A stretch of 64,000 nt of DNA, from contig AP014718.1 of assembly GCA_002370555.1 (NCBI GenBank), forward strand, positions 1,612,001 to 1,676,000, in the 5' to 3' direction. The translations under genes were made by a program, and so were the position numbers. Within the stretch, counting starts at the first letter, position 1; each line of letters starts with the position of its first letter. Below are positions 1-64,000 of the stretch, one piece after another. Under the pieces are notes generated by a model. It saw nothing but the letters and a program-made list of their open reading frames with translations, ran no database searches and was not told where the DNA came from. Source of the DNA: Arthrobacter sp. Hiyo4 (GTDB lineage Bacteria; Actinomycetota; Actinomycetes; Actinomycetales; Micrococcaceae).

Positions 1-2
1 TC

Positions 3-1294
3 GTGCGCGCGACTGTCGCCCGCGTAACGGGCACGCGTCCCAGTCTTCTGCACCTGACCCTGGGACAAGCAGCGAACGTCCTTGACTACGTGGGTGAGAG
101 CCCTGCAAAGCTGACCGCCGGAGGCCGCGGCGTGCCGCGACTGGAGAAGGCTGGGACAGTTGCCCAGTGGACCATGTTCGGAATGCTGTTGCTGATCGTT
201 ACGGTGTCCTCGCCTGCAGGGTTTCTGCTGGCTGCCGGAATTGTCGGCTTTATGATGATGATACGAAAGCGCCGCCGTGACCGTCAGTCATGGGAGGACG
301 CGACCTGGTCAGGCAGTTTGGAAGAGCCTCTCGCTGTCCCTGTTGCGGGCGATGACGTTTCGGCCAGCTTCACTCCGAGTTCTGAGTATCCTCTAAGGGC
401 GTCGGAGCCAATTGCACCGGTCAATCAGCCTGTTTCCTCTGCCAACAGGCATTATCCCCTGTCGCTTGGTCGCTCGGAATGGCCGACCGTCGAAGTCGTT
501 GGTGAGCACGCGTACGGCGAGGGGATCAAGGCCGCTCTGCGCGCCAATGGGGCCTTAACCGCGCGAAGGAGCGAGGGTGAAGTTGAAGGTCTTCGGGTGG
601 AACTGGTGGCCGAGCCGGACAACCCCTATGACTCAAACGCCATCAGTGTGCGTTGGAATGGGCGTGTCCTCGGCTATCTCAGTCGTGAGGACGCGGCTCG
701 CTACACGCAATCAGTCAGGAGAATTATTGCCAGTGGGTTCGGCGCGGCCGCCACTGCTCGAGTCTGGGCCTACGACGAGGGGGATCGGCTTCGTGCCCGC
801 GTCACCGTTGCACTGCCCGAACCGGGATTGATAGCTCCTCTCAACGAGGCCCCACGGGCGTGAACACGCTCTTGCCGTGGGGATCAGCAATACAGGTCCT
901 AAAAGAAGAGAACCATTTCGACGTTCTTTTCCGTCACGTGCCGTCTGATGGTGTCGGCCTTCTGCTGGTCAGTCTTCACAAGGAGATCTACACGTTGAAG
1001 AACGGCACCCAGCGCCCGTTTGTCGAGGTCCGCCTCGATGGTAAACGTGTGGGGGAACTTAGCAACGTCACTTCAGCACACCTGCTCCCAATTCTCGGAC
1101 ACACCGAAACTGTCGGTGAAACGGCTCTGGCCTACGCGAAAGTTACCGGCTCCGCCCTCGCTGCACAGCTCGTTCTGCACGCCGCTAAAGCCACCGAGAT
1201 CAGCAACGATTGGCTTTCGAACGGGCCACACCCAGCCCCGAAGCTCCTCCCGTTGGCCAAGCGATATGACGTCCCACCCGCCTACGCAAAGTAG
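3..1294 (+). CDS. HIRAN-domain protein, probably one gene split by a frameshift near 851
   Basis: The upstream reading frame opens at the window edge with GTG at 3, so the true start may lie outside. It has one hydrophobic helix at about residues 57-83 followed by an Arg-rich stretch (IRKRRRDRQ). A HIRAN-like module lies at about 162-250, with the signature VAEPDNPYDSNAI and GRVLGYLSREDA. The frame ends at 863, and a second frame starting GTG at 860 continues to 1294 with another beta-rich segment (VEVRLDGKRVGEL). Adding one C to the CCCC run near 851 joins the two into about 431 residues. HIRAN domains are thought to bind DNA ends or stalled forks; the role here is unknown. Two separate overlapping genes are the alternative reading. 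Confidence 0.55.
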
Positions 1295-1325
1295 GGAAGC
1301 TAGGCAAGTAACGCGAAATAAGCGA

Positions 1326-1342
1326 TGTGGACAATGTCCACA
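1326..1342. promoter_or_regulatory. 17-bp palindrome, copy 1 of 5
   Basis: TGTGGACAATGTCCACA is a perfect palindrome apart from the centre. It lies just after the HIRAN gene and about 85 bp before the tRNA-like remnant. It matches the consensus TGTGSACANNGTSCACA shared by four other sites in the first 11 kb. This could be an operator, a partition site or a recombinase arm site of the integrated elements; which one is not decided by sequence. Confidence 0.6.
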
Positions 1343-1427
1343 CTCCTGATCTCGGATTGGGCCGTACATGGGTTGGATCGCAGCGGATTCCGCATGTTTC
1401 AGGGGGATCCCAGTGTTTGCAGGGGCG

Positions 1428-1455
1428 GGAATGCAGTTCGAGTCCCACCTCGGGC
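1428..1455 (+). repeat. tRNA-3'-end-like attachment remnant, copy 1
   Basis: A 28-bp block containing TTCGAGTCCCACCTCGGGC is identical to the block at 10721-10748. From TTCGAGT onward it reads like the T-loop and acceptor strand of a tRNA, but the bases to its left cannot form the T-stem. It is therefore a 3' fragment, not a tRNA gene. Such fragments are left when an element integrates into a tRNA 3' end. The copy here would mark the distal end of one element and the start of the next. Confidence 0.6.
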
Positions 1456-1462
1456 ACGCATT

Positions 1463-1490
1463 CCCCCTCGCCAGAGGGGGTTTTGCTTTT
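1463..1490 (+). terminator. Rho-independent terminator after the tRNA-like remnant
   Basis: CCCCCTC-gcca-GAGGGGG forms a 7-bp stem followed by TTTTGCTTTT. It sits 8 bp past the tRNA-like fragment, where a tRNA terminator would be expected. A near copy of the stem lies at 38725-38741. Confidence 0.7.
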
Positions 1491-1808
1491 AATGTGTGTA
1501 CATTGACCCTCGGCGGGTGCCTCTGACACTGGCCGCGGCCTGTGCCTGGGGCCGCGGTGGCCTGTGAAGTTGTGTGGGTGGCGAGGTCAGGGTCACTGGC
1601 TGGTAGGCCCTCCGCCTGCTCGAATTTTGGGGCGATTGGCTCTCCTTTCTAACCCTATTGACGACCATGGTTGGCCTTCACTTCTTCATGTCCCGGCGTT
1701 GTGGCGAGGACATGACTAGAGGGAAATTTCTTCATGATTTTTCTCCTCGGTTCGCGTCTTTCTGTCGGCGCGAGGGGACGGCTTGGGGCAGTTTGTCCAT
1801 CCAAGGGG

Positions 1809-1825
1809 TGTGGACAGTGTCCACA
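1809..1825. promoter_or_regulatory. 17-bp palindrome, copy 2 of 5
   Basis: TGTGGACAGTGTCCACA, a perfect palindrome apart from the centre, differs from copy 1 at one central base. Confidence 0.6.
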
Positions 1826-1849
1826 CGTGGCTGCTGAGCCAAATCAGGG

Positions 1850-1866
1850 TGTGCACAGCGTGCAAA
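1850..1866. promoter_or_regulatory. 17-bp palindrome, copy 3 of 5 (degenerate)
   Basis: TGTGCACAGCGTGCAAA matches the consensus except near its 3' end. Its centre lies 41 bp from the centre of copy 2, close to four helical turns. Confidence 0.45.
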
Positions 1867-2076
1867 CCCCTTGGTCGCCCAGATCGCGGCCCTCCGGTGC
1901 CGGGGTGGCGGCGGGCTGGGGTTCGAAGCGTTTTATCAGGGAGTCCTTGACTTCGAAGACGGAGTCGCCGGTCAGCCACCGTCCGGGTGCGGGGTGAAAC
2001 CTGCAAGGTCAGGCATGGATCAGCTTGAAGAATCACCCGGGTTCATCCGCGCGCTGGGCGCAGGGATCGGCCATGG

Positions 2077-2798
2077 CTAGAGCAGTTCCGGGCCGGGTCC
2101 TGCGTTTCCCGGCCCGATGAGGTTGGCGGCGTTATGGGCTGCGCTGGGTTTCTGGGTGGCTTTGTGAATTGTCTCGGCGAAGCTTAGGAGCGTGGAACTG
2201 AGCGTGGGGAGTTCACGGGGAGGCAGGCCGTATTTGGTGAATTCTGTGGTTGGGAGGCCCGGTGCCTGGCGATGGATGCCGCGAACATTGGCAGGTCCAG
2301 GTTCGGGTCTCGACGTTGGCAGAGCCTGATGATCTCATGGTGTGTGAAGCGTTTGCTGGAGATGATGGAGTAGGCGTCTAGGTAGTCGCGGGCGTACCCC
2401 CGGCCGTAGACGGCGAGCAGCTTGGATGCGACGGAGTCCTTCAGGGAGAGTATCGGTCCGATATCGATGATGGCGGGTGAGTTCTCCCACCAGTCCAGGC
2501 CAAGATCGATGACGACGGCTTCCTCGTCATGTCCTACGGTGACGCTGGCGAACTCGTCGTACTGTCGGGTGATCTCGACCGTGTATCCGGAGTCTTCGAG
2601 CGCGTCTGTCATCTTCTGTACCGAGGCGGCGAAGGTCGCGGGTGTGTGGCGGCGGTGCAGGGCGAAGAGGTCGATGTCCTCCGAGGGGCGCTGGGTGATG
2701 CCGTGTTCAATCAGGGCTTGGCCGCCGGCGAGGATGAAGCCATCAGCTGCCAGGACAGCTAGGGCGAGCTTTGCTGCTACGCGCTGAGAGTGGTCCAC
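2077..2798 (-). CDS. AbiEii/AbiGii-type nucleotidyltransferase toxin (frameshift near 2275)
   Basis: The protein has the nucleotidyltransferase fold signature GGQALIEHG followed by SEDIDLF, then a KDSVASKLLA helix and a GRGYARDYLDAYSI segment typical of AbiEii/AbiGii toxins. Family members transfer nucleotides to RNA or act on translation, and are neutralised by a cognate antitoxin. I chose GTG at 2798 because it overlaps the antitoxin stop by 22 bp; an upstream start at 2984 would overlap the antitoxin out of frame by about 200 bp. The frame as given stops at 2184, but one added base near 2275 extends it through a plausible C-terminus (about 240 residues) to a TAG at 2077-2079. It sits downstream of and is probably cotranscribed with its antitoxin. 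Confidence 0.75.
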
Positions 2799-3274
2799 GA
2801 GGGGTGCTCTTTCGCTTCGTGGTAGGCGGGGAGTTCGGGGAAGGATGTTTCCCAGAGCTGCCTGCATCGTGCGGGCAGGATCATTGTCGGCCAGAGGGCG
2901 GTCAGTCGTTCTGCCTGGACGATACGGCAGATTTCCTCGATGGATCCAGAATTTTGAAGGATGAGTTGGTACAGAACTGAGCAACTGCCGTCATCGTCCA
3001 CGTTGTAGGTTCTTTCTGGTCCCCAGTCCAGGTGGAGCGGGAGTTCCACGGATCCGGTGGCTGGGCCTTGAAGGTCTTCGAAAGCGTCCGGGACCAGGTA
3101 CTCGAGGGAGTCCGCGATGGTGTGGCGGTGCTCGACCGGGGTCAGGACATAGTCGCGGAGCCGGGTGCGGATGAGTTCGGACACGGACGTACCTTCCCAG
3201 GCTGCTTTGCGGTGGGCTTCTTTCCACAGATCATCACTCACGCGGATGGTGTGCCGTGGTGTCCCTGCCGACAT
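2777..3274 (-). CDS. Ribbon-helix-helix antitoxin of the AbiEii-type pair
   Basis: About 165 residues. The N-terminus (residues 7-40, including HTIRVSDDLWKEAHRKA and GTSVSELIRTRLRDYV) is a ribbon-helix-helix DNA-binding motif. The C-terminal part is acidic and probably binds the toxin encoded immediately downstream with a 22-bp overlap. An ATG at 3274 with AGGAG 6 nt upstream is preferred over the longer start at 3316. The pair likely autoregulates from the promoter between 3275 and 3432, where palindrome copy 4 also lies. The antitoxin function is inferred from gene order and fold. Confidence 0.7.
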   Translation of the reverse strand: MSAGTPRHTIRVSDDLWKEAHRKAAWEGTSVSELIRTRLRDYVLTPVEHRHTIADSLEYLVPDAFEDLQGPATGSVELPLHLDWGPERTYNVDDDGSCSVLYQLILQNSGSIEEICRIVQAERLTALWPTMILPARCRQLWETSFPELPAYHEAKEHPSWTTLSA

Positions 3275-3383
3275 GGCGCGCTCCTGACTATCAGAGGGTT
3301 TGACCTTCGCAGCCAAGTCTACAGGGTGTCATGACACCGTACGACGCGGCTTTTTCGGAGTTGCCCAGAGAGGCCAAGCAGGC

Positions 3384-3400
3384 TGTGCACAATGTGCTCA
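3384..3400. promoter_or_regulatory. 17-bp palindrome, copy 4 of 5, in a divergent promoter region
   Basis: TGTGCACAATGTGCTCA, one substitution from a perfect arm, lies between the minus-strand antitoxin start (3274) and the plus-strand primase-helicase start (3433). A regulator bound here could control both. Confidence 0.5.
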
Positions 3401-3432
3401 ACTTAGTTCGATGACTGTCTTCTGGATTCGGC

Positions 3433-5871
3433 GTGGTGGCTTCTGCCGACCACAATGGAACCGTGACTGAAGACACTCATGAAGCTGGTGGTCAAACTGC
3501 ATTGCCGGGCCTTTCCGACGCGGCAGATAGGGCGCTGAGACGTGAGCTAGACGAATTGCGCCTCGATAATGCCAGGCTGCGGAAACTCTTGGAACTCACG
3601 GAAGTGGAATCCAAGGCAGCACACCTGGCCCAGGCTGTAATTCCTGCGGTGTTGCACCATGGTCCGGTAACCATGGATTCGTCTCCGGAAGAGAAAATCC
3701 GTCTGTTCCAGGACCTGTTCAGGGCGCGCAGGGATGTCTACGCAGTCCGGTGGGAAAACTCGCGGGACGGTCGCTCCGGCTGGGTTCCTGCGGTCGCCGG
3801 GGGTTGGCGCAAGGGCGCGAACATCGCGGGCGCCAATTTCCTGCCGCTCACCCCGTTCGTTGTTGCGGATCATTTGCGCGGAGTGCAGCACATTGGCCTC
3901 TATCCCTTGACTGAACAGGACACCTGTTGGTGGGTGGCGGCGGACTTTGACGGAGGCGCCGCAATGCTGGATGCGTTGGCGTACGTTAAGGCTGCACGCT
4001 TTCGGGGAATTCCTGCAGCGTTGGAAGTATCCCAATCAGGACGTGGCGCCCACGTGTGGATCTTCTTCAGGACAGCCATACCGGCGTCCGCAGCACGCCA
4101 GCTTGGCACCGGTCTCATCCACGAGGCGATGGCATTGCGTGGCAGCATGAGTCTGGCCAGCTATGACAGGCTTTTTCCTGCCCAGGACGTTCATTCGGGC
4201 AAGGGCATGGGTAACCTGATTGCTGCGCCGCTGAACGGCAAGCGCCGCCAGCACGGCACTACGTTGTTCCTCGACACTACGACCCTCGAACCGTATGAAG
4301 ACCAGTGGGCGTACCTGTCCAGCCTGGATCGGCTTTCGGAGCGGGAGGTTCTTACTCATGTCCGAAGGCTGCCTGCCGTCAAGTTGGGACAGGAGGTTCG
4401 CCGGCTTGAACTGCCGCTATCGTCCAAGATCCTTCCACGTCCCGCTCTGATCGTCCGAGTCGCATTCGCATCACGCCTTACTGTCAGGGCGGCAGACCTT
4501 GGACCAGCCATGATCTCAGCCGTCAAGCATGCCGCTTCCATGCCGAACCCTGAGTTCTATGAACGCCAGCGCCAGAGGCGATCCACCTGGAATATTCCCC
4601 GTTACCTGCGCAACTACGACGAAACGCTTGAGGGCAACCTCATCCTGCCGCGTGGGCTGATGCCCTTCTTGAAGCAACTGGTCGAATCGAGTGGCAGCTC
4701 GCTGCGCATCGATGATCAACGGTTGGAAGGCACCGCCCACAGCTTCGAGTGCTCGGCCCGCCTGCGCGCGGAACAACAAGATGCCGTGGACGCCGCCACT
4801 GCCGCCGAGCACGGGTCGTGGTGGCCCGCCCGGTACGGGAAAGACCGTTATGGCGTGTGCTGCGATGGCAATTCGTGGCGTTTCAACGCTCATTCTGGTT
4901 GATCGCAAGGAGCAATGGCGCAGCCGCATCCGTGAGTTCTTGGACGAGCAGTGCGGCCAAATCGGAGGTGGCCGTGCCAAGACGACGGGTCGGGTGGATG
5001 TCGCGCTTTTGCCTACGCTGGCACGGCGGGAAAATGTTGCCGAGCTGACGGCCGGCTACGGTTTCGTCATCGTGGATGAATGTCACCACGTCCCGGCGGC
5101 AGCGTTCACCAACGTTATGAATCAGATCCAGGCCCGGTACTGGCTGGGCTGACGGCCACACCGTACCGGCGGGACAAGTTGGAGTCGCTGATCTACCACC
5201 AGCTCGGCCAAATCTCACACACGATTTCCCCAGCCGTTCCGCAGCAACTGCCAGCGCACGCACACGAGATTGCCGAACCGACGCTGACTTTGGTATTGCA
5301 CCGGACTTCATACGCGTACGACGGCGCCGCGGACCCCAGCGAACCGGGCGGGATCTCTGCCATCTACAAGGACTTGATCGCCAATGAGGAACGCCTGCAG
5401 CAAATTTACGACGACGTCATTGAAGCTTACGAACGGAACTCCCGAATCCTTGTGCTGACTACGTGGAAAGCACATCTTGAGTCGCTGAGGTCCCGGTTCG
5501 AGGCGGCGGGTCTGAAACCGGTGGCCTTCACTGGAGCGATGAAGGCCAAGGAACGACAGGCCGCCGTCGACCTTCTCGCCACCACCGCTGATGCGGAGCC
5601 TTTGTTGGTCTTGGGCACCGGCTCATACATTGGAGAAGGCTTTGACTGCCCCAAACTGGATACCCTGTTCCTTGCAGCGCCTGTGTCGTTCAAAGGCAGA
5701 TTGGTCCAGTATGTCGGTCGGGTAATCCGGCCGTATCCGGGGAAATCTGTGGCGACTGTTCACGACTACTACGACGAATCAACTCCCGTACTGGCAGCAT
5801 CCCTGATCAAGCGGGCTCCGGGCTACGTCTCGCTCGGTTTCCCTGATCCGCGCAAGCTCAACAGCAGATGA
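3433..5871 (+). CDS. Primase-helicase fusion of the TOTE conflict type (frameshifted)
   Basis: A coiled-coil N-terminus (about residues 28-65) precedes an archaeo-eukaryotic primase domain at about 85-330, with WWVAADFDGG (DxD metal site) and SQSGRGAHVW. A superfamily-2 helicase follows. Walker A PPGTGKT is near 4835, the DECH box VDECHHVP near 5070, LTATPYRR near 5150, and motif VI QYVGRVIRP near 5715. This order matches proteins annotated as TOTE conflict system primases, which are predicted to act in defence. Three single-base losses, two within 4808-4825 and one near 5148 beside G/C runs, break the frame; restoring them yields about 813 residues. An alternative start is GTG at 3463. Defence is inference from domain architecture and neighbours. 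Confidence 0.75.
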
Positions 5872-5983
5872 CATCGCCCCCAGGACCGTAGGCGGCGGTG
5901 TCTGCGTTGCTACAACTCCTCGGAACCGTTTTCTCGAGAAGTCACCTTCGGCAGCCGGATACGCCTCACGCCAGTAAACTACC

Positions 5984-6001
5984 TGATACCGCTTAGTATC
6001 A
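5984..6001. promoter_or_regulatory. Inverted repeat TGATAC-N6-GTATCA
   Basis: Perfect 6-bp arms lie 8 bp upstream of the small ORF at 6009. This looks like a repressor operator, but no matching regulator is identified. Confidence 0.4.
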
Positions 6002-6008
6002 TCGGAAC

Positions 6009-6215
6009 ATGGACAAAAACCTGCGTGTTTCAGAAGACGGTGACCGCCGTCCGGGTGAGCCGACTGCCAAGGCGCACACCTCCAAGTCGGCGCTTCTTGG
6101 TCAAGTTGCCAGTTCGGACGTCCAGCGTCACCGGCACAGGCAAGAAATCGGCGCGGGCCTGGACTTCGTTATGAGCCGCGACGCCGAGCTGTTGAAGCGC
6201 CTTGAGTATGCCTGA
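6009..6215 (+). CDS. Small hypothetical protein, 68 residues
   Basis: A short charged protein with no recognised domain. Its ATG follows the inverted repeat at 5984-6001 by 8 bp. There is no clear ribosome-binding site, although a leaderless transcript is possible in actinobacteria. It sits between the primase-helicase gene and the HigBA module. It could be a real accessory gene or a chance frame. Confidence 0.35.
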   Translation: MDKNLRVSEDGDRRPGEPTAKAHTSKSALLGQVASSDVQRHRHRQEIGAGLDFVMSRDAELLKRLEYA

Positions 6216-6351
6216 ATTCGCGCCTCGAGTACGACGACATCAACGCCTACCGGGGCTTCTTCTCTGCGACGCACTGCCTGGCCACAACCGTCATGAGTGT
6301 GACGGCTCCTCCCTCCTGTAGGTCCAACAAGTGACGGACCCGCAATATAGC

Positions 6352-6383
6352 ACTTGAGTTGTAGAACACCTGAGTTGTATGAT
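6352..6383 (+). promoter_or_regulatory. higBA promoter with direct repeats
   Basis: TTGAGT (6354-6359), an 18-bp spacer and TATGAT (6378-6383) resemble -35 and -10 boxes. Two direct repeats of ACYTGAGTTGTA start at 6352 and 6368, one 16-bp step apart, covering the promoter like an autoregulatory operator. The predicted transcript start nearly coincides with the ATG at 6391, suggesting a leaderless message. Confidence 0.45.
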
Positions 6384-6390
6384 GGTCTCG

Positions 6391-6475
6391 ATGTGGAATG
6401 TTGACGTGGGACTAGTTGAGCCGTGGCTGTTAGGTCTTGACCAAGACTCGTATGAGCAGATCGTTGCTGCATTAG
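6391..6475 (+). pseudogene. higB: HigB-type toxin, N-terminal part, cut by an insertion sequence
   Basis: The first 28 residues of a RelE/HigB-type mRNA interferase begin MWNVDVGLVEPWL and run to EQIVAAL, where an IS1380-family element enters. The remaining codons resume at 9966. Removing the insertion and one TTAG duplication restores a continuous AAL-ELLAERG reading. The toxin is inactivated, while the antitoxin gene downstream is intact but cut off from this promoter. Confidence 0.75.
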
Positions 6476-6648
6476 CCCGGATTTTTCATCGGATGGCGGG
6501 CGGTGCGCCGGGCCGGTTTTTGCCGTCCCGGCGGGCTGGATCCGATTTGGGCGTGACTGAGAGGCCCGGGTCGCCGGGCGGGCGCGGGCTTCCACTGATC
6601 CCGTTGGGTGTTCTTCTTCGTGCTCGTTGGTTGGCGGGGGCTGGGGTG

Positions 6649-7092
6649 TCAGGTCCGCAGCAGGAGTGCGGGGCGGTTAGCGGCTGCGGCGATCCGTCCG
6701 ATGGCTTCGAGCAGCGCGGCGATGAGGGGTTTCTCCGGTGCGGCGTCGGGTAGCAGCAGGTGGGTCCGTCGGGCGCGGGTGATGAGTTTGCCGGCGGTGG
6801 CGAAGAGCCGGTAGCGCCAGCGTTTGATGTCCCAGCCCCGTGCCTTGTGGCCGTCGGGCAGCGCGGTGAGCTGGAGCCAGGAGACCAGGTTCGCGGCCAG
6901 TACCGCGATGTTCGCCCAGGCCTGGTTCGCGGCGAAATCGTAGAACGGGAGCTTGCCCAGGCCGGTGTTCTTCAGCGTCTTGATGCGGTTCTCGCAGCGG
7001 CCGCGGGCCCGGTGCCGGGCATCCAGGAACGGTCCGTGCCAGCGCGGGGCATTCGTCAGAAACGCTGTTACACGGTGACCGTCGATGTCTAG
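6649..7092 (-). pseudogene. IS1380-family transposase, C-terminal part
   Basis: Reads DIDGHRVTAFLTNAP, then ARHRARGRCENRIKTLK and the helical C-terminus typical of IS1380 transposases. It is separated from its N-terminal two thirds (8846-9844) by the IS1182-family insertion. Joining across the CTAG duplication gives TLLDIDGHR in frame. Confidence 0.85.
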
Positions 7093-8841
7093 GTGCGTGA
7101 GTCGGTAGTGGTTTGACTGTTCCGTAGGTTCGCACCGCGACGGCTCAAGGGCCGGTCTCCTTTTCCGTGAGAAGGGGGCCGGCCTCTTGGCGTTTTCTCG
7201 GAAGAAAGTCCTGGAAGGCTCCTGCGGGGCGCGGTTCGGTGGGGCAGGTTCGGTCCTGGGGCCGTCCCCCGGGATGTTCAGGCGGTGGCGGTGCGGTAAC
7301 TGAAGAGTTTGAGCAGGTTGTGGCAGCCGGCCATCAGCTTCCATTCCCCGGCTGCCTTCTCCAGCCCGCGCAACAGGACGTGTTTGCCTTGCCGGGTGTT
7401 GATTTGTCCGAAGACCGGTTCCACGATGGCTTTGCGCCGGGCGTAGACCGCCTTGCCTTTCTTCGTTTTCAGTTTCCGGGCCATCCGCTCGGTCGGGGTC
7501 GCATCCGCCGGGATCCTGCCCCGTGGCGCCTCAGGGACCGGACGCCCGTGTTTCATCCGCCGTGTAGAGATGAAGAACTCGGTGCCGCCACCGGCTTCAA
7601 GGTCCCTGACGTGCTCCAGGTTGGACGCCGAGCAGTACCCGGCATCGGCGCTCCACTTCGACGGCATGGCGCCCAGGGTGTCCCGGGTGTTCTGGACCAT
7701 CGGGACCAGTTGCTGCACGTCCACCGCGGTGTTGTTCAGCTCGGTGGCAACGATGACCTGCTGTTCTTCATCAACGACGGCCTGCCCGGTGTAGCAGTAG
7801 TGGTAGGAACCGTCCGCGGTCTTCATGATCCTCGCGTCCGGGTCGGTGAAGTTCCGTTGCGCCGTGGGCTTGGGCACGGCCGCGGCCGCGGCCGCGGCCG
7901 CTTCGCCCTTCCCGGAAACATCCTCGTCATCATCCCCGCGGGCTCGGGCCTTCTCCTCGGCCTCACGGCGTGCCTTCTGGGCGGCCTCGGCCTCGATGGA
8001 GGCCGGGCGGTGGCCATCGCGGCGGCGCGCCGGGACCGGTTGGCCAGCTCGGCGGGCAGTTCATCCCCGCGTTTGCCCGGCCCGAAGCGGGCGTCCTCGG
8101 CCGCGTCCACGGTCTTCGCCTCCGCCATCAGGTCGCTGATCTCATCGGCCAACACCTTCTGCTTCTCCGTCAACCGGGCATAACTCATGGCCTTGTGCCG
8201 GGAGGCGTTGGCCCGGACCTTCGTCCCGTCCAGTGCGACATGGCCCAACGAGACCATGCCCGCGGCCCGGCAGAGCTCCAGCGCCTGCAGGAACACGTTG
8301 GCCAGCGCCGCGAGGTGGCGTTCGCGGAACCGCCCGATCGACCGGAAATCCGGGGCCTGCTGGGCACACAACCAACGGAACGCGACCACATCCATGCACG
8401 CTCTTTCCAGTTCCCGCGAGGAACGAACCCCCACGCAGTACCCGTAGAGCAGAATCCGCAGCATCAGCCGCGGATCATACGGCGGCTGGCCCTTCGCCTT
8501 GGCATAGGAAGCATAGAACCGGGTCAGATCCAGTTCCCCATCAACGAGTTCGCCAATGAACCGGGCCAAATGGCCCTGCGGCAACCACTCCTCCAGCGAC
8601 GGCGGGACCAGCATCACCGCATCCGGCTCGAAAGCCTTGAACCGCTTCCTGACCCCGCCATTGGCATCCATCGGCACATCGGCCGGGAGCTCGACCCGCT
8701 CCACGAGCGACTCATCGAACAAACCATCCTGCGCGGAAGAACCGGTAACCATGCCACCGATTCTCCCAGCCACCCCCACCAGGACATGGCTATTCCGTCG
8801 GCGTTTTAAGAATTAGGGCCTGTCATTTCTGACCCACGCAC
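7093..8841 (-). mobile_element. IS1182-family element nested in the IS1380 element
   Basis: The ends start GTGCGTGAGTCGGTAGTG at 7093 and, reversed, GTGCGTGGGTCAGAAATG at 8841. They are flanked by the palindromic duplication CTAG at 7089-7092 and 8842-8845, giving a length of 1749 bp. The first 74 bp recur with one mismatch at 38796-38869. Confidence 0.85.
7278..8752 (-). CDS. IS1182-family transposase (frameshifted)
   Basis: The N-terminal part (from MVTGSSAQDG at 8752) carries the DUF772-type region, with PPYDPRLMLRILLYGY and ALDGTKVRANASRHK. The C-terminal part (to 7278) has VIVATELNNTAVD, KWSADAGYCS and IVEPVFGQINTRQG, giving the DDE catalytic pattern. The two lie in different frames, shifting within 7870-8050, a GC-rich low-complexity stretch (repeated GGCCGC near 7880). 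The element may be active if the shift is a sequence error. An upstream start at 8779 is possible. Confidence 0.8.
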
Positions 8842-8845
8842 CTAG

Positions 8846-9844
8846 CAGGGTCGGTGTCGCACCCGGGTGCAGCGGCTCGGCGCGCAGAAAGATTTTCGTC
8901 CCCGGCGGGTAGTCCTGCAGCGGGATGACCTGCGTGGCGTTGATGACCCAGGCGTCGTCGCGTTCGTTGCCGTCCTGGTCCAGGGCCGGCTGCCAGTATT
9001 TCTTGTCGTTGATCCAGTCGATCATGTGGGCCTTACCGACCGGAACCGGGTACGAGACGGAGAACTGCACGCCGCGCGAATGTAGGTACCAGAGGAACTT
9101 CCGGGACGCGCCGGCGCTGTCGGTGCGGACCAGGATCCTCTCCCCGTCCAGGTCCTCATTCTCACCGTAGAGTGCGTCGGGCAGGACCGCGATGGCGGCC
9201 TCGAAGATGCGGATGTGGTCCTCGGCGTTGTTCGCGGTCGCCCCGCCGTGGCGCAGCAGCACCGCGAGTTCCTCCCCGGTGCCTTGGCCGGAACCGTAAT
9301 CGATGCTGGCGGTGAACGGGGCGAATCCGAACCCGCCCTTGTAGTTTCCGGTGGCTTGTTCCTTCTCGGAGTGCGAGGCCACCAGCGTCGCGTCGAGGTC
9401 GATGACCAGCGGGTCCGCGGCCGTCGCCTTCACCGCGGGGCTGCGGTCCCCTGCGGCTGCCCAGGCCCGCGTCCGCAGTTCCTTGGACAGGGTCGAGAAA
9501 CCGTAATCGAAAACGTCCGGGTTCTTCACGGTGCGTTCAAAGAACCGCGAGACCGTCGCGTTCGAGGGCACTTTCCCGAACACGCCTGGCTGGGAGCGCA
9601 GGATGTCCAGGTCGGAGGCATACTCGCCGCCGGCGGCGAGCATCACCGCCAGCGACCCGAGCAGCCGACCGGGCCGGTGTGAGGCCATCGCGGGGACGAA
9701 CTGGCCCAGCCGGTCCTCGCACAAATCCCGGAACCCGAGGGCGTCGATCAACGACGTCAGGATCCTGGCACCGGCATGGGAGACCAGCGACTGGCCGGTG
9801 AAAGAGACCGGGACGGAGGGGAAGACCTTGGTAGACTGGGGCAT
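8846..9844 (-). pseudogene. IS1380-family transposase, N-terminal part
   Basis: Starts MPQSTKVFPSVPVSF and carries the family DDE landmarks DPLVIDLDATLV and RTDSAGASRKFLWYL. It ends where the IS1182-family element enters after PTLL; the apparent tail GAWVRNDRP is encoded by the inserted element. It is inactive as drawn. Confidence 0.85.
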
Positions 9845-9965
9845 CGAAAAGGTGCTCCTTCAGGACACGGAAAATAACGGCGTAGACACCCCTATTTTCC
9901 CTTGTCAGAGCACCTTTTCGTCTCTTAAACACACCCCTCAGCCTCACATTGATGAAAACCCCGGG

Positions 9966-10237
9966 TTAGAGCTTCTCGCCGAGCGCGGACCTCAACTTGG
10001 TCGTCCATTGGTCGACTCGGTGGTTCGATCACGGCATAAGAACACGAAGGAGCTGCGGCCGGGATCGAGCGGGCGGTCGGAACTGCGAATCCTGTTTGCC
10101 TTTGATCCGGAGCGGCGGGCGATCCTGCTTGTCGCGGGGACAAGGCGGGCAACTGGAGTAAGTGGTACAAGACGAACATTCCGGTTGCTGATGACCTGTT
10201 CGATGATCATCTGAGGATCCTGAAAGGAGGGGCATAG
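9966..10237 (+). pseudogene. higB: HigB-type toxin, C-terminal part
   Basis: Continues the toxin with ELLAERGPQLGRPLVD, KELRPGSSGRSELRILFAF and RRAILLVAG, the conserved core of HigB/RelE-like toxins. One missing G in the GGGG run near 10138 shifts the frame; restoring it gives NWSKWYKTNIPVADDLFDDH and a TAG at 10235-10237. That TAG overlaps the antitoxin GTG by one base, so toxin and antitoxin were translationally coupled before the insertion. Confidence 0.75.
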
Positions 10238-10542
10238 TGGCGAAGTCCATGGAGGAACTACTGGCCAAGCGTCCGGTTGACCGGACAGCTGTGAATGCAC
10301 ACAAGAAGCGCATGGTCGATGAGGTCCGGGCGTACCGGCTTCGGGAGCTCCGCGAGGCCTCTGAGCTGACGCAGGTCGAGCTGGCTGGGCGCCTGCATGT
10401 CAGCCAGAACAGGGTGTCCCGCATCGAGCACGGTGACATTGATCGTGCCCAGGTCGATACTTTACGGAAATACGTCGAGGCGCTTGGCGGCCGGCTTCGT
10501 GTCGAGGTTGAGTTCGGCGACGAACGAATCCAGATCGCCTGA
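10237..10542 (+). CDS. higA: HigA-type antitoxin, Xre-family helix-turn-helix protein
   Basis: A 101-residue protein with a helix-turn-helix at about residues 35-85: LREASELTQVELAGRLHVSQ then VSRIEHGDI. It is the partner of the upstream HigB toxin and normally represses the pair's promoter. The GTG start overlaps the toxin stop by one base and has GGAGG about 8 nt upstream. With the toxin gene split, its native promoter is 3.9 kb away, so expression would depend on the insertion element or an internal start. Confidence 0.8.
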   Translation: MAKSMEELLAKRPVDRTAVNAHKKRMVDEVRAYRLRELREASELTQVELAGRLHVSQNRVSRIEHGDIDRAQVDTLRKYVEALGGRLRVEVEFGDERIQIA

Positions 10543-10617
10543 CGAAGCCACTCGGAGCGATCCGCGACGGCAGCCGCCTTGCCCGTATTGCGAGGTCTCA
10601 AAAGTGGGAAAAAGGGG

Positions 10618-10634
10618 TGTGCACATTGTGCACC
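10618..10634. promoter_or_regulatory. 17-bp palindrome, copy 5 of 5
   Basis: TGTGCACATTGTGCACC lies 87 bp before tRNA-like remnant 2, nearly the same spacing as copy 1 to remnant 1 (85 bp). The sequence between them is also partly conserved, so the palindrome is part of a repeated element end. Confidence 0.6.
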
Positions 10635-10720
10635 CCTTGGGCGTCGGATAGGGCCGAACCGCCGTCGAACTGAGTCAGATTCCACATGTTTCCGCGAGTT
10701 CCCGGCGTTTTTAGGGGCTG

Positions 10721-10748
10721 GAATGCAGTTCGAGTCCCACCTCGGGCG
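10721..10748 (+). repeat. tRNA-3'-end-like attachment remnant, copy 2
   Basis: Identical over 28 bp to 1428-1455. It marks the probable right end of the island; chromosomal genes (the biotin operon) follow. Confidence 0.6.
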
Positions 10749-10804
10749 CGTGTTTTCCCTGTTCAGGGGCTTGTTGACTTCTGACTGTGCAGAAATGTTC
10801 ACTT

Positions 10805-10827
10805 GCGGCCCTTTCGGGGGCCTTTTT
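10805..10827 (+). terminator. Rho-independent terminator
   Basis: GGCCC-tttcgg-GGGCC followed by TTTTT. It probably served the tRNA gene or array whose 3' remnant lies just upstream. Confidence 0.65.
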
Positions 10828-11138
10828 CGTTGGCGGTCGGTGCTGTGGCAGGGCGTCTCTCTCGCTCTCTGGTTGGGCAGCGGTGTCGCTGCTACTCATT
10901 CATGGCAGGAAGCACATGGGACTACACGACTTCGTGGTTGAAGGCCGTTGGCGGGTCGCTGTCTCGTGCGACGATGCCGAGTACCGACAAACATTTGGCA
11001 GCAGCGGACTGCGGAAACCTCCCAAATTCAGACTTTCGGCCGGGGTCGAGAATGACGTCGAGCTCGGGCGGCCCAGCGATGTTCGCAAGTTGCCGTGGCA
11101 GGGATTGTCAGTGAGCCATCTTGAAGCGCCGGATCCAT
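10828..11138. other. Stretch without a supported gene
   Basis: Only unconvincing short frames are present, the longest being on the plus strand from 10915 to 11230 with no recognised domain or ribosome-binding site. It separates the island end from the 3' end of the P450 gene. Confidence 0.4.
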
Positions 11139-12396
11139 TTACGAGTGATGCGCATAGTTGGATGCCGCTTTACTCGCCGATGGCGGCCGACTTGTTCTCG
11201 GCCTCGTCGATGGATTGTTCGCCACAGTGACGGTACGGGGTGCTTGGAACGACAGGAGCCTGATCCAATCGGGCTGGTACTCCTGCAGATGTACTTCCGC
11301 CAGAACAGTGGCGGTCTCCTGTACAACTATGGCGGCCTCCAGTTCGGCGAGCTTGGCGCCGAGGCAGCGGTGGATGCCGGATCCAAAAACAAGGCCATGG
11401 TCGGTGGATTGACCACGCCGCATCGCTTCCGAAGGCATAGACGGGCTAGAGAGTGCGTCCGGTGAAGTGATGTGGTTGCCGCTCAGTACGAGGAGAATTT
11501 CGGCGCCCGCCGGGATCAGGGTGTCACCAAGGTTCGTGTCGTGGGCGGCCACCCGGCGCCAGGTGGGCACAGATGATTCCGTGGCCAGCACGTTCCGGAC
11601 CACGGTCTTGGAGCCTGCTTCGGATGCCGCGTCCTTCCAGCAGACGGGCGCGGACCCCTCCAGGAGGCGGAAGAAGGTGGTGCTGATCAGCTGGGTGGTT
11701 GTTTCCTGTCCGGCGATCAGCAGGAAGTAGCCCAGGGAGCAGATTTCAGGCGTGGACAGGCCGTGTTCGGCCAAGGATTTGAACAGGTTCCGTCCGGGGC
11801 CACCCTGGATTCAGCGACGAGCTTGCGCAGCCAGAGGTAGAAGTCGGCGGCGCTGTGGGCCAGTTCGAGTTGCCGGTCCTCGTCGGGCCAGCCCCAGAAC
11901 AGCTCCATGGAGTCAAGGCCCCACCCCTTCAGGGCCGCAAGATCCCGAACGGGCAGTCCGAGGAGTTCGAGCATGACGACTGACGGGGAAACGCCGCGAC
12001 TGCCTGCACGAGGTCCACTTGGCCGGAAGAGTCGAGTTGGTTCACGGCGTTCCGTGCCGCTTCCTGGGCCAGTTCCCGGATCCGCGGCTCCATGGCGGCG
12101 ACCGTGGCGGGTGTGAAGAAGCCCGCCACGACCTTGCGGATTCCAGCGTGTGTGTCCGTGTCGTTGCTGGCCAGCACGGGTGGCAAGGCAAAGCGTACGC
12201 GCTGCAGCACGCGCAGGGCGGGCCCTGCCAGGGGCGTCACTGCGATCAGGGCATTCGCGGGGCTGAAGTCGGCGGGCCGGTGCAGGATGTCACGGACCAC
12301 TTCCGGGTCACGCACGACGAGGTACGGGCAGCGGGCGTGGCCGGAGCTTTCCACCCGCGCCTCCGCGGATCCCGCGGCAGTCAAAGCCGGGTTCAT
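11139..12396 (-). CDS. Cytochrome P450 ending the biotin operon, BioI-like by context (frameshifted)
   Basis: The I-helix is AGQETTTQLI and the haem-binding loop VFGSGIHRCLGAKLAE carries the Cys ligand. The N-terminal frame (11990-12396), middle frame (about 11800-11974) and C-terminal frame must be joined by single-base corrections near 11980 and 11800. The expected K-helix ExxR is not visible; the segment reads VRNVLATESSVPTWRR. The ATG at 12396 overlaps the bioD stop by ATGA, making this the last gene of the biotin operon. In Bacillus the P450 BioI cleaves acyl-ACP to supply pimeloyl-ACP, so a pimelate-forming role is plausible but inferred. The exact 3' end is uncertain (11139-11230). Confidence 0.65.
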
Positions 12397-13069
12397 GCGG
12401 GCAGGCCGTTCAGCCAGGCAGCTGCTCCGGCCCGGAAATCCGCAGGGGACAGTTCCGACGCCTGCTCGGGGAGGGCGCCGAGAAAGGGTGCCCGCAGCGT
12501 TCCGAGCACCTGCCGGTTGCCGTGGTGCACGAAGTCAGGGACGCGTGGCCAGCTTCCGAGCACCACACCCATGACCCGAAGTTGCCGCGCTCCCAGCGCT
12601 TCGAGGGTCAGTGCGGTGTGGTTCAGAGTGCCGAGGGCCGGCCGGGCGACGAGCACAAATGCCGCCGCCAGGAGCGATCCGAGGTCTGCCAGGGTGCCGC
12701 CGCCGGAATCCAGCTCCACCAGCAGGCCGCCTGCGCCTTCCACCAGGACGTGATCATGGGACGCGGCGAGCTCGCGGACCCTCTCGGCGTGCGCAGCAAC
12801 CGGGGGAGCGGTGTGCTGTCGAGGGCGGCAGCGGCGACGGGAGCCAGCGGCTGCTGCAGGATGACCCCGGTTTCAGCTGTCACGGCGCCGGCGAGCCGGA
12901 CAATTTCGGCCGCGTCGGAATCGCCGTCGGCGGCGCCTGACTGGCACGGTTTGTACACAGCGACGCTGCGCCCCTTTCCGTGGAGGACGGCGGCGAGGGC
13001 CGCCGTTGTGATGGTCTTTCCGACGCCGGTGTCCGTACCGGTGATCAGGATGATGCCGGGCAGGTTCAT
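12393..13069 (-). CDS. bioD: Dethiobiotin synthetase (frameshift near 12800)
   Basis: Makes dethiobiotin from 7,8-diaminopelargonate, CO2 and ATP. The P-loop ITGTDTGVGKTITTAALA is near the start; VYKPCQSGA and, after the shift, VEGAGGLLVELD are the other family motifs. One base is missing near 12800 (GGGGG run). ATG at 13069 overlaps the bioF stop by ATGA; the stop overlaps the P450 start the same way. Confidence 0.9.
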
Positions 13070-14234
13070 GGAAGTTCCTCCAAAATGCGGCGCAACTCTG
13101 CGCAGCTGTCTTCGATTTCCTTGGGGGTGAGGGTGGCGCGGGCGGTGAGCCGCAGTCGTGAAATTCCGTCCGGAACGGACGGTGGGCGGAAGCAGCCGAT
13201 CCGGACGCCGGCAGTCCGCGCCGCCTCGGCAGCTGCCAAGGCAGATGCGGCGGACGGCATGGCGATGGACTGGACAGCCCCCACTGTCTGCTCGAAAGCG
13301 GCGCCGCGGGATACGAGGGCTGGGGCGAGCCCGGCGGCCAGCGCTGCCGCGTTGCTTTGCACGGATCTGGCCCGCCAAGGCTCATCCCGGATGATCCGCA
13401 CCGCGGCGAGGGCTGCGGCGGCGGAGGCCGGTGCCAGTCCGGTATCGAACATGAAGCTCCGGGCCCGGTTGACGAGGTGCTCCCGCAGCAGGGCGGATCC
13501 CAGGACGGCGCCGCCCTGGCTGCCCAGGGCCTTGGACAGCGTCGCGGTCACGATCACGTTCGGATGCCCGGCCAGGGCTGTACCGGCCACCGCGCCGCAG
13601 CCCTGGAAGTCACCGTTGCCGGTGACTCCGAGGCTGTGGGCCTCGTCGACGAGCAGCACGGCGTCGTGCTCCTCGGCTAGGGCCAGCAGGTCAGCGAGTG
13701 GGGCTTCGTCGCCGAGGACGCTGTAGAGGGATTCGACGGCGATCAGCGCGCGCGGCTCCGGCCGGTCGGCAAGCAGACGGGCAGCGTCCTCCACCCTGTT
13801 GTGGGTGAACGATTCGGTGCGGGAGCGGCTGAGTCGGAATCCGTCGATCATCGAGGCATGGCAGTGTTCGTCCGCGACGATCAGCGTGCCGGGTCCACCG
13901 AGCGCCGTGATCACACCGATGTTGGCCAAATAGCCGGAAGAGAAGACCAGCGCCGTTTCCATCCCGGCCAGGGCGGCCAATTCATGCTCGAGATCCAAAT
14001 GCAGCCGGGTGGTTCCGGCGACTAGGCGCGAGGACGTGGCACCCGCGCCCACAGCGACGCGGCCGCCGCAGCTGCCCCGACAACCCGCGGGTCCGCCGCG
14101 AGGCCCAGATAGTCGTTGCTGGCAAGGTCGATGAACTGTTCATCCGCGGCGCGGGGGAGCGGGCGGCGGATCAGGCCCCGGCGGTCCCGGACTGCGGCCT
14201 GACGCTCAAGCCACTGGATCATCGAGGTGCTCAT
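13066..14234 (-). CDS. bioF: 8-amino-7-oxononanoate synthase (frameshift near 14040)
   Basis: PLP-dependent condensation of pimeloyl thioester with alanine. The N-terminus has DLASNDYLGLAADPR. After a shift near 14040 come GATSSRLVAGTT, VDEAHSLGVTG and ATLSKALGSQGG, which holds the PLP lysine. Length after repair is about 389, normal for the family. It overlaps bioA upstream and bioD downstream by 4 bp. Confidence 0.9.
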
Positions 14235-15585
14235 GACGAGCCTCCGTACCGTGCAGGGAGGCGTTCGTGCACCTCGGCGACGGCCGCCGTCATGCCCGCG
14301 GTGATCTGTTCAACGTCCGCTGCAGTGCTGATGTACGGGGGCATGGTGTAGACGAGGTTCCGGAACGGCCGCACCCAGACCCCGTGGCGGATCGCCGCGG
14401 AGCTGACCGCCGTGACGTCGACGGCGTCGTCCAGCTCAATGACTCCGACGGCGCCGAGGATGCGGACATCCCGGACGGCCTCAAGGTCCAGGGCGGGGCG
14501 AGCCCCGATTCGAGGCCCGCGCCGATCCGGGCGACGTCGGTCCGCCAGGCGCCGTCGCCGATGATGCCGAGGCTCGCGTTGGCAACCGCACACGCCAGCG
14601 GGTTGCCCATAAACGTGGGCCGTGCAGCAGGGCACCGGCCTGGCCGCCGGACACAGCCGACGCAATCTCCGCCGTGCAGAGCATGGCGGCGAGGGTCAGG
14701 TAGCCGCCGGTCAGTGCCTTGCCCACGCACATGATGTCCGGCACGACGCCGGCATGATCGGCCGCGAACAGCTCGCCGGTGCGGCCAAAACCGGTGGCGA
14801 TCTCATCGAAGATGAGCAGCAGGCCATGCCTGTCCGCCACGTGCCGCAGCGCTGTCAGGCATTCGGCCGGGTAGGCGTGCATGCCACCGGCACCCTGCAG
14901 GACCGGTTCGACGATGATCGCGGCCAGCTCCCCGGAATGCGCAGCCGCGATGTCCCCGAGGTCGGACGCCCAGGCACGCACGGTTTCCGGGGTCGCGGCG
15001 GCGGCTGCCGGAGGACGGGGCCCAAACACGTTGCCGGCCAGCAGGCCCGGGAAAGCGGAATGCATCCCGTCCACGGGATCACAGACCCCCATCGCCGCGA
15101 ACGTATCGCCGTGGTACCCGCCGCGGATGCTCAGCAACCGCTGCCTCTGTGGGTGCCCTAATGCTGTCTGGAACTGCACCGCCAGCTTCAGGGCAACCTC
15201 CACGGCAACCGAACCCGAATCCGCGAGGAACACCCGCTCCAAACCCGGCCGTCCTGGTACGGAAGGGCCATGTCCACCAGCCGCTCGGCCAGTTCCACCG
15301 CCGGGGCGTGCGTGAGTCCGCCGAACATCACATGGCTGAAACTCTCCAGCTGCCGCCGCGCGGCGGCGTCCAGCACCGGGTTGCGGTAGCCGTGAATCAC
15401 CGACCACCACGAGGACATCGCATCAACCACCTCGTGGCGTGCGCCGTCCTCGGCCCGAAGCCGCAGCCGCACGCCGTCGGCCGCCTCGACCTCCCACAGC
15501 GGAAGGTCCGGGACGCCGGCGCGTAGGGGTGCCAAAGCCTGGCGCGGTCCCGCTGGATCAGGCCAGGCGGTGTCTCGCCGCTCAT
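14231..15585 (-). CDS. bioA: Adenosylmethionine-8-amino-7-oxononanoate aminotransferase (frameshifted)
   Basis: PLP enzyme forming 7,8-diaminopelargonate. Pieces in order: [74 protein letters not shown] (PLP lysine) and [17 protein letters not shown]. Four apparent single-base shifts (near 15520, 15260, 14615, 14500) separate them, all next to G/C runs. Start ATG at 15585 overlaps the bsaP stop; the stop overlaps the bioF start. Confidence 0.9.
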
Positions 15586-15818
15586 GGTGCGAGCACTCCG
15601 TGGCGGGAGCATTCCGCCGACCAGCCCAACGGAGTCACCTGGACTTTCATACGGCGTCGGCAGGCGGCGCAGTAGCGCGGCGGCTCCATCGCGAGGCGCT
15701 CACGGCAATTGTGGTGAACGTCCGACGCCGGGCTGGCGCCGACGTCGGACGGTTCACCGCAGTGCCCACAGAACTCGGCGGGGGAGTCGGTGGGTGAGCT
15801 CGTCGAAACCCGGTTCAT
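15582..15818 (-). CDS. bsaP: Biotin synthase auxiliary protein
   Basis: A 78-residue, Cys-rich protein with [24 protein letters not shown] and AECSRHG, lying directly after bioB with an ATGA overlap. This matches the BsaP family described in mycobacteria, which supports biotin synthase turnover, probably through its iron-sulfur chemistry. The frame is intact. Assignment rests on size, Cys pattern and position. Confidence 0.8.
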
Positions 15819-16839
15819 AGCGTTTTCTGGAGTTCCTTGATGGGCATGTTAAGTTCCACCAGCAGGTTCAGGTCGGCGTCTGCCGGGCGGCCCAGGGTGG
15901 TCAGGTAGTTGCCGACGATGACGGCGTTGATGCCGCCCATGAGGCCTTGGCGGGTGCCGAGGTCGCCGAGGGTCAGCTCCCGTCCGCCGGCGTAGCGGAG
16001 CACGGTGCGGGGCATCGCCAGCCGGAACGCGGCGATGGCGCGGAGGGCGTCCTTGCCGTCCATGATGCCCTGGTTCTCCAACGGGGTTCCGGGGCGGGGG
16101 TTGAGGAAGTTTAGCGGGACTTCGTGGGGTTCGAGGGCGGCGAGCTGGGCGGCTAGTTCCGCGCGTTGTTCGAGGCTCTCGCCCATGCCGATCAAGGCAC
16201 CGCAGCACAGTTCCATGCCGGCGTCCTTGACCATGTTGCAGGTGTCCAGGCGCTCTTCGTAGCTGTGGGTGGTGACGACCTCCGGGAAGTAGCTGCGCGC
16301 GGTCTCGAGGTTGTGGTTGTAGCGGTGCACGCCCATTCGGCGAGCTGGTCCACCTGGCGCTGGGTCAGCATGCCCAGGGAGCAGGCGATGTTGATGTCCA
16401 CGGCTTCGTTGATCCGGTCGATCGCGAACTTGATCTGGTTCATGAGCTTGATGTCCGGGCCGCGGACGGCGGCGACGATGCAGAACTCGGTGGCCCCGGT
16501 GGCGGCGGTTTCCTTCGCAGCCTTGACCAGCTCGGGGATGTCCAGCCAGACGCCACGAACGGGGGAGTCGAACAGGCCGGACTGGCTGCAGAAATGGCAG
16601 TCCTCGGGGCAGCCACCGGTCTTGATGGAAATGATGCCCTCCACCTCGACATCCTCACCGCAATGCCTGAGCCGGACCTCGTGGGCGAGCTGGAGGACGG
16701 CGGGCAGATCCCGGTCCGGCAGCCTGAGGATTTCCACCAGCTGGCTTTCGGAGAGGCCCATGCCCTGCTCCAGAACCTGTGTCCTGGCGGTCTCGAGGAT
16801 GGTGCCGGGGTTGGCCTGTAGGTCTGGCTGCATCGTCAT
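15815..16839 (-). CDS. bioB: Biotin synthase, first gene of the operon (frameshift near 16335)
   Basis: Radical-SAM enzyme inserting sulfur into dethiobiotin. The cluster motif is [10 protein letters not shown]. Other family motifs are [22 protein letters not shown] and [11 protein letters not shown] single-base loss near 16335 separates AEWACT from [10 protein letters not shown] chose ATG at 16839 ([12 protein letters not shown]) with AAAGGAC upstream; the open frame extends to 17016 without family support. The stop overlaps the bsaP start by ATGA, so six genes from here to the P450 form one coupled operon. Confidence 0.9.
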
Positions 16840-17041
16840 CGAAAGTCCTTTGGGGTGCATAGCTGCGGATATTGCCTCGGAACAAACGCTAATTCCCCAA
16901 CTGGAGGCGAGATTTTGTTGGGTTCCGACAAAGTGATGAAGCTGATATTGGACGGACCAGGTGCTGCCCCAAGTGGCGCTGGCGATCGGCTGGCCATCCT
17001 GTGCGCGAGGCAGCAAGTGCCTACCCTAGAAGGAAAGCGAC

Positions 17042-17197
17042 GGAATCGTCGTCAACCTGGCCTCGGGTGCCGCGTTTCGGGGCGAGGACCCTGAATACTG
17101 GCACTATGCCGCCGCCAAGGCTGGTGTCGTCGCTATGACCCCCAACATGAGCGGACAATCAGTAAGTCCGGAGGCCTCCCAATCACGACCCGGGTAA
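17042..17197 (+). pseudogene. Short-chain dehydrogenase fragment
   Basis: About 36 codons match the active-site stretch of SDR enzymes: IVVNLASGAAFRGEDPEY, then HYAAAKAGVVAMT containing the catalytic YxxxK. No Rossmann-fold start or C-terminus is present, and the frame runs into unrelated sequence to a TAA at 17195. It is a relic lying upstream of the divergent bioB gene. Confidence 0.65.
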
Positions 17198-17552
17198 CGG
17201 ACCCACTATCGGCTCGGTGTCCGGCAGACGCGTCCCGCCTCATGCGGCTGTCGGCCGATCGGACCATGGAAGGGCTGAAGGGAGGCGGAATCGCTATGAA
17301 GAGCCTAAAAGCAGGTTGGCACCGAACTGAAACTCGTGTCCACAAGTCCGCTCAACAGGGCCGCGTCGGACGTGGACATGACGTTCCCTGGAAATGTGTT
17401 GCCCAGAGTGCGAAACTTCTGCAGGTCAGCATCTCAAATCCTCTGGAATCGGCGCCGGGCATGGAGGATCCCAGAGTCAAGAGGGAACGTTGCCCGCATC
17501 TGGTCCGGCACGTGGCGTGAATTTTCGTTCGGGGCCAGCGTAAGGTCTGACT
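17198..17552. other. Stretch without a recognised gene
   Basis: Short frames exist but none has a recognisable motif. It ends at the start of the quinone oxidoreductase gene and should contain its promoter, which I cannot place confidently. Confidence 0.4.
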
Positions 17553-18584
17553 ATGAAAGCAATCGTGTACTGTGCCACGGGCGATCCGTCTGTCCTCGAG
17601 CTCGTCGACCGCGAGAGCCGCGATCCGGGGCGTGGGGAGGTGCGCATAAGGATCATCGTGTCCGCAGTGAACCCCACCGACTGGAAGTCGCGCCGCGGCG
17701 CGAAACCGGGCGAGCCACTGCCCTTCGCAGAGGTCGTGCCGAACCAAGACGGCGCCGGAGTGGTGGACGCCGTCGGACCCGGCGTCGAGCATCTCCAGGT
17801 CGGTGACAGGGTTTGGCTAGCCCTGGCTGCCTACCAGCGCGCCGACGGCGGGACAGCCCAGGAGTTCGCCGTCCTTTCGGCCGAGCGGGTCTTTCCGCTC
17901 CCGGAGAACGCCGGGTTCGACCTCGGCGCAAGCCTTGGCGTTCCCGCGATCACCGCCCACCGGGCCCTGACCATCGCCGAGGACGGCCCGCGGCGGCTGC
18001 ACCCGGGAACCTTGGACGGCAAAGTAGTTCTCGTCGCGGGAGGGGCCGGCGCCGTGGGCCATGCGGCAATCCAGCTCGCAAAGTGGGCCGGCGCTGTCGT
18101 GATCACGACCGTAAGCGGACCGGCGAAGGCTGCGCTGGTCACGGCCGCCGGCGCCGATCACGTCATCAATTACCGGGAAACCGACGCGGCCACGGAGATC
18201 CGCCGGATCGCTCCCAACGGCGTCGACCAGATCGTGGAGGTGGCACCCGCGCAGAACGCCGAACTCGACCTGGCAGTGATCCGCAACCGCGGCTCTATCG
18301 CGGTCTACGCCAACATCGGCGGCGACCAGATGAGCCTGGACGTGCGCAGGCATTTCAGCCTCAATGTCCGCTACCAGTTCGTGCTGCTCTACACCGTTGG
18401 CATGGCGGCGGTGCACGCCGCCGCCGAGGACATCAATGCGGCCATCGTCGACGGAGCCCTTCCGGTGGGTGAGGCCGCAGGCCTGCCGCTGCATCGCTTT
18501 GACCTGGCGGACACGGCTGCGGCCCACGCAGCGGTGGAAGAGAGCATCGTCGGCAAGGTGCTGATCGATGTGTCATCGGGCTAG
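17553..18584 (+). CDS. NADPH:quinone reductase-type medium-chain dehydrogenase
   Basis: Intact, 343 residues. The N-terminal GroES-like domain includes VSAVNPTDWKSRRG and the C-terminal Rossmann domain has VLVAGGAGAVGHAAIQLAKW near residue 155. No structural-zinc cysteines are seen, so it belongs to the zinc-free quinone oxidoreductase branch. It likely reduces quinones or enones with NADPH in the cytoplasm. The TAG stop lies exactly at the junction with the following IS630 relic. Confidence 0.85.
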   Translation: MKAIVYCATGDPSVLELVDRESRDPGRGEVRIRIIVSAVNPTDWKSRRGAKPGEPLPFAEVVPNQDGAGVVDAVGPGVEHLQVGDRVWLALAAYQRADGGTAQEFAVLSAERVFPLPENAGFDLGASLGVPAITAHRALTIAEDGPRRLHPGTLDGKVVLVAGGAGAVGHAAIQLAKWAGAVVITTVSGPAKAALVTAAGADHVINYRETDAATEIRRIAPNGVDQIVEVAPAQNAELDLAVIRNRGSIAVYANIGGDQMSLDVRRHFSLNVRYQFVLLYTVGMAAVHAAAEDINAAIVDGALPVGEAAGLPLHRFDLADTAAAHAAVEESIVGKVLIDVSSG

Positions 18585-19150
18585 TGTCCTGCGCCTGAAG
18601 TTCGCTTCAAAAGTCTGCCGAGTGATTCGAGGATCTGCTGCGCGGTTTTGGTCCAGATGAATGGGGTGGGGTTATCGTTCCATGCTTTGACCCAACTGCG
18701 GAGGTCGGCTTCGAGGGCCTGGACGCTGCGGTGGTCGCTGCGCCGCAGGAGGTCCTCGGTGACGAAGCCGAAGAACCGTTCGACCTGGTTGATCCAGGAC
18801 GAGTAGGTCGGGGTGAAATGCATATGGAAGCGGGGGTGCTTTTCCAGCCATGCTTTGACGGTCGGCGTCTTGTGGGTTTGATAGTTATCGCAGATCAGGT
18901 GCACGTCCAGGTCCGCCGGGATCTGGGAGTCGATCTTGATCAGGAAACTGCGGAACTCTGTGGCGCGGTGCTTGCGGTGCAGGCTGGAGATCACTTAGCC
19001 GTCCGCGGTGTTCAGTGCCGCGAATAGGGTGGTGGTCCCGTGCCGGACGTAGTCGTGGGTCCGTTTCTCAGGCATGCCCGGCATCGTCGGAAATGCCGGC
19101 TGGGACCGGGCCAGCGCCTGGATCTGGGTCTTCTCGTCTGATGTGAAGTC
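18581..19150 (-). mobile_element. IS630-family relic
   Basis: The minus strand encodes the C-terminal part of an IS630-type transposase: LDVHLICDNYQTHKT, then HFTPTYSSWINQVERFFG (DDE region). Upstream, [17 protein letters not shown] and [19 protein letters not shown]-like sequence continues to about 19150, with an in-frame TAA near 18996. The N-terminal third is missing. The left end abuts the QOR stop at a CTAG, in keeping with TA-targeted insertion. Confidence 0.75.
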
Positions 19151-19224
19151 ACCGGTTATGTGAAGTTTCTGGCGTCTGTGGTGGTGAGCGGCTTGACGGG
19201 CGCCGACTTCTTCGCATAACCGGT
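19151..19224. repeat. Inverted repeat flanking a 44-bp spacer
   Basis: ACCGGTTATGTGAAG (19151-19165) is mirrored by CTTCGCATAACCGGT (19210-19224), 14 of 15 matching. It lies between the IS630 relic and the truncated tyrosine recombinase and could be a recombination site or an element end. Confidence 0.5.
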
Positions 19225-19279
19225 GGATTCAGATCGCTTGGCGTAGCCAGGTCAGCAGATCCCGCCGGGCGGTCTGGTC

Positions 19280-20035
19280 CTAGTTGCTTGTTCCGAGGGT
19301 CTTGGCGGCGGCTGCTTCGATGGCTTGGCGTTTCATTTCGGGGCTGGCTTTGGCGTAGATCTCGGTGGTGATGACGGAGGCGTGGCCGAGTATGTCGCGG
19401 ATGTAGATCAGATTGACGCCGTTTTCCAGTAGATGCATTGCCTTCGAATGGCGCAGCACGTGGGGCGAAACGGTCGTGGGGACGAGTTCGGGACGGTCGG
19501 CGTGCGTGGCCTGGGCGCTTTTGGCGAGTATGTAAGCGGCGCCGGCGCGTCCCAGCCGTTGGTTGGCTCTGTTGGCAAACACCGGACCGGTGGGATCCTG
19601 TGGCAGTGTGCTGACGTGCTGGGCAAGGATCACGGCGGCCTGTGGTGTCAGTGGAACGACCTGGTTTTGCGGCCCTTTCCGGTGAGAGTCGCGCTGGCGG
19701 GTTTGTCGAGATGAAGGCCGGCAAATGACAGGTCGTAGGTTTTTTGGCCTCTGGCCGCGGTGTCGTAAAGGGTCGTCAGCAGCGCCAGGTCGCGCGGTCC
19801 GCGACGTTTGGCGTGCTCCAGCAGCAGCCCGATCGCTTCCAGGGGCAGGTAGTCGATGGCGGGCTCGGGAGCTTGGGCGGCTTTGAGGCTGAAGACTTGT
19901 TGGGCCTGTGCGATTTGTTCGGAGGCTTCGGTTTGAACGCATCGGAAAAACGATTTCAACGCCGCTAGGCGCTGGTTGGCGGTGGCGGCGGAGCAGCCCC
20001 TGTCGGTGCACAGCCAATCTTGGAATGGTCCACCA
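19280..20035 (-). pseudogene. Tyrosine recombinase/integrase, 5'-truncated and frameshifted
   Basis: The C-terminal catalytic domain is clear: SPHVLRHSKAMHLLENG, DILGHASVITTEIYAKA (H-x-x-R, G-H and the Tyr nucleophile). Before it lie YLPLEAIGLLLEHAKRRG and LYDTAARGQ, where the first catalytic Arg sits. Homology starts abruptly near 20035 with FQDWLCTDRGCSAATANQR, so the core-binding domain is incomplete; one or more frameshifts lie near 19700-19740. It is probably non-functional and marks the left edge of the catabolic island. Confidence 0.75.
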
Positions 20036-20122
20036 GTGCGAGCCTGCCGCCGTCAGGTCACCTCATTTTCGGATTAGAAGATCAGCTCGGCTGGGCTGGG
20101 GAGGGGTCCCGCCTACCTGTCC

Positions 20123-21018
20123 TCAGGCTTGAGCGCTGAAGGGTCTCCATGGCCCCCGGGCCACCGCGGCGTCGATCATACGGCCACTGGCGTCCGTGGC
20201 GACGCCGTCGCCGGCTCGCCGGAACTGTTCGATCACGTCCTGGGCTGCCGCTATGGCCGCGTCATCGGGGGTGAAAACGTCGTGGATGACCGGAACCTGT
20301 GACGGGTGGATGGCAGTGCGGGAGCGGAACCCGAGCGCGTGCATTTTGAGGCTGCTTTCGACAAAGTCGTCCAGTTCCCGGAAGGCTGTTGACGTCGGAG
20401 CCACCGGGGCAGGAGTTCAGCTGCTGCGCAGCTGACTACGAGGCGGGTCCGGAGGGAATCTAGGGCGGGTTCGGACCTGGAGCTCCTTGTCATCCGCAGG
20501 TCCGCCATGAGATCCACTTCTCCGATGGCCAAAGTGGTCAGTCGTCGGACCCGCGTTATCTTGTCTATTTGTTGGAGTGCTGCGGCACTTTCGATTAATC
20601 CGATGATTGACACACTGCCGGCCTCCAGGCCTCTGGATGATTCCAGAGCATCGAGGAACGTGGCCGTTTCATGGAGGCTGTCTACTGTGCATTTGGCCAG
20701 AAAGACACCGGCCAAGCCCGGGACTGTGACAGTGTCGAGGTCCGGGGCGGTGGAGTCCCCGTTAATGCGGACCCAGGACTGCTGGCGCGGACTACGCGGC
20801 GCCTCCTCGGGTCGAGAATGTTTGGTCAGCCAGCCGCGGATGTCGTTCCTTGCCTGTGCTTTGGCGGCCAGCGGCACGGCGTCCTCAAGATCCAGAATCA
20901 GTGCATCTGCAGGCCCAGTAGATGCTTTAGAGAAGAGTTCCGGCTTGTTGCCCGGACATAGAGGAAGGACCGCGGCAGTACGCGGGGACGTGTTGGCATA
21001 AGGCTGGCTCCTGTTCAA
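20123..21018 (-). CDS. CitE-like HpcH/HpaI aldolase/citrate lyase family protein (frameshift near 20410)
   Basis: A CitE-type TIM barrel. Motifs are ALILDLEDAVP, SWVRINGDST, IGLIESAAALQ and GEVDLMADL, then after a single-base shift HALGFRSRTAIHPSQVPVI, which ends the barrel. Relatives cleave citramalyl-CoA, malyl-CoA or other 3-hydroxyacyl-CoA esters. The start is TTG at 21018, overlapping the IclR stop, so the two genes are coupled. With the CoA-transferase at 30378 it could supply the last step of the island's pathway; the substrate is unknown. Confidence 0.75.
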
Positions 21019-21787
21019 CGGTTCAGCAGGTCCGTGATTTGATGTGCGGCCGCAACGACTTTTTTGGCATGTTCAGCAGAATTCTCCAGATTGAAGCGGA
21101 AGACCGGACCGCAGGAGCTGATCGAGCCGAGGACGTTTCCGGACCTGTCGAAGAAGGGAGCAGCAATCGATGCCGCTCCGGTGTTGCGCTCGTTCAGTGA
21201 TGCGGCATAGCCGTCCTCCCGGACTTCATGCAGTGTTTTCCGGTAAAGCTTCTCGTCAAAGTCGGGTTTAAGCTGGCGCATCTGTGCCACGGCTTCTTCG
21301 GTGTAAATCTCCGGCAGGAAAGCGATGATCGCCCGGCTTGAAGCGCCAGAGTGCAGCGGGTAGGGGACACCGGTTTCTACAACCATCTTGATTTCCTGAG
21401 AACTCTCGTACTGATCTAGATAGATCCTGGAATGACTGCTCAGCACGGACAACGTGGCCGTCTCGCCGGTGTCATCCCGCAACGCCCGCAGCACCGGGGC
21501 GGCGACGAATCTGAAATCCAACTGGCTCCAGGCCTTGTTGCCCATCCCGATGGCGGCAGGGCCGAGAACATAGCTGGACGACTGACTTGCCGAATAGAGG
21601 AGCCCGCGTGAACCCAGGGACTGCAGGATCCGGTGGACGACGGCCTTGCTCAGTCCCAGAGCCGGGCTATCTCGGAGACGCCCAAGGCGCCATCGGCCCG
21701 GCTGAACAGCAGCAGAACGTCTGCAACTCGGTCCGCAGATTCAGTTCCCTTGCTCGATGAGGGTTCGATGGTTTTGGTTGTTGGCAT
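21015..21787 (-). CDS. IclR-family transcriptional regulator (frameshift near 21655)
   Basis: The N-terminal winged helix-turn-helix reads ADRVADVLLLFSRADGALGV and ends SEIARLW. After one shift come LSKAVVHRILQSLG and the C-terminal effector domain with LSSHSRIYLDQYESSQ, GASSRAIIAFLPE and SLNERNTGAASIAAPFFD. Start ATG at 21787. It is divergent from the ABC importer; two copies of a TTCRCTGAGCGGAA-like motif lie in the shared promoter. It probably controls the whole 20-35 kb island in response to a pathway compound. Confidence 0.85.
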
Positions 21788-21825
21788 ATTGTTCCTCCCT
21801 GTCCTCAGTATTCTACCCTTGCTGG

Positions 21826-21840
21826 TTCGCTGAGCGGAAT
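21826..21840. promoter_or_regulatory. Candidate IclR operator, copy 1
   Basis: TTCGCTGAGCGGAAT, 39 bp upstream of the iclR start. Offset-palindromic half-sites TTC-GC and GC-GGAA fit IclR-type boxes. Confidence 0.55.
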
Positions 21841-21932
21841 GGCGTAAGGGAAAGTTTCCGAAAATATCCCTAGTAATTTGGCGGTACTGGTGTGCATACT
21901 GGTTTGGTCCACCGGTGACGTCGATTATATGG

Positions 21933-21947
21933 ATCGCTGAGCGGAAC
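21933..21947. promoter_or_regulatory. Candidate IclR operator, copy 2
   Basis: ATCGCTGAGCGGAAC, 73 bp upstream of the ABC-importer start at 22021 and 107 bp from copy 1. Confidence 0.55.
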
Positions 21948-22020
21948 GCCAAGGAACAGATCTCTCTCCTCCCAGCGGAACAGCGGGAGGGCGAACAAGG
22001 AAAGGCCGCAGACAAGCGCT

Positions 22021-23253
22021 ATGAAGAAAATGACATTGTCAGCAGTAATGGCCATGGGCCTCATGGGTCTTACGGCGTGCGCCGGCGGAGGTGGCTCCGG
22101 TAACTCCGGGGCGGGGGAAACGATCACGATCGGTTCTGTCCACCCGCTCAGCGGCAGTTTGGCCGGCGTCGGCGGCATGATGAGTGACGCCGCGAAGCTG
22201 GCGGTCGAGGATATCAACGCGGCCGGTGGCATTGCGTCCCTGAACGGCGCGAAGCTCGCATTGAGTGACGGTGACAGCCAAGGGAAGGCCCAGAGCGGGC
22301 AATCCGAAGCTCAGCGCCTGATCACTGAAGGAGCTGTCGCCCTCGTAGGGACATATCAGTCGGATGTAACGCAGAATGTGGCCTCGGTGGCAGAGCGCTC
22401 GAAGGTTCCTTTTGTGATTGATGTCGCTGTGGATGACAAGATCCTGGAACAGGGCTACAAAAATACCTTCCGTCTCCAGCCGAATGCCAGCAGCATGGGC
22501 GCCGCCGGAGCGACTGCCTTGGTGGAAATGGGCAAGCAGACCGGCACGGAGATTAAAACGATCTCCTACGTCCACATTGAGGGTGCCTTCGGCGACAGCG
22601 TTTTCGCAGCGTTCAAAAAAGAAGCGGAAACCCAAGGAATGACCATTGCCAAGGAAGTCACCTACTCGGGCACGAATTTCTCTGATGCCACCACCCAGGT
22701 CACTGAAGCTCTGTCGGTCAACCCCGACATCGTCGCGGTGACCGGCTATTACCCTGACAACCTGCTCGTAGCGAAGGCAGTTGGCGCTCTCTCTCCGAAC
22801 ATCAAGGCTGTGTTCGGCATTGCCAGCGGCGCCTTTGACGACAATTCATTCCCGGCGTCCGCGGGCGTGGCAGGGGATGGGATCCTCAGCGCCAACTACC
22901 ACTACGACGCCACGAGCGACCGTGCTGCCGATATCCGCAAGCGCTTCGAGGCGAAGTACGGCAAGTCTATGGAGACCGCTGCCATGCTTTCCTACCAGGC
23001 CGTTGAAGTCATCGCTAAGGCTCTTGACAAGGGAGCCTCCGCCGATCCTAAGAAGCTGCGCGACGCCATTGCAGGGATCAGCCTTGACGATCCGCTGCTG
23101 GCATTCAGCGGCCCCATTGAGTTTGACGAAACCGGGCAGAACAAGAACGCCACTGTGATCGTGATGCAGGTCCTCGACGGCAAGGTGGAGCAGGTCTTCC
23201 CTGAGGAGTTTGTCACCAAAGACCTCATTTTCCCCGCACTGCCGGGTAAGTAA
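22021..23253 (+). CDS. Branched-chain-type ABC importer, substrate-binding lipoprotein
   Basis: Intact, 410 residues. It has a lipoprotein signal peptide with lipobox LTAC at about residues 17-20, then a type-1 periplasmic-binding fold with IGSVHPLSGSLAGVGG and AVEDINAAGG. Such LivJ-like proteins bind amino acids, but also aromatic acids, amides and urea. It is the first gene of the importer operon and divergent from iclR. The natural ligand is probably the island's substrate. Confidence 0.9.
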   Translation: MKKMTLSAVMAMGLMGLTACAGGGGSGNSGAGETITIGSVHPLSGSLAGVGGMMSDAAKLAVEDINAAGGIASLNGAKLALSDGDSQGKAQSGQSEAQRLITEGAVALVGTYQSDVTQNVASVAERSKVPFVIDVAVDDKILEQGYKNTFRLQPNASSMGAAGATALVEMGKQTGTEIKTISYVHIEGAFGDSVFAAFKKEAETQGMTIAKEVTYSGTNFSDATTQVTEALSVNPDIVAVTGYYPDNLLVAKAVGALSPNIKAVFGIASGAFDDNSFPASAGVAGDGILSANYHYDATSDRAADIRKRFEAKYGKSMETAAMLSYQAVEVIAKALDKGASADPKKLRDAIAGISLDDPLLAFSGPIEFDETGQNKNATVIVMQVLDGKVEQVFPEEFVTKDLIFPALPGK

Positions 23254-23280
23254 CCAAGGCAGGCAAAATTGACCAACACA

Positions 23281-24272
23281 ATGACGCACGCAAAGGTCCC
23301 GGGGCGCAAGCGCAGCTTCTTCCCCGCACCGAGGCCGCGAGAATGACGGGGGGGCGACTATAATAACGGTGGTCGCCGTGGCTTTGATCTATACCGTCGG
23401 CGGCAGGGACGCGGGCCTCATCACCCAATATGTTGTGACGGGGTTGCTGCTGGGTGGGGTGTATGCGCTCGTATCGCTGGGACTGACCCTCATCTTTGGT
23501 GTTTTGGGGATCGTCAACTTCGCCCAGGGCGCCATGCTGACGATGGCCATGTACCTGGTTTACTTTATGCAGTCGGCTTGGGGATAAACCTCTACGTGGC
23601 CGTGGCTCTGACCATTCCGCTGATGTTCGGGTTCGGGTGGCTCGTCCAGACGATACTACTTAACCGGCTGACCTCGGACGCCGGACATGAGCGGCCGCTG
23701 CTCGTTACCTTGGGACTGTCGCTGTTGTTGGTTAACGCCTTGCTGATGATCTTCGGCGGACGGCCCCTCGGCGTCGAGTCCCCGGTCAGCGGATCTGTCC
23801 AGGTTCTGGGGGCCATTGCAGACATCCCCGCGTCATCGCCTTCCTTGGTGCGGTGGCCGTGGCGGTCGCGCTGTCGGTCATTCTTAAGAAGTCCTCACTG
23901 GGACTGGCCATCCGCGCCGTTGCCTCCAACGACACCGGTGCTGCCTTGGTCGGTGTCAACGTCCGGCGCATTTATGCCATGACCTTCGGCCTGGGTGCAG
24001 CATCCGTTGCCGTGGCCGGCGGCTTGATGACCCCCTTCACCAGCCTGGTACCGTCATCGGGCGAACAATTTACTACATTGGCATTCGTGATCGTCGTACT
24101 GGGCGGGCTGGGAAGTATCCCCGGTGCCCTGATCGGTGGGCTATTTATCGGGATGTTGCAGACGGTTGGATCTCTCTATCTCCCCGGCAGCGGATCGCTG
24201 CTGCTGGTCTTCGGCATGTTTGTCCTGATCCTCTTTCTGCGTCCACAAGGACTGTTCGGAGCGAAGCAATGA
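23281..24272 (+). CDS. ABC importer permease, LivH type (frameshifted)
   Basis: An integral membrane permease with LIFGVLGIVNFAQGAM near its N-terminus, NRLTSDAGHERPLLVTLGLS in the middle and GLAIRAVASNDTGAALVGVN, the LivH coupling loop, near the C-terminus. Single-base losses near 23580 and 23825 split it into three frames. The N-terminus is uncertain: GTG at 23369 starts the supported frame, while ATG at 23281 would need another shift in the seven-G run at 23348-23354. Its stop overlaps the next start by ATGA. Confidence 0.85.
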
Positions 24273-25315
24273 CAACCATCGAACCCACAACAGCCCTGCG
24301 ACCCGCACCCGGACGTTTTCGTGCTGCCGGCGGAGCGGGCCGGCAATATGCCATCCTGGGTATAGGGCTCATAGTCCTGTTTTTCGTGCCGTTCGTGCTA
24401 CCGGATGCAGCGCAGCCCGTGGCCGTCCGCACGCTGATCTACGCGATCATGGCTGTCGGCTGGAATCTGATGAGCGGCTACGGCGGAATGTTCAGCTTCG
24501 GCCACGCAGCATTCTTCGGGGTCGGTGCCTATACCAATGCCTATTTGCTGACGACATACGGCGTTTCTCCCTGGATCTCGATGATCCTTGGCGCCATCCT
24601 CTCCGCTGGAGTGGGCCTCCTAATCGCCTATCTCTGCCTGCGATACAAGCTTGCGGGATCGTATTTTGCCCTCGCCACCTTCGCCTTCGCACAGATGTTC
24701 TTCCTGCTGACACAAAACCTGGAATTCCTGAACAAAACGGACGGCATCAACATTCCGCTGCTTCCCGATGAATCCTGGGCGATGCTTCAGTTCGAGCAGG
24801 ACAACAAGCTGTACTTCTGGATTCCCCTGGTCCTGCTGGCTCTGGCCGTCGCCGTCACCATCGCCTTTGTGCACTCACGGGCCGGCCAGTATGCCCAGGC
24901 GATCCGTGATGACGCGGTCGCCGCGGAGTCACTGGGTATCAAGGTGATGAAGTACCGGCTGATTACCGTCGCCCTCAGCTGCGCCATCACTTCGGTGGCC
25001 GGCACCTTCTACACCCAGTACTACCTCTTCGTGGGCCCGGAACAGGCTTTTGGCATGCACGTTTCCGTGGACGCCATCATCCCAGCCGTCATTGGCGGCG
25101 TCGGAACCATCTGGGGTCCGCTCATCGGTGCCGCCGTGGTGGGGCCGCTCTCCGAGTTGGTTGCCGGGATGCTCCGTAACCCGCCGCCGTTCCTGGAATT
25201 CCTCCAAGGAACCAGCGGTCTGGACGTGGCGGTTTATGCCGTGCTGCTGATCGTCATTGTGATCTTCCTGCCTAAGGGCGTCTATGGCACAATCCGGGAA
25301 AGGATGCGCAAATGA
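24269..25315 (+). CDS. ABC importer permease, LivM type
   Basis: Intact, 348 residues, about nine or ten hydrophobic segments. The signature GWNLMSGYGGMFSFGHAAFF and the coupling region AIRDDAVAAESLGIKVMKYR are typical of LivM. It overlaps livH and livG by ATGA at both ends and pairs with the LivH-type protein to form the membrane channel. Confidence 0.92.
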   Translation: MTTIEPTTALRPAPGRFRAAGGAGRQYAILGIGLIVLFFVPFVLPDAAQPVAVRTLIYAIMAVGWNLMSGYGGMFSFGHAAFFGVGAYTNAYLLTTYGVSPWISMILGAILSAGVGLLIAYLCLRYKLAGSYFALATFAFAQMFFLLTQNLEFLNKTDGINIPLLPDESWAMLQFEQDNKLYFWIPLVLLALAVAVTIAFVHSRAGQYAQAIRDDAVAAESLGIKVMKYRLITVALSCAITSVAGTFYTQYYLFVGPEQAFGMHVSVDAIIPAVIGGVGTIWGPLIGAAVVGPLSELVAGMLRNPPPFLEFLQGTSGLDVAVYAVLLIVIVIFLPKGVYGTIRERMRK

Positions 25316-26028
25316 GTCTGTTGACCATAGAGGGTCTGACGAAGAGATTCGGCGGACTGGCCGCGCTCAGCGATGTGAACCTCAGCATCCCCGAGCATGA
25401 GTTCTTCGGCATTATCGGATCCAACGGCGCCGGTAAGACCACCCTGTTTTCCGTGCTAGCGGGCCAGATCCGCCCGACCGGGGGGAAAGTAATCTTCGAC
25501 GATATCGACATCACCGGATGGTCAGCGGACAAGATTGCATCTCAGGGACTGGTCCGGACCTTTCAGCTGATGCGGCCATTCGAGAGCATGACCGTGCTGG
25601 AGAACGTTGCCATAGCCTCGCACAACAAGTTCCGTTCCACTCATAAGGCCAAAGACCATGCCGCGGCAGTCATTGACCGGGTGGGTCTGGGCCCATACGC
25701 CTCTGCAATGTCCGGAACGCTGCCGACCGCCGGGCTGAAGCGTTTGGAACTCGCCCGCGCCTTGGCGTTGGAACCCCGGCTGCTGCTGCTTGATGAGGTG
25801 CTGGCTGGCCTGGTGCCCACCGAGCGGGCGCCCATCATCGAGCTGCTCCGCGAGATCCACCGCGACGGAATCACCGTAATGTTCGTTGAACACATCATGG
25901 CCGCAGTGATGGCGCTCTCGGAGCGGTTACTTGTCATGCACGAAGGGCAGCAACTGGCCCTGGGCCTGCCGCAGGATGTTGTCCAGAACCCGAAGGTCAT
26001 CGAGGCATACCTCGGGGAGGAATACTGA
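25312..26028 (+). CDS. ABC importer ATPase, LivG type
   Basis: Intact, 238 residues. Walker A GSNGAGKTTLFSVLAG, Q-loop LVRTFQLMRPFESMTVLENV and Walker B PRLLLLDEVLAGL are present. The usual LSGGQ signature is degenerate here (LPTAGLKRLELARALA), a deviation from the family worth noting. The last base overlaps the next gene. Confidence 0.9.
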   Translation: MSLLTIEGLTKRFGGLAALSDVNLSIPEHEFFGIIGSNGAGKTTLFSVLAGQIRPTGGKVIFDDIDITGWSADKIASQGLVRTFQLMRPFESMTVLENVAIASHNKFRSTHKAKDHAAAVIDRVGLGPYASAMSGTLPTAGLKRLELARALALEPRLLLLDEVLAGLVPTERAPIIELLREIHRDGITVMFVEHIMAAVMALSERLLVMHEGQQLALGLPQDVVQNPKVIEAYLGEEY

Positions 26029-26732
26029 TGATGTTTCAGATGAAGGCCGTATCGGCCGGATATCGCAGACTGGAGATCCTCCACGAACTCTCTCTGCACG
26101 TTAATGAGGGTGAAATCGTATCCATTATCGGGGCCAACGGCGCCGGGAAGACAACGGCGCTGCGGGCCATCGCAGGGCTGCTCACCGTATCGCACGGGGA
26201 AATTCTCTTCCGGAACGAGCAGATCCAGAACCGGCGGCCGGACCAGATCGTTAAGGCAGGAGTCGTCCACGTCGCCCAGGACCGTGAACTTTTCGGCAGC
26301 CTGATGGTGATGGAGAACCTGACCATGGGCGCCTACAGTCAGCCGCGGTCCACCATTGAGGACTCCCTGAAGCAGGTCTTCGACCTGTTCCCCATCCTCA
26401 AGGACCGCAGGACGCAGCGCGCAGAGACGATGTCCGGCGGCCAGCAGCAGATGCTGGCGATCGGTAGAGCCATGATGGCCAAACCCAAGTTCCTGACTCT
26501 GGACGAACCGTCGATCGGTTTGGCACCGAACCTCGTGGCCCAGATGCTCGAGGCGATCAAACGCATCCGGGACGCGGGCGTCACGGTGCTCATCGTAGAG
26601 CAGAACGCGTCACAGGCGCTGGCCATCTCGGACCGGGCCTACGTCATGGAGAGCGGCTCGATCGTGCTGGAGGGCACAGGTCATGAGCTCGCCGACAGCG
26701 CCGAAGTCCGCAAGGCCTATCTGGGCATGTAG
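26028..26732 (+). CDS. ABC importer ATPase, LivF type
   Basis: Intact, 234 residues. Walker A GANGAGKTTALRAIAG, signature MSGGQQQMLAIGRAMM, Walker B PKFLTLDEPSIGLAP. The start overlaps the LivG stop by one base. With the preceding four genes it completes a five-part importer. Confidence 0.92.
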   Translation: MMFQMKAVSAGYRRLEILHELSLHVNEGEIVSIIGANGAGKTTALRAIAGLLTVSHGEILFRNEQIQNRRPDQIVKAGVVHVAQDRELFGSLMVMENLTMGAYSQPRSTIEDSLKQVFDLFPILKDRRTQRAETMSGGQQQMLAIGRAMMAKPKFLTLDEPSIGLAPNLVAQMLEAIKRIRDAGVTVLIVEQNASQALAISDRAYVMESGSIVLEGTGHELADSAEVRKAYLGM

Positions 26733-26804
26733 CACCGGACCGTGCGGGCTGATGAAATGCGCGACCCACTGCCCGCGAAACAACTGACTAGCCAGGAGAA
26801 AACA

Positions 26805-27469
26805 ATGCATATTGTCGCTGTGACCCCGCTGAGCGTCAGCCCAGAAGAACTGACCAGACGGCAACGCAGATACGACAGGCTAGCGCCCGCCGGCGTGACG
26901 GTGGCGCTCCATAACCTCGGCACTGGCAGCCAGATCCCGCGCTCCCTGGACACCGAGCAGGCGATCGCCGCGTCAGAGACAGCCGTGGGGGACTGGTTCA
27001 GATCCGCCGATGGTACTGGCGCGGATGCCTTCCTCCCGGACTGCGTTCTGGATCCATTCGTGGGCCTGCCCGGACACCAGATCGGCATCCCTGTCCTCGG
27101 TCTCCTGAAACTGACCGCCCACTTCCTCCGCGGCAGGGACTTCGCGTCGGCGCAGTGGCGCGGAACGAGCCGATAGCACGGGAACTGGACCGGAAATACG
27201 CCTCCTATGGTCTGGGCCCGCTGCACGAGCGGACCTCGGTTCTGGGCCTCTCGGTCGACGATATTGCCGACGATGAGAAGTGGGCGGAGTCGGTCCGCGG
27301 ACAGGTGACCGCCATCGAGGCCGATGTGGTCATCAACGGCTGCTCTGCCGTGGAAACCCGCAGCGGAGGCTCCGGTCCAACCCTGGTCGATCCCACAGCG
27401 CTGGCGCTTCAACTGATCGGCCTCGCTGCGGCAGGCGGAGCGGTGGTACGGGCCGGCACATGCCGGTGA
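26805..27469 (+). CDS. Asp/Glu/hydantoin racemase family protein (frameshift near 27150)
   Basis: About 221 residues after repair. Both catalytic cysteines are visible: FLPDCVLDPFVGL near residue 82 and VVINGCSAVE near 175. ATG at 26805 follows AGGAG by 6 nt. The family includes aspartate, hydantoin and allantoin racemases and maleate cis-trans isomerase. The hydantoinase-type gene at 33865 makes a hydantoin or related cyclic substrate attractive, but the reaction is not determined. It follows livF by 72 bp and overlaps the next gene by 10 bp. Confidence 0.7.
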
Positions 27470-28844
27470 ACGAGGAAGCCGTTGCCGCGATTGACAGGCT
27501 TGCCGCCTTCGCCGTCGGCCTCGACTATGCGCGGCTGGACGCTGCTGTGCAGTCCCGGCTACAGCTGATGCTGACGGATCTGCTGGGCGTCGCCGCCGCA
27601 GGTGCCCGAACGCCGGAAATGCGTCGGCTGCGGGCAGGCTGGCAGACCGAGCCGGGTCTGTGGCCTGTGGTCGGCACCGACACCACCACCAGCGCGGAAA
27701 CTGCCGCCTACCTCAGCGCCGCCGCGGCGTGCTGCCTGGAACTCGATGAGGGCAACAAACACGCCCAAGGGCACCCTGCGGTTCAAGTTGTCTTTGCCGC
27801 GCTGGCGGCCGTACAGCTGTCCGAACGGCCCGTCAGCGGAGCGGAACTGCTGACAGCCATCGCAGCCGGCTACGAAGTCGCCGCGCGGTTCGGCCGGGCG
27901 TTGAGCCGGCACAAGCCCTGGCACACGCACGGACACTGGGGCGCAACAGGCGCCGCTTGTGCTGCCGCCATGATCCGAGGATGCAACGAGCGCCAGGTCG
28001 CCGCAGCCATTGACGCGTCCACCGCCCTGATGCATGTCACACCGTGGGACTTGGTGATCAACGGCCATTTCGCCCGCAACCTGTGGGTGGCTGGCGCCAA
28101 TATGGCTGGCCTGAACGCGGCCCGGCTGGCTCACGCGGAACTGGTAGTAAACAGCGGGGCCACATCCTCGACCCTGGGCTCGATGGTGGGAACCTTGGAC
28201 GCGCGTGTCCTTACGGACGGGCTGGGCGATGAGTGGCTTACCGTTGGGGGATACACGAAGGTCCACGCCGCCTGCTCCTATACCCACGCCGCCGTTGATC
28301 TCATCCAGCAGCTGAAGCAGGAACACCACGCGGCCCCGCCGACATCACCGCGGTACGGGTTCGCACTCATTCTCTGGCATCGCCCTTATTCTCAGGTGTG
28401 CCGCATAACCGGATCTCGGCAATGTTCTCCTTCCCATTTGTCGTCAGTGCCGCAGTGTTGAACGAGCGGGTCGACCCGGCCTCGATGGACCCGGAAAACC
28501 CTCTGTTCCAGATGGCCAAAGACTTCAGTGCCAACGTCGACCTGGCCGTCAGCCCCGACTACGACCGCCGCCTACCGGGCGAACGCTGGACCGGCGTTGA
28601 CCTGGAACTGGTCAACGGGGCAACCATTAGCGCGGAGCAGCCCAATCCCCGCGGTGACGCGGACTACTACCCGTTCGACGCAGCAGACGTCGCCGCGAAG
28701 CTCACGGATCTTCTGGGTGCGGAGGACAGCGCGCGGATCCATGCTGTTGTGGCGGAATTGCCCGTCAGTCGGGACGCCGCCCGTGTGCTGGGGCGACTGT
28801 CCCTAAACCCGAACCAGTTTGAAGGAGCTCATGATGATGACTGA
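27460..28844 (+). CDS. MmgE/PrpD family protein 1 (frameshift near 28370)
   Basis: About 460 residues after repair. It is an all-helical N-terminal MmgE/PrpD domain with LDEGNKHAQGHPAVQVVFAA, AGYEVAARFGRALSRHKPW and HGHWGATGAACAAAM, then YTKVHAACSYTHAAVDLI. The C-terminal lid domain continues in another frame. Family members include 2-methylcitrate dehydratase and iminodisuccinate epimerase. It overlaps the flavoprotein gene by 14 bp. The specific reaction is unknown. Confidence 0.75.
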
Positions 28845-30220
28845 CGAGAATTTCGACGGACCCGACCTAGTGGTGGCCGGTGCCGGGGGCGGGCTGATCG
28901 CCGCGCTGAGGGCCGCCCAGTTGGGGCAGTCAGTACTGGTGCTGGAGGCCAACAAGCACTTCCGCCGCGGAAACAACACGGCCATGTCCACGGCAATGAT
29001 TCCCGGGGCGGGTCCCGCTTCCAGAAGGAGGCCTCAGTGGCCGACTCACCCGAGGCCTTCGTCGCAGACATCTTGGCCAAGACCCACGGCGAGGCCGATC
29101 CTGTGCTGGCCCGCGCGCTGGCCGAGGTCAGCGCGCGGTTGGTCGAATGGATGGCTGACGACTTGGCTGTTCCGCTCTCCCTGGTCACCGATTTCCCCTA
29201 TCCCGGCCACTCGAGTTTCCGCTGCCACACTGTGCCGGGGCGCATCGGCACGGTTCTGCTCGACCTCCTGATGGCGCAGGTGACCAAATCCGAACTGATC
29301 GACATGTACGTGCCGGCACGGCTGATCGACGTGCTCGCCCCGGACGGCGTCGTCAGCGGCGTCATCGTTGAAACGCCGGAGGGCCGGGAAGAGATCCCCA
29401 CCCGCGCCGTTCTGCTGGCCACCAATGGCTTCGGCGCCAACCGGGAGCTGGTGCAGCGATACATCCCCGAGATCGCCGGTGCTGTTTATCACGGCAGCGA
29501 AGAATCCACCGGTGATGCCCTGCGCATCGGCGCGAAGCTGGGAGCCGAGTCCGCCTATCTTGACGCCTACCAGGGGCACGCCGCTCTGGCAATGCCATCC
29601 GCCACCTTGGCAGGCTGGGCAACTGTCATGCATGGAGGCTTGCTGGTCAACAGCGGGGGAGAACGCTTCGGGGACGAGACGCAGGGGTACTCCGAGTACG
29701 CCAAGGAATCCCTGGCGCATGCAGACGGCCGGTCCTGGATCATTATCGACCAGCGGATCCACGACTCCTGCCTGAGCTTCCAGGATTTCCGGGACACCGT
29801 GGAAACCGGGGGCGTGCGCTGGGCCGGGGACGCCCAAGCACTGGCGGCCCAGATCGGGGTCGACGCCGACGGGCTTAAGAAAACACTGGTACGGGCCCGG
29901 AACGCCGCCCTCGGCACAGCGGCAGACTCTTTCGGCAGGATGTCCTGGGAGGCCCGCTGGAAGGCCGGCTGGGCGCCATCGCCGTCCAGCCTGCCCTCTT
30001 CCACACCCAAGGCGGCCTGAGGGTGGACGCACACGCCAGGTTACTGACCGCGGATGGCATGCCGATCCCGGGGCTGTATGCCTCGGGAGGCGCCGCGATA
30101 GGAATTTCCGGCCATGGCGCCGGGGGTTATCTGGCCGGCAACGGACTGCTGCCCGCTCTCGGGCTGGCCTTCCTCGCCGCTGAGGATGCCTCGCAGCGTT
30201 TCGCTGAGCGGAACAAATAG
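28831..30220 (+). CDS. FAD-dependent fumarate-reductase/ketosteroid-dehydrogenase-type flavoprotein (frameshifted)
   Basis: The FAD-binding Rossmann motif is VVAGAGGGLIAALRAAQLG near residue 11, followed by VLEANKHFRRGNNTAMS. The catalytic-domain text includes IGAKLGAESAYLDAYQGH and, near the end, GLYASGGAAIGISGHGAGGY, typical of the fumarate reductase/KstD superfamily. Shifts lie near 29015 and 29965. ATG at 28831 follows AAGGAG. It probably desaturates or reduces a pathway intermediate. The 3' end carries candidate operator copy 3. Confidence 0.78.
30200..30214. promoter_or_regulatory. Candidate IclR operator, copy 3
   Basis: TTCGCTGAGCGGAAC lies inside the 3' end of the flavoprotein gene, 152 bp before copy 4. 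Its coding location means it could be chance, but the full 15-bp agreement is notable. Confidence 0.4.
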
Positions 30221-30351
30221 CCCAGCTGGCCCCAGTTCTTAACGACTTATCCTGCTTTCCAAGTCAGCGAGACGGCAAGTATCACCCAAAATAGGCAGAT
30301 ATTTCTGTCTTTTCCATAGGTCAACGGTTAGACTGGGTTTTTGGCAAGTGT

Positions 30352-30366
30352 TTCACTGAGCGGAAC
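30352..30366. promoter_or_regulatory. Candidate IclR operator, copy 4
   Basis: TTCACTGAGCGGAAC ends 11 bp before the CoA-transferase ATG at 30378, a position suited to repression. Confidence 0.55.
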
Positions 30367-30377
30367 GGTATGAATTG

Positions 30378-31573
30378 ATGTCACAGGTACAGCCCCTCGA
30401 AGGTCTCCGGGTGCTCGATGTTTCGACCATCCTTGCCGGCCCGCTATGCTGCCAGATTCTGGGTGACTTCGGTGCCGAAATCATCAAGATCGAGCATCCC
30501 ACCATGGGGGACAGCATGCGCGGGCACGGAGAAAGCAAAAACGGCGTCCCCATCTGGTGGAAGGAAATTTCCCGCAACAAGCGCACTGTGGCACTGAACC
30601 TCAGTATCGAGGACGGCGCGGAGATCTTTAGGAAATTGGTGGCCACAGCGGACGTGGTGGTGGAAAACTTCCGGCCCGGAACCCTCGAACGCTGGGGGCT
30701 CGGGCCCGAGGTTCTGTCCGGTATCAACTCCGGGCTGGTGCTGGTCCGGCTGACGGGCTTCGGCCAGGTCGGACCCTACTCCTCCAGGCCTGGATTCGGA
30801 ACGTTGGCCGAAGCCATGAGCGGATTTGCCCACCTGACCGGAGAAGCGGACGGGCCTCCGACCCTCCCGGCCTTCGGCCTGGCCGACAGCATCTGCGGCA
30901 TCGCGGCATCATCGGCGGTTTTGATGGCACTGCGGCATCGGGACCAGACGGGCGAGGGCCAAACCGTGGACCTGAGTATCCTGGAGCCAATCATGACAGC
31001 GGTGGGCCCCGGGCCGACCATCTACCAGCAACTGGGAATCATCGGCCAGCGTAACGGCAACCGCTCGACGAACAATGCCCCACGCAACACCTACCTGACG
31101 AAGGACGACCGCTGGGTTGCGGTTTCCACCAGCGCCCAGCGCATCGCAGAACGGGTGATGCACCTGGTTGGCCATCCCGAAGTAATTGATAAGCCTTGGT
31201 TCAAGGCAGGAAGCACCAGGGTCCAGCATGTGGAGGAACTGGATTCATACGTTGGATCTTGGATCCGGGAGCGCAACCGCGACGAGGTCATGGCTGCCTT
31301 CGAGGACGCAGGCGCAGCCATCGCCGCGATCTACGATGCCAAGGACATCGTGGAGGACCCGCATATCCGCGAAACCGAAATGTTGGTCGAAGTCCAGGAC
31401 CCGGACCTGGGCAACATCCTGCAGCACAACGTGATGTGGCGGATGAGCAAAACCCCGGCCGCATCAAATTCACCGGACGCAGTCTGGGCCAGGACACGGA
31501 CAGTGTGCTCCATGAGCTCGGTTACAGCGACGACGAAGTTTCATCCTTCAGGGAAAGAGAAGCCATCAAATGA
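30378..31573 (+). CDS. CaiB/BaiF-type CoA-transferase (frameshift near 31445)
   Basis: Family III CoA-transferase, about 398 residues after repair. The N-terminus has LRVLDVSTILAGPLCCQILG and FGAEIIKIEHP, with ENFRPGTLERWGLGPEVL and TGFGQVGPYSSRPGFGTLAE downstream. It moves CoA between a donor such as succinyl-CoA and a carboxylic acid. It starts the second operon of the island, directly below operator copy 4, and its stop overlaps the next start by ATGA. Confidence 0.85.
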
Positions 31574-32382
31574 GTGACCAACTACTCGACGCCGTCACGA
31601 GCGGCGTGCAGTATGTGGACCTGGGGCGTCAGCTGCGGGTCGGCATGCCGCAGTCACCTAACCACCCCCAGTTCTGGCACACGCTGCCCCGACGCCACGG
31701 AGACATGGTCCGCAGCGACGGTGGCAGCGCCGCAAATGACATGATCACTACCGGCACCCACGTTGGAACGCATATTGACGCCCTCGCGCACGTAAGCCAG
31801 GACGGTAAACTGTTCGGCGGCGCTGATGCCGGAGCCTCCTGCCTGGGCGGAAAATACGTCGAGCACGGCGTGCACACCATCGAGCCCATGGTCCGGCGCG
31901 GTATCCTTCTGGATCCGGCAACGTACCTGGGCCTGCCGGATCTGGAGGGCGGCTACGAAATCACCGTTGCCGATCTGCAGGGGTCCCTGGAGCACCACGG
32001 GATGCAGATCAAATCCGGGGACGTCGTGTTGATCCGCTCCGGCTGGGGCAAGAAATTTGCCGAGGGACAACCATACGTTGGTGGTCCCAGCGGCGTCCCG
32101 GGCATCGGTGAAGCCGGTGCGGACTGGCTGGCCGCCCAGGGCATTCACGCCGCCGGTGCCGACACCATCGCCTTCGAACGGTTGGCCCCCGGCGGAGGGC
32201 ATGCACAATTGCCAGCCCACCGGGTTTTCCTGGTCGAGAATGGCATCTACATTATCGAGGCGCTGGACCTGGAAGAGCTGGCAAAGAAAAAGATTTACGA
32301 ATTCACCTTTGTTCTGGTGCCGTTGAACATCTTCGGCGCCACAGGGTCCCCGGTCCGCCCCCTGGCGTTGGTCTCGGCATGA
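31570..32382 (+). CDS. Cyclase family metal-dependent hydrolase
   Basis: Intact, 270 residues. The metal-binding signature is TGTHVGTHIDALAHV, as in kynurenine formamidase, isatin hydrolase and other members of the putative cyclase family. DVVLIRSGWGKKF and ADTIAFERLAP complete the fold. It likely hydrolyses an amide, lactam or cyclic ester. It overlaps both neighbours by ATGA. Confidence 0.85.
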   Translation: MSDQLLDAVTSGVQYVDLGRQLRVGMPQSPNHPQFWHTLPRRHGDMVRSDGGSAANDMITTGTHVGTHIDALAHVSQDGKLFGGADAGASCLGGKYVEHGVHTIEPMVRRGILLDPATYLGLPDLEGGYEITVADLQGSLEHHGMQIKSGDVVLIRSGWGKKFAEGQPYVGGPSGVPGIGEAGADWLAAQGIHAAGADTIAFERLAPGGGHAQLPAHRVFLVENGIYIIEALDLEELAKKKIYEFTFVLVPLNIFGATGSPVRPLALVSA

Positions 32383-33849
32383 GCAGCGAATCTGCAGTGA
32401 CGGCGGAACCCACCCTGGCCCAACAGCTCGCGGCATTCGCCGCAGGCGTCCGTTACGAGGACCTGCCGACAGACGTCGTCGACAGCATTAAGTCCAGGGT
32501 CCTGGACATCCTCGGGATCTGCGCGGCGGCCGCGCCCTGGACACGTCCCGGGCCGCCAGGCAGTGGGCCGGGACCAGGGCGGCACAGCCCAGGCCGACGC
32601 CGTGGGGGTTCAGACCAGGCTGCCCGCAGCCCAGGCAGCCTTCGTGAACGGCGTGCTGGCCCATTCCCTCGATTACGACGACACCCATCTGCCCTCTGTG
32701 CTGCATCCGAGCGCGAGTGTTATCCCCGCAGTCCTGGCCGCGGCCCAGGCCGGGGCGCCAGCGGTAAGGAACTGATCCGGGCTGTGGCTATCGGACTGGA
32801 GGTCTGTGTCCGGCTGGGCATGGCCGGCTATGACAAGAAAACCAGAACTCCACCTTTTTTGAACACGGACAGCATGCCACCTCCATCTGCGGCGCCATGG
32901 GATCCGCAGCCGGAGTAGCGGCCCTGTACGGAGGAGAGGAGATGATCTGCGACGCCCTGGGAGTCGCAGCATCCATGGCCTCAGGCATTATCGAATCTAA
33001 CCGGACGGGCGGAACGGTGAAAAGAATTCACTGTGGGTGGGCCGCCCATTCCGCGGTCAACGCCGTGGATCTGGTGCGCTACGGGCTCACGGGGCCGCCC
33101 ACTGTGCTGGAGGGCAGGTTCGGATTCTTCCAGGCCTGGCTTCACGGGGTCTACGAAGCGGATGCCATCACCGACGGACTGGGGAGCACCTGGTCCATCC
33201 AGGAAATATTTTTCAAACCTTACCCGGCCAATCACTTCACGCATGCCGCGGTGGACGCGGCATCTGCCCTGCGGCGGGCGGGCATCTCCCCGGAGGATAT
33301 CGATTCTCTGGTCCTGGGCGTCCCAGCGCCAAATCTACGCACCATCGGCGAACCCATCGAGGTCAAGCGTCGCCCGGAGACCGGCTACATGGCGCAGTTC
33401 TCCGGCCCCTATGCCGTCGCCGCAGGATTGTTGGGCGGAGGCGGGCTGGAAGTGGGCCTGGATGACTACACCGACGAGCTCGCCCGGGATCCGTACCGCC
33501 GGTCGATCATGGACAAGGTTCAGGTGGTTCCGGATGATGAATGTACGGCCATCTTTCCGATGCAGTTTCCCGCTGTCCTCACTGCGCGGCTTACCGACGG
33601 CAGGGTTCTGGTGGAAAAGGTGCTGACCACCCGCGGGGACCCCAGCGCCCGCTCAGCTTCGATGAACTGACCCGCAAGTTCAGGGACAACGCCTGCCGCA
33701 CGATGGGCGCGGAGGCGATGGACCGGTTGGAAAGCCTTTGTCGAATCCTGGAACAGTGCACCGATATCGGCGGCGTTTTTGCAGATCTCACGACGGTGGA
33801 TGCGGGCGGCCGCCCGAAAAAAACCACATCAGCTCCAATCCATTCATAG
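32379..33849 (+). CDS. MmgE/PrpD family protein 2 (several frameshifts)
   Basis: Family text is spread over several frames: YEDLPTDVVDSIKSRVLDIL, FVNGVLAHSLDYDDTHLPSV, GMGSAAGVAALYGG-like sequence, and GGTVKRIHCGWAAHSAVNAV followed by FKPYPANHFTHAAVDAA. Shifts lie near 32525, 32755, 32850 and 33640. After repair it is about 490 residues. It differs clearly from the MmgE/PrpD protein at 27460, so the pathway probably has two hydration, dehydration or epimerisation steps. The stop precedes the amidohydrolase start by 15 bp. Confidence 0.72.
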
Positions 33850-33864
33850 ACAGGAAGGCATGGC

Positions 33865-35327
33865 ATGTCAGCTTACGACGTCGTCATCAAGAACGTTAAG
33901 GTGGTCCGTCCGGGTCACGACTCCGTGGAATCGTTGGATGTCGCGGTTAAGGACGGCAAGTTCGCCGCCATTGAGGCGAACATCGACGCCGGCTCGGCCC
34001 ACGAAGTCGTGGACGGCCGTGGCAAGCACCTGTTCCCCGGTGTAGTGGATGTTCATCAACATTGGGGCATTTACAACCCGCTGTCCGAAGACGCCGACAG
34101 CGAGAGCCGGGCCAGCGCCCAGGGCGGAGTTACCAGTGGAATCACCTACATCCGCACGGGAGCCTACTATCTGAACAAGTCCGGCCCCTACCGGGAGATC
34201 TTCCCCGAAATTCTAGAGGCAGCTGATGGCCGCGCCTTCATTGACTACGGCTTTCATGTCGCACCCATTCTCAAGCAGCACATCGATGAAATCCCGGCCC
34301 TGCTGGATATGGGGGTTCCCTCCTTCAAGATCTTTATGTTCTACGGCACCCACGGCCTGCACGGGCGCTCAACGGACCAGAGCAAGTTCCTGATGATGCC
34401 GGAGGGGGATTCCTATGACTACGCGCACTTCGAATTTGTCATGCGCGGCATTGAAAAGGCGCGCCGGGATCCTAAATATGCGCTGATCAAGGACCAGATT
34501 TCACTCTCCCTGCACTGCGAAACCGCCGAAATCATGCGTGCATACACCAAGCTGGTGGAGGAGGAAGGCAAGCTCACCGGGCTGGAGGCCTACAGCGCCT
34601 CCCGGCCACCGCACTCCGAGGGGCTCGCGATCACCATTGCGTCCTATCTGGCGCACGAGACGGAGCTGCCCAATATCAATCTGCTGCACCTGACATCCCG
34701 CAAGGCCATCGAGGCCGCCATGCTGATGCAGGGCGCCTTTCCCCACATCAACTTCCGCCGCGAAGTGACGGTAGGGCACCTGCTCGCCGACTGCCACAGC
34801 GCCAATCTGGGCGGCAAAGTGAACCCGCCACTGCGCCCGCGCGAGGACGTCGAGGCGCTCTGGGATCATCTGCTCGCTGGGAATTTTGACTGGGTAACCT
34901 CCGACCATGCCTGCTGTAAAGAGGAGACCAAGTTCGGAGACCCCAAGGAGGATGTCTTCCTGGCCAAATCGGGCTTCGGCGGTGCCGAGTATCTGTTGGC
35001 AGGCATGATCTCCGAGGGACGTAAACGAGGGCTTTCGTACAACAGGATTGCCGAACTCGTCGCCAAAAACCCGGCCGAACGCTATGGGATGTCGGGCAAG
35101 GGGAACCTGGTTCCAGGATACGACGCAGACTTCGTTTTGGTCGATGACACAGTGAACTATGTGGTTCATGCAGAGGATTCCCTCTCCGCCCAGGAATACA
35201 CCCCCTTTGAGGGCTTCGAGCTGACCGCAGCGGTGACAGACACGTATCTACGCGGGCCGCTGTATTCAGCGACGGCAAGATCCTCGGTGAACCGCGAGGA
35301 CAGTTCATTAAGAGATCCGGCAACTGA
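33865..35327 (+). CDS. Dihydropyrimidinase/hydantoinase/allantoinase-type amidohydrolase (frameshift near 35263)
   Basis: About 487 residues. Metal-site motifs of the cyclic amidohydrolase family are all present: GVVDVHQHWG (HxH), PSFKIFMFYG with the carboxylated Lys, LSLHCETAEIM, NLLHLTSRKA and VTSDHACC. The C-terminal frame switches near 35263 to FSDGKILGEPRGQF and stops at 35327. ATG at 33865 follows AGGAAGG. It should open a cyclic ureide, imide or lactam. It is the last gene of the operon starting at 30378. Confidence 0.85.
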
Positions 35328-35626
35328 GCTGATTAGGACGGGGCCGGGACAGCTCTCGGCCCCCGTCCGGGTGCGACGTTGCACCCAGTAAAGAAGATCT
35401 CCGCTGAAAATCGGCTGCAACCGGGAAGCCCGTATGCAGGAAGTGGTCCCTTCGAAGCGGACCATTCGGGAAACCATGTCATGAACAGGTAACCGGAGCC
35501 GGTGCCTCTTCCTGGCCCGGTAGAGGTGTCGAGCTGTCACTGGCGGAGATGAGTACCAGCGGCTGGGTCGGCGCCGCAATATCAAACGCGGCCTGGCGTA
35601 ACTAACTAACACGAAAGTATGGCGGG

Positions 35627-36883
35627 TCAGGCTGCGGTGGCGGGCGTGATGGTGACGTCGTAGCCGAGGCTGATGAGTTTGTTGATGGCGTTGTTTTTGG
35701 CCTTGATCGGGTTGATCCGCGTGTAGTGGTCCGCGCCGGGGTCTGTATAGCACTCGCCGTTGGCGAGCATGTGCCAGACGGCGTTCAGGATGTTGTGTTC
35801 GAGGGCGACGAGCGCCTTCGGTCGGCCGCGTCTGGCCGCGGTGCGCTGGTATTTGGCGGCCAGGTAGGTGTCGTTGGTCCGTGCGGCGGACATGGCCGCT
35901 ATGCCGAGGGCTGCTTTGAGGTATTTGTTGCCGGGCAGGATGTGGGCGGATTTGATCCGTCCGGCTGATTCGTTGGCGCCGGGACAGACGCCGGCCCAGG
36001 ACGCGAGCCGGCCGGGTGTTTCGAAGACGCTCATGTCCGCGCCGGTTTCGGCGATGATGACGTCGGCGACGTTGAGAGAGACTCCGGGGATGGTGGCCAG
36101 GGCTTCCCTGGCGTCACGAAAGGGTTCCATCGCCTCCTCGATCCGTGCGGTGAGTGAGTCGATGATGCGGGTCTGGGCATCGATCTGGTCCAGATGCAGC
36201 CGGGTCATGAAGGCATGGTGGGGTTTGAACCTGCCGGTGAGTGCGTCGACGAGGGCGGGGATTTTGGAGCGCAGCCTTCCCTTGGCCAGCGCGGCGAGGA
36301 CTTCCGGGTCGCGTTCACCCTGGATGAGGGCGTCGAGCATCGCCCGGGACGAGACCCCGGTCAGGTCTGAGACCACCGAGGAGAGTTTGATCCCGGATCC
36401 TTCCAGGAACTTCTCCAGGCGTTGGATTTCACGGACCCGGTCACGGGTGGCGGTTGCCCGCGCCCGGGTGAGGTCCCGCAGGTCGCGGATCGGTTCGGGC
36501 GGGACGAACGAGGCCCGCAGCAGTCCGTGCGCACCGAGTTGGGCGAGCCAGGCAGCGTCGGAAACGTCTGTTTTGCGTCCCGGGATGTTCCTGGCCGACT
36601 TGGCGTTGACCAGCATCACCGGCAGCGTCTCTTCGAACACGTAGAAGAACGGCTTCCAGTAATCGCTGGTCGCTTCCATCACCACGGTGGTCACATGCTC
36701 GCGTTCCAGGAACTCCCGCAGCTCAAGAATCTGCGCCGTGGTCGCACCCCAGGTGGTCACCGTCGAGGTGTACGTCCCGGCGCGTGGACCCGGGACCCGC
36801 AGACAGAGCTTCGCGTCGCGTTTGGAAATATCCAAACCGGCGGCCCGCTCGTGAACAATATCCATGACATATCCTCCTGACAC
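35627..36883 (-). CDS. IS110-family transposase, copy 1
   Basis: Intact, 418 residues. The N-terminal DEDD/RuvC-like domain has AAGLDISKRDAKLCL and VVMEATSDYWKPFFY, then DVSDAAWLAQLGAHG. The C-terminal domain has LATIPGVSLNVADVIIAETG and CPGANESAGRIKSA with the conserved Ser. It catalyses recombination of the circularised element. The protein is the same as copy 2. Confidence 0.92.
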   Translation of the reverse strand: MSGGYVMDIVHERAAGLDISKRDAKLCLRVPGPRAGTYTSTVTTWGATTAQILELREFLEREHVTTVVMEATSDYWKPFFYVFEETLPVMLVNAKSARNIPGRKTDVSDAAWLAQLGAHGLLRASFVPPEPIRDLRDLTRARATATRDRVREIQRLEKFLEGSGIKLSSVVSDLTGVSSRAMLDALIQGERDPEVLAALAKGRLRSKIPALVDALTGRFKPHHAFMTRLHLDQIDAQTRIIDSLTARIEEAMEPFRDAREALATIPGVSLNVADVIIAETGADMSVFETPGRLASWAGVCPGANESAGRIKSAHILPGNKYLKAALGIAAMSAARTNDTYLAAKYQRTAARRGRPKALVALEHNILNAVWHMLANGECYTDPGADHYTRINPIKAKNNAINKLISLGYDVTITPATAA

Positions 36884-37149
36884 CTTGAATCTTCAAAATG
36901 GTGGCGTCTGCTACGGGGAGGACAGGGAAAATATTCAGGAATCTAACACTCGTGCTCAACGGCAACAATCCACGGTTCCCGTGGAAGTCCTCCGCGCCAC
37001 GCTAACTAACGGACTCAAGGCACCAAGTTGGGTCGGCGTCGACCGTGGCAGACACCTCCATGATCCGCCAGCCACGACCGGCCCGCCAGAGACCGAACGT
37101 GGACGAGAACAACTTTCCCCGCCCACGGAGCGCCGGCGGCGCTGAACCG
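36884..37149 (-). ncRNA. Candidate bridge-RNA region of IS110 copy 1
   Basis: This 266-bp noncoding end lies upstream of the transposase, where IS110-group elements encode a bridge RNA. It holds the hairpin CCACGG-ttc-CCGTGG (36970-36984) and an internal CTAACTAAC (37002-37010) identical to the element's own left terminus and junction. This is the kind of guide match expected of a donor- or target-binding loop. RNA boundaries are not determined. Confidence 0.4.
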
Positions 37150-37174
37150 CTAACTAACACGAAAGTATGGCGGG

Positions 37175-38431
37175 TCAGGCTGCGGTGGCGGGCGTGATGG
37201 TGACGTCGTAGCCGAGGCTGATGAGTTTGTTGATGGCGTTGTTTTTGGCCTTGATTGGGTTGATCCGCGTGTAGTGGTCCGCGCCGGGGTCTGTATAGCA
37301 CTCGCCGTTGGCGAGCATGTGCCAGACGGCGTTCAGGATGTTGTGTTCGAGGGCGACGAGCGCCTTCGGTCGGCCGCGTCTGGCCGCGGTGCGCTGGTAT
37401 TTGGCGGCCAGGTAGGTGTCGTTGGTCCGTGCGGCGGACATGGCCGCTATGCCGAGGGCTGCTTTGAGGTATTTGTTGCCGGGCAGGATGTGGGCGGATT
37501 TGATCCGTCCGGCTGATTCGTTGGCGCCGGGACAGACGCCGGCCCAGGACGCGAGCCGGCCGGGTGTTTCGAAGACGCTCATGTCCGCGCCGGTTTCGGC
37601 GATGATGACGTCGGCGACGTTGAGAGAGACTCCGGGGATGGTGGCCAGGGCTTCCCTGGCGTCACGAAAGGGTTCCATCGCCTCCTCGATCCGTGCGGTG
37701 AGTGAGTCGATGATGCGGGTCTGGGCATCGATCTGGTCCAGATGCAGCCGGGTCATGAAGGCGTGGTGGGGTTTGAACCTGCCGGTGAGTGCGTCGACGA
37801 GGGCGGGGATTTTGGAGCGCAGCCTTCCCTTGGCCAGCGCGGCGAGGACTTCCGGGTCGCGTTCACCCTGGATGAGGGCGTCGAGCATCGCCCGGGACGA
37901 GACCCCGGTCAGGTCTGAGACCACCGAGGAGAGTTTGATCCCGGATCCTTCCAGGAACTTCTCCAGGCGTTGGATTTCACGGACCCGGTCACGGGTGGCG
38001 GTTGCCCGCGCCCGGGTGAGGTCCCGCAGGTCGCGGATCGGTTCGGGCGGGACGAACGAGGCCCGCAGCAGTCCGTGCGCACCGAGTTGGGCGAGCCAGG
38101 CAGCGTCGGAAACGTCTGTTTTGCGTCCCGGGATGTTCCTGGCCGACTTGGCGTTGACCAGCATCACCGGCAGCGTCTCTTCGAACACGTAGAAGAACGG
38201 CTTCCAGTAATCGCTGGTCGCTTCCATCACCACGGTGGTCACATGCTCGCGTTCCAGGAACTCCCGCAGCTCAAGAATCTGCGCCGTGGTCGCACCCCAG
38301 GTGGTCACCGTCGAGGTGTACGTCCCGGCGCGTGGACCCGGGACCCGCAGACAGAGCTTCGCGTCGCGTTTGGAAATATCCAAACCGGCGGCCCGCTCGT
38401 GAACAATATCCATGACATATCCTCCTGACAC
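37175..38431 (-). CDS. IS110-family transposase, copy 2
   Basis: Intact, 418 residues, with the same protein sequence as copy 1; the observed base differences within the gene are silent. Two intact copies in tandem suggest recent duplication or integration of a circle beside an existing copy. Confidence 0.92.
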   Translation of the reverse strand: MSGGYVMDIVHERAAGLDISKRDAKLCLRVPGPRAGTYTSTVTTWGATTAQILELREFLEREHVTTVVMEATSDYWKPFFYVFEETLPVMLVNAKSARNIPGRKTDVSDAAWLAQLGAHGLLRASFVPPEPIRDLRDLTRARATATRDRVREIQRLEKFLEGSGIKLSSVVSDLTGVSSRAMLDALIQGERDPEVLAALAKGRLRSKIPALVDALTGRFKPHHAFMTRLHLDQIDAQTRIIDSLTARIEEAMEPFRDAREALATIPGVSLNVADVIIAETGADMSVFETPGRLASWAGVCPGANESAGRIKSAHILPGNKYLKAALGIAAMSAARTNDTYLAAKYQRTAARRGRPKALVALEHNILNAVWHMLANGECYTDPGADHYTRINPIKAKNNAINKLISLGYDVTITPATAA

Positions 38432-38697
38432 CTTGAACCTTCAAAATGGTGGCGTCTGCTACGGGGAGGACAGGGAAAATATTCAGGAATCTAACACTCG
38501 TGCTCAACGGCAACAATCCACGGTTCCCGTGGAAGTCCTCCGCGCCACGCTAACTAACGGACTCAAGGCACCAAGTTGGGTCGGCGTCGACCGTGGCAGA
38601 CACCTCCATGATCCGCCAGCCACGACCGGCCCGCCAGAGACCGAACGTGGACGAGAACAACTTTCCCGCCCACGGAGCGCCGGCGGCGCTGAACCGC
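38432..38697 (-). ncRNA. Candidate bridge-RNA region of IS110 copy 2
   Basis: Same layout as 36884-37149, with the internal CTAACTAAC at 38550-38558. Its outer edge abuts chromosomal DNA rather than a second element, so any promoter formed by an end-to-end junction would be absent here. Confidence 0.35.
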
Positions 38698-38795
38698 TAA
38701 CTCGAAAATGAAGCCCGTAACGGGCCCCCTCGCCAGAGGGGAACAAAGACTAGTCCGAAAATGAGGTGTCGTTCCTGTGGTTGGCGCGTGTGGGG

Positions 38796-38869
38796 GTGCG
38801 TGAGTCGGTAGTGGTTTGACTGTTCGGTAGGTTCGCACCGCGACGGCTCAAGGGCCGGTCTCCTTTTCC
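38796..38869. repeat. IS1182-family element end, relic
   Basis: 74 bp match the left end of the IS1182-family element at 7093-7166 with one mismatch; the sequences then diverge. It is a stranded element end, cut by or lying beside the IS3-family insertion at 38882. Confidence 0.75.
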
Positions 38870-38881
38870 TGGAAAAGCACC

Positions 38882-40151
38882 TGAGGTGTACTACTGATGT
38901 GAGACACAGTTTGAAAGGATTGTGCCCATGTCTGCTCGACCTACCTATTCCGATGAGTTCAAGGCTGATGCCGTGTCGTTGGTGATTTCCTCGGGACGTT
39001 CGCCGGCCTCTGTTGCGCCGGAACTGGGGATTTCCGTGACTGCCCTGAAGCGGTGGGTGCGGCTGCATAACGAGAGCCAATCGGAGGGCGGGGCAAACCG
39101 GATGATCCGGTGGATCCGGCGAAATACAAGGCTTTGGAAGCTCGGCTGCGTGAAGTCGAGAGGGAAAATGACTTCCTAAAAAAAGTTTCGGCGTTCTTCG
39201 CCAGAGAACAACGGTAGAGGATCTTTACCGCTTTGTTCAGGTGAAGAACGCGCAATTCCCTGTCCAGTGGATGTGCCGGCAGCTGGGTATTCCCAGGGCC
39301 TCGTACTACCGGTGGCTGGCCGCTGTCGAGTCTCCGACGGCGACCCGGCATCGGGAGCTGACAGAGCATGTGAAGATCATGTTCGATTCTTCGGACGGAA
39401 TTTTCGGGCACCGCATGGTCCATTCGAAACTTGCCGCCGCCGGCATCGAGGTATCGGTGGGGACCGTGGCGGTCATCATGGCGGAGAACGGCTGGGCCGC
39501 GAAACGGATGCGGGCGTTCAAGCGGACGACGATTCCCTCGGATCCGGACAAGGTCTTCGCGGACCTCATCGGCCGGGACTTCACCTCCGACACCCCGGGA
39601 ACCCGTCTGGTCGGAGACATCACGTACCTGCGCACCGGTGAGGGCTGGCTCTACTTGGCCACCGTCATTGATCTGTGCACGCGCATGGTCGTCGGTTGGG
39701 CGATGGCTGACCACATGCGCGCCTCGCTCACTACCGGCGCGCTGAAGATGGCCAGGGACCGCGGTTATCTGCACCCTGGAGCAATTTTCCACAGCGACAG
39801 AGGAACGCAGTACACCTCCCGGGAAATGAGCGCCTGGTGCACGGGTAACGGCATCCGACAGTCCATGGGAGCCACCGGAGTGTGCTGGGACAATGCAGTG
39901 GCCGAATCGGCGTTCTCATCCCTGAAAAATGAGTTCTACCACCACCACAGCTTCACCACCCGCCAGGAGGCCCGGCGCGGAGTGATGAAGTACATCGAAG
40001 TGTTCTACAACCGCTGGCGACCCCACAGCAACAATGACGGCCTGCCGCCAGCCACCGCAATGGCGAACTTCAGGCCACCAGGCAGCCGCTTCCCGCGGCT
40101 GCCTAACCAAAAAGAAACTACGCGACTGTCTCACATCCTTGACACACCTCA
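38882..40151 (+). mobile_element. IS3-family element with ACC target duplication
   Basis: The ends start TGAGGTGT and share GATGTGAGACA about 7 bp further in, at 38882 and, reversed, at 40151. ACC occurs immediately outside both ends (38879-38881, 40152-40154), the 3-bp duplication typical of the family. Length is 1270 bp. Confidence 0.88.
38928..40106 (+). CDS. IS3-family transposase, OrfA-OrfB with -1 frameshift site
   Basis: OrfA (38928-39217) has a helix-turn-helix with ISVTALKRWVRLHN and a leucine-zipper tail; one G appears missing near 39095. A seven-A run at 39178-39184 is placed for programmed -1 frameshifting into OrfB. OrfB carries the DDE core: DITYLRTGEGWLYLATVID, FHSDRGTQYTS, and WDNAVAESAFSSLKNEF. 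The frame as given reads out of the element; one added base near 40070 gives a stop at 40106 inside it. Confidence 0.85.
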
Positions 40152-40729
40152 ACCGTCCGCGTTCGCGGTACCGGGCTGGTTGGAACAATCGCCCGGAAGC
40201 ATGGAAGCGGACCTGACATCTACGAAACGTCCAAGGACCCGAGCACATCTGTGGTTCCGGTGTTCTTCGAGGCAACTGGCGAGGTACGTTTTTTCGACAG
40301 GTCGATGCTTGAGGACGTCGTGGCGCCTGTCAGTTAGCAGCGAAAGTAAAGCGATGGTCCTGGAACAATGGCGTTGAACAACGCGGCCCAACGATGCTCG
40401 GCTGCGGCGGAGGTTTTCGGGTGGTGGTTCCCCGGGACCGGCACTATGGACCATTTCCGTCCCTGCCGTGTTGCAACGTTCGTGGAATTCCGAATGGAGC
40501 TCGGCACTACGACTTCGTCATCACCCGGGGCGGCGGCCACGACACACGTAGTGCAGTTCCGGGCGTGTTGTTCGCCGGCGTCGGGACCTGACGTGGTCGG
40601 TGCGAGACGAGCTGGCGCCCACATCCGGAACTCCGCGTCGTCATCGTGTAGCCGGAGGTGATTTGGGAGGTTGAGTATCGGAGACATGGCAACAGCTTTG
40701 GACCGGTGCCGCGGTTTCCCGGTCTTGGG
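40152..40729. other. Decayed DNA without a supported gene
   Basis: A fragment near 40249-40350 can be read as VVPVFFEATGEVRFFDRSML, ending in TAG, and resembles the tail of a protein, but no family is recognised. The rest shows only short frames on both strands. Confidence 0.35.
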
Positions 40730-41068
40730 CTATTTGTCGGATTCGGGTACTTTCTGGGATTCGAGTCGGTGCTGCGTCGAGGGCGTCGTCGACGACGATG
40801 AGGTAGTAGTCGCGTCCGGCGGGGCGAGGTCGTAGTCTGCGGCCATGTCAGCGACGACGGCGTGGATGGTTTGCGAGTCGGCGTAGCCGGCGTTGATGTC
40901 GGCGGTGGGGCGGTTGCCGATGCCCTGGAGGATGAGGGCGGCACCGCCGACCAGCTTGACGTCGCCGAGGATGAAGACGTTCAGGGCGGCGAGATCCGGC
41001 GGGTTTCGGAGCGGGTGAGTTCCTTCATGGGTCCTCGGATGGTGCGGTAGGACTCTGCCGGCATCCAC
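40730..41068 (-). pseudogene. Nucleotidyltransferase-fold protein relic (DUF6036-like)
   Basis: The recognisable core is KLVGGAALILQG then RPTADINAGYADSQTIH, like the GG...D-x-D nucleotidyltransferase start of AbiEii/DUF6036-type toxins. The expected second catalytic Asp is Asn here (DIN). The frame breaks after DYDLAP, continuing elsewhere as YYLIVVDDALDAAPTRIPE. It is probably a dead toxin-antitoxin relic. Confidence 0.5.
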
Positions 41069-41248
41069 GCCGCGTCCAGGATGGCGCTGGTTGGCCGAAG
41101 CGGTGTGCGATGTAGTTGGTGATTCCGGCGAGGGCCGCTGACCAGTGCGGGTCCGTAAGGCAGGCGTTTATCCGATCATCGGTGGGATCAGAGGCCACGC
41201 CCGGTGGAGGCCGATGCTTGCCAGGGATGTTTAGGGCAGACTGGTGGC

Positions 41249-42320
41249 GTGAGCGGAATCCGGTGGGTGCTGCATGTTGATCTCGACCAGTTCATCGCGG
41301 CGGTCGAAGTGCTCCGGCGGCCGGAGCTTGCGGGGAAGCCTATCATTGTCGGCGGTCGGGGGGACCCCACGGAACGGGCGGTGGTATCGACCGCATCCTA
41401 CGAAGCCAGGGCGTTCGGTGTGGGTTCCGGAATGCCCTTACGCATTGCGGCGCGGAAAGTGCCCGACGCTGTGATCCTGCCCGTCGATCAGGAGGCTTAC
41501 CTCGCGGCGTCTGAAACGGTGATGGCCACGCTGCGCGCGCAGCCCGGCGCCTCCGTGCAGGTGCTGGGTTGGGATGAGGCCTTCATGGGCACTGAGACAG
41601 AGAATCCGGAAGCCTACGCACGGCAGGTGCAGGCCGCCGTTTTGGAGCGAACGCGGCTGCATTGCAGCGTGGGCATCGGCGACACGCTGGTCCGGGCCAA
41701 GGTCGCCACCGGTTTCGGCAAGCCGGCCGGCGTCTTCCGTCTCACTGCCGGGAACTGGCTCGACGTTATGGGCAGCCGGCCCACCAAGGACCTGTGGGGT
41801 GTCGGAACCAAGGTGTCGGGCCGGCTGGCCAAGCTCGGCATCAATACAGTGGCCGAGCTCGCCGCCTTCGATCCCCAGAACCTGGTTCCGGAGTTTGGCC
41901 CCAGGATGGGTCCTTGGTACGCGGAGCTCGGACGCGGGGATGGCGCCAGCGTTGTCGACGATTCGCCGTGGGTTGCCCGCGGGCATAGCCGGGAGACCAC
42001 CTTCCAGCGGACCTGACCGCGCCCGCCCAGGTGGACGACGCCGTGAGGGAGCTGACAGCCCGTGTCCTTGAGGATGTTGTGGCTGAAGGACGGGCCGTGG
42101 TTGGGCTAACTCTGAAGGTTCGGTACGCGCCGTTCGTGACCAAGAACCACGGGAGGAAGATTCCGAGACATTCGACCGGGAGGAAATCCTCGCGAGGGCC
42201 TTGGACCTCGCAGCAGGAATCGAAGCGGGCCGTCCGATCCGGCTCCTCGGCCTGCGGGCCGAAATGGCCATGCCCGACGATGCCCGAAAGGGACATACGC
42301 CTACGCGAGGCGGTTGGTGA
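41249..42320 (+). CDS. dinB: Y-family DNA polymerase, DinB type (frameshifted)
   Basis: Translesion polymerase IV. VLHVDLDQFIAAVE (first catalytic Asp), STASYEARAFGVGSGMPL, VLGWDEAFM (catalytic Asp-Glu; the more usual form is DEA/DES) and HCSVGIGDTLVRAKVATGFG are present. Shifts near 42013 and 42145 separate the little-finger domain (LTLKVRYAPFVTK, then ARALDLAAGIEAG). GTG at 41249 is chosen from the family start (IRWVLHVDLD); the open frame extends to 41204. Confidence 0.82.
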
Positions 42321-42705
42321 GTGAGGTGAAGTGTTCCGTCTGGGTTTTATTGGCCGCCGTCCTGTGGTTGTGCGGGTGCGCCACCCCAAGCGGTCCGGTC
42401 ACGGGGCATTCAGGGGATGTTGACGGGGTGGTCCTGACCGCCCCGGTCTGTCCTGTCGAACGTGTTGGTCAGGAGTGCCCACCGCGCCCGGTATCAGGGG
42501 CCGCGGTTGTGGCCCTGGACGGGGACACCGTCCGGGCTCAACACAAACCGATAGCACCGGTGCCTTCCATCTGGCGCTGCCTGACGGTCGCTATGTGATC
42601 AGGGCGACCAACGTCGGCGGCTACGCATCGACGGCTACCGAGCTTGTGGTCATCTCGGATAGCCCCGTTCACATCACGCTGGTTGTTGACAGCGGAATCC
42701 GCTAA
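42317..42705 (+). CDS. Putative lipoprotein with carboxypeptidase-regulatory-like fold (frameshift near 42545)
   Basis: A short signal peptide ends in the lipobox LCGC. The exported part begins a beta-sandwich (RPVSGAAVVALDGD) and, after a single-base shift, continues TDSTGAFHLALPDGRYVIRA and ISDSPVHITLVVDSGIR. It is about 129 residues after repair. Such domains are found in secreted or cell-surface proteins. The start is GTG at 42317, overlapping the dinB end by 4 bp. Confidence 0.6.
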
Positions 42706-43110
42706 GCCTGATCCGGGCACGGCTGGCCAACGAGCGGACATTCCGGGCTGGCGGGCTGGCGCTGGAAGCCTTCGCGATTGATGCCTTCCCGAGCCCTTGC
42801 GCAAAGCGTTGGCCGTACTCCTGGTGGCTCTTGGGATGCTGATCAGTGCCGGCGCCGCGGGGTAGCTACTGCAGCCGTCGTGATCATCCTGATCGCGCGG
42901 AACTAGGGGCGGGAGCTCCGGCCGCTCCCACGCACCAAGACTCCGGGCTGCAACCCGAACGCACGGTGCTCGCCTGGGCCGGACCAGCATGCGCGGCCGC
43001 TGTTCCGCGCGCGTGAGAGGAATCGCGGCAGAACGGCTCCACTCTGACGTGGCCGCCGTCTCCTGGACCAGCGGCTCGGTTGTACTGATGGGGGATCCTG
43101 GGCCTAAGCA
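42706..43110 (+). pseudogene. Two adjacent DUF202-type membrane protein relics
   Basis: The first (about 42709-42906) reads RLANERTF, then AGGLALEAFAIDAFP and LRKALAVLLVALGMLISAGA, and ends LIARN; it lacks the first membrane helix. The second (about 42935-43110) starts GLQPERTVLAWART and breaks off within a few codons. Intact DUF202 genes often occur as such pairs. The losses are larger than one base, so this looks like real decay. Confidence 0.5.
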
Positions 43111-43212
43111 TCCTGCTCATAGGCTAGCGTCCGCATTCTCGTGCCGGGCTCTGGGCTGACAACTCCGGTGAGATCCGCGCCTTGGCGGCTGCCGTCGTCG
43201 TCCGGAATAACG

Positions 43213-43431
43213 TCAGGTTTCCCTGTTCCGGCGGGAGAACTCGCGGTGGAGTTTCTTCCTGGCGCCGTGTTCGACAAGGGTCGGGATGTAGGTCCGGATC
43301 CGGCCGGCATCCAGCGTTTCGTATTCCTCTGTGACGACCCGGACAACCACCGGCCGGGGTGCGTCGGGATAGCGTGCGGCGAGCAGGTCGGTGACTTTGG
43401 CGATGGTGTCGTGCTTCTCAGTATCTTCCAT
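43213..43431 (-). CDS. Small protein with three-helix-bundle dimerisation-type domain
   Basis: About 72 residues from ATG at 43431. VTDLLAARYPDAPRPVVVRVV and GRIRTYIPTLVEHGARKKL match small actinobacterial proteins annotated with a three-helix-bundle dimerisation domain. Function unknown. It lies convergent with the decayed DUF202 pair. Confidence 0.6.
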   Translation of the reverse strand: MEDTEKHDTIAKVTDLLAARYPDAPRPVVVRVVTEEYETLDAGRIRTYIPTLVEHGARKKLHREFSRRNRET

Positions 43432-43540
43432 CCAACCAGTTTGATGCCGAAGACTTGTGGCGTCTATCACATTTTTACAGGGATTGGGGGAAGCGCTGAA
43501 GACCCGCTCGACGCGCGCACGTGCGGTTTCCGTTACGGTG

Positions 43541-44784
43541 TCAGGGACCTGGCTGCCCGGGCCACTCCTTGCCCGCCCACGGGTCGTAGTCGGCCACCAG
43601 CTCCTCCTGTGGCGGACGCTCCGGTTCGGGGACGTGCTGCAGGTTCACCCGCACGCGGTACCAGAGCGAACTGGATCCGCGCATGCCGTCAACGAGCACA
43701 TCTGCCGGATGCAGGGCCGGGACGACGGCGGCATGCCGGGTTTTCCACTCGTCGAGCGCAGCGAGCGCCTCGGGTTTGGTCCTGGTGCGGGCCACCTCGA
43801 TGAGCGGCATCACAGACATCCGGCGGCCGGAGCCATCCCCGCTGCGCGGCGCTTTCTCGGCGGGACCGAGTTCCCTCGCCAGGGCGAGGAGGCCATCAAG
43901 CGAGCCCACCTCTTCATCGATCCCGGCATGCGGGTCACCAAGCGCGGCGAAGCGCCCGGGCACCGTGAGGACCGTGAACTGTTCCGGCCGGATGGAGCGG
44001 ACCTCATCCCAGATGAGCGGCGTAGAAACCCGGGCATCGGGCAACGGCCGGATCGAGTACGCCGATGCCACGGTGCGGTCCTTTGCGTTCTGGTTGAAGT
44101 CGACGAACACACTTTCGCCGCGCTCTTCCTTCCACCACCGCGCGGTAGCGAGGCCGGGAGCGCGGTTTTCGACCTCGCGGGCGAGAGTCTCGGCGGCGAG
44201 CCGCACCTCGCGGAACGACCACTGCGGCGCGATGCGCACCAGGATGTGCAGTCCGCGCGATCCGCTCGTCTTCGGCCACCCCACCAGCCCCACCTCATCG
44301 AGCACCTCCCGCGCGACGTATGCGACGTCGACGATCTGGGACCAGTCAACGCCCGGCATGGGATCGAGGTCCACCCGGAGTTCGTCCGGGTGTTCGAGGT
44401 CCTCGGCGCGCACGGGATGTGGGTTGAGGTCCAGGCAGCCAAGATTTACCACCCACGCCAGGCCCGGGCGTCCCGGATGACGGCCTCCTCGGCTGATGTC
44501 CCCGACGCGTAGTGCAGCGTTGTTGTGTCGATGAAGCCGGGGTGGTTTTCGGGCACGCGCTTTTGGAAGAACGGTTCAGCGTCGATGCCCTTCGGGAAGC
44601 GCTTGAGCACCATCGGCCGGCCGCCGGCGCCGCGCAGCGCACCATCGGCGACGGCTAGGTAGTAGCGGACCAGGTCGAGCTTCGTCAGCCCGGGCTCGGG
44701 GAAAACCACCTTGTCCGGACTCGAGATGCGCACCTCGGTGCCGGCAATGTCGAGGATCTCGGCCGGGATCTTCGACGGGTTCAT
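43541..44784 (-). CDS. LigD-type polymerase/primase domain protein (frameshift near 44450)
   Basis: Archaeo-eukaryotic primase-type polymerase of bacterial end joining. SSPDKVVFPEPGLTKLDLVR opens the domain. After one shift near 44450 come ELRVDLDPMPG (catalytic DxD) and PKTSGSRGLHILVRI (SxH motif). About 414 residues, with no ligase or nuclease domain, so it is a stand-alone polymerase that would work with Ku and a separate LigD. Ku is not in the window. Confidence 0.85.
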
Positions 44785-44906
44785 GCCGCTACGCTAGCAA
44801 CGATTGGACGCCCCAGCCAGACCTGCTGGGGGGAACAGGCGTCGACGATCACATTGGCGGTGGCCGTCCAGCCGAGGGCTTGGCCAGCTGCTCGCCGGGA
44901 TCTCCT

Positions 44907-45308
44907 TCACCGCATAACGGCGGCGACCGCGCTGATCTCGCCCAGTGCCCCGGGCACGCCCACTGCCGTGACACGCGCTCCGGTCACCAGTGCCGGTTCG
45001 TCGGACGCGAGTTCCGATCCTATCGCCCCGTACGCCGCCGCGAGGTCCACTCCATCGACGAAGGAGCACTGTCCACTGCACAACGTCGCCAGGGTAGCGC
45101 CGGCTGCGGCGAGCGCGGTCGGTGCGTTCTCGAGGGCGCGGGCAGACTGGACGGCCACATCGCCCTCCCCGACGAGTGAGCCGTCGGCGTCCACGGCGTT
45201 CTGGCCGCCGACGTAGATGGTGGTCGCGCCGGGCGGCACGATGGCGACGTGGCTGAAGGCCGAGTTCGAGATGAGCCCCTGGGGGCGGATGCGCGGGATG
45301 GATGCCAT
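44907..45308 (-). CDS. RidA family protein
   Basis: Intact, 133 residues. VGGQNAVDADGSLVGEGDVA and ENAPTALAAAGATLATL match the Rid family. The usual Arg that binds the imine carboxylate (in the C-terminal R-x-A region) is seen as GARVTAVGVPGALGEI. Members deaminate reactive enamines or imines or have related detoxifying roles. It is a solitary gene. Confidence 0.8.
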   Translation of the reverse strand: MASIPRIRPQGLISNSAFSHVAIVPPGATTIYVGGQNAVDADGSLVGEGDVAVQSARALENAPTALAAAGATLATLCSGQCSFVDGVDLAAAYGAIGSELASDEPALVTGARVTAVGVPGALGEISAVAAVMR

Positions 45309-45641
45309 GCCTGTATGTTGTCACCCACCGCAGGCCGAGGCGACCCTCGAAACATCACGAAAGCTTCAACGGGACGGCTGCGTACCGCCTTCAAGCAGTG
45401 CGGCACCGTTCATGCGCAGTTTTGCACACGCGGATACCCTGGCAGATACGCTCAATCAGTCGCGCGGCCAGTGCGAACGCCGTGGCCACATTCCTCCGGC
45501 CCCTGCACGACGCCGGCGAGTACAACGCCGTCGTCTCCGCGGCCGGAGAGCAGTATCTGCGCGACGAGCTGGAGTACTTCGGCCTGACGGACTGCTTCGA
45601 CGTCTGTCTTCCTCGCTTATCCTCGTAGACCGGCCATTCGG
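45309..45641. other. Stretch with a possible HAD-hydrolase fragment
   Basis: On the plus strand, about 45480-45606 reads FLRPLHDAGEYNAVVSAAGE and YFGLTDCFDV, resembling the motif region of a HAD phosphatase, without start or remaining domain. Otherwise I see no gene. Confidence 0.3.
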
Positions 45642-45953
45642 TTAGCCCTTCGAGGCGGCGAAAGCCGTCCACAACGCAGGTCCCTCAAGAGCGGAGAATC
45701 CCGGACACACCGTGTGGCCAACGAAGGTGACTCTGTTCCCTCGGGCCAGGACGGCTTCGAAGATGTTCCTGTTCCCGGGAAAGGATTCGAAGAAGCTGCG
45801 CCAGGCTTCGATGCAGACACTCTTGCCGGTGCAGGCGTTGCCGTCGGTGTCGATAAACGAATGGTCGTTGGCCATGAGCCGCGCAAGCCCCGTCAGGTCT
45901 CGCGCGTTGATGCACTCGTTGAACCCCATGGCCACTCCGGCGGCGTCGTCCAT
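45642..45953 (-). CDS. SnoaL-like/NTF2-fold protein
   Basis: 103 residues from ATG at 45953. FNECINARDLTGLARLMAND, FIDTDGNACTGKSVC and AWRSFFESFPGN are typical of SnoaL-like nuclear-transport-factor-2 folds. These small alpha+beta cones bind diverse ligands; the substrate is unknown. The open frame continues upstream to 46169 without support. Confidence 0.75.
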   Translation of the reverse strand: MDDAAGVAMGFNECINARDLTGLARLMANDHSFIDTDGNACTGKSVCIEAWRSFFESFPGNRNIFEAVLARGNRVTFVGHTVCPGFSALEGPALWTAFAASKG

Positions 45954-46156
45954 GCCGGAACGCTGCCACCCGGTGACCGAAGGGCGGAACCGGGTGTTGG
46001 TGGTGGGTGCGGAACGTGACGTCGGTCGCTTGGGCACGCGACATGCTGCGCCCAAAGCTGGTCCCGGACGGCCGAGCCAACGCGGTCCCCTTGAGCGTCT
46101 GAGCGCGGCAGGGCTAGCATTGCCGGCACGGGCGCCGATCAATCGAGGAGACAGCC

Positions 46157-46616
46157 ATGGGCGGGACATCTGCAGAGGCGGCCTCAGCGGACCTGATGGT
46201 CGACCTGATCATCTCGCTGGACGGGTATGCCTCGGCCAGGGGTGGCCAGGCTGGTGGGGTCTGGAGGGTCCGGAATACCTGGCGTGGCCGAACACGGAGC
46301 TGGTCACCGGGGACGCAGTCCAGGCCGTGGCGGAGCTGAAACGGACCAGGACTGGGACCCTGAGCACCCTGGGCAGCCTCAGTCTCTGCCGGTCGCTGCT
46401 GACTGCCGGTCGCTGCTGACCGCCGGCCTCGTTGACAGGTTTCGGTTGGTCGTATTCCCGGTGATTACAGGCAGCACCGGCAGGGAACAAATCTACGACG
46501 GCTATCCGGACATCTCGCTCGACATGGTGAACAGCAGGACCTTCGACGGCCGGCTCCAGCTGCTCGAGTACATCCCCACCGTACTCAGCGGTCCGCCGGG
46601 CAGCGGTCCCACCTGA
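46157..46616 (+). pseudogene. Dihydrofolate-reductase/RibD-C family protein, badly frameshifted
   Basis: MVDLIISLDGYAS near the start, WWGLEGPEYLAW in a second frame, and LVDRFRLVVFPVITGSTGRE with NSRTFDGRLQLLEYI in a third match the DHFR-like RibD C-terminal domain family. At least three shifts and a repeated GCTGACTGCCGGTCGCTGCT-like stretch near 46400 suggest real damage besides sequence error. Confidence 0.6.
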
Positions 46617-46638
46617 GCCATTCCGTGGGGTTTCCGCG

Positions 46639-47475
46639 TCAGTAGCTGGCGGGGGTTCCGCCGTCGGAGGGCTGAGTGAACGCGGCGGCGAGGGCCTCGG
46701 AGCCGCGGGCGAGGAGGGCGACGTCGGCGCCCACCAGGACAAAGGCGGCGCCGGCCGCCAGGTAGCTGCGGGCAGTATCGGCATTAAACGCGTTCACCCC
46801 GGCAGGTTTCCCGGCCGCTTTTGCGGCCGCAAGGCAGTGTTCGACGGCGGCGCGCACCTTGGGGTGTTCCTGCTGTCCCAGCACGCCCATGGAAGCCGCG
46901 AGGTCGGAGGGTCCCAGGAAGATGGCGTCCACGCCCTCCACGGCCAGGATCTCCTCGACGGCGCCAACGGCCGCAGTCGATTCGATTTGGACGGTGACGC
47001 TGATGGTTTCCGACGCCCGGGCGAGGTAGTCCGGGACACGGTTCCAGCGTGAGGCCCGGGCCAGGGCGGATCCCACGCCGCGGACGCCAAGGGGCGGGTA
47101 GCGGGTGGCGGCGACGGCGGCCTCCGCCTCTGCCGCCGTGTTTACCATCGGGATCAGCAGGTTCTGCACGCCCAGGTCCAGGTACTGCTTGATCAGCACG
47201 GTGTCGTTGACCGGCGGCCGGACCAGGACCTGGACCGGGTAGCCGTTGACCGCCTGGAGCTGGGCCAGGATGGATTCGAGGCCGTTGGGGCTGTGTTCGG
47301 CGTCGATCAGGAGCCAGTCCAGGCCGGATCCGGCGCAGAGCTCGGCGATCAGCGGGCTGCCGGAGCAGACCCACATTCCCGCCAGGGGGCGGCCTGCTTT
47401 ACCGGTTTGACTGCGGAGGGCGTCGCGGAACGTGTTCGCGTCGTCAGGATTTCCGGGTCCTACTCGAAGCGGCAT
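46639..47475 (-). CDS. hpaI: 4-hydroxy-2-oxoheptane-1,7-dioate aldolase (HpaI/HpcH)
   Basis: Intact, 278 residues. Class II HpcH/HpaI aldolase motifs are LLIDAEHSPNGLE (catalytic His), VQIESTAAV (metal Glu) and FLGPSDLAASMG (metal Asp), with RGVGSALARASRWN. It splits 4-hydroxy-2-oxoheptanedioate to pyruvate and succinic semialdehyde, the last step of homoprotocatechuate breakdown. It overlaps the hydratase gene by 16 bp at its start. Confidence 0.9.
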   Translation of the reverse strand: MPLRVGPGNPDDANTFRDALRSQTGKAGRPLAGMWVCSGSPLIAELCAGSGLDWLLIDAEHSPNGLESILAQLQAVNGYPVQVLVRPPVNDTVLIKQYLDLGVQNLLIPMVNTAAEAEAAVAATRYPPLGVRGVGSALARASRWNRVPDYLARASETISVTVQIESTAAVGAVEEILAVEGVDAIFLGPSDLAASMGVLGQQEHPKVRAAVEHCLAAAKAAGKPAGVNAFNADTARSYLAAGAAFVLVGADVALLARGSEALAAAFTQPSDGGTPASY

Positions 47476-48242
47476 GTGATGGCCCCAACGGTCCGTAGTC
47501 GGCGTGGACGGTGTCGCCCTTGTACACCCAGAGCGGGCGGGTGAAGGAGCCGGCGAGGATGATGTCTCCGGCTTTCATGCTGTCGCCGTGGGCGGCGATT
47601 TTGTTGGCGAGCCAGTGCACGCCGTTGGCGGGGTGGTCCAGGACGCCGGCGGCAACGCGGTTTCCTCGACCGTCTGGTTTCTGTAGAGGATGGCCGCGAC
47701 CCAGCGGAGGTCTACGGCGTCGGGCTTTACCGGATTGCCGCCGATCACCATGGCGCCCATCGCGGCGTTGTCCGCGATGGTGTCCACGATAGTCCGGCCC
47801 TCCATCTCGATCCGGGAGTCCAGGATTTCGAGTGCTGGCATCACGTAGTCCGTGGCGCCCAGGACGTCGAAGATGGTGCAGCCGGGTCCGGACAGGTCCT
47901 TCTTCAGCACAAATGCCAGTTCAACTTCCACCCGGGGATGGGTGTATTGGTCCCACTCAACCGAGCAGCCGGTTTCGAGCACCATGTCATCGAAGATGGC
48001 GCCGTAGTCCGGTTCGGTGATGCCGGTGGCGGACTGCATGGCCTTGGACGTGAGGCCGATTTTGCGGCCCACCAGCTTGCGGCCGGCGTCCTCGTTCCGC
48101 CGCCGCCACAACTGCTGCACGGCATAGGAGTCCTCCACCGTCATCTCCGGGTACCGGGTCGTGAGGCGGGGACCGGGGTGCGGGTCCGGGCGGCCGCCAG
48201 GAGTTGGTCGGCGATGGCCTCAATCGTCTTCGCATCCAGCAT
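47460..48242 (-). CDS. hpaH: 2-oxo-hept-4-ene-1,7-dioate hydratase (frameshifted)
   Basis: Motifs are GRKIGLTSKAMQSATG, PDYGAIFDDM and HPRVEVELAFVLKKDL (metal-binding ExE), with IVDTIADNAAMGAMVIGG; after a shift near 47655 the frame ends WVYKGDTVHADYGPLGAIT. A second shift lies near 48170. ATG at 48242 reads MLDAKTIEAIADQLL, a usual family start. It adds water to the dienoate made after HpaG and precedes the aldolase. Confidence 0.88.
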
Positions 48243-48244
48243 GG

Positions 48245-49341
48245 CTACAGCTGCGCCCCGAGCTTGAAGCCCGTTTTCTGTTCAGCGGCGCCGGCGCCTT
48301 CTCCTTCTGTTTTGCGGGTGTAGGAGAAGCCGTCGGCACCCACGGTGACCGCCATTTCGCTCTTTTCCTCACGCACGACGACGGGCTGCGGGTTGCCGTC
48401 GAGGTCCAGGACCAGGGAGGCCTCGGTGTACCAGGACGGGACCACGGGGTTGCCCCACCAGTCGCGGCGCTGGTTGTCGTGGACGTCCCAGGTGACGACG
48501 GGGTTGTCGGGGTCGCCGGTGTAGTAGTCCTGGGTGTAGATCTCGATGCGGTGGCCGTCGGGGTCCAGGATGTAGAGGTAGAACGCGTTGGAGACACCGT
48601 GCCGGCCGGGCCGCGTTCGATCCGGTCGCTGATGCGCAGGGCGCCCATCTTGTCGCAGATCTGGATGATGTTGTGCTTTTCGTGCGTGGCGAACGCGATG
48701 TGGTGCATGCGCGGGCCGTTGCCGCCGGTCAGGGCGGTGTCGTGCACGGTCTGCTTGCGGTGCATCCAGACCGCGTACGTGACGCCGTCGGAGTCCTGGA
48801 TGTCCTCGGAGACGCGGAAGCCGAGGTCCTCAAGGTACTTACGGCCCTTCGGCACGTCCGGGGTGACCTGGTTGAAGTGGTCCAGGCGGACCAGTTCGCC
48901 GGCGGAGTAGAGGTCGTAGCGCTGGGTGAGGCGTTCGACGTGTTCCACGTTGTAGAAGAACTCGTAGGGGAAGCCCAGCGGGTCCTCGACGCGGACGGAA
49001 TCGCCGATGCCCTTGGTGAAGCCTTCCGTGCGGCGTTCGGTGCGGCAGCCCAGTTCCTTGTAGTAGGCCTCGGCGGCGTCCACTTCGGCGGGGGACTTCA
49101 CCCGGTAGGCGAACGCGGCGACGGCGGCGATGGGTCCCTTGCGGAGCACCAGGTTGTGGTGGATGAACTCCTCCAGGGAGCGCAGGTAGATGTTGTTCTC
49201 GTCTTCCTCGGTCACGTGCAGGCCCAGGACGTCGACGTAGAACGCGCGGGACCTGGCAAGGTCGGTGACCACGATCTCCATGTAGGCGCAGCGGACAATG
49301 TCCGGAGCCGCGACGGAGGGGGTGGGAACGAAGTCGGTCAT
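48245..49341 (-). CDS. hpaD: Homoprotocatechuate 2,3-dioxygenase (frameshift near 48605)
   Basis: Extradiol ring-cleaving dioxygenase of the vicinal-oxygen-chelate fold, about 365 residues. Metal ligands are visible as RLDHFNQV (His), MHHIAFAT (His) and, after the shift, HRIEIYTQDYY (Glu). The sequence style matches the Arthrobacter/Brevibacterium enzymes, which use Mn or Fe; the metal cannot be read from sequence. ATG at 49341 reads MTDFVPTPSVAAPDI. Confidence 0.92.
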
Positions 49342-49388
49342 GGGATTCTCTCTTCTTGAAAGGGGTCTAGTGGGCGCCGGCTGGTGGC

Positions 49389-50900
49389 TCAGGCGCCGAA
49401 TTTGGGGTGTGAACGGTGCCGAGGCTGATGTGGACGGCCTGCTGGTCTGTGTAGAAGTCGATGGAGCGGTAGCCGCCTTCGTGGCCCAGGCCGGAGGCTT
49501 TGACGCCGCCGAACGGGGTGCGGAGGTCGCGGACGTTGTGGCTGTTCAGCCAGACCATGCCGGCTTCGACGTTCTGCGAGAAGTTGTGCGCGCGGGTCAG
49601 GTTCTGGGTCCAAATGTAGGCCGCCAGGCCGTATCGGGTGTTGTTCGCCAGAGCCAGCGCCTCGTCGTCGTTCTCGAACGGGGTGATCGCGACGACGGGA
49701 CCGAAGATTTCCTCCTGGAAGATCCGCGCGTCGGGGCGACGTCGGCGAACACGGTGGGTGCGATGTAGTTGCCTTCGGGGAGGTGGCTGGCCGGCCGCCG
49801 CCGGCGAGGAGCCTGCCCTCGGTTTTGCCGACCTCCACGTACGAGGCCACCTTCGCGTAGTGCTCCGGGTGGACCAGGGCACCCACTTCGGTCTTGGGAT
49901 CGTGCGGGTCACCCACCACAATGTTCTTGGCCCTGGCGGCGTACTTTTCGCAGAACTCGTCATAGATGGCCCGTTCGACGAGGATGCGGGAGCCGGCGGT
50001 GCAGCGTTCGCCGTTGAGGGAGAAGACCCCGAACAGGGCGGAATCGATCGCGGCGTCGAGGTCGGCGTCGGCAAACACCACGCAGGGGGACTTGCCGCCG
50101 AGTTCCATCGACAGCCCCTTGAGGTTGGCGGCGGCGTTGCGGAAGATCGTCTGGCCGGTGGTGGTCTCGCCGGTGAAGGAGATCAGCGGGACGTCCGGGT
50201 GCTTGACCAGGGCGTCGCCGGCGTCCTCGCCGAGGCCGTTGACCAGGTTGAACACACCGTCCGGGAGGCCCGCGTCCTTGAAGATGGTGGCCCAAAGCGA
50301 GGCCGAGAGCGGGGTGAACTCGGCCGGCTTGAGGACCACGGTGTTGCCGGTGGCCAGCGCCGGGGCGAGCTTCCAGGACTCGAGCATGAACGGGGTGTTC
50401 CACGGCGTGATGAGGCCGGCGACGCCGATGGGCTTGCGGTTCACGTAGTTGATCTGCGCGCCGGGAACTTTCATGGCGTCGTCGAACTGGGCCACGATCA
50501 GGTCCGCGAAGAAACGGAAATTCTCTGCCGCACGCAGCGCCTGGCCCTTGGCCTGGGTGATGGGCAGACCGGTGTCGAAGGTTTCGAGCTCGGCGAGCCG
50601 GGCTTCCTGGGCCTCGACGGCGTCGGCGATCCTGTTCAGGACGCGGGCACGTTCCCGTGGCTTCATCCTTGGCCACGGGCCCTTGGTGAAGGCTTCGCGG
50701 GCGGCGGCGACGGCGAGGTCGATGTCCTCCTTCTGGCCGGCGGCGGCGGTGGCGTAGTTGGTGTTGGATACCGGGTCCAGGACGTCGAAGGTCGCCCCGT
50801 TCAGGGAGTCAACGAACTGGCCGTTGATGTAGTGCTGGATGTGGGTGGGGAGGTCCTGCGGCACGTAATGGTTCGTGGTCTGTTCGGCGGTGAACGTCAT
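49389..50900 (-). CDS. hpaE: 5-carboxymethyl-2-hydroxymuconate semialdehyde dehydrogenase (frameshifted)
   Basis: NAD-dependent aldehyde dehydrogenase, about 503 residues. LITPWNTPFMLESWKLAPAL, SMELGGKSPCVVF (catalytic Glu) and GERCTAGSRILV (catalytic Cys) are present. After shifts near 49790 and 49735 the C-terminus has EEIFGPVVAITPF and TPFGGVKASGLGHEGG. ATG at 50900 follows AGGAAG. It oxidises the ring-cleavage product of HpaD. Confidence 0.9.
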   Translation of the reverse strand: MTFTAEQTTNHYVPQDLPTHIQHYINGQFVDSLNGATFDVLDPVSNTNYATAAAGQKEDIDLAVAAAREAFTKGPWPRMKPRERARVLNRIADAVEAQEARLAELETFDTGLPITQAKGQALRAAENFRFFADLIVAQFDDAMKVPGAQINYVNRKPIGVAGLITPWNTPFMLESWKLAPALATGNTVVLKPAEFTPLSASLWATIFKDAGLPDGVFNLVNGLGEDAGDALVKHPDVPLISFTGETTTGQTIFRNAAANLKGLSMELGGKSPCVVFADADLDAAIDSALFGVFSLNGERCTAGSRILVERAIYDEFCEKYAARAKNIVVGDPHDPKTEVGALVHPEHYAKVASYVEVGKTEGRLLAGGGRPATSPKATTSHPPCSPTSPRRADLPGGNLRSRRRDHPVRERRRGAGSGEQHPIRPGGLHLDPEPDPRAQLLAERRSRHGLAEQPQRPRPPHPVRRRQSLRPGPRRRLPLHRLLHRPAGRPHQPRHRSHPKFGA

Positions 50901-50922
50901 TGGTGTCTTCCTAACTGATGGT

Positions 50923-50987
50923 GCAACGCGGGGTCACTTCTGGCCCAATCGGGGCCGTTTATCGGGCGTTTAGTGACCCCGCGTTGC
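50923..50987. repeat. Long hairpin with perfect 16-bp arms
   Basis: GCAACGCGGGGTCACT (50923-50938) pairs with AGTGACCCCGCGTTGC (50972-50987); an inner GGCCC/GGGCC stem lies in the loop. The arms straddle the stop of the GntR gene (50959) and precede hpaE, so it could act as an attenuator or be a dispersed repeat. Confidence 0.75.
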
Positions 50988-51649
50988 TTGAGGTGGTGGC
51001 CTGGGCGAGGTAGGCGTCCAGGGTGGCGGAGCGGTGCTGGCGGCGGATTTCTCGATCTCTTCCGCGCCGGCACCGGCCTCGATAAGCCGGAGCAGCGCTT
51101 CGTGCTCGTCCACCGATTCGTGGGCCCGGCCCGGAACGAAGCGGAACGTCGAAGACCGAAGCGAAGCGAGCCGGTTCCAGCCCCGGTGGACCAGGTCCAG
51201 GATGTGCGGGTTGGGGCACTGCTCAAAAAGAATACTGTGGAAGTCCTGGTTCAGGTGCGTGAAGCGGACGGGGTCGAAGTGCTGGAGGCATTCGCGCATG
51301 TCCTCGTTCACGGCCCGGGCGCGGGCAATGTCCGCCGGGCCAATCAGCGGCGCGGACAATGCCGTGGCGGCTCCCTCGACGATGCTCAGGGTCTGCATCG
51401 TGTAGAGATATTCGGTGGGGTCGATCCCGGAGACCGTCGCGCCGACGTTCCGCTCGAACGTCACCAGCCCTTCGGCCTCGAGGCGGCGGATCGCTTCACG
51501 GACCGGGACCACGCTGACGCCCAGGTCCTTGGCGATGGCGGCCAGGACCAGCCGGTAGCCGGGGAGTAGGTCCCGTCCACGATCCGGGCCTTGACGGCAG
51601 CGTAGGCCTGTTCGGACTTGCTGCCTGTCGCCATCAACGTCTCAGTCAT
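50959..51649 (-). CDS. GntR/FadR-family regulator with FCD domain (frameshifted)
   Basis: The N-terminal winged helix has SEQAYAAVKARIVDGTYSP and, after a shift near 51560, VVPVREAIRRLEAEGLVTFE. The FCD effector domain has FTHLNQDFHSILFEQCPN (metal-binding Asp/His) and ESVDEHEALLRLIEAGAG. A second shift near 51040 gives the end SSNAGSLNAR. Its ATG overlaps the hpaG stop by ATGA. It probably regulates the hpa genes through the palindrome at 53185. Confidence 0.82.
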
Positions 51650-53159
51650 TGGCCGTGCCCGCTTCCCATGGCTTCCCATTCCAAGTACCTGGTCCGCCAG
51701 GCCGCGTCCAGCGGGTAGAGGCCGTCCACGCTGTGGCCCTGTGCCACCATTTCGGCAATGAACGTTTCCTCGCGCTCCTGGGCGATGGAGTCGTCCGCGA
51801 GCTCTTCGGCGAGGGCTGGCGGGATCACCAGGATGCCGTCCGAGTCCGCGACGATGATGTCCCCGGGCTGCACGGTGGTGCCGCCGCAGGCGATGGTGAT
51901 GTCCGTGTCCCACGGGATGTGCCGGCGGCCCAGGACGGCGGGGTGCGGGTTGGCGTAGTACGTGGGTATGTCCATCGCGGCCACCGCGGCGAAGTCGCGG
52001 ACGCCGCCGTCGGTGATGATGGCCGCGGCTCCCCGGACCTGGGCGCGCAGGGCCAGGATGTCCCCGATGGTGCCGGTGCCCTTTTCGCCGCGGGCCTCCA
52101 TGACCAGGATCTCGCCCTCGTTGACGGAGTCGATGGCCTGCTTCTGGGCGTTGAAGCCGCCGCCGTGGGTCTTGAACAGGTCCTCGCGGTTGGGCACATA
52201 CCGCAGGGTCCGGCCAGGCCCACGATCCGCTTCTCCGGCCGGGTGGAGGTCAGGCCGTCGATGCTGACGTTGTTCAGGCCACGCTTGCGCAGCTGGGAGG
52301 AGAGCGTGGCGGTGCAGACGCTTTCCAGCTTCGCTTTCAGCTCAGGGGTCAGGACATGCCCGACGGCGGCGCTTGCCACCGCGGGAAGGCCCGCCGCTTC
52401 CCGGGAACCGTACGCCTCCTCCCGCTGCACGTCATCAGCTTTGGGCTGCGCACCAAAGTCCGCGAACGCCGTCGTGCCTTCCTCCACCCGGGTGACCAGC
52501 CGTCCGGTGGTGAGTTCAGCACCGCCGGCGGGTCCCGTCGTCGTGCTGACTTCAACCTCGACGACGTCGCCCGGCTTGGCCACCGAGGCGCCGGCAGGGG
52601 TGCCGGTCAGGATGATGTCGCCCTCCTCGAGCGTCAGCAGCTGGGACAGGTCCGCAACGAGCCTCGCGAAGGGGAAAAGCAGGCCATCGGTGGTGTCGTC
52701 CTGGACGAGGTCGCCGTTGTGCCAGGTCCGGATGCGGAGGCCGGCGGGGTCCACGGCATCCGCCGGGATCAACCCGGGACCGATCGGGGTGAAGCCGTCG
52801 CCGCCTTTGGACCGGAGATTGGAACCTTTGTCCGCGTAGCGGAGATCGTAGACGCCGAGGTCGTTGCTGGCGGTCACCCACTCGACATGGCTCCAGGCAT
52901 CCTCCACACCGACGCCTCGGGCGGGCTTGCCGATGATCAGGGCGACCTCGCCCTCAAAGCCCAGGAGTTCGCACCCGGCCGGACGCTCCACAACGGAAGG
53001 GGCTGCTGCCGAACCATGCGCCAGCGAGGACGGCGGCTTCAGGAAGTAGGACGGCTGCTCCGGCGTGCGGCCACGCTGGGCTGCCCGGCTGGGGTAGTTA
53101 ATGTGCACCGCGATGACCTTGCGGGCCGCGGCCAGGGTGTGCTCGGTGACCTGATCCAA
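51646..53159 (-). CDS. hpaG: HpaG-type FAH-family decarboxylase/isomerase fused to an RraA-like domain (frameshift near 52205)
   Basis: About 504 residues. The N-terminal half is a fumarylacetoacetate-hydrolase fold: LLGFEGEVALIIGK (metal Glu), SKGGDGFTPIGPGLIP and GDIILTGTPAGASV. The C-terminal half is RraA/HMG-aldolase-like: GTGTIGDILALRAQVRGAA and TDGGVRDFAAV with the Arg-Asp pair. In E. coli HpaG is a double FAH protein; here an RraA domain replaces the second half. The TTG start at 53159 has AGGAG 7 nt upstream. Confidence 0.85.
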
Positions 53160-53184
53160 GAATTACTCCTCATCGAGTACGAAA

Positions 53185-53194
53185 TCGTATACGA
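53185..53194. promoter_or_regulatory. Candidate GntR operator at the hpaG promoter
   Basis: TCGTATACGA, a perfect palindrome, lies 26 bp upstream of the hpaG start. FCD-type GntR proteins commonly bind GTATAC-centred sites, and such a regulator is encoded in the same operon. Confidence 0.55.
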
Positions 53195-53223
53195 AGCAAT
53201 ATTCCAGATATCCCTTGCGGCGT

Positions 53224-53496
53224 CAATGGTCCCGTGGCTGGAAGTCAGCCCGATCGATGCGGTCGGTGGGGTCGGAGGCCCCTACAGTGCCGGTTTGGAA
53301 CCATCGCGGTGTCCGGGAACATGCGCCGGAACCCAATGGCATGGTTCTCACGGATCTGATGCCGGTTCGTCCACCAAAGACCCACAACGTTAACGAAGCC
53401 GGCGTCCTCTACAAAGAGGGCCGCCAAGGCCTCCGGATCCGCCGCGTTCCAGGCAGCAGCGAACTCCTCGGCGATCCCACGCGGGTTACTGGGCAT
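53224..53496 (-). CDS. Short SnoaL/SgcJ-type protein (frameshift near 53285)
   Basis: About 90 residues from ATG at 53496. MPSNPRGIAEEFAAAWNAAD and ALAALFVEDAGFVNVVGLWW are the start of a SgcJ/EcaC-type NTF2 fold. After a shift near 53285 it ends SDPTDRIDRADF. It is shorter than the usual 120-140 residues, so it may be truncated. Divergent to nothing obvious; it shares the gap between hpaG and xylB. Confidence 0.5.
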
Positions 53497-53580
53497 GGAT
53501 AGGGCACTTTCCGGGGTCGTGGGGGCTTCATCTTTACAGGAGAACCTTAGCGACCCGCCTCGGTGCTGACTTGAGGTCAG

Positions 53581-55180
53581 CTAACTGGACGTCGAAGACA
53601 CAGCGGCCCGGCTGTCCTCGTCAATATGTACGCAGGCCCGCGCGTACTGCTCGCCGATGACGGGCTGAAAGTCCGACGCCGGCGCCGCGGCAAGTGCCAC
53701 CGGCCAGTCGGGACGGGCTCCCGTGAGTGCCCAGGCAGCCTGTACGGCGGCGCCGCGGGCCACGTATTCGCCGGGGCTTGGCACCACCACCGGCAGGTCA
53801 AACACCTGTGACGCGATCTTCTGTACTGCCGGGTTCTGCACGGCTCCGCCGATCAGCAGCAGCCGCCGGGCCGGATAGCCCAGCGCCCGCAACGCCGCCA
53901 GGCCGCCGGACAATCCGCACAGCATCCCTTCGATGGCGGCCCGGGAAATGTTGCTCCGGGTGGCCGACGCGATGCTGAGGCCGTGCAGGCTGGCCTTGGC
54001 GTGCGGCAGGTTGGGGTTCGTTCGCCCTCAAAATAGGGCACCAGAACCACACCGCCTGCCCCGGCGCCGCTTCCAGTGCCAGCCGGGAGAGCTCATCAAA
54101 ACCGACGTCCAGCAGCGCGGCCATAGAGCTCAGCACCCTGGCGGCGTTCAGCGTCACGGCGATGGGCAGATAGTCGCCGCCCGCGTCGGCAAAGCCGGCG
54201 ACTGTTCCGCTGGGATCATGGCCAGCTTCGGATGCGACGGCGAAGACTGTTCCGCTGGTGCCCACCGAGACCACCACATCCCCGGGCCTGGCGCCCAGAC
54301 CCAGGGCGGCGGCTGCGTTATCCCCGGCGCCGGCGCCGAGCAGGATTTCAGCCTGCTTGCCAGCGCCTGCGTCACCACCGGTATCAGTGTCTGCGCCCGT
54401 GTTGCTCCCGGCAAAACAGCGCGGATGAACACGGCCGGCGGTTTCGCCGGCAGCCAGCACGCGCGGCAGGATGACAGCCCCATCCAACGCGGGGGCAGCC
54501 GAAGCCCGTGCAGCTCCAGCCGCTTCCTGAGGAGAGGCTTCGCGTGCATCCCTGCCGAAGGCCAGCCGGAACAGGTCCAGGTCGTAGCTGCCGGAAGCGG
54601 GGCTCCAGTAGCCGGTCCCGCTGGCATCCGAGCGGTCCGTGGTGAGCGCCTCCAGGTCCGGGCCCAGCGGGCTGGCCGCGGCCGGACCGTATCCGCGCAG
54701 GCGCCAGCTCAGCCAGTCATGCGGGAGGGCGACGGCGGCCACCCTGGCCACATTTTCGCGCTCGTTGTCCCTGACCCAGCGGACCTTGGTGACCGTGAAA
54801 GACGCCACGGGCACCAGCCCGGTCCGCCGGGCAAAATCCTCGGCCCCCACTTCGTCGATCAGTGCCGTGGCAGCTGCTGCGGAGCGGGTGTCATTCCACA
54901 GGAGCGCGGGCCGCACCACGTTACCGTCGCGGTCCAGCAGCACCATGCCGTGCTGCTGGCCCGCGACGGACAGCGCGTCCACGTCCGTCAGCCCGCCGGC
55001 GTCGTCGATGGCTTCGGCCAGGGCCCGCCACCAATGGTCCGGATGGACTTCCGTCCCGTCCGGGTGGCTCGCCCGGCCCTCGCGGACAAGGACACCGCTT
55101 TGGGCATCCAGGACCGCAACCTTGCAACTTTGGGTGGAGGAGTCAATCCCGGCAACGAGGTTCAAGGAAGCAGCCGCCAC
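53581..55180 (-). CDS. xylB: Xylulokinase (frameshifted)
   Basis: FGGY-family kinase phosphorylating D-xylulose. [18 protein letters not shown] is the N-terminal phosphate loop, [15 protein letters not shown] binds sugar, [18 protein letters not shown] binds nucleotide and, after shifts near 54040 and 54010, [17 protein letters not shown] and [17 protein letters not shown] follow. Length is about 530 residues, long for XylB because of a low-complexity insert near 54360-54420. GTG at 55180 lies 4 bp after the xylA stop. Confidence 0.88.
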
Positions 55181-55184
55181 AGTA

Positions 55185-56374
55185 TCAGCGCGCTCCGAGA
55201 AGGTGCTCGATGAAGAGCTGCTGCAGCCTCACGAAGCCGAAGCCCTTGCCGCCAAAGTACGCATCGGCGTCGAAATCCTCGTAAGAAGCGCGGTCCGCCC
55301 GCAGCTGCTCGTAGCCTTCACCGGGGTTGAGGGTGGGCTCGTTGATTTCCGCCACTCGGGAAGCCTGCAGCGCGTCCTGCACCTCGGGGTCGGCGCGGAA
55401 GGCCTTCGCGCGTTCCTTCAGCAGCAGGTAGGTCTGCATGTTGGCGGCGGCGGAGTCCCACACGCCGTCGATGTCCTCGGTGCGGCTGGGCTTGTAGTCG
55501 AAGTGGCGCGGGCCGCTGTAGGCGGGCCGCCGTCGGGTCCGCCGTTTTCGAGCAGGTCCACCAGGGAGAATGCGTTCTGCAGGTCGCCGTGGCCGAACAC
55601 CAGGTCCTGGTCGAACTTGATGCTGCGCTGGCCGTTGAGGTCGATATGGAACAGCTTCCCCTGGTACAGGGCCTGGGCAATGCCGTGGGTGAAGTTCAGC
55701 CCGGCCATCTGCTCGTGGCCGGTCTCAGGGTTGACGCCCACGAGTTCCGGACGTTCCAGGGTCTCGATGAACGCGAGGGCGTGGCCCAGGGTGGGGAGCA
55801 GGATGTCGCCGCGGGGTTCGTTCGGCTTCGGTTCGATGGCGAAGCGGATGTTGTAGCCCTTGTCCGTGACGTAGTCGCCGAGCAGGTTCACGGCCTCGCG
55901 GTAACGCTCCAGGGCGCCGCGGATGTCCTTGGCGGCGTCGTACTCGCTGCCTTCGCGGCCGCCCCACATGACAAAGGTTTCGGCTCCGAGTTCAGCGGCG
56001 AGGTCGATGTTGTCCAGCACCTTGCGCAGGGCAAAGCGGCGCACGCCGCGGTCATTGCTGGTGAAGCCGCCGTCCTTGAAAACCGGGTGGCTGAACAGAT
56101 TGGTGGTGACCATGGGGACGATCATCCCTGTTGACTTCAGCGCCCCGGTCAGACGGTCGATCTCACGCTGGCGATCAGCTGCCGAGCAGCCGAAGGGAAA
56201 GAGATCGTTGTCGTGGAAGGTGATGCCGTAGGCACCCAGATCACTCAGCTTGTTGACGGCTTCGACCGTGTCCAGTGGCGGACGGGTGGCAGAACCGAAC
56301 TGGTCCTGGGCCTCCCAGCCGACTGTCCAGAGACCGAAGGAAAACTTGTCTTCGCGGGTGGGCTGAATCGTCAT
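55185..56374 (-). CDS. xylA: Xylose isomerase (frameshift near 55525)
   Basis: TIM-barrel isomerase converting xylose to xylulose. [16 protein letters not shown] holds the catalytic His, [27 protein letters not shown] (metal Glu), [14 protein letters not shown] and [17 protein letters not shown] (metal Asp) follow. After one shift the end is [23 protein letters not shown] at 56374 has GGAG 6 nt upstream; the longer start at 56386 lacks a site. First gene of the xylAB operon, with a candidate repressor site 66 bp upstream. Confidence 0.92.
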
Positions 56375-56439
56375 TGAATGCTCCATTGGTAGGGATGAAA
56401 AGGAATGCGTGCTGCATCCTTTCGTGAGCAGCAGCTCTT

Positions 56440-56454
56440 TTGTTCTTCACACAA
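56440..56454. promoter_or_regulatory. Candidate XylR operator 1
   Basis: TTGTTCTTCACACAA lies 66 bp upstream of xylA. The core TGTTCTTCACA recurs in reverse at operator 2. Confidence 0.6.
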
Positions 56455-56562
56455 ACATATTAGGAATTTCTGTGATGTCAACCACTGGAGGCGGAGGGCA
56501 GGGATGCTTGAGGGACTTCCAATCCAATGAAATACTGGTCTTGATCGCCTGAAGCTGTTATG

Positions 56563-56578
56563 TTGTGAAGAACACCAA
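56563..56578. promoter_or_regulatory. Candidate XylR operator 2
   Basis: Read on the minus strand it is TTGGTGTTCTTCACAA, sharing TGTTCTTCACA with operator 1. It lies 35 bp upstream of the alditol oxidase GTG at 56613, so one ROK repressor could control both divergent promoters. Confidence 0.6.
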
Positions 56579-56612
56579 ACCTGAAAACCAGACTCCCCAG
56601 AGGACGCAGATC

Positions 56613-57899
56613 GTGACTGAACAACGTGTGCAGGAACGGAACTGGGCCGGAAACCTCGGCTACCGGGCGGAAAGGATCGCACACCCCCGCACCTTGGCAG
56701 AGCTGCAGGAACTGGTGGCCGGAGCCCGGTCCATCCGCGCCCTGGGATCGCGCCATTCGTTCAACGACATCGCCGACACTTCCGGCACGCTGGCGGCCCT
56801 GGACCTGCTGGATCCGGCCATCACTGTCGACGCTGAGAACATGACGGTCACCGTGAGCGGAGGAACGCGGTACGGGATCCTCGCCGCGGAGCTGCAGCGG
56901 CAGGGTTTCGCCCTGCACAACCTGGCCTCGCTGCCCCACATTTCGGTGGCCGGCGCGGTTGCCACTGCCACCCACGGCTCCGGTGACGGCAACGGGAACC
57001 TGGCCACCGCCGTCGCCGGTTTGGAACTGGTGACAGCCGACGGCGGCATCCTCACCGCCCGCCGGGGCGAGACCGCGGACTTCGACGGCATGGTGGTGGG
57101 ACTCGGCGCCCTGGGAATCGTCAGCAGCGTGACCCTGGACATTGAGCCGGCCTTCCAGGTCGCCCAGCACGTTTTTGAGGACCTGGACTGGGAGCAGGTT
57201 CTGGAGAATTTCGACGACGTCACCTCCTCCGCGTACAGCGTCAGCCTCTTCACCAACTGGAGCGGCGCTACCGTAGGGCAGGCCTGGCTGAAGAGCCGGC
57301 TGGAGGATCCGGCGGTGGATTCTGGGGTGGATGCCGGCCGGCAGGACTTCTTCGGCGGCACCCCGGCCCTGTCGGCCCGGCATCCGCTCCCGGGCGTCTC
57401 CGGAAGCAACTGCACGGAACAACTCGGCGTGCCGGGGCCGTGGTCGGACAGGCTTGCCCACTTCAGGATGGAATTCACGCCCAGCAACGGCGACGAACTC
57501 CAGTCCGAGTACCTGGTGCCCCGGGAACACGCCGCGGATGCCATCCGCGCACTGCGCAAACTCTCCGGGGTCCTGACCCCCTTGCTCCTGGTCTCCGAGA
57601 TCCGCACTATCGCTGCCGACCGGCTGTGGCTGAGCCCCAACTATGGCCGCGACGGAGTCGGCCTGCACTTCACCTGGCGGCAGGACCAGCCCGCCATCGC
57701 GGCGGTGCTGCCCCTGCTGGAAGCGGAGCTGGCGCCCTTTGCCGCAAGGCCCCACTGGGGCAAGCTGTTCGACGGCGGTGCTGCCGCCGTCGGGCCCCTG
57801 TACCCGCGCTTCGATGACTTCAGGGCCCTGGCCGGACGTCTGGATCCGGACGGAAAGTTCCGCAACCGGTTCCTGGACTACGCCGTCTTCGGCTCCTGA
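56613..57899 (+). CDS. Alditol (xylitol) oxidase, AldO type
   Basis: Intact, about 428 residues. The VAO-type FAD domain has IRALGSRHSFNDIADT, whose His is the covalent FAD site in AldO, and LPHISVAGAVATATHGSGDG. The C-terminal substrate domain has ISEIRTI-like VSEIRTIAADRLWLSP and GLHFTWRQD. It oxidises alditols such as xylitol or sorbitol with O2 to give aldoses and H2O2. GTG at 56613 is chosen over 56565 because of GAGGA upstream and because the operator then stays outside the gene. Confidence 0.85.
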   Translation: MTEQRVQERNWAGNLGYRAERIAHPRTLAELQELVAGARSIRALGSRHSFNDIADTSGTLAALDLLDPAITVDAENMTVTVSGGTRYGILAAELQRQGFALHNLASLPHISVAGAVATATHGSGDGNGNLATAVAGLELVTADGGILTARRGETADFDGMVVGLGALGIVSSVTLDIEPAFQVAQHVFEDLDWEQVLENFDDVTSSAYSVSLFTNWSGATVGQAWLKSRLEDPAVDSGVDAGRQDFFGGTPALSARHPLPGVSGSNCTEQLGVPGPWSDRLAHFRMEFTPSNGDELQSEYLVPREHAADAIRALRKLSGVLTPLLLVSEIRTIAADRLWLSPNYGRDGVGLHFTWRQDQPAIAAVLPLLEAELAPFAARPHWGKLFDGGAAAVGPLYPRFDDFRALAGRLDPDGKFRNRFLDYAVFGS

Positions 57900-57910
57900 T
57901 ATTGTCACGG

Positions 57911-59130
57911 ATGATGTCCACAGCTTCCCGCCTCCCCGCAACGGCCAGCGACCCTGATCCGTCGCGGCGGAACAACCTTGCCCTGATCGCGGCTTTGGTG
58001 CACCACCACGGCGTGCTCAGCCGAGCGGAGCTGACCAGGCGGACGGGGTTGAACAGGTCCACGGTGGGGACGCTGGTGGGCCAGCTGGTGGCCCTCGGAC
58101 TCGTCTTTGAAGCGGCGCCCTCGGGCGAGGCCCAGGTGGGCCGGCCCAGCCCGGACGTGCGGCCTGATCCGTCCACGGCGGCACTGGCCGTGAACCCGGA
58201 GGTGGACGCCGTCACCATCGGGCTGGTGAGCCTGGGCGGGAAGGTCCAGAAGAAGATCCGCTTCGCCACGGAGCGGATCCCCACAGCCAGGGAAGCAGTC
58301 AACATCGCTGCAGCCGTCATTGCCGGGATGCGTTCGGAACTGGATGCCTCGTACCGGATCGTCGGGATCGGCATGGCAGTACCCGGCCTGGTCAACCGTG
58401 CAGACGGGGTGGTCCGGCGCGCCCCACATCTTGGTTGGCGCGACGAACCCGTGGCCCGGATGCTGGCCGAGGCCACCGGCTACCCGTGCCTCGCGGACAA
58501 CGACGCCACCCTGGGGGCGGAGGCCGAGCTGATTTTCGGAGCCGGCGCCGGGCGCGGCAACCTGATCTACCTCAACGGCGGTGCCAGCGGCATCGGCGGC
58601 GGCGTTATTGCCGACGGCGCGGTGCTGCGCGGAGCCGGCGGATATGCCGGGGAACTGGGACACACCTTTGTGCGCACCGACGGCCAGACCTGCCATTGCG
58701 GCGCCTCCGGCTGCCTCGAAACCGAGGTATCCCAGTCCCGGCTCTTTGACCTGGCAGGACTGGGCGGCGGCGACGCCAGCCAGCTCGAAGCGGCGCTCCG
58801 CTCGAAGGACAGTGCGGAGCTGGCGGGGAGATCGCCCGCCAGCTGGGCTACCTGGGCATCACGCTGCGTAACGCCGTCAACACGTTCAACCCGGACGCTA
58901 TTGTCCTCGATGGGTTCCTCGGCATTCTGCATGAGCTCTCCCCGAACACGCTGGACAACCTGCTCCGCACCCAGGCCCTGGACGAGGTGGCGGGCATGGC
59001 AAAGATCTACCGTGCGGCGCTGGGCTCCGACCTCATGATGATCGGGGCTGCGGAGTTGGCCTTTACCCGATTGCTTGCGGACCCGGCAGGCATCGGCGCC
59101 CTGCCCGCACACTCCGCGAAGGTGCGCTGA
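57911..59130 (+). CDS. xylR: ROK-family repressor, XylR type (frameshift near 58830)
   Basis: The N-terminal helix-turn-helix has RNNLALIAALVHHHGVLSR and LTRRTGLNRSTVGTLVGQL. The ROK sugar-kinase-like domain has DNDATLGAEAELIFGAG, GGYAGELGHTFVR and the zinc motif CHCGASGCLE. One shift near 58830 joins SAEL to AGEIARQLGYLGITL. Length is about 407 after repair. Position beside aldO and xylAB and the paired operators support control of xylose genes. Confidence 0.85.
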
Positions 59131-59237
59131 GTGCACTCTGCAGCGTCGACAGTGCCGGGCTGACCGCGCGGCTTTGGGCTTTGATCACGGCCATAGAATG
59201 TTGGACACCACCTTGTCTTCCACCGAAGGGTCCTCAT

Positions 59238-59485
59238 ATGGGCAGCACCATTGACCGACGCCAGCCACGCCTGGAAGACGTGGCAGCGCGGGCAAAGGTG
59301 TCCCACCAGATGGTCTCGCGGGTCATCAACAACCACCCCAATGTCAGCAGCGCCACCCGGCAAAAAGTGGAGGCGGCCATTGCTGAACTCGGCTACCGGC
59401 GCAACACCGCCGCCGGAAGCCTGGTCACCCGGCGTTCGCAGACCATAGGCGTGCTGGCGGCCGAAATGGGGCAGTACGGGCAGCG
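59238..59485 (+). pseudogene. LacI-family regulator, N-terminal fragment
   Basis: PRLEDVAARAKVSHQMVSRV and AAIAELGYRRNTAAGSLVTR are the LacI helix-turn-helix and hinge. The protein breaks off after IGVLAAEM, with no ligand-binding domain. It is directly fused in sequence to an araB fragment. Confidence 0.75.
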
Positions 59486-59486
59486 G

Positions 59487-59715
59487 TGCCTTCGACTATC
59501 CGCACGCGGTGGTCACGGGCCGGCGGATGTAGCAGGCACTTCGGGCGACGGCGCCGCCCGGCTTCCCGGGGAATGGGCGCTTCAGGTGCCGAACGACTAC
59601 CGCGACGTCCTTCGCCACGCCGTCCCCGCAGCGATCGCAGACGCCGGGATCAACCCGGTGGCCGTCGTCGGGGTTGCCACGGACTTCACGGCCTGCACCA
59701 TGGTGCCGGTCAGGG
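59487..59715 (+). pseudogene. Ribulokinase (AraB) fragment
   Basis: FDYPHAVVTGRRM, then WALQVPNDYRDVLRHAVPAA and VVGVATDFTACTMVPV match the N-terminal part of ribulokinase. An in-frame TAG follows RRM and both ends are missing. The following bases to 59924 are scrambled and unassigned. With the lacI fragment it looks like the residue of a deleted arabinose locus. Confidence 0.7.
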
Positions 59716-59924
59716 CCATCGAGGCTGACCGCCATGCCCCCAAAGATGGTGCCCATAGTCGCGACGCTATCCAGCGCCGATGCTATGGGGACCAGCACGG
59801 CGCTGGCCGGCTACTCTGGCTTACGCTCTTGTGGTGGCGGCTCATGGGTCCGTGCGGCAAGATCGTGATCCTGGAGCGCAGGGACCATCCAAACGTTCGA
59901 GGTTACGGCGGATGCCTAGGTTTA

Positions 59925-60509
59925 TCAGCCCTGGGCTGCAGCCACTACGCGCTCGCCGTTGAAGTATTCGAGGTGCCACCCCTCGGTGGCATGGTAATGG
60001 GCAAGGTTCAGCACCGCGTTGTCGATCCTGTGCAATGTTCGGCCGATGGCGCGGTTAAGGCTGACCCGGAGGAGTGTGCCGTGGGCGACCACAAGGACGC
60101 GGCGGGCGGGGAATTCTTCGGCCAGCGCTTCCAGTGCACCCAACCCCCGCGCGGCCGCGTCGTCCTCACTTTCGGCGCCGCGGTAACCACCGGGTATGCG
60201 CAGGGCCTCCAGCTCGGGGCCGGCCTGCAACCCCTCTGCCTGTCCGAAGCTGCGTTCGGCGAGCGCCGGAATGTGCCGCGTAACGCTCAGCCCCAGCCCG
60301 TCCGCAATCACGCTGGCGGTTTCCGCGGCACGACTAAGCGGCGAGGACACAATCGCCTCCCACTCATAGTTTGACAGGACGTCGACGGCGTCGCGCGCCT
60401 GGCCACGGCCGACGTCGTTCAGCGGAATGTCTGTAGCTCCCTGAAGCCGACGCTGCGCATTCCAGTCTGTCTGGCCATGGCGGATCAAGGCGAAGGTCGT
60501 TAGGGTCAT
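59925..60509 (-). CDS. Histidine phosphatase family protein
   Basis: Intact, 194 residues. The catalytic RHG motif is FALIRHGQTDWNAQRRLQG, with PLNDVGRGQA and SSPLSRAAETA, the acid residue in LAERSFGQAEG and the second His in VVAHGTLLRV. It is a phosphoglycerate-mutase-like phosphatase of unknown substrate. Confidence 0.88.
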   Translation of the reverse strand: MTLTTFALIRHGQTDWNAQRRLQGATDIPLNDVGRGQARDAVDVLSNYEWEAIVSSPLSRAAETASVIADGLGLSVTRHIPALAERSFGQAEGLQAGPELEALRIPGGYRGAESEDDAAARGLGALEALAEEFPARRVLVVAHGTLLRVSLNRAIGRTLHRIDNAVLNLAHYHATEGWHLEYFNGERVVAAAQG

Positions 60510-60572
60510 GCTCTCTATTCTGCCCTGAGGGTGGGCTCGGTCCGGGCGGCCGCGAGGATCAAGGCAACCTTT

Positions 60573-61387
60573 CTAGGCCCAAGGGTCCGGTCCAGCGTTG
60601 CGGTCTATGAAGTCCAGGACAGCCGGATGGGCGGGATCAATGAGATGCCCGCCCGGGACCAGAACCGTATGGGTAAAGGGCAACGCACCCGACAACCTCG
60701 CGTTCACGGACCGGCAGGCCTCGGGGGAGTCCTCGGCGGAGACGATCAGGGCGGGCCGGCGGATACCGGCGAGTTGCTCCTCGGTCAGTTCCAATGCATC
60801 TTCGCTGAGATCCAGGCCGTGGCCGTTGATTTCGGCCAGGACAGCGTGGCTCGTGCCGGCAAACATCTGTTTGAGCCCGGGAGGAAGCGACTCCCATGTC
60901 GCGTCCCCAAGGGCTTCCCGGATTACAATCTCGGCGGCAAGCCCGGGCTGACCTTCCGTGCGCTTGAGGACCTGGCGGCGCAGGCTGCGGGCCAAGCGTC
61001 CGCATCCGGAGCGATGGTGAACAACGCCGGTTCCAGGAGGACCAGGGCTTTGACCTTGTCCGGGAAACGGCGGGCAAGTTCGACGGCGATCAGGCCGCCT
61101 GTGCTGCGGCCGATCACGATTGCCGGCCCAGCACGGAGCGCCGCCAAGACTGCCGCTGCGTCGTCGACATGATCCACCAGGTCCAAGGTCGCGAACGGCC
61201 GCTGCGGGGCACTGCGGTGGAAACCCCTGCGGTCGTAGATGATGCAGCGGCCATGCCGGGCGAGTTCGGTTGCGGCGTCCGCCCACATCACAGCCGAACT
61301 GGGTGTTCCGTGCATGCCTAGTATTGGTGTCCCTTGGCCGCTCTCTTCGTAGTAGAGATCAACACCGTTGACGCTGAAGTGGGGCAT
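60573..61387 (-). CDS. Alpha/beta-hydrolase fold protein (frameshift near 61000)
   Basis: About 270 residues. Oxyanion region LGMHGTPSSAVMW, nucleophile elbow VIGRSTGGLIAVELARRF, Asp in LIVSAEDSPEA and His in LVPGGHLIDPAHP form a complete triad. One shift near 61000 separates the halves. Substrate unknown; an esterase or non-haem haloperoxidase-like hydrolase is likely. Confidence 0.8.
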
Positions 61388-61740
61388 GTCGTCAGCTTGG
61401 AGTTCGCGCGTTCATCGCAGGACACTGCCCGGGCTCACGGGCCGGGCCAGTGCTCTCGGTCGAAGCCATAGGGGTTGGGAGCATCTTTCCGGTCAGCCGT
61501 TGCGGCGGGGCCGTTCCGTGCGTCGTCGTGATGAAGTGGCGGGGCGTGAGGGTCCTTAGCCTGCTTCAAGGGCACGCGGGGCGCGGTCTTTACGGGTGCA
61601 TCTTCGGCCAAGGGGAAACCTCACAAACACAGAAAGGTTGGCCCGCTGCTTGAACCGATAGAGACATGGTAACCCCGCGGGGCGTTCTGTCGCTGGTAAA
61701 TGCTCGTAGCCCGGCAGCTGCTTCCGTGTCAGGATCAGGT
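61388..61740. other. Intergenic stretch without a recognised gene
   Basis: Divergent spacer between the hydrolase and exonuclease genes. A GC-rich inverted repeat (GCCCGGgctcacggGCCGGGC-like) lies at about 61424-61446 without a T-run. No gene is supported. Confidence 0.4.
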
Positions 61741-62675
61741 ATGCCACACCGCCTGATGCTGCTTGATACTGCGTCACTGTACTTTCGCGCCTTTTATGGC
61801 TTGCCGGACACGATCCGCCGTGCTGACGGAACGCCGGTGAACGCGGTTCGCGGCCTCCTGGACATGATCGCCCGCCTCACCACGGATTACGGGGCAACGC
61901 ATCTGATTGCCTGCTGGGACGACGACTGGCGTCCGCAGTGGCGCGTAGACCTCATCCCGACCTACAAGATGCACCGTGTTGCCGAGCTTGTGTCGGATGC
62001 TCCCGACGTCGAGGTCGTCCCGGACGCGCTCGAGGCGCAGCTTCCGATGATCCGCCGCGTGCTCGAACTCGCCGGCATCGCCATCGTGGGGGCCGCGGAA
62101 CACGAGGCGGATGACGTCGTGGGGACCTATGCCAGCCACGCGGACCTCCCCGTGGATGTGGTCACCGGCGACCGTGACCTGTTCCAGACCGTCAGCGATG
62201 ACCGTCAGGTCCGGGTGATCTACACCGCGCGGGGCATGAGGAACCTCGAAGTGGTGACGGACGCCGTCGTCGTCGGGAAGTACCGCGTGCTGCCCGAACA
62301 GTATGCCGATTACGCGACCCTTCGCGGCGACGCCTCCGACGGGCTGCCAGGCGTTGCCGGCATCGGCGAGAAGACCGCTGCTTCGCTCCTTGGCGAGTAC
62401 GGCACATTGGAGAACTTGCTCGCTGCAGCCGCCGACGGGGGAGGCGGGTATCCGCGTCCGTGCGGTCGAAGCTCGCCGCTGCCGCGGACTACCTGACGGT
62501 CGCGCCACCTGTGGTGAAAATCGTGTGCGACCTCCCGCTTCCCACCCTCGAGGAAGCCGGGGCACAGCTGCACCCCGTCGACGGCGAATCGCGCGCCGTA
62601 CTGGAGCGTCTGGCCGTCGAATGGAACCTTGGCGGTTCGGTCAAACGCCTGCTCGACGCGCTTGACCGGCAGTAG
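61741..62675 (+). CDS. 5'-3' exonuclease, PolA N-terminal/FEN type (frameshift near 62450)
   Basis: About 311 residues. LMLLDTASLYFRAFYGLPD starts the fold; HEADDVVGTYAS and VVTGDRDLFQTV carry metal-binding acids; the helix-hairpin-helix is GDASDGLPGVAGIGEKTAAS. After one shift the end is GGSVKRLLDALDRQ. ATG at 61741 (MPHRLMLLD) is the family start. It acts on RNA primers or flaps in DNA repair; a stand-alone version separate from polA. Confidence 0.88.
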
Positions 62676-63092
62676 CGGTGATTGCTGCATAGGCTCAGCT
62701 AGACCGTTTGGGGGATGCTCCACTCCGGCCAGGGCTCGTCGACCGGTGCCTGTTGCCAGCTCCGCTCCGGCACGGGATCTACCGGGCGCAGACCTTTAAG
62801 CCGTTCGCCTGTCAGGGAGTCTCCGGACAGGGCCTCTTCATGCATAGCCACGCCAAGTCCCTGCGCCAGGGATCACCAGGGCAAGCGCAGCGACGGAAGC
62901 CTTAATGGCCTCCAACGCCTCCACCGCGGTTGTGCTTGTCATGCTCACATCATCGTGCGAGGCACTGACATTTAAGGTCCCCCTGGCCAGCGACGGGAAA
63001 TACCTTTGGAAAGTTTTTCCAAAGGGGCCTCAAGTGTCCGTTCGCGCAGCGTGCGGGCCTGGAACGGTGCCGCGCTCTGACACGTTGGCTGC
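62676..63092. other. Noncoding stretch with a perfect inverted repeat
   Basis: No gene is supported. It contains CCTTTGGAAA-gtt-TTTCCAAAGG at 63003-63025, a 10-bp perfect hairpin between convergent genes, plausible as a bidirectional transcription barrier. Confidence 0.5.
63003..63025. terminator. Candidate bidirectional hairpin
   Basis: Ten-base arms with a three-base loop between the convergent exonuclease and 2H-phosphoesterase genes. It has no long T-run on the plus side, so terminator function is uncertain; an operator is the alternative. Confidence 0.4.
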
Positions 63093-63670
63093 TCAGTCAG
63101 CCGTGAGGAACCGTCCGTTCCTGATCCGCGACGGACCAAAGACGACGGTTACCGGGGCAATCGTCCGCGGCCGGTGATCCCGCGACAGCGGACGGCCGAC
63201 GGCGACATGGGCACCCAGTGCGGGTACCGGTAGCCGAGTGCCGGTGAGCTGAGGATGAAGTCGTCCACATTGTCCACGAGAAGCCGGTCCAGGAGATCAT
63301 GCAGGCCCTGCACAAGGGACACCTGGTAGTCGTGCACGCGCCGGGGCACGTCCACTTCGAGCCCGGAGATGCCGCCGCCGCCCAGCACGATGAGTTGTTC
63401 CGAGGTGCCCGCAAACCCGTCCAGAACGGGCAGGCCCTGCAACCAGCCCGTCGTGCGCCGGGCGGCTTCACCGGCCGAGGTGATCCCCTTGGTCCAGTCC
63501 GCGACGTCCTGCGCAAAATCCGCCAGGATGCCGATATGCAACAGCGTCAGGTGCAGCCCTTGCGGCCTGCGCAGGGCATTGACATAGCTGGCCAGCGCCT
63601 CGTAGTCGGACGGGCCCGCACCAACCGTGAGGACGGGAACCTCCACTGTGATAGGCGGAAGCTGCTGCAT
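63093..63670 (-). CDS. 2H phosphoesterase, 2'-5' RNA ligase-like (frameshift near 63207)
   Basis: About 193 residues. The first HxT motif is LHLTLLHIG. In the frame as given the second is lost, but one added base near 63207 yields HWVPHVAVGRP, the second HxA/S motif, followed by a stop at 63093. ATG at 63670 reads MQQLPPITVEVPVL. The family hydrolyses 2',3'-cyclic phosphates or ligates RNA ends; the substrate is unknown. Confidence 0.75.
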
Positions 63671-63831
63671 GGGACCCCTCACGCTGGCACGGACTCGTGG
63701 GCTCTGGCTGCCATTATCCTCCGCTGCGGCCGCCTCGTCCCGGCGCGTGCTCTTGCCCTTGCGCCCGCCAGGGTGTCGAATCAAAGAACACGATTCGGCC
63801 CGGTGCATGGCAAAGACGCCAGGAGGTTCCC

Positions 63832-64000
63832 ATGTCAGTGAAAGCCGCAAAGGACACAGCACGGACACCGGGGCGGGGAGGGCCGGAGGTGCGCCGGGCT
63901 GACGCTCCGCACGGCATCGCGGCAACAGATCCGGAACAGGTGCGCAACGTGTCGCTCGTGGGGCATTCTGGCGCCGGGAAGACCCTGCTGATCGAAGCAA
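63832..64000 (+). CDS. Elongation factor G-like protein, 5' end only
   Basis: ATG at 63832 follows AGGAGG by 7 nt. After an Arg-rich leader, VRNVSLVGHSGAGKTLLIEA is the GTPase P-loop as in EF-G2-type proteins, which differ from canonical EF-G (GHIDAGKTT). The gene runs off the window. It is divergent from the 2H phosphoesterase. Confidence 0.7.
   Translation, partial: MSVKAAKDTARTPGRGGPEVRRADAPHGIAATDPEQVRNVSLVGHSGAGKTLLIEA

Follow-up and report, generated by a model that had tools for sequence, protein, structure and literature searches.

Among the closest described counterparts of the P450 considered here is BioI (P450BioI, CYP107H1) of Bacillus subtilis, for which pimeloyl-ACP is the proposed product; biotin synthesis in B. 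subtilis is reported to be hardly affected by BioI loss (PMC11089781). In Streptomyces, the P450 MkpG, described as a BioI homologue, lies beside the BioF-like MkpD and is needed with it for alpha-methyl-KAPA, which is abolished by deleting either one (PMC13336041). Natural BioWF fusions, in which the acyl-CoA ligase BioW forms the N-terminus, join a pimeloyl-thioester-making enzyme to BioF (PMC9544090). For the final step, bsaP is described as usually lying directly after bioB in actinobacteria, and M. tuberculosis BsaP carries Cys44, Cys47, and Cys64 (PMC11099021).

The locus analyzed here lies in a window of 64,000 nucleotides from Arthrobacter sp. Hiyo4 (contig AP014718.1). Its P450 resembles BioI in its biotin-operon location, proposed product, and fold, but is 22–28% identical to it, lacks ExxR, is not accompanied by BioW, and is fused to BioF in some genomes. 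The mkp pair likewise combines an actinobacterial P450 with an adjoining BioF-like enzyme, a likeness set by published description and not by sequence, but belongs to secondary metabolism and has a carrier protein and a ketosynthase of its own (PMC13336041). In BioF-P450 fusions the P450 is C-terminal, in contrast to BioW in BioWF (PMC9544090). The mycobacterial bioB-bsaP pair shares gene position and cysteine spacing with the window, whereas the window bsaP sits inside a complete six-gene operon (PMC11099021). Identical genes in the same order, with 83.8% DNA identity, are found on plasmid NZ_CP084557.1 of Arthrobacter sp. FW306-05-C; the setting differs in that this plasmid, of 215 kb, types as conjugative, the P450 is labelled only "cytochrome P450", and bsaP is missing from the listed gene table. 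We put at roughly 70% the probability that the Hiyo4 genes form one coupled biotin operon, intact in the cell, in which a dedicated P450 makes a pimeloyl thioester and passes it to BioF.

Operon organization and proposed translational coupling

The gene order read from the minus strand (16839–11139) was bioB-bsaP-bioA-bioF-bioD-P450 (Table 1). The preliminary description of a six-gene biotin operon with 4-bp overlaps at all five junctions was borne out, each overlap reading ATGA on the coding strand. Comparison by tblastn with NZ_CP084557.1 gave identities of 86% and 95% in two frames for BioB, and the corresponding values were 79% and 90% for bioF, 86% and 75% for bioD, and 72–86% across three frames for the P450.

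Table 1. Genes and gene overlaps of the biotin operon in the window
Feature	Coordinates	Strand	Basis and remarks
bioB, biotin synthase (BsaP-type)	15815..16839	-	frameshift near 16331; tblastn vs intact BioB of NZ_CP084557.1
bioB/bsaP ATGA overlap	15815..15818	-	sequence
bsaP, biotin synthase auxiliary protein, 78 aa	15582..15818	-	single open frame, sole unbroken gene of six
bsaP/bioA ATGA overlap	15582..15585	-	sequence
bioA, DAPA aminotransferase	14231..15585	-	frame shifted four times, near 15507, 15265, 14617, 14495; tblastn matches in consecutive frames
bioA/bioF ATGA overlap	14231..14234	-	sequence
bioF, KAPA synthase	13066..14234	-	frameshift near 14047; tblastn
bioF/bioD ATGA overlap	13066..13069	-	sequence
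bioD, dethiobiotin synthase	12393..13069	-	frameshift near 12807; tblastn
bioD/P450 ATGA overlap	12393..12396	-	sequence
P450-family gene	11139..12396	-	two frameshifts near 11990, 11799; tblastn

The overlaps were conserved among relatives. In 47 related operons from named genomes, 226 of the 235 junctions had a −4 overlap; this count omits three Kribbella loci, 26 loci of other gene order, and four partial sets. An in-frame start at exactly −4 was available at all 50 junctions of ten relatives, a set that shares members with the 235. Because RTGA ended 53 of 223 long open frames in relatives (23.8%), overlaps of this frequency are not due to chance. The BioQ site TGAAC-N3-GTTCA was found upstream of bioB in none of the 13 regions listed (12 relatives and the window) of the 41 collected. 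The word CCAACAAAATC recurred in regions upstream of bioB.

The window bsaP was directly 3' of bioB, as in 50 of the 80 loci kept for neighborhood reading, and its product contained the three-cysteine pattern C-x2-C-x16-C at C50, C53, and C70. As proposed earlier, this gene may be expressed stoichiometrically with bioB.

Sequence and structural features of the P450

Translations of the window open reading frames contained the heme loop FGSGIHRCLG and the I-helix motif AGQETTT, whereas ExxR was absent and replaced by NVLA. The heme-cysteine loop FGxGxHxCxG was found in this frame and in 77 of 80 relatives, the remaining three not having been read through by the script. All 77 readable relatives kept both AGQETT and the loop, and all 77 lacked the Glu of the K-helix ExxR. 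Three relatives matched PF00067 at 24.8–36.4 bits, and a C-terminal piece of the Hiyo4 P450 reached 22.9 bits (Pfam cut-off 22.8).

Across 277–349 aligned columns, 31 members were 21.8–27.8% identical to BioI and thus fell outside its family (CYP107H) by the rule of >40% identity given for P450 families (PMC3599690). The sequence was closer to CREJ and CYP116B chains than to BioI and, judged in this way, the operon P450 is not a BioI orthologue. The earlier comparison with BioI in Bacillus holds for the proposed role, but not for orthology, and is further weakened by the small effect of BioI loss (PMC11089781). P450BioI-ACP complexes were among the solved folds closest to the P450 model, from rank 11, with TM scores to the BioI fold of 0.66–0.70 by query length. 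The stretch before the heme loop was poorly predicted and, together with the missing ExxR glutamate, suggested that catalysis could be weak or changed.

Association of the P450 with BioF across genomes

A scan using P450 motifs alone found 179 relatives, from which the 80 loci were kept. Every one adjoined or lay within a bio gene set, thereby sharing with the BioI family its location in a biotin operon. The P450 followed bioD at the end of the set in 50 loci and lay between bioF and bioD in 26; of the four partial sets, three were at contig ends and L081 had no bioB or bsaP nearby. Paenarthrobacter aurescens TC1 is among the strains that carry all six genes in order. In five genomes, BioF and the P450 occupied one stop-free reading frame, and ExxR was present in four of these fusions; the linker of one (L142) contained no in-frame start codon.

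Of 149 genomes of the family, 54 had BioF and 95 did not; the P450 was present in 43 of the former and 1 of the latter (Fisher p = 7e-26, common descent ignored), with bit-score limits for both proteins chosen after gaps in the match lists were seen. The single P450-positive genome without BioF had the P450 at a contig end. Of the 14 genera containing BioF and the P450, 13 also included genomes with neither, according to the genus printed for 132 of the 149 genomes. In a class-wide sample of 197 genomes, BioF was found in 95 and a strong bio-type P450 in nine; this count leaves aside five of the 14 P450 matches, which scored <241 bits. One of the nine (G373) had no bio gene within ~7 kb on either side, and neither did the stretch around a weaker match (G231, 209 bits).

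The P450 was missing from 11 of the 54 BioF genomes in the family set. Open frames were listed at nine of these 11 loci by a GC3 rule that can miss genes, and Pfam comparison of nine frames from five loci yielded no recognized pimelate gene; the matches were PEP mutase, luciferase-like, acyl-CoA dehydrogenase, FMO-like, FGGY kinase, TetR, HpcH-type lyase, and formate/nitrite transporter, with one frame matchless. KAPA is therefore apparently made another way at these loci.

Proposed pathway

Our computation yielded the operon structure, the conserved overlaps, the co-occurrence with BioF, the natural BioF-P450 fusions, and the retained heme-cysteine loop. The suggestion that this P450 supplies the pimelate moiety gained good genomic support from gene order, co-occurrence, and fusion, and describes a predicted role. 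From here we infer in-cell intactness, reaction, substrate, carrier, and an in vivo need for the P450. The six genes would form a single biotin operon, coupled in translation, in an Arthrobacter-like soil bacterium; the living cell would carry it unbroken, and the breaks would stem from sequencing errors in the assembly. The P450 would be a dedicated heme-thiolate enzyme that supplies BioF with a C7 pimeloyl thioester, probably pimeloyl-ACP cut oxidatively from a longer acyl chain. Dethiobiotin would then be assembled by BioF, BioA, and BioD, and BioB with BsaP would insert the sulfur.

Alternative explanations

Relative to the intact relative, five of the six genes carried one-base deletions (bioB 1, bioA 4, bioF 1, bioD 1, P450 2), and these nine frameshifts could mark the Hiyo4 operon as a pseudogene cluster. 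The operon break rate of 11.8 per 10 kb, against 6.6 in the genome sample, agrees with such decay, as does a Hiyo4 stretch (L034) in which one of four genes aligned with intact relatives' genes had a clear frame change, fewer than in the operon but from too few genes for a rate. However, all nine deletions were at or beside G/C runs, amino-acid identity was high on either side of the breaks, and the Hiyo4 Tam gene was split too. Breaks of the same type occurred in all ten Hiyo4 stretches sampled (111 in 168 kb of coding sequence, against 11 in 167 kb of relatives), a roughly tenfold excess for which the control stretches (L038–L047) were also the training set of the frame-switch model; four relatives' operons outside that set had zero breaks. 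The operon breaks therefore look like assembly errors rather than decay, and the pseudogene reading, set aside after this count, is improbable.

As in Mycobacterium, pimelate might instead come from Tam/BioC and BioH-type enzymes encoded at scattered sites, with the P450 doing another job for biotin, for instance trimming chains or serving a redundant or a scavenging route. The absence of bioC, bioH, and bioW noted in the preliminary description stood for BioW, with zero matches in the Hiyo4 genome, but not cleanly for the others, whose models gave 11 (BioC) and 14 (BioH) matches there, all below cut-off and one of them a Tam homologue. A BioC-BioH route is thus possible in this genome, and M. 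smegmatis offers a precedent, with Tam reported as its BioC and three BioH used (PMC9302846); the slight effect of BioI loss in B. subtilis (PMC11089781) fits as well. Tam was found in 113 of 149 family genomes, including six of the 11 that have BioF but no P450. Its presence, however, did not track BioF (45 of 54 genomes with BioF, 68 of 95 without; p = 0.12) as that of the P450 did, four genomes with BioF and the P450 had no Tam match, and operon membership and fusion to BioF belong to the P450 and not to Tam, so that we regard this route as unlikely. It is highly improbable that the P450-like protein has ceased to be an oxygenase and acts as a scaffold or activator of BioF, in the manner of P450-derived glycosyltransferase activators. 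The loss of the ExxR glutamate in all 77 readable relatives, the fusions, and weak matches of two of three proteins to TIGR04515 would suit such a role, but the matches reached 44.2 and 44.5 bits where the cut-off is 343, those 77 relatives all keep the heme-cysteine loop and AGQETT, four of the five fusions have ExxR, and CYP157 P450s also lack a canonical ExxR (PMC3599690). Streptomyces antimetabolite clusters that pair P450s with BioF-like enzymes (PMC13336041) raise the idea of an operon product other than biotin, either an analogue of it or an antimetabolite, which is hard to credit given a complete ring-assembly set with bsaP and zero extra genes, and a BioF that is the only strong one in the genome (second match, 166 bits).

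Significance

For many actinobacteria, little is known about how the pimelate portion of biotin is made, and in the literature surveyed BioI is the only P450 proposed to supply pimelate for primary metabolism, although it is dispensable in its own host. The present P450, which is not BioI, is tied to BioF by operon, co-occurrence, and gene fusion. If its proposed role is true, this would to our knowledge be the first case of P450-made pimelate as the main biotin route. We lean slightly towards the broader view that many Micrococcaceae, along with some other actinobacteria, rely for pimeloyl-thioester synthesis on a P450 family distinct from BioI whose K-helix has degenerated, and that this enzyme passes its product straight to BioF, sometimes within one polypeptide. 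The old idea of P450-made pimelate thereby becomes directly testable in culturable soil strains, and the BioF-P450 fusion offers a one-protein P450-BioF module.

Operon structure and conserved overlaps

The preliminary description had proposed a six-gene biotin operon in the order bioB, bsaP, bioA, bioF, bioD and P450 with 4-bp overlaps throughout, and both points were borne out. Gene identities were confirmed against the annotated operon of the Arthrobacter sp. FW306-05-C plasmid NZ_CP084557.1 (83.8% DNA identity over an aligned part comprising 80% of the query), and ATGA was read on the coding strand at every junction of the window operon. A -4 in-frame start was available at 50 of 50 junctions in ten relatives and at 226 of 235 in 47 operons that share this gene arrangement (45, 45, 45, 46 and 45 of 47 from the first junction to the fifth), a set that was taken from the GTDB genome scan with three Kribbella loci left out and that overlaps with the ten relatives. 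Because RTGA ends 53 of 223 long open frames in relatives, about a quarter, one overlap alone means little; the set of overlaps kept across operons does not arise by chance. We infer that the overlaps would equalise protein amounts.

The word CCAACAAAATC upstream of bioB also occurs in upstream regions of relatives and is possibly an operator; CCAACAAAA is present in 20 of 41 upstream regions.

Coordinates of features in and around the biotin operon (window positions unless a contig is named)
Feature	Position	Strand	Remark
bioB-bsaP-bioA-bioF-bioD-P450 operon	16839-11139	minus	
Word upstream of bioB	16911-16921		
Transposase- and integrase-like reading frames	7823-9844 and 18581-20017		Translations judged by eye
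Repeat, approximately 150 bases	10614-10770		
Repeat copies, one of them partial	G000 (own genome), C1, near 1587245, 1610026, 1613317, 1568243		

Gene neighbourhood of the P450

Two peptide motifs of the P450 were used to search GTDB species genomes irrespective of neighbouring genes, which yielded 179 P450 relatives. Among the 80 most query-like of these, which were kept, all carried bio genes beside the P450. The order bioB-bsaP-bioA-bioF-bioD-P450 was found in 50 loci and bioB-bioA-bioF-P450-bioD in 26, and four held partial sets, three of them at contig ends and the fourth (L081) with bioA-bioF-bioD-P450 and no bioB or bsaP nearby. The kept loci include Arthrobacter, Pseudarthrobacter, Paenarthrobacter, Sinomonas, Kocuria, Zhihengliuella, Knoellia, Salinibacterium, Cryobacterium and Kribbella, among others. 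The less biased class-wide sample of 197 genomes contained nine strong bio-type P450s (at least 241 bits), of which eight, including that of the own genome, lay with bio genes or within approximately 5 kb of them; for the ninth (genome G373), no bio gene was found in the fetched stretch of approximately 7 kb on either side. Some of these eight had other gene orders: locus L160 showed bioA-bioF-bioD-bioB-bsaP-P450, and in locus L162 bioF did not adjoin the P450.

The window BsaP carries the motif C50-x2-C53-x16-C70, the same spacing as the three cysteines of M. tuberculosis BsaP in the section cited (PMC11099021). A BsaP-like cysteine motif was present in 50 of the 80 loci, and the other 30 comprised the four partial sets and the 26 loci with the P450 between bioF and bioD. 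No bsaP match was obtained in those 26 operons, which have a different BioB (32-38% identity). In these 26 loci (within L105-L135), the other BioB type goes with a P450 between bioF and bioD, and bsaP accompanies only the window-type BioB across the 80 loci, not the 32-38% type.

Co-occurrence with BioF and other pimelate routes

In a family sample of 149 genomes, with positives set at at least 229 bits for BioF (next match 204) and at least 239 bits for the bio-type P450 (next match 167), BioF was found in 54 genomes and the P450 in 44. Both occurred in 43 genomes, BioF only in 11, the P450 only in one and neither in 94 (Fisher p 7e-26, not corrected for descent). In the sole P450-only genome (G162), the P450 gene lies at base 98 of its contig. 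Of the 43 double positives, 42 (all but the own genome, which was not counted) have BioF and the P450 on one contig in the same orientation, with match ends separated by 8-754 bases. Of 14 genera with double-positive genomes (132 genomes with a genus), 13 also have genomes with neither, so the two genes seem to have been gained or lost together.

Against the P450 making pimelate for BioF stand the 11 BioF genomes without it, six of which have Tam, the reported BioC of M. smegmatis, while five lack Tam as well. The loci of these five are L145, L146, L149, L150 and L155 (genus g27). No pimelate gene was recognised around the P450-less BioF loci, either among frames from nine of the 11 or by Pfam in nine frames of five loci. 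Across the class, many genomes likewise have BioF and no bio-type P450 (BioF in 95 of 197). Tam (E at most 1e-20) was found in 45 of 54 BioF genomes versus 68 of 95 others (p 0.12), and no Tam match was found in four double-positive genomes of the family sample.

The initial view that bioC, bioH and bioW are absent held in full for BioW, which had no match in the own genome. BioC (TIGR02072) and BioH (TIGR01738) had 11 and 14 matches there, none above cut-off, and the best BioC match fell on a fragment of a Tam homologue, a broken copy that scored 184 bits with NF010703 (cut-off 320). Since TIGR01738 also had matches in 13 of 14 control genomes, one above cut-off, the sub-cut-off BioH matches are uninformative. 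BioC- or BioH-type genes may thus be present elsewhere in this genome.

Sequence and structural features of the P450

Three relatives of the P450 passed Pfam PF00067 weakly (24.8-36.4 bits versus a cut-off of 22.8). A profile search of the PDB placed CREJ and CYP116B chains on top, and BioI, the Bacillus P450, was not among the best 60 of 301 matches. A structure search again gave CREJ and CYP116B as the top matches, and P450BioI-ACP complexes appeared from rank 11 onward (TM 0.66-0.70); the query model had a mean pLDDT of 79, falling under 50 in the segment 311-341 that precedes the heme loop. Identity to BioI was 21.8-27.8% in 31 aligned members, in which the stretch from the K-helix region to the heme loop was shortened or unlike that of BioI. 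The P450 motif names follow general usage, apart from those given in PMC3599690. All 77 relatives read (three of 80 were not read through) retain the heme loop and the AGQETT of the I-helix, and none of them has Glu at the ExxR position. ExxR was kept in four of five forms fused to BioF, so that its loss is possibly secondary. A canonical ExxR is also lacking in the known P450 family CYP157, according to the passage cited (PMC3599690).

The fused forms, in which one open frame holds BioF followed by the P450, occurred in five genomes of three genera (G165, G196, G147, G175 and G070). Measured between flanking stop codons, these frames span 746-997 codons, and no stop separates the two domains; the linkers are 33-49 codons long between match ends. 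The linker of L142 contains no in-frame ATG, GTG or TTG, and the other four contain GTG only. The predicted model of one fusion had a mean pLDDT of 82 and a pTM of 0.53, indicating confident domains and an uncertain relative placement. BioAD and BioWF are named as natural biotin-enzyme fusions in the excerpt cited (PMC9544090). Among the titles and abstract beginnings listed, from mostly non-subscription literature, none reported a BioF-P450 fusion or this P450 in Arthrobacter-type biotin operons.

Origin of the frame breaks

Five of the six window genes change frame relative to the NZ_CP084557.1 operon (bioB 1, bioA 4, bioF 1, bioD 1 and P450 2), which could reflect decay or assembly error. 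At each of the nine places the window lacks a single base that the plasmid has, at or next to a G or C run, and the remaining length differences preserve the frame or lie in divergent ends. The preliminary description makes no mention of these changes. We trained a codon-usage hidden Markov model on the long open frames of two relatives (ten stretches of 20 kb each). In ten stretches of the own genome, with 168 kb of coding DNA, it counted 111 frameshift-like breaks (6.6 per 10 kb), compared with 11 in 167 kb in the relatives (0.66 per 10 kb, counted on the model's own training stretches); such breaks are thus approximately 10 times commoner in the sampled G000 stretches. The model gave 29 breaks in 50.5 kb for the whole window, six in 5.1 kb for the operon, and none in the operons of four relatives that had no part in the training. 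The operon rate exceeds that of the own genome, on few events and not firmly. In a smaller check, own stretch L034 showed one clear frame change across four aligned genes, and the Tam gene, outside the operon, is likewise split over two frames. The own assembly is a single contig, 92.28% complete and 5.02% contaminated. We concluded that the frame breaks are mainly assembly errors; given their frequency in the window and G000, false pseudogenes are to be expected in gene-level readings of the window.

Proposed pathway and distribution

In the proposed pathway, the P450 would take an acyl chain, probably on ACP, and cleave it to a pimeloyl thioester to be used at once by BioF; BioA and then BioD would follow, and BioB with BsaP would insert the sulfur. 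The steps from BioF onward are based on known functions of these enzyme families, and the P450 step is proposed from association, the fusion, and the precedents of BioI (PMC11089781, section cited) and MkpG, a Streptomyces P450 homologous to BioI and encoded beside BioF-like MkpD (PMC13336041, section cited). The original suggestion that the P450 supplies pimelate as BioI does is retained in modified form: association, co-occurrence and fusion with BioF favour it, the step itself stays a proposal, and the operon likely represents a variant P450 route to pimelate.

Transposase- and integrase-like frames flank the operon region, and IS110 transposase genes lie on either side of the operon in L018, a plasmid locus. 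The repeat beside the operon has three further copies of 73-75% identity within approximately 55 kb, and 44 of its bases recur once more at 86% identity. On visual inspection it is similar to the 3' end of a tRNA, and the copies may be sites where integrated elements attached. No tRNA was predicted in the window by ARAGORN.

Among 36 further genomes of the genus, eight have the P450, and in all eight the five remaining bio genes accompany it. Two Arthrobacter plasmid records (L018 and L019) carry the operon, and another plasmid, NZ_CP053546.1, carries at least its P450; the three come from Arthrobacter and Paenarthrobacter, and two are typed conjugative. From this patchy distribution and plasmid location, biotin prototrophy here seems to be patchy and partly mobile.
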